DNA of 11,649 bases. Origin: a bacterium (GTDB lineage: Bacteria > JAHJDO01). The position numbers and the translations under genes are program-made. Numbering within the stretch: position 1 is the first letter of the stretch; each line of letters starts with the position of its first letter. Shown in pieces: positions 1-11,649 of the stretch. The stretch covers positions 1-11,649 of the forward strand of contig JAUWOV010000057.1 of assembly GCA_030611945.1 (NCBI GenBank), given 5' to 3'. The notes under the pieces were generated by a model that saw only the letters and a program-made list of their open reading frames with translations, did no database searches and was not told where the DNA came from.

Positions 1-1979
1 ATTATACTCAGTGCTGTATCTTTTAAATTATCTTCTTCTAAAATTTTTCTCCTCATTGTATAGATTACTTCTCTCTGCTTGTTCATCACATCATCGTATT
101 CAAGGACATGTTTTCTTATTTCAAAATTTCTTGATTCAACCTGCTTTTGTGCATTTTCAATAGACCTATTTATTACAGGGTGCTGTATGGGTAAATCCTC
201 GGGAAAATTAAACCTTTCCATGACCCAGCCTATCCTATCTGATCCAAATAGTCTCATTAGGTCATCTCCCAGGCTTAGATAAAACTGACTTGAACCTGGA
301 TCTCCCTGACGGCCGCTTCTACCCCTAAGCTGGTTATCAATCCTCCTGCTTTCATGCCTTTCAGTTCCTAAAACATGCAGGCCTCCAATATCTACAATTC
401 CATCTCCCAATACAATATCAGTTCCCCTGCCAGCCATGTTCGTCGCTATTGTCACAGATTTTTCATGACCTGCTCTCTCTATTATTTTTGCTTCTTTCTC
501 ATGGTATTTGGCATTTAAAACCTCATGAGGAATCCCTTCCTTCTTAAGCATCTGATCTAAAACTTCCGACTTTTCTATGGATATTGTGCCTACAAGCACA
601 GGTCTTCCAAGTTTATAAAGCTCTTTAATCTCCTGTATTATAGCCTTGAATTTTTCCTTCTCTGTTTTGTAAATAACATCCGGATAATTAGTTCTCTTAA
701 GGACTTTGTTTGGAGGTATTACAACTACCTCTAAATTATAGATCTTGTGAAATTCAACAGCCTCAGTCTCTGCTGTTCCAGTCATTCCAGCCAGTTTCTT
801 ATACATTCTGAAATAATTTTGGAATGTTACTGTTGCAAGTGTTTGGCTCTCCTGTTCTATCTTCACTCCCTCTTTTGCCTCAAGCGCCTGATGCAAGCCA
901 TCCGAATAACGCCTGCCTGGCATGATCCTGCCAGTGAATTCATCTACAATAATCACCTGTCCGTTTTTTACCATATAGTCCTTATCCCGCTGGAAATTGC
1001 TATGCGCCTTAAGCATTTGTTCAGCATGATGCTTATATTCCATGGTCTCAAGAGTGTGAAGGTTTTCTAAACCCAGGAGCTTGGCTACTTTCATCTCTCC
1101 TTCTTCAGTAAGATAGGTGGTATGGGCTTTTTCGTCCTTTACGTAATCTCCTGTTTCCTGCTTGGTTTCCTCATTGCGTATTCCTTCTTTAAGCCGGGGA
1201 AAAATTCGTTCCAGTTTATAGTATTTATCCGTAGATTCTTCAGTTGGCCCGGAGATAATTAACGGGGTGCGAGCTTCATCTATTAAAATGCTGTCTACTT
1301 CATCAACAACAGCATAATTGAGTCCTCTTTGAACCTTATCCTCTTTTCTTGCAGCCATATTATCTCTTAAATAATCAAACCCAAATTCATTATTTGTTCC
1401 ATAAGTAATGTCAGCCTCATAGGCAATTTGCCTTTCAGGAGGATTCATATCGTGCTGAATGAAACCTACAGACAATCCCAGAAATTTAAACACCTCCCCC
1501 ATCCATGCTGCATCTCTTTTTGCCAGAAAATCATTCACAGTTACTATATGAACCCCCTTACCGGAAAGCGCATTGAGATATGCAGATAGTGTTGCAACAA
1601 GTGTTTTCCCTTCTCCTGTTGACATCTCCACAATCTTTCCCTCATGAAGCACTACTCCTCCTATAAGCTGCACATCAAAGTGAGGTCCAAATCTTCTCTG
1701 ATTCGGATCTCCAAAAAGCTTCTCTGCAATCTCAGGGTTGGAAAAGACACGTTTTGCAGCCTCTTTTGCTACTGCAAATGCTTCTGGAAGAATATCATTC
1801 TCGGTTTCTCCCTTTTTCAACCGCGCTCTAAGCTCATCAGTTTTAGCCTGCAACTGAGAATCAGAAAGATTCTGGTACTCTTTCCAGAACTGGTTTATAG
1901 TGTCTACGTACCGCCATAGCTTTTTAAGCTCACGGTCATTCTTAGTGCCAAAAATCTTATGAAGAATATAGCTGAACAT
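1..1979 (-). CDS. secA: Protein translocase ATPase SecA, 3' end outside window
   Basis: SecA is the peripheral ATPase that pushes unfolded preproteins through the SecYEG channel. The window holds the first 659 codons with no internal stop; the C-terminal part lies beyond the left edge. Visible in order: Walker A MSTGEGKT at residues 119-126, [10 protein letters not shown] near 147-156, [18 protein letters not shown] near 191-208, the DEVD Walker B box at 226-229 followed by [15 protein letters not shown], and in the second nucleotide-binding fold [10 protein letters not shown] and [17 protein letters not shown]. The ATG at 1977-1979 has a clear AGGAG ribosome site six bases upstream. The gene begins 18 nt after the CCA end of tRNA-Pro on the same strand, so it is probably co-transcribed with it. 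Compared with E. coli SecA, about 17 extra residues sit between RVF and HFDVQ (residues about 80-99). Identification is certain. Confidence 0.98.
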
Positions 1980-1984
1980 CTTTT

Positions 1985-1990
1985 ACTCCT
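1985..1990 (-). promoter_or_regulatory. secA ribosome binding site
   Basis: AGGAGT on the minus strand, six bases before the secA ATG. It lies inside the 18-nt gap separating tRNA-Pro from secA, so the whole secA leader left after tRNA maturation would be little more than this site. Confidence 0.8.
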
Positions 1991-1997
1991 GTTAGTT

Positions 1998-2074
1998 TGG
2001 TCGGGGCGACTGGATTCGAACCAGCGACCTCTTGAACCCCATTCAAGCGCGCTACCAAGCTGCGCCACGCCCCG
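1998..2074 (-). tRNA. tRNA-Pro (anticodon GGG), CCA encoded
   Basis: Full cloverleaf on the minus strand. Acceptor CGGGGCG pairs with CGCCCCG, discriminator A, and the CCA end is encoded (1998-2000). The anticodon stem CTTGA/TCAAG closes the loop ATGGGGT, which gives anticodon GGG reading proline CCC/CCU. The T-arm contains GGTTCGAATCC. The 5' end is 5 nt from the stop codon of the MerR-like gene and the 3' end is 18 nt from the secA start. There is no room for a separate promoter or terminator, so it probably matures from a longer transcript. Confidence 0.97.
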
Positions 2075-2079
2075 AATAA

Positions 2080-2430
2080 CTACCTATTCAAAATAGCTCG
2101 TATATCAGTAAGCTCTTTCTTGACATCTTTTATTATATTGGTTAGTTCATGGTCATGCGGCTTCTTTAAGCCGTTCTTTGGCGCTTCAAGTTGTTTCTTT
2201 GCGCCATCTCTTGTATATAAATCTTCCCATAGAAGCTTTTTTATTTGAAGTATAAGCTCAATATCTTTTTTAGTATAACTCCTTTTACCATCGCCGTCCT
2301 TTTGAGGTTTTAACTGCTTAAATTCTCCTTCCCAGTCACGCAGAACATACGGCTCTACCTTTGTGAGTCTGCTTACCTCCCCTATTAAGAAAAAGAGTTT
2401 GTCAGGTATATTGATTTCCATATTTTTCAT
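2080..2430 (-). CDS. MerR-family (MerR_1-like) transcriptional regulator
   Basis: A 116-residue protein with an N-terminal MerR-type winged helix. [25 protein letters not shown] (about residues 13-37) is the helix-turn-helix with its characteristic YVLR-x-WE, and [17 protein letters not shown] (about 51-67) is the wing and following helix. The C-terminus (about 85-116) is charged and probably helical, as in dimerising MerR proteins. There are no metal-binding cysteines, so it is not a metal-responsive MerR. ATG overlaps the gpsA stop as ATGA, implying translational coupling; Met4 is an alternative start because the upstream Shine-Dalgarno is poor. Small MerR proteins of this type sit beside housekeeping genes in several bacterial groups, but the operator and target here are unknown. 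Its position just before tRNA-Pro and secA suggests co-transcription only. Confidence 0.85.
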
Positions 2431-3422
2431 TCTATTTCTGATTTTGCGTCTCTTGCCATTAAATCCATAACTGCTTTTCGAGGATCTTTATTATTAAAAA
2501 GCACCTCGTAAATCTCAGTTGTTATTGGCATATCTACACTATATTCTTTTGAAAGGGAATGAGCCGACTGAGTTGTTTTTACGCCTTCTGAGACCATTGA
2601 CATTGAATCAAGGATTCGACTAAGTGTTTTTCCTTTTGCAATCTGCTCACCGACAAACCTGTTTCTGCTGTGTTTACTTGTGCACGTTGTAATTAAATCA
2701 CCCATACCACTCAAACCGGAAAAGGTATGTGGATTTGCTCCCATTTTCACACCAAGTCTTTTGATCTCTGCCAATCCTCTGGTAAGCAAAGCAGATTTTG
2801 TGTTATCTCCAAAACCAAGTCCATCAGAGATCCCTGCAGCTATAGCTATTATGTTTTTTAGAGCGCCGCCTAATTCAACGCCAATTACATCGGAATTTGT
2901 ATATACTCTAAAATTCTCAGACATAAAAATTGTTTGAACATGTTTTGCAGCATCCGTATCCTTCCCGGAAACCACAACTGTAGTAGGAATTTCTTTTGCC
3001 ACTTCCTCTGCATGAGATGGACCCGACAGAACAACAATATTGGTATTAGTTGTCTCTTCTGCGATTATCTCTGACATCCTTTTTAATGTTTCATTCTCAA
3101 TGCCTTTTGCAACACTTAGTTTTACAACTCCTTCCGGAACATGAGAACTTTTGGCAACCTTTCTCATCACATGGGAAGGCACAGCGTAAACTACTAAAGA
3201 GACATCTGATATGGCTTCATCTATTTTGGACGTTATATAAATTTCAGCAGGTATGTCTATACCCGGCAGAAACTTCGGATTCTTTCTCTGTTTAAGAAGA
3301 ATTTTTGCATAATCAGGGAATGCCTCCCATAGCGAAACCTCAAACCCCTTCTTACAAAGATGGATAGCTAACGTCGTCCCCCATCCGCCAGCTCCAAGCA
3401 CACAGATTTTTTTATTATTCAT
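2427..3422 (-). CDS. gpsA: Glycerol-3-phosphate dehydrogenase [NAD(P)+]
   Basis: GpsA reduces dihydroxyacetone phosphate to sn-glycerol-3-phosphate in the cytoplasm, supplying the glycerol backbone for phospholipids. The 331 residues match the usual family length. Seen: the Rossmann nucleotide loop GAGGWG at residues 10-15, AVPSHVMR near 80-87, SVAKGIE near 103-109, LSGPSHAEEVA near 132-142, the catalytic-lysine segment GALKNIIAIAAGISDGLG (K189), NTKSALLTRG at 207-216 and GLSGMGDLITTCTSKHSRNR at 236-255. All expected motifs are present and the gene appears intact. Its product is used by PlsY and PgsA, encoded upstream on the same strand, but the usual close plsY-gpsA spacing is lost because an accessory cassette lies between them. 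The upstream Shine-Dalgarno is weak and no convincing promoter was found. Confidence 0.97.
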   Translation of the reverse strand: MNNKKICVLGAGGWGTTLAIHLCKKGFEVSLWEAFPDYAKILLKQRKNPKFLPGIDIPAEIYITSKIDEAISDVSLVVYAVPSHVMRKVAKSSHVPEGVVKLSVAKGIENETLKRMSEIIAEETTNTNIVVLSGPSHAEEVAKEIPTTVVVSGKDTDAAKHVQTIFMSENFRVYTNSDVIGVELGGALKNIIAIAAGISDGLGFGDNTKSALLTRGLAEIKRLGVKMGANPHTFSGLSGMGDLITTCTSKHSRNRFVGEQIAKGKTLSRILDSMSMVSEGVKTTQSAHSLSKEYSVDMPITTEIYEVLFNNKDPRKAVMDLMARDAKSEIE

Positions 3423-3444
3423 AATAGATTAAATACTAACAAAG

Positions 3445-3463
3445 CCTTGTGTTTTATACAAGG
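3445..3463. repeat. Hairpin upstream of gpsA
   Basis: Perfect 6-bp inverted repeat CCTTGT/ACAAGG around a 7-nt loop, 23 bases before the gpsA start. On the plus strand it is followed by a T-rich run, but no plus-strand gene ends here. On the minus strand it would lie in the gpsA leader. Function is not established; it could be a weak terminator of the upstream cassette or part of the leader. Confidence 0.35.
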
Positions 3464-3490
3464 ATTTTTGCTTTTCTGGAGCATTGTAGT

Positions 3491-3509
3491 GGCAGCCCTT
3501 GCGGCTGCC
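3491..3509. repeat. GC-rich hairpin, dispersed-repeat-like
   Basis: Perfect 7-bp inverted repeat GGCAGCC/GGCTGCC with a 5-nt loop, in the 211-bp gap between gpsA (start 3422) and the membrane protein gene ending at 3634. The gap contains no ORF I would call. It is a GC-rich island in AT-rich DNA and resembles the short palindromic intergenic repeats (GTAGnGGCAG type) common in some uncultured-bacterial genomes. That resemblance is from memory, not a search. Confidence 0.55.
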
Positions 3510-3575
3510 CGTTTGGATATCAGACAATTATTAAAAATCTTTTGTCATTCTTCGATTAAATCGGGGAATCTATGT

Positions 3576-3604
3576 AGGGACAGATCGTAACCTGTCTTTT
3601 TGTT
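3576..3604. repeat. Imperfect palindrome followed by T run
   Basis: GACAG (3579-3583) pairs with CTGTC (3592-3596) around an 8-nt loop, with G-T and A-T pairs extending the stem outward. TTTTTG follows on the plus strand. It may be a decayed copy of a GTAGGGACAGGTC-type intergenic repeat. It could act as a weak plus-strand terminator, but no plus-strand gene precedes it. Confidence 0.35.
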
Positions 3605-3633
3605 TTGTTGTTAGGAGAGAATGGAAAGGTTTG

Positions 3634-4035
3634 CTAGATGGGATGCCAGGAGTTATTTTTATTGTTAGACATAATTACATGATTAATGATGTTAGATCCA
3701 ATCCCGACAAAAATTATAGATATTATCCACTGAAATGGTTTTATAAATAAAAGAATTAATTCTACTACTATCATTTCGTTAATATAATAGTTAAGAAAAC
3801 AAGGAATTTGGGAAATATATTTAATAAAATTTAATCGATAACTTTCAGTGAATAAAACACATAGTAATAGTCCGCCATAAAAAATAAGCCTAAGCCCTGT
3901 TTTAAGAAGGCTTTTGTTCTTTGTTTTGTCAGATTTGTACACATTTTTAATTAACAAAAAACAATATATACTTATGCTAACAAAAATCACTATTTCTAAT
4001 AAGCTCCACATGTCAATTACAGGGCATTTATTCAT
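3634..4035 (-). CDS. Small four-helix membrane protein, unknown function
   Basis: A 133-residue protein I do not recognise. Hydrophobic stretches at about residues 12-33, 45-62, 84-98 and 101-120 suggest four membrane helices. A basic loop between the first two (KSDKTKNKS) would favour the cytoplasm by the positive-inside rule. The tail is polar and ends NNKNNSWHPI. The gene is very AT-rich: one hand-counted 60-base line inside it (3721-3780) has 13 G or C. It follows the frameshifted membrane protein gene by 26 bases on the same strand and lies inside the cassette between plsY and gpsA. Start choice is uncertain: the ATG at 4035 has only a weak AAAGAAAA upstream, and Met9 is an alternative. 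The sustained hydrophobic pattern makes a real gene more likely than chance, but no function can be assigned. Confidence 0.55.
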   Translation of the reverse strand: MNKCPVIDMWSLLEIVIFVSISIYCFLLIKNVYKSDKTKNKSLLKTGLRLIFYGGLLLCVLFTESYRLNFIKYISQIPCFLNYYINEMIVVELILLFIKPFQWIISIIFVGIGSNIINHVIMSNNKNNSWHPI

Positions 4036-4061
4036 AAATTATTTTCTTTTAACGACTGGAT

Positions 4062-4509
4062 TTACTTTTCAACTGAAGGTGCGTCTTCAGTTGAAAAAGC
4101 GCAATCCTTGGTTGGAAAGTCTCCTCTATCTTCACGATGGTGACAGCGGAACGCCTCCGTCCACTTCTTCGCTTGAAAGTGTCGGTCGAAATCCCTGTAG
4201 GCGACGGTGATAAAGAATGCAGCACAGAATAGCACCAACACGATTCTGGCTGTGACTTGCCACAAAGTGTTTGCAGGGTTGCTAGCAACAAAGATTGCAA
4301 CAGCCACGGCACAGATTATGGAAGTCAATCCGTGGGTAGAGGAGCGAGACGAAGGCTAGTTCGGAAAGACCAGAATACACGGATGCACTGATGATTACGC
4401 TAACACCTGCCCATATCAAGCTAAGCCTACTGTTCTCACGCGAAAAATATGCCAGAATCTCCTTGCTAAGTACCTCATACTCCTTCAGAACTGCATCGTC
4501 TTGGCTCAT
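4062..4509 (-). pseudogene. Frameshifted membrane protein gene, unknown function
   Basis: Two overlapping frames read as one gene split by a single-base shift. The first starts at the ATG of 4509 (MSQDDAVLKEYEV) with an AAGGAAA ribosome site and gives an acidic, helical N-terminus, a hydrophobic helix LIWAGVSVIISASVYSG, and then LAFVSLLYPR. It then runs out of frame into a cysteine-rich nonsense tail ending near 4282. The second frame takes over near 4328 with LTSIICAVAVAIFVAS, a third helix VLVLFCAAFFITVAY, and a hydrophilic tail ending in SVEK at 4062. Joined, the product would be about 148 residues with three membrane helices. The extra base lies at about 4329-4333. The DNA is more GC-rich than its downstream neighbour (33 of 60 in line 4141-4200). 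Family not recognised. A sequencing error is an alternative to true decay. Confidence 0.6.
4066..4097. repeat. 13-bp perfect inverted repeat at the pseudogene 3' end
   Basis: Arms 4066-4078 (TTTTCAACTGAAG) and 4085-4097 (CTTCAGTTGAAAA) are perfectly complementary around a 6-nt loop. The repeat lies within the last codons of the broken membrane protein gene and two bases from its stop. There is no T run immediately after either arm, so it is not a canonical rho-independent terminator. Confidence 0.75.
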
Positions 4510-4612
4510 TCTCTTTCCTTTCCAACATTAATTATTGAACATTCACTTCTACTTTAATACTACCTTACCTCAAATTGCCTAAAACCTCAATAAATTTAAT
4601 CTCTGAGATTTC

Positions 4613-4676
4613 ACATCCCCCTGAATCCCCCTTCGAAGGGGGAATAGTTTTGCCGCAGGTAAAACTAGGGGGATGT
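4613..4676. repeat. Nested palindromic element (REP/MITE-like) overlapping the plsY stop
   Basis: A 64-bp unit bounded by perfect 10-bp inverted repeats ACATCCCCCT (4613-4622) and AGGGGGATGT (4667-4676). Inside are an 18-bp perfect palindrome centred on TTCGAA (4626-4643) and a second hairpin with 7-bp arms TAGTTTT/AAAACTA (4645-4651 and 4661-4667). As RNA or extruded DNA it can form a three-way structure. The right arm encodes the last Thr-Ser-Pro and the first base of the stop codon of plsY on the minus strand. It carries no ORF. Such C-run palindromes recur as dispersed elements in several bacterial groups (from memory). Copy number in this genome is unknown. Confidence 0.8.
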
Positions 4677-5306
4677 TTTGCCTATCTTGTTTTCCGTTCC
4701 ATTCAAAAGTCTTTCTATATTGCCTTTGTGTCTTATAACAACAAACACTGCTGCAATTATTCCAAAAGCAAGATTCCCAATCCTGAAATTAAAAACACCT
4801 ATAAAAACAGGCAGACTTACTGCAGCTACTATAGAGGAAAGCGAGACATATCGTGTAATTAAAGCGCATATCCCCCATACTGCAATACATAATAGTATAG
4901 GTATTGGCGATATGGCGAGAAATACCCCTGCGCTTGTTGCAACTCCTTTGCCGCCCTTAAAATCCAAAAATATAGTCCAATTGTGACCTATTATTGAACT
5001 TGTTCCCGCTATTATCTGAAACAAGTTGTAAAACTGAGCGGAATAACCTCTGTGAAAAAATGCTGCTATTATGCTTGCGCAAATCAGCCCTTTGGCAATA
5101 TCAATGATCAGTGTCATAATTCCGGGAATAATTCCAAGCACTCTAAATACATTAGCTGCTCCCACATTTCCACTGCCAAACTCTCTAACATCAATATTCT
5201 TTGTTAATTTACCAATTATAAAACCTGTTGGAATTGCCCCTAAAAGATAACTCACTGCAACCATTGCCAGAATTTTTAATATAAGAGATAATATCTCAAT
5301 TGTCAT
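4665..5306 (-). CDS. plsY: Acyl-phosphate:glycerol-3-phosphate acyltransferase
   Basis: PlsY is an integral membrane enzyme that transfers an acyl group from acyl-phosphate to glycerol-3-phosphate, making lysophosphatidic acid, the first committed step of phospholipid synthesis. The 213 residues are typical. Motif 1 is GSGNVGAANVFR at residues 44-55, followed by DIAKG near 69-73. The phosphate-binding loop GHNWTIFLDFKGGKGVATS is at 107-125. Several hydrophobic helices surround these. The start ATG overlaps the der stop as ATGA, so translation is probably coupled. The extreme C-terminus (Thr-Ser-Pro-stop) is encoded by the nested palindromic element at 4613-4676, so the original end of the gene may have been replaced. 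The catalytic motifs are intact. Confidence 0.96.
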   Translation of the reverse strand: MTIEILSLILKILAMVAVSYLLGAIPTGFIIGKLTKNIDVREFGSGNVGAANVFRVLGIIPGIMTLIIDIAKGLICASIIAAFFHRGYSAQFYNLFQIIAGTSSIIGHNWTIFLDFKGGKGVATSAGVFLAISPIPILLCIAVWGICALITRYVSLSSIVAAVSLPVFIGVFNFRIGNLAFGIIAAVFVVIRHKGNIERLLNGTENKIGKTSP

Positions 5307-6625
5307 GTTGTTTCCTTTATTTTGAATTTTACAGGAACACCTTCAAATCCAAAATTATCATACAGGTTATTTTTCAGATAGTTTAGATAGTCTGTCATAA
5401 TCAAATTTCTATTATTAACAAATAAAGCAAATATAGGTGGGCGGGTTGACACTTGAGTTATGTATTTTATTTTCAACTGCTTGCTGGATGTAGAAGAGAA
5501 CGGCCTGCGTTTTTTCGCATCTTCCAACATCTTGTTAAGCACTGCAGTATTTATACGTTCCGTATAATACTTATATACATCAAATGTTATGTCCATGACC
5601 GTAAATATCTTTTCTTTTTTCAATGCGGATATAAAAACTACTGGGGCAAAATTAAGAAACTTTAAGCTAGCTCTAAACTGTTTGAGCCATATTCCCTTAT
5701 CAATACCCAGCTTTTTTGATAGATCTGCTTTATTAATTGCTATTATTAAGCCCTTTCCCTGTTCGCAGACAAAAGAAGCTATTTTTTTATCCTCCCGTGT
5801 TGGTCCTTTGGTTATATCTATAATTAAGATCGCTATATTGGATAGTTGTATAGCCTTTTGCGCTCTCATTACACTATACCTTTCAATATCTGTTTTTAGT
5901 TTGTTTCTCGCCCTAATACCTGCTGTGTCAACTAACACAAAACTTGTGTTTTTGTACTTTAGAAAGCTATCTACAGCATCTCTTGTTGTACCCGGCTTGT
6001 CGTCTACTATGAGTCTCTTATCGTCTAGTATTGCATTTACATAGGAGGACTTTCCAACATTTGGCCCCCCAACAATAGCTATTCTTAGCTCATCAGACGA
6101 TGTAACATCGTTTCCATCAGAAAATTCTTCTGTTACCTTATCTAATAAAGTATTAATATTTAAACCATGAGATGCTGAAATTGGTAAAAGTTCGTCAGTG
6201 CCAAACCTGTAGAAGTCATAAATATCGTTGGTCTTCGCTTCGGTGTCCACCTTATTAACAACTACAATATATTTTTTGTTTGTTCTTCTAATTTTATCTA
6301 TGATTTCTTTGTCTACCGGAAGAATGCCTGCCTTTGCATCAACCATAAAGATTATAAAATCCGCCTGAACAACAGCTACATCAACTTGCGCCCTAACCTG
6401 CGCAGATAGATTATCCATGCCCTCAAAATCCAGACCGCCGGTATCTACAATTTCAAAGCTTTTGCCTCCCCATAGACAAGTTCCATAGATTCTGTCCCGT
6501 GTCAGACCGGAAAAAGAGTCTACTATGCTTTTCCTTTGCCCGATTATCCGATTAAAAAGCGTTGATTTGCCAACATTGGGACGACCTAGAATTGCAACAA
6601 TAGGGTTATGCTTTTCTGTTGCCAT
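5303..6625 (-). CDS. der: Ribosome-assembly GTPase Der (EngA)
   Basis: Der is an essential double-domain GTPase acting in late assembly of the 50S ribosomal subunit. At 440 residues it has the usual architecture. G domain 1 has GRPNVGKST at 14-22, LTRDR at 41-45, DTGG at 61-64 and NKVD at 124-127. G domain 2 has GGPNVGKSS at 186-194, PGTTRD at 211-216, DTAGIR at 233-238 and NKAD at 298-301. A C-terminal KH-like domain covers about 352-440. Two small departures from common sequences: SGLTRDR where domain 1 often has PGVTRDR, and NKAD where domain 2 often has NKWD. The start at 6625 overlaps the end of pgsA by 20 bases and has only a weak ribosome site, so coupling to pgsA is likely. Confidence 0.97.
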   Translation of the reverse strand: MATEKHNPIVAILGRPNVGKSTLFNRIIGQRKSIVDSFSGLTRDRIYGTCLWGGKSFEIVDTGGLDFEGMDNLSAQVRAQVDVAVVQADFIIFMVDAKAGILPVDKEIIDKIRRTNKKYIVVVNKVDTEAKTNDIYDFYRFGTDELLPISASHGLNINTLLDKVTEEFSDGNDVTSSDELRIAIVGGPNVGKSSYVNAILDDKRLIVDDKPGTTRDAVDSFLKYKNTSFVLVDTAGIRARNKLKTDIERYSVMRAQKAIQLSNIAILIIDITKGPTREDKKIASFVCEQGKGLIIAINKADLSKKLGIDKGIWLKQFRASLKFLNFAPVVFISALKKEKIFTVMDITFDVYKYYTERINTAVLNKMLEDAKKRRPFSSTSSKQLKIKYITQVSTRPPIFALFVNNRNLIMTDYLNYLKNNLYDNFGFEGVPVKFKIKETT

Positions 6626-7142
6626 TTAAGAGTTTCACTCCGCATATCACATAATTGATTCCTGATATCACTGTAAAAATCACTGTGATCCATACAATAA
6701 AAAGAATAGAAGGAACTCTTATATTTAACAAGGCATAAATAATTGTGAAAATTTGTAAAAAAGTAGTGCACTTGCTTATTTTTGAGGGCTTGGGCTCAAG
6801 ACCTCCTAAAACAACATAAAGTATTAAAAACCCGGATATAATAATTATATCACGCGCAATGACTATGATTGTAAGAAAAGCAGGAATGCTTTTATCCAGC
6901 GTCAGCATGATAAAAGCTGTTATAAGAAGTATTTTATCTGCTATTGGGTCAGCTTTTTTACCGAACCTAGAAATCTGATTTCTTCTTTGCGCAATTAAGC
7001 CGTCTAAAGCATCTGTAATAGCAGCAACAAAAAATATACCAAGAGCTATGAGTCTGGTTTCCGGTGTTCCTTTGTATAAAAACACAGCAAAGATAGGTAC
7101 CAACAATACCCTAAAGATAGTCAAAAGATTTGCTGTATTCAT
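6606..7142 (-). CDS. pgsA: CDP-diacylglycerol-glycerol-3-phosphate 3-phosphatidyltransferase
   Basis: A membrane enzyme of the CDP-alcohol phosphotransferase family that joins CDP-diacylglycerol and glycerol-3-phosphate to phosphatidylglycerol phosphate. The 178 residues match the PgsA length. The signature is visible at residues 44-69: D44-x2-D47-G48-x2-A51-Q52 ... G61-x3-D65-x3-D69, with the RRNQISRFG context typical of PgsA. The usual arginine after the alanine (AR) is glutamine here (GCG CAA read directly). All four aspartates are retained. Hydrophobic helices flank the motif. The gene starts 11 nt after the stop of the CsgG-domain gene and ends inside der. Another CDP-alcohol phosphotransferase is possible, but the N-terminal NLLTIFRVLLVPIF and the DPIADK segment favour PgsA. 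Confidence 0.93.
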   Translation of the reverse strand: MNTANLLTIFRVLLVPIFAVFLYKGTPETRLIALGIFFVAAITDALDGLIAQRRNQISRFGKKADPIADKILLITAFIMLTLDKSIPAFLTIIVIARDIIIISGFLILYVVLGGLEPKPSKISKCTTFLQIFTIIYALLNIRVPSILFIVWITVIFTVISGINYVICGVKLLNGNRKA

Positions 7143-7153
7143 AAATGATTAAA

Positions 7154-8089
7154 CTACTGAACCTTTGTCCCGCATTTCGAACAAAACTTAGCTCCCGGCT
7201 TGAGAGATACGCCGCACTTTGAACATGTTATGCCCTGAATCTTCTTCCCGCATTCCGGGCAGAATACAGCGCCAGGAGATACTTCTGCGCCGCAGTATGG
7301 ACATTCTTCAAGAACAGCCTGTGGAATTGTCGCGCCGCAGCTCGGACAGAATTTTGTTCCTTGCTTGACCTGTGTTCCGCACTTGGGACAAGCAATCATC
7401 ACAGTGCCGGCATCCAGCAAATTCTGACAATGAGTCTGAATCTTTAACACAATATCATCAATTGCCTTTTGCGTTGCCTCTCCCATAGGAGTCTTCTTAA
7501 AACCGCCAAAACTTACTCCAAGACTTTTTGCGCCAGGCAAAGGTATAGCGGCTCCCAGCTTTAGACCCCTTCTTTTTGCTTCTCCTCTGAACCTGAGTGT
7601 CTGCATCTCTGAGGTTTCAGCATTTACAATCTTTATTATTCCCTCAACTATTGCGGTTTTGGTCTTCGCTCCAATTGAATATCCTCCAAAACTTAATCCT
7701 CCACCCATGCCTTTCTGTGAATACTCAAACACTGTAATCACTCCATTAAGAATTATCTGAACTCCTTTAATCTTTCCAATTTTCGCCCTTGTTTTTTTAC
7801 TTACTCTCCCGCTTGCCCCAAGATCCTGTTCGGCGATTATATCTTTTACATCCATTCTGCTCATTACAGAAAACTGCCCGGTCTCTGTTAATGCGCTTTC
7901 CAGCATATCAGCCATTCCTGTTCCCATACTTAATTCAGATTTTCTCCAATAATCAGTTCCAGGCGCATCTTTTGCAGTGAATTTACTTACAGCTACACGC
8001 ACCTTTCCCGCGTATACAGGACTTGAAAACGAGACAACAGCAAATAATAAAGCTAAGACAACAACTAATGACTTCTCTACACATTTCAT
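7154..8089 (-). CDS. Exported CsgG-domain protein with three C-terminal zinc ribbons
   Basis: 311 residues. Residues 1-27 are a clear signal peptide (positive start, long Val/Leu/Ala core, VYA before Gly28) with no lipobox cysteine. Residues 28 to about 225 resemble the CsgG periplasmic fold: KVRVAVSKF, MLESALTETGQFSVMSR, IIAEQDLGASGRV, AKIGKIKGVQIILNGVITVFE, and AIVEGIIKIVNAETSEM. Three near-identical zinc ribbons follow at about 234-252, 263-281 and 289-307, each CPxCG-x9-FCxxCG in outline. CsgG proper forms the outer-membrane curli pore and is a lipoprotein; lacking a lipid anchor, this one is probably a soluble periplasmic relative, not a curli secretin. Zinc ribbons are usually cytoplasmic, so their presence behind a signal peptide is odd. 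AAGGAGG about ten bases before the ATG is the strongest ribosome site on this strand. Exact role unknown. Confidence 0.85.
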   Translation of the reverse strand: MKCVEKSLVVVLALLFAVVSFSSPVYAGKVRVAVSKFTAKDAPGTDYWRKSELSMGTGMADMLESALTETGQFSVMSRMDVKDIIAEQDLGASGRVSKKTRAKIGKIKGVQIILNGVITVFEYSQKGMGGGLSFGGYSIGAKTKTAIVEGIIKIVNAETSEMQTLRFRGEAKRRGLKLGAAIPLPGAKSLGVSFGGFKKTPMGEATQKAIDDIVLKIQTHCQNLLDAGTVMIACPKCGTQVKQGTKFCPSCGATIPQAVLEECPYCGAEVSPGAVFCPECGKKIQGITCSKCGVSLKPGAKFCSKCGTKVQ

Positions 8090-8131
8090 ATCAGGAACCC
8101 TCCTTCTTTAGCTATTAATGTTAACAGATTA

Positions 8132-8161
8132 CATATAACATTGAATTATGATTTTTGTCAA
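8132..8161 (-). promoter_or_regulatory. Candidate sigma70-type promoter for the CsgG-domain gene
   Basis: The minus strand carries a perfect TTGACA (8161-8156). At 17-18 bases spacing lies only a moderate -10, TTATAT or TATATG (8138-8132). A start here would give a leader of roughly 40 bases before the CsgG-domain ATG. It may serve the tightly spaced genes csgG-like, pgsA, der and plsY. The perfect -35 is the main support. Confidence 0.4.
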
Positions 8162-8245
8162 GCGCCCGTCACGGCAAAACGAACAAAACAAATAAATTGA
8201 CTAAGAATATATCCTGTGATAGCTTTTAGTTAAAGAACAAAATAG

Positions 8246-8329
8246 TGCCGGGAGCGAGATTTGAACTCGCACAGGATTTCTCCCACCAGCCCCTCAAGCT
8301 AGCGTGTCTGCCAATTTCACCATCCCGGC
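8246..8329 (-). tRNA. tRNA-Leu (anticodon GAG)
   Basis: An 84-nt class II tRNA on the minus strand. Acceptor GCCGGGA pairs with TCCCGGC, discriminator A; the CCA is not encoded. The anticodon stem CTAGC/GCTGG (one G-T pair) closes the loop TTGAGGG, anticodon GAG for leucine CUC/CUU. A long variable arm (GGTGGGAGAAATCC region) and the T-arm GAGTTCAAATCTC follow. Its own promoter lies just upstream, and the CsgG-domain gene begins about 156 bases downstream on the same strand. Confidence 0.96.
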
Positions 8330-8352
8330 AGGAACTTCTTGAACTTCTGTGC

Positions 8353-8380
8353 ATAATAGCAAATTTTGATTTGATGTCAA
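8353..8380 (-). promoter_or_regulatory. Sigma70-type promoter of tRNA-Leu
   Basis: On the minus strand, TTGACA (8380-8375) is separated by 16 bases from TATTAT (8358-8353), which matches five of six consensus positions. The predicted start would be near 8346, about 17 bases before the mature tRNA 5' end. This promoter occupies most of the 69-bp gap that also serves as the leader of queE on the opposite strand. Confidence 0.7.
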
Positions 8381-8398
8381 AAAGAATTCAGGTAATTC

Positions 8399-9040
8399 AT
8401 GCTTAAGGTTAATGAAATATTCAAAAGCATTCAGGGCGAGGGAAGCTTTGCCGGTAAACAGTGCAGTTTCGTAAGACTTACAGGCTGTAATCTCAGATGC
8501 AGCTACTGTGACACAAAGTATGCTTACAAAAAAGGGGGGAATTTATCCATAGAAGAAATAATCCGAAAAGCAAAAACACTGCAGTCAAATCTGGTAGAAA
8601 TTACAGGAGGAGAGCCTCTACTGCAGAAAGAAACCTTTGAGTTGATTGACACGCTGATCAAGCAAAAATATATTGTTTTAATTGAAACAAATGGCGCTAT
8701 TAGCATTAAAAATATAAATCAACACGCAATAATAATACTTGATTTGAAATGTCCGGGAAGCAAAATGAGCGCCAATACGCTGTGGGAAAACATTGAGTAT
8801 TTAAGGAAAAAGGATGAGGTTAAGTTCGTGATAGGCGACAGAAAGGATTACGATTGGGCAAAAGACATAGCGGAAAAACACAACCTCGCTCAACGAGTAA
8901 ACCATGTTCATTTTTCGCCCGTTTATGGTAAACTGGTTCCAAAAGAACTCGCTAAATGGATCTGCCATGATAATCTGGACGTTAGAATGCAGATTCAACT
9001 CCACAAATATATATGGAATCCAAATACGAGAGGCGTTTAG
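8399..9040 (+). CDS. queE: 7-carboxy-7-deazaguanine synthase
   Basis: A radical-SAM enzyme that converts 6-carboxy-5,6,7,8-tetrahydropterin to 7-carboxy-7-deazaguanine in queuosine precursor synthesis. The 213 residues are typical of bacterial QueE. Seen: the N-terminal EIFKSIQGEG (residues 6-15), the [4Fe-4S] motif CNLRCSYCDT with Cys30, Cys34 and Cys37 (CxxxCxxC), ITGGEPLLQ for SAM binding, ETNG, and LDLKCPGSKM. The C-terminal MQIQLHKYIWNPNTRGV is a common QueE ending. The stop codon directly abuts the queC ATG with no spacer, so the two are coupled. The ribosome site upstream is weak (CAGG at about eight bases). No preQ1 riboswitch pattern or convincing plus-strand promoter was found in the 69-bp gap after tRNA-Leu. 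Confidence 0.96.
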   Translation: MLKVNEIFKSIQGEGSFAGKQCSFVRLTGCNLRCSYCDTKYAYKKGGNLSIEEIIRKAKTLQSNLVEITGGEPLLQKETFELIDTLIKQKYIVLIETNGAISIKNINQHAIIILDLKCPGSKMSANTLWENIEYLRKKDEVKFVIGDRKDYDWAKDIAEKHNLAQRVNHVHFSPVYGKLVPKELAKWICHDNLDVRMQIQLHKYIWNPNTRGV

Positions 9041-9712
9041 ATGAAAAAGGCTATAGTTCTCAGCAGCGGAGGGATTGATTCAACAACTGCAATGGCTATT
9101 GCTAAAGCAGAAAACTACGAGTTGTACTCATTAACTCTTGATTATGGACAACGTCACAAGATTGAGATTGAAAGCGCTAAAAAAGCTGCTGATTTTTTCT
9201 GCGTTAAGGAACACAAAATTATAGTAATAGATTTAAAAAAAATTGGCGGATCAGCATTAACGGATAATATAGATATCACGACGGATAACCCATCAGACGA
9301 AATACCTGTTACATACGTTCCTGCAAGAAACACTATATTTCTTTCCATTGCTTTGGCATGGGCAGAGGTTATTGGGTCAAATGATATATTTATTGGGGCA
9401 AATATAGTTGATTATAGCGGCTATCCTGACTGCAGACCTGAGTATTTAGAGGCATTCGAAAAAGTGGCAAATCTTGGGACTAAAGCCGGTATTAAAGGGG
9501 GAAAAATAAAGATTCATGCGCCTTTACTTAGAATGTCTAAAGCAGAAATTATAAAAAAAGGCATTGAATTAGGAATTGATTATTCCATAACCTGGAGCTG
9601 TTACAATCCACGTGCCGGCTGTAAAGCGTGCGGAAAATGCGACAGCTGTAAATTTAGATTAAAGGGATTCAGGGAAGCCGGTTATAAAGATCCCATTAAA
9701 TATTTCACATAG
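9041..9712 (+). CDS. queC: 7-cyano-7-deazaguanine (preQ0) synthase
   Basis: QueC is an ATP-dependent ligase that turns the QueE product into preQ0 using ammonia. The 223 residues match the family. The PP-loop SGGIDSTT is at residues 9-16, LTLDYGQRH follows, and VPARNTIFLSIALAWAE is characteristic. The C-terminal zinc site is CYNPRAGC...CGKCDSC, with cysteines at 187, 197, 200 and 203 as the expected ligands and an extra Cys194. The ribosome site GAGAGG lies inside the end of queE, and ATG follows the queE stop immediately. The gene is intact. Confidence 0.97.
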   Translation: MKKAIVLSSGGIDSTTAMAIAKAENYELYSLTLDYGQRHKIEIESAKKAADFFCVKEHKIIVIDLKKIGGSALTDNIDITTDNPSDEIPVTYVPARNTIFLSIALAWAEVIGSNDIFIGANIVDYSGYPDCRPEYLEAFEKVANLGTKAGIKGGKIKIHAPLLRMSKAEIIKKGIELGIDYSITWSCYNPRAGCKACGKCDSCKFRLKGFREAGYKDPIKYFT

Positions 9713-9723
9713 GAGGGAGCAAA

Positions 9724-10158
9724 ATGCCTAAAGAACGCATAGATAATTTAACAATACTTGGTAAAAGCAAAATTAAATATCCCGCTTCTCCGGATAAAGC
9801 AAAGCTGGAAACATTTGAGAACAAATATTCTAAGAGAGATTATTGGATCAGCTTTGACTGTCCTGAGTTTACATCAATATGTCCTGTTACCGGTCAGCCG
9901 GATTTTGGCATAATAACAATCCGTTATATGCCTGATAAAAAATGCATAGAAAGTAAGTCTTTGAAACTATATTTGTTCTCTTTTAGAAACTTTGCTACAT
10001 TTCACGAACATGTTGTCAACAGAATCCTTGACGATGTTGTAAAGGCATGTAATCCAAGAAAAGCTTTAGTTACCGGCGAATTCCTTCCCCGCGGAGGAAT
10101 CAGCATCAACGTAGAGGCAAGTTATCCTGAAGAAAAAAGCGACCTAGATAATGTGTGA
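9724..10158 (+). CDS. queF: NADPH-dependent 7-cyano-7-deazaguanine reductase, short (type I) form
   Basis: QueF reduces the nitrile of preQ0 to the amine preQ1, which tRNA-guanine transglycosylase then inserts into tRNA. At 144 residues it is the unimodular form like that of Bacillus subtilis. The catalytic cysteine is in TSICPVTGQPDF (Cys53, with Asp60 as the expected acid). The QueF NADPH motif is ESKSLKLY at 76-83, and FHE at 93-95 is also conserved. The start is fixed by AGGAGGGAGC just upstream, the best ribosome site on the plus strand. It begins 11 bases after queC, completing queE-queC-queF. Its presence shows the pathway here goes to preQ1/queuosine in tRNA rather than stopping at preQ0. 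queD and folE are absent from the window. Confidence 0.97.
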   Translation: MPKERIDNLTILGKSKIKYPASPDKAKLETFENKYSKRDYWISFDCPEFTSICPVTGQPDFGIITIRYMPDKKCIESKSLKLYLFSFRNFATFHEHVVNRILDDVVKACNPRKALVTGEFLPRGGISINVEASYPEEKSDLDNV

Positions 10159-10208
10159 CGTTATGTGTTAAAATGAATGTAAAATTATGAAATGAGGGAA
10201 AATAAAAT

Positions 10209-10421
10209 ATGCAAGATTTAAAAATGAATGATTTAATTTCAGAAGGTAATTTAGTATATTACATTACGAAAGAAGATGTACAACTTGAAGCCAAAAGAAG
10301 GATTGGCAGAGAGTTAGCTGACGAAGAATTCCCAATAATCAGAAAACTTTTGAGCAATGGTATTTCTACGAGTATAGATATTATTTATAATACAATCTTT
10401 ACGGAAGAAATAAAGAAATAA
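10209..10421 (+). CDS. Small hypothetical protein before the methyltransferase
   Basis: A 70-residue, charged, mainly helical protein with no signal peptide or membrane segment. I do not recognise a named family. The segment YITKEDVQLEAKRRIGRELADEEFP (about residues 18-42) resembles short helical motifs of the form ITxEDVQxxAxxxxGRxLTDEE seen in small uncharacterised proteins (memory only). A GAGGGA lies about ten bases before the ATG; Met6 is an alternative start. It ends seven bases before the methyltransferase ATG and is probably co-transcribed with it. It lacks an obvious helix-turn-helix, so it should not be called a restriction-modification control protein without further evidence. Confidence 0.6.
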   Translation: MQDLKMNDLISEGNLVYYITKEDVQLEAKRRIGRELADEEFPIIRKLLSNGISTSIDIIYNTIFTEEIKK

Positions 10422-10428
10422 CAGAAAA

Positions 10429-11277
10429 ATGCAAGAAATACAGACAAAAATATTGCTTGGTGATAACAAAGAGGTTTTGAGACAGTTAGGCGAAAATTCT
10501 ATTGATTTAATTGTAACATCACCGCCTTATGCAGATAGAAGAAAACAAACTTATGGAGGAGTTAAACCCGAAAAATATGTAGAATGGTTTTTGCCGATAG
10601 GGCAGCAATTATTGAGAGTATTGAAACCAACAGGGACTTTTATTCTGAATATCAAGGAAAAAGCGGAAAAAAGAGAAAGAAGCAGTTACGTGCTTGAGCT
10701 GATTTTGGCTTTGCGAAATCAGGGCTGGCTGTGGACAGAAGAATTTATTTGGCACAAGAAAAATTGCTATCCCGGAAAATGGCCAAACCGTTTTCGGGAC
10801 GCATGGGAGAGACTTTTGCAGTTTAATAAGGCAAAAAACTTCGCTATGTATCAAGAAGATGTCATGGTGCCGATCGGCGATTGGGCAAACGGCAGATTAA
10901 GAAATTTAAGCGCGATTGATAAAGTAAGAGATAACTCAAAAAGTGGCAGCGGGTTCGGGAAAAATATTTCAAATTGGCTGAACAGAGACAAGGTTTATCC
11001 GACTAATGTTGTGCAATTTGCTACTGTCTGCAACAATAAAAATCATAGTGCGGTTTTTCCCGAGGAATTACCGGAATGGTTTATTAAACTTTTTACCAAA
11101 AAATATGATTGGGTACTAGATCCGTTTTTGGGTTCTGGAACCACGACAGAGGTAGCGCAAAGAATGGAACGAAACTCTATCGGCATTGAGATAGTGCCTG
11201 AATATGTGGAAATGGCCAAAGCGAAAGTCATGCAAAAAGAGCAATCCTTGTTTCATCATAATAGGGTCAGTATATGA
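10429..11277 (+). CDS. Beta-class DNA methyltransferase (N4-cytosine or N6-adenine)
   Basis: A 282-residue DNA amino-methyltransferase that uses S-adenosylmethionine. The catalytic motif IV, TSPPY, is at residues 30-34. The SAM-binding motif I, DPFLGSGTTTEVA, is near the C-terminus (231-243), followed by GIEIVPEYVEMA. This order (catalytic motif first) defines the beta class. SPPY is commoner in N4-cytosine enzymes, but N6-adenine activity cannot be excluded. FIWHKKNCYPGKWPNRFRDAWE in the middle belongs to the conserved core. The gene appears complete. Its stop overlaps the start of the next gene (ATGA), the usual arrangement with a cognate restriction enzyme. Target sequence cannot be read from the protein. 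The ribosome site is weak, consistent with coupling to the small gene upstream. Confidence 0.92.
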   Translation: MQEIQTKILLGDNKEVLRQLGENSIDLIVTSPPYADRRKQTYGGVKPEKYVEWFLPIGQQLLRVLKPTGTFILNIKEKAEKRERSSYVLELILALRNQGWLWTEEFIWHKKNCYPGKWPNRFRDAWERLLQFNKAKNFAMYQEDVMVPIGDWANGRLRNLSAIDKVRDNSKSGSGFGKNISNWLNRDKVYPTNVVQFATVCNNKNHSAVFPEELPEWFIKLFTKKYDWVLDPFLGSGTTTEVAQRMERNSIGIEIVPEYVEMAKAKVMQKEQSLFHHNRVSI

Positions 11278-11570
11278 AAAAATTAGACCTAAACCAGATT
11301 TATGAATATGTAGAAGGGCATATTTCAATCTTTCATCAAAAAAGGTTGGATTATATTAAAAACAAAGTTGATCTATTGAAGATATTAAAGCAGAAAAATC
11401 CATATCTTTTCAAGGCAAAAAACGTGCTTACCGCTCAAGACTTGATTAAAGGATTTCTTGATGCTTTTTTGCAATCTCAAGAAGAAACATTGTTTGGAAA
11501 CTTCATTGAGCCCAAAAACCTAGATAGAAGCCTAAAAAAAGGTAGAAAGAAGCAGGCTCTGCTGGTATAA
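11274..11570 (+). pseudogene. N-terminal fragment of a PmeII-family-like type II restriction endonuclease
   Basis: 98 residues. The first 79 resemble the start of PmeII-family restriction endonucleases as I remember them: a helical N-terminus with SIFHQKRLDYI, then LKILKQKNPYLFKAKNVL, TAQDLIKGFLDAFL, and SQEETLFGNFIE. In that family the protein continues after this point into the catalytic core. Here it switches to a short basic tail (PKNLDRSLKKGRKKQALLV) and stops. The likely cause is insertion of foreign DNA near 11510. Start ATG overlaps the methyltransferase stop, and the pairing of genes supports a restriction enzyme role. The nuclease core is missing, so the fragment should be inactive. 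The family call is from recall of sequence pattern, not a search. A short unrelated helical protein is the alternative. Confidence 0.55.
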
Positions 11571-11571
11571 T
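11543..11571 (+). promoter_or_regulatory. Extended -10 promoter entering the right-edge ORF
   Basis: Perfect TATAAT (11566-11571) preceded by TG one base upstream, an extended -10. At 17 bases spacing lies TAGAAA (11543-11548), four of six to the -35 consensus. It overlaps the end of the restriction-endonuclease fragment and points into the ORF starting at 11617. Confidence 0.6.
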
Positions 11572-11601
11572 AGCAAAAACAGAGCATCACCCAATGGGTG
11601 A
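11556..11601 (+). repeat. Two adjacent hairpins in the leader of the right-edge ORF
   Basis: GCTCTG (11556-11561) pairs with CAGAGC (11580-11585), enclosing the -10 box. TCACCC (11587-11592) pairs with GGGTGA (11596-11601) around AAT. The second hairpin ends six bases before the GGAG ribosome site of the next ORF, so it could influence translation. Such leaders are known from insertion-sequence genes, but the identity here is open. Confidence 0.5.
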
Positions 11602-11616
11602 AAAACGGAGATAAAG

Positions 11617-11649
11617 ATGCTATTAACAAAAAAGATGTCACAAGTCAGA
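11617..11649 (+). CDS. Start of an unidentified ORF, truncated by window edge
   Basis: ATG at 11617 follows a good GGAG ribosome site by six bases, and eleven codons (beginning MLLTKKMSQ) remain open to the edge. With an extended -10 promoter and leader hairpins upstream, this is a credible gene start. Too little is visible to identify it. Its place directly after an interrupted restriction-endonuclease gene makes a mobile-element gene (transposase or intron-encoded protein) plausible, but that is inference. Confidence 0.5.
   Translation, partial: MLLTKKMSQVR

Follow-up and report, generated by a model that had tools for sequence, protein, structure and literature searches.

The lipid anchor of Escherichia coli CsgG helps the protein to insert into the membrane. 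The E. coli pore is built from nine subunits and has 36 strands; CsgE caps it on the periplasmic side (PMC6050966). CsgG is part of a larger family, and only 171 of 601 proteins with the PF03783 domain belonged to curli systems (PMC3521004). An earlier note on the DNA described here considered CsgG relatives to be normally lipoproteins of the outer membrane, which is too strong in view of that count and of a clear lipobox, by inspection, in only eight of 24 distant relatives (L009, L037, L078, L127, L128, L129, L133 and L135), the other 16 having plain or unclear signal peptides. Most distant relatives carry a C-terminal beta domain of ~90 amino acids that resembles FlgT_C/TsaP. Of four relatives scanned, three show a FlgT_C match in this domain, weak and below the curated cut-off, and it is through this C-terminal region that the family profile finds TsaP/LysM-domain proteins in the PDB. 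None of the distant CsgG relatives inspected at sequence level has a CxxC motif.

The window, that is, the whole stretch of 11,649 nucleotides analysed here, corresponds to contig C7 in the draft genome (1.66 Mb) of an uncultured bacterium. It contains a gene in which a CsgG domain is joined to three zinc ribbons behind a predicted signal peptide. Because CsgG relatives that are not lipoproteins are common, the surprise of this protein is not its missing lipobox but its ribbons. The gene and its immediate surroundings are composed as follows.

7154..8089, minus strand: whole gene, coding for the predicted exported CsgG-family/triple zinc-ribbon protein of 311 aa; kept in 5/5 genus genomes
8098..8105, minus strand: putative ribosome-binding site AAGGAGGG, 8 nt before the ATG; from sequence reading
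8009..8089, minus strand: predicted signal peptide, residues 1-27, signal peptidase I type, without lipobox; from sequence reading and hydropathy heuristics
7418..8017, minus strand: CsgG domain, residues 25-224, with both hairpin regions (barrel-forming in E. coli CsgG); from PF03783
7427..7429, minus strand: Cys221, in the last helix of the CsgG domain, which with the twelve ribbon cysteines makes 13 invariant ones in the mature protein; from the alignment
7337..7390, minus strand: zinc ribbon 1, Cys 234/237/248/251; from PF13240, cysteines invariant
7250..7303, minus strand: zinc ribbon 2, Cys 263/266/277/280; from PF13240, cysteines invariant
7172..7225, minus strand: zinc ribbon 3, Cys 289/292/303/306; from PF13240, cysteines invariant
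6606..7142, minus strand: pgsA-like CDP-alcohol phosphatidyltransferase, next gene downstream after an 11-nt gap; from PF01066, order the same in the genus

The start codon is secure, with no plausible alternative, because the frame upstream of the ATG is open for only six codons. The predicted signal peptide, MKCVEKSLVVVLALLFAVVSFSSPVYA followed by G, has a positive n-region, a hydrophobic core and a V-x-A cleavage site, and reading of the N-terminus revealed no lipobox either in the window protein or in its four congeners. The signal peptides of these congeners end in CA before an E; their Cys, which is a Tyr in the window protein, lies outside a lipobox context. All five full-length members have an x-x-A cleavage site, either V-x-A or I-x-A, and in each of them an export signal was seen, these calls being made by reading and a hydropathy rule rather than with SignalP. 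The signal peptide drifts in sequence (mean dN 0.135 vs 0.037 for the CsgG domain) and keeps its form. The signal peptide without a lipobox described in the earlier note is thus borne out by n-region, core, cleavage site and conserved form, and export without lipidation is supported by the same features. Given such export, the ribbons are expected in the periplasm, which supports the view that their twelve cysteines would face this compartment.

A complete and strong match to PF03783 (114.6 bits vs a Pfam cut-off of 20.8, E 5e-33, residues 25-224) places the protein in the CsgG family and agrees with the earlier suggestion that the N-terminal domain is CsgG-like. With the family profile, CsgG is found in the PDB at E 5.5e-18 in an alignment that passes through the first barrel hairpin. 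Aligned with CsgG of E. coli K-12, the protein has 17% overall identity and both hairpin regions at near-equal length, the first comprising 36 residues in each protein when counted by eye. These regions are strongly conserved in the genus, and the stretch equivalent to TM2, AKRRGLKLGAAIPLPGAK, is rich in Lys/Arg and Gly. An AlphaFold model made from a six-sequence alignment was unusable (mean pLDDT 40.8). Assignment as a curli CsgG was rejected, as the protein scores 13.2 bits with the curli CsgG model NF011731 against an equivalog cut-off of 505, has no lipobox, and is not accompanied by CsgE (PF10627), which matched in the E. coli control only and in none of the five genus genomes. The LpoB profile (PF13036) gave 20.3 bits, below its cut-off of 22.3, over residues 60-119 only. 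The same genome also encodes a GNA1162-like lipoprotein of the CsgG superfamily with SH3 and LysM domains (L003, G000:C69) and a TPR-repeat lipoprotein of the CsgG family (L002, G000:C2).

The C-terminal part matches Zn_Ribbon_1 (PF13240) in three copies within residues 234-306 (83.8 bits vs a cut-off of 25, E 4.8e-24), each with two CxxC knuckles of the CPxCG type, and by this match the ribbons are members of PF13240. All twelve ribbon cysteines and Cys221 are invariant across six aligned sequences, and the mature protein contains an odd number of cysteines, 13. Profile and invariance together confirm the three ribbons that had been recognised behind the CsgG domain. They occupy the position of another domain of the relatives, since it is there that these carry their ~90-residue C-terminal domain.

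In the searches made, the distribution of this architecture is narrow. A peptide-pattern scan of ~85,000 species genomes, a method limited to close relatives, found full-length relatives in just two MAGs, CSMAG_1431 and CSMAG_1337, both of the same kind; the remaining loci examined were ribbon-only, including some SPFH-type zinc-ribbon proteins, or CsgG-only. Profile searches of ~400 genomes (385 from ~260 families and 24 of one phylum, partly overlapping) found no CsgG and ribbon fusion outside the genus, all matches being CsgG-only or ribbon-only, and the phylum-wide searches around two relatives covered two to three genomes each. No CsgG relatives were found in viral contigs, in which the window protein as query retrieved zinc-ribbon matches only, and a plasmid search also returned ribbon matches only. 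The literature searched yielded no CsgG domain and zinc ribbon in one protein; the two occur as separate proteins in PMC7880944, and PMC7284324, which mentions both, was judged unrelated by its title and abstract. Within the searches made, the combination has so far been seen in only one uncultured genus, and rare fusions may occur in unsampled lineages. The architecture pointed out in the earlier note is therefore real, and its taxonomic spread, as far as these searches reach, amounts to a single genus.

Within this genus, the protein is present in all five genomes, the four others carrying the same 311-aa protein at 87-92% identity, and the six sequences align without gaps except for one shortened by a contig end. 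Both halves of the gene are under purifying selection: averaged over comparisons among members, dN/dS is ~0.07 in the CsgG half and ~0.1 in the ribbons. An assembly chimera and a decaying gene were both rejected, because the same fusion and flanks recur in five genomes and gene order and low dN/dS are kept among members. A second copy, 91% identical (L036, DAOVKY010000172.1), is found in the MAG CSMAG_1431 (genome G001); since it has the same pgsA-der flank, a strain mixture in the MAG bin is more likely than a paralogue. In some genome pairs dS differs sharply between the CsgG half and the ribbon half (0.45 vs 0.14 for G004-G002 and 0.56 vs 0.23 for window-G001, taking 7154-7405 of the window as the ribbon-coding part), which suggests recombination between congeners inside the csgG-like gene.

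The genus keeps one gene order: queE-queC-queF lie on one side of the csgG-like gene and run divergently from it, and on the other side come pgsA, der, plsY, gpsA and a merR-type gene. With only 11 nt between the csgG-like gene and pgsA, and overlaps between pgsA and der and between der and plsY, cotranscription of the run from the csgG-like gene to plsY is plausible. This neighbourhood had been taken as a hint at an envelope role, a weak one, since the conserved cluster also contains the housekeeping genes der and, downstream past a tRNA-Pro, secA (named from sequence only); as evidence for a lipid role such a cluster is weak too. The plsY-gpsA space (3422-4665 in the window) varies from ~50 bp in L149 to ~0.8-1.3 kb in the window, L035 and L150, and its small ORFs differ between the window and L035. 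Elsewhere in the window, an ORF for an EcoO109I-type restriction endonuclease (11274-11570) adjoins an N4/N6 DNA methylase (10429-11277); at only 98 aa, matching profile positions 2-73 of 198, this nuclease seems to have been truncated or frameshifted close to the end of the contig.

The compartment into which the ribbons would be exported bears on how they fold. The genus has an outer membrane, because Omp85 is present in all five genomes. DsbA, DsbB and VKOR were detected in none of these drafts, which are 62-96% complete, while the named control genomes matched; another, unrecognised oxidase could replace Dsb. Within 1.45 Mb of the genome to which the window belongs, 31 exported proteins with 1-12 cysteines have an even number and 53 an odd number (n=84, with crude export calls), vs five even and none odd in the tiny sample that E. 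coli gave when processed in the same way. Exported proteins thus lack an even-cysteine bias and give no sign of selection for paired cysteines. Among the exported ORFs of this 1.45 Mb, the window protein is the only one with a paired-CxxC ribbon. An ORF of the same genome without detectable Dsb/VKOR (L181:8757-11468, G000:C30) is predicted to be exported with 46 cysteines in 874 mature residues. Since neither DsbA/DsbB/VKOR nor an even-cysteine bias could be detected, it is on this indirect evidence more probably zinc than disulfides that folds the ribbons, and the 13 mature cysteines are more readily explained by three sets of four zinc ligands and one extra cysteine than by complete pairing in disulfides. 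The earlier proposal that the periplasm may support zinc or disulfide folding of the ribbons is thus strengthened for zinc rather than disulfides by the failure to detect these oxidation proteins in a genus with an outer membrane.

The reading that we prefer, and to which we give about an even chance, is that of an envelope ring of the CsgG family, possibly a pore in the outer membrane, with the zinc ribbons as a periplasmic interaction tail. In this model, Sec would export the protein, signal peptidase I would remove its signal peptide, and it would fold in the periplasm, where its CsgG domain would assemble as a ring, like the family, and the two hairpins may insert into the outer membrane to form a pore. 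The usual C-terminal FlgT_C/TsaP-like beta domain would have been swapped for three zinc ribbons in this genus, each likely binding one zinc, as is proposed because the envelope is without the usual disulfide-forming machinery. The ribbons would hang on the periplasmic side of the ring, where CsgE caps curli CsgG or where relatives have their FlgT_C-like domain, and would there form compact units for binding a partner or substrate. Ring, pore, zinc loading and binding role are features that we infer, the ring and its periplasmic tail or cap by analogy with E. coli CsgG. The model is favoured by the complete CsgG domain with hairpin regions of E. coli-like length and by the replacement of the relatives' usual C-terminal domain by ribbons, while the lack of a lipid anchor and of CsgE speaks against it; no substrate candidate for the putative channel was identified. 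A bolder form of the model, which we regard as unlikely, is a secretion channel of the CsgG type in the outer membrane. A covalently attached ring of zinc ribbons (e.g., 9 x 3) would cap or gate it at its periplasmic mouth and, in an envelope that has no disulfide-forming system, zinc would stabilise in place of disulfides and might also gate the pore.

Several other explanations have to be weighed against the ring. The protein may be a soluble periplasmic member of the CsgG family that never enters the outer membrane, its ribbons serving as a structural tail or scaffold. This is possible, if clearly less probable, and would agree with the missing lipobox, with the plain signal peptides of most distant relatives, which may be soluble too, and with the Lys/Arg- and Gly-rich TM2-equivalent stretch; what it leaves unaccounted for are two hairpin regions of near E. 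coli length that are strongly conserved in the genus. A second question is the state of the cysteines. That the ribbons are oxidised, as disulfide-held structural cystine knobs instead of zinc sites, would suit their location on the periplasmic side, where other bacteria often pair cysteines. It is nevertheless improbable with knuckles of the zinc type, an odd number of mature cysteines, no detected DsbA, DsbB or VKOR in five genomes, and exported proteins that lack the even-cysteine bias of the small E. coli sample.

Two further explanations concern export itself. The hydrophobic N-terminus could remain uncleaved and anchor the protein in the inner membrane, with the ribbons sensing zinc or the redox state. 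No positive evidence emerged for this sensor or scaffold idea of the earlier note, which is quite improbable given the good x-x-A cleavage site in all full-length members and the lack of a signalling domain or partner kinase next to the gene. Still further removed is an N-terminus that is not an export signal, with ribbons that would both fold and function in the cytoplasm. The cytoplasm is almost always where tandem CPxCG zinc ribbons are found, and among 108 tandem-ribbon ORFs in the fetched loci a signal-peptide-like start precedes the ribbons only in this family and in L074, which has two TM segments. However, nearly all CsgG-family relatives examined begin with a signal peptide or a lipoprotein signal, and the form of the signal peptide is conserved despite its sequence drift, which makes a cytoplasmic location very improbable.

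In all, the csgG-like gene represents a real, conserved domain swap inside the known CsgG family and overturns nothing. Conserved exported tandem ribbons joined to a pore-family domain would cleanly test whether zinc-folded ribbons can exist in a periplasm that has no Dsb/VKOR, and would also show that CsgG-family rings can exchange their C-terminal domain as a module. Among the systems compared, the CsgG proteins with an FlgT_C/TsaP-like domain (e.g., L009, L117 and, from Kiritimatiellae, L037) share with the window protein the CsgG domain, an export signal and ~23-34% identity over the protein, but have the ~90-aa beta domain without CxxC where it has three zinc ribbons. E. coli CsgG (PDB 4UV2/4UV3/3X2R) shares the CsgG fold by profile and similar hairpin lengths at 17% identity, but is a lipoprotein without zinc ribbons that is encoded in the csgDEFG operon and works with CsgE. 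LpoB/GNA1162-like envelope lipoproteins are distant kin of the CsgG core and differ in being lipoproteins and in having no ribbons. The best match to the three C-terminal ribbons is provided by tandem zinc-ribbon proteins (PF13240/PF12773) such as the SPFH-type ones of Clostridia and Methanocorpusculum, which share the ribbons alone with the window protein and, lacking a signal peptide, look cytoplasmic.
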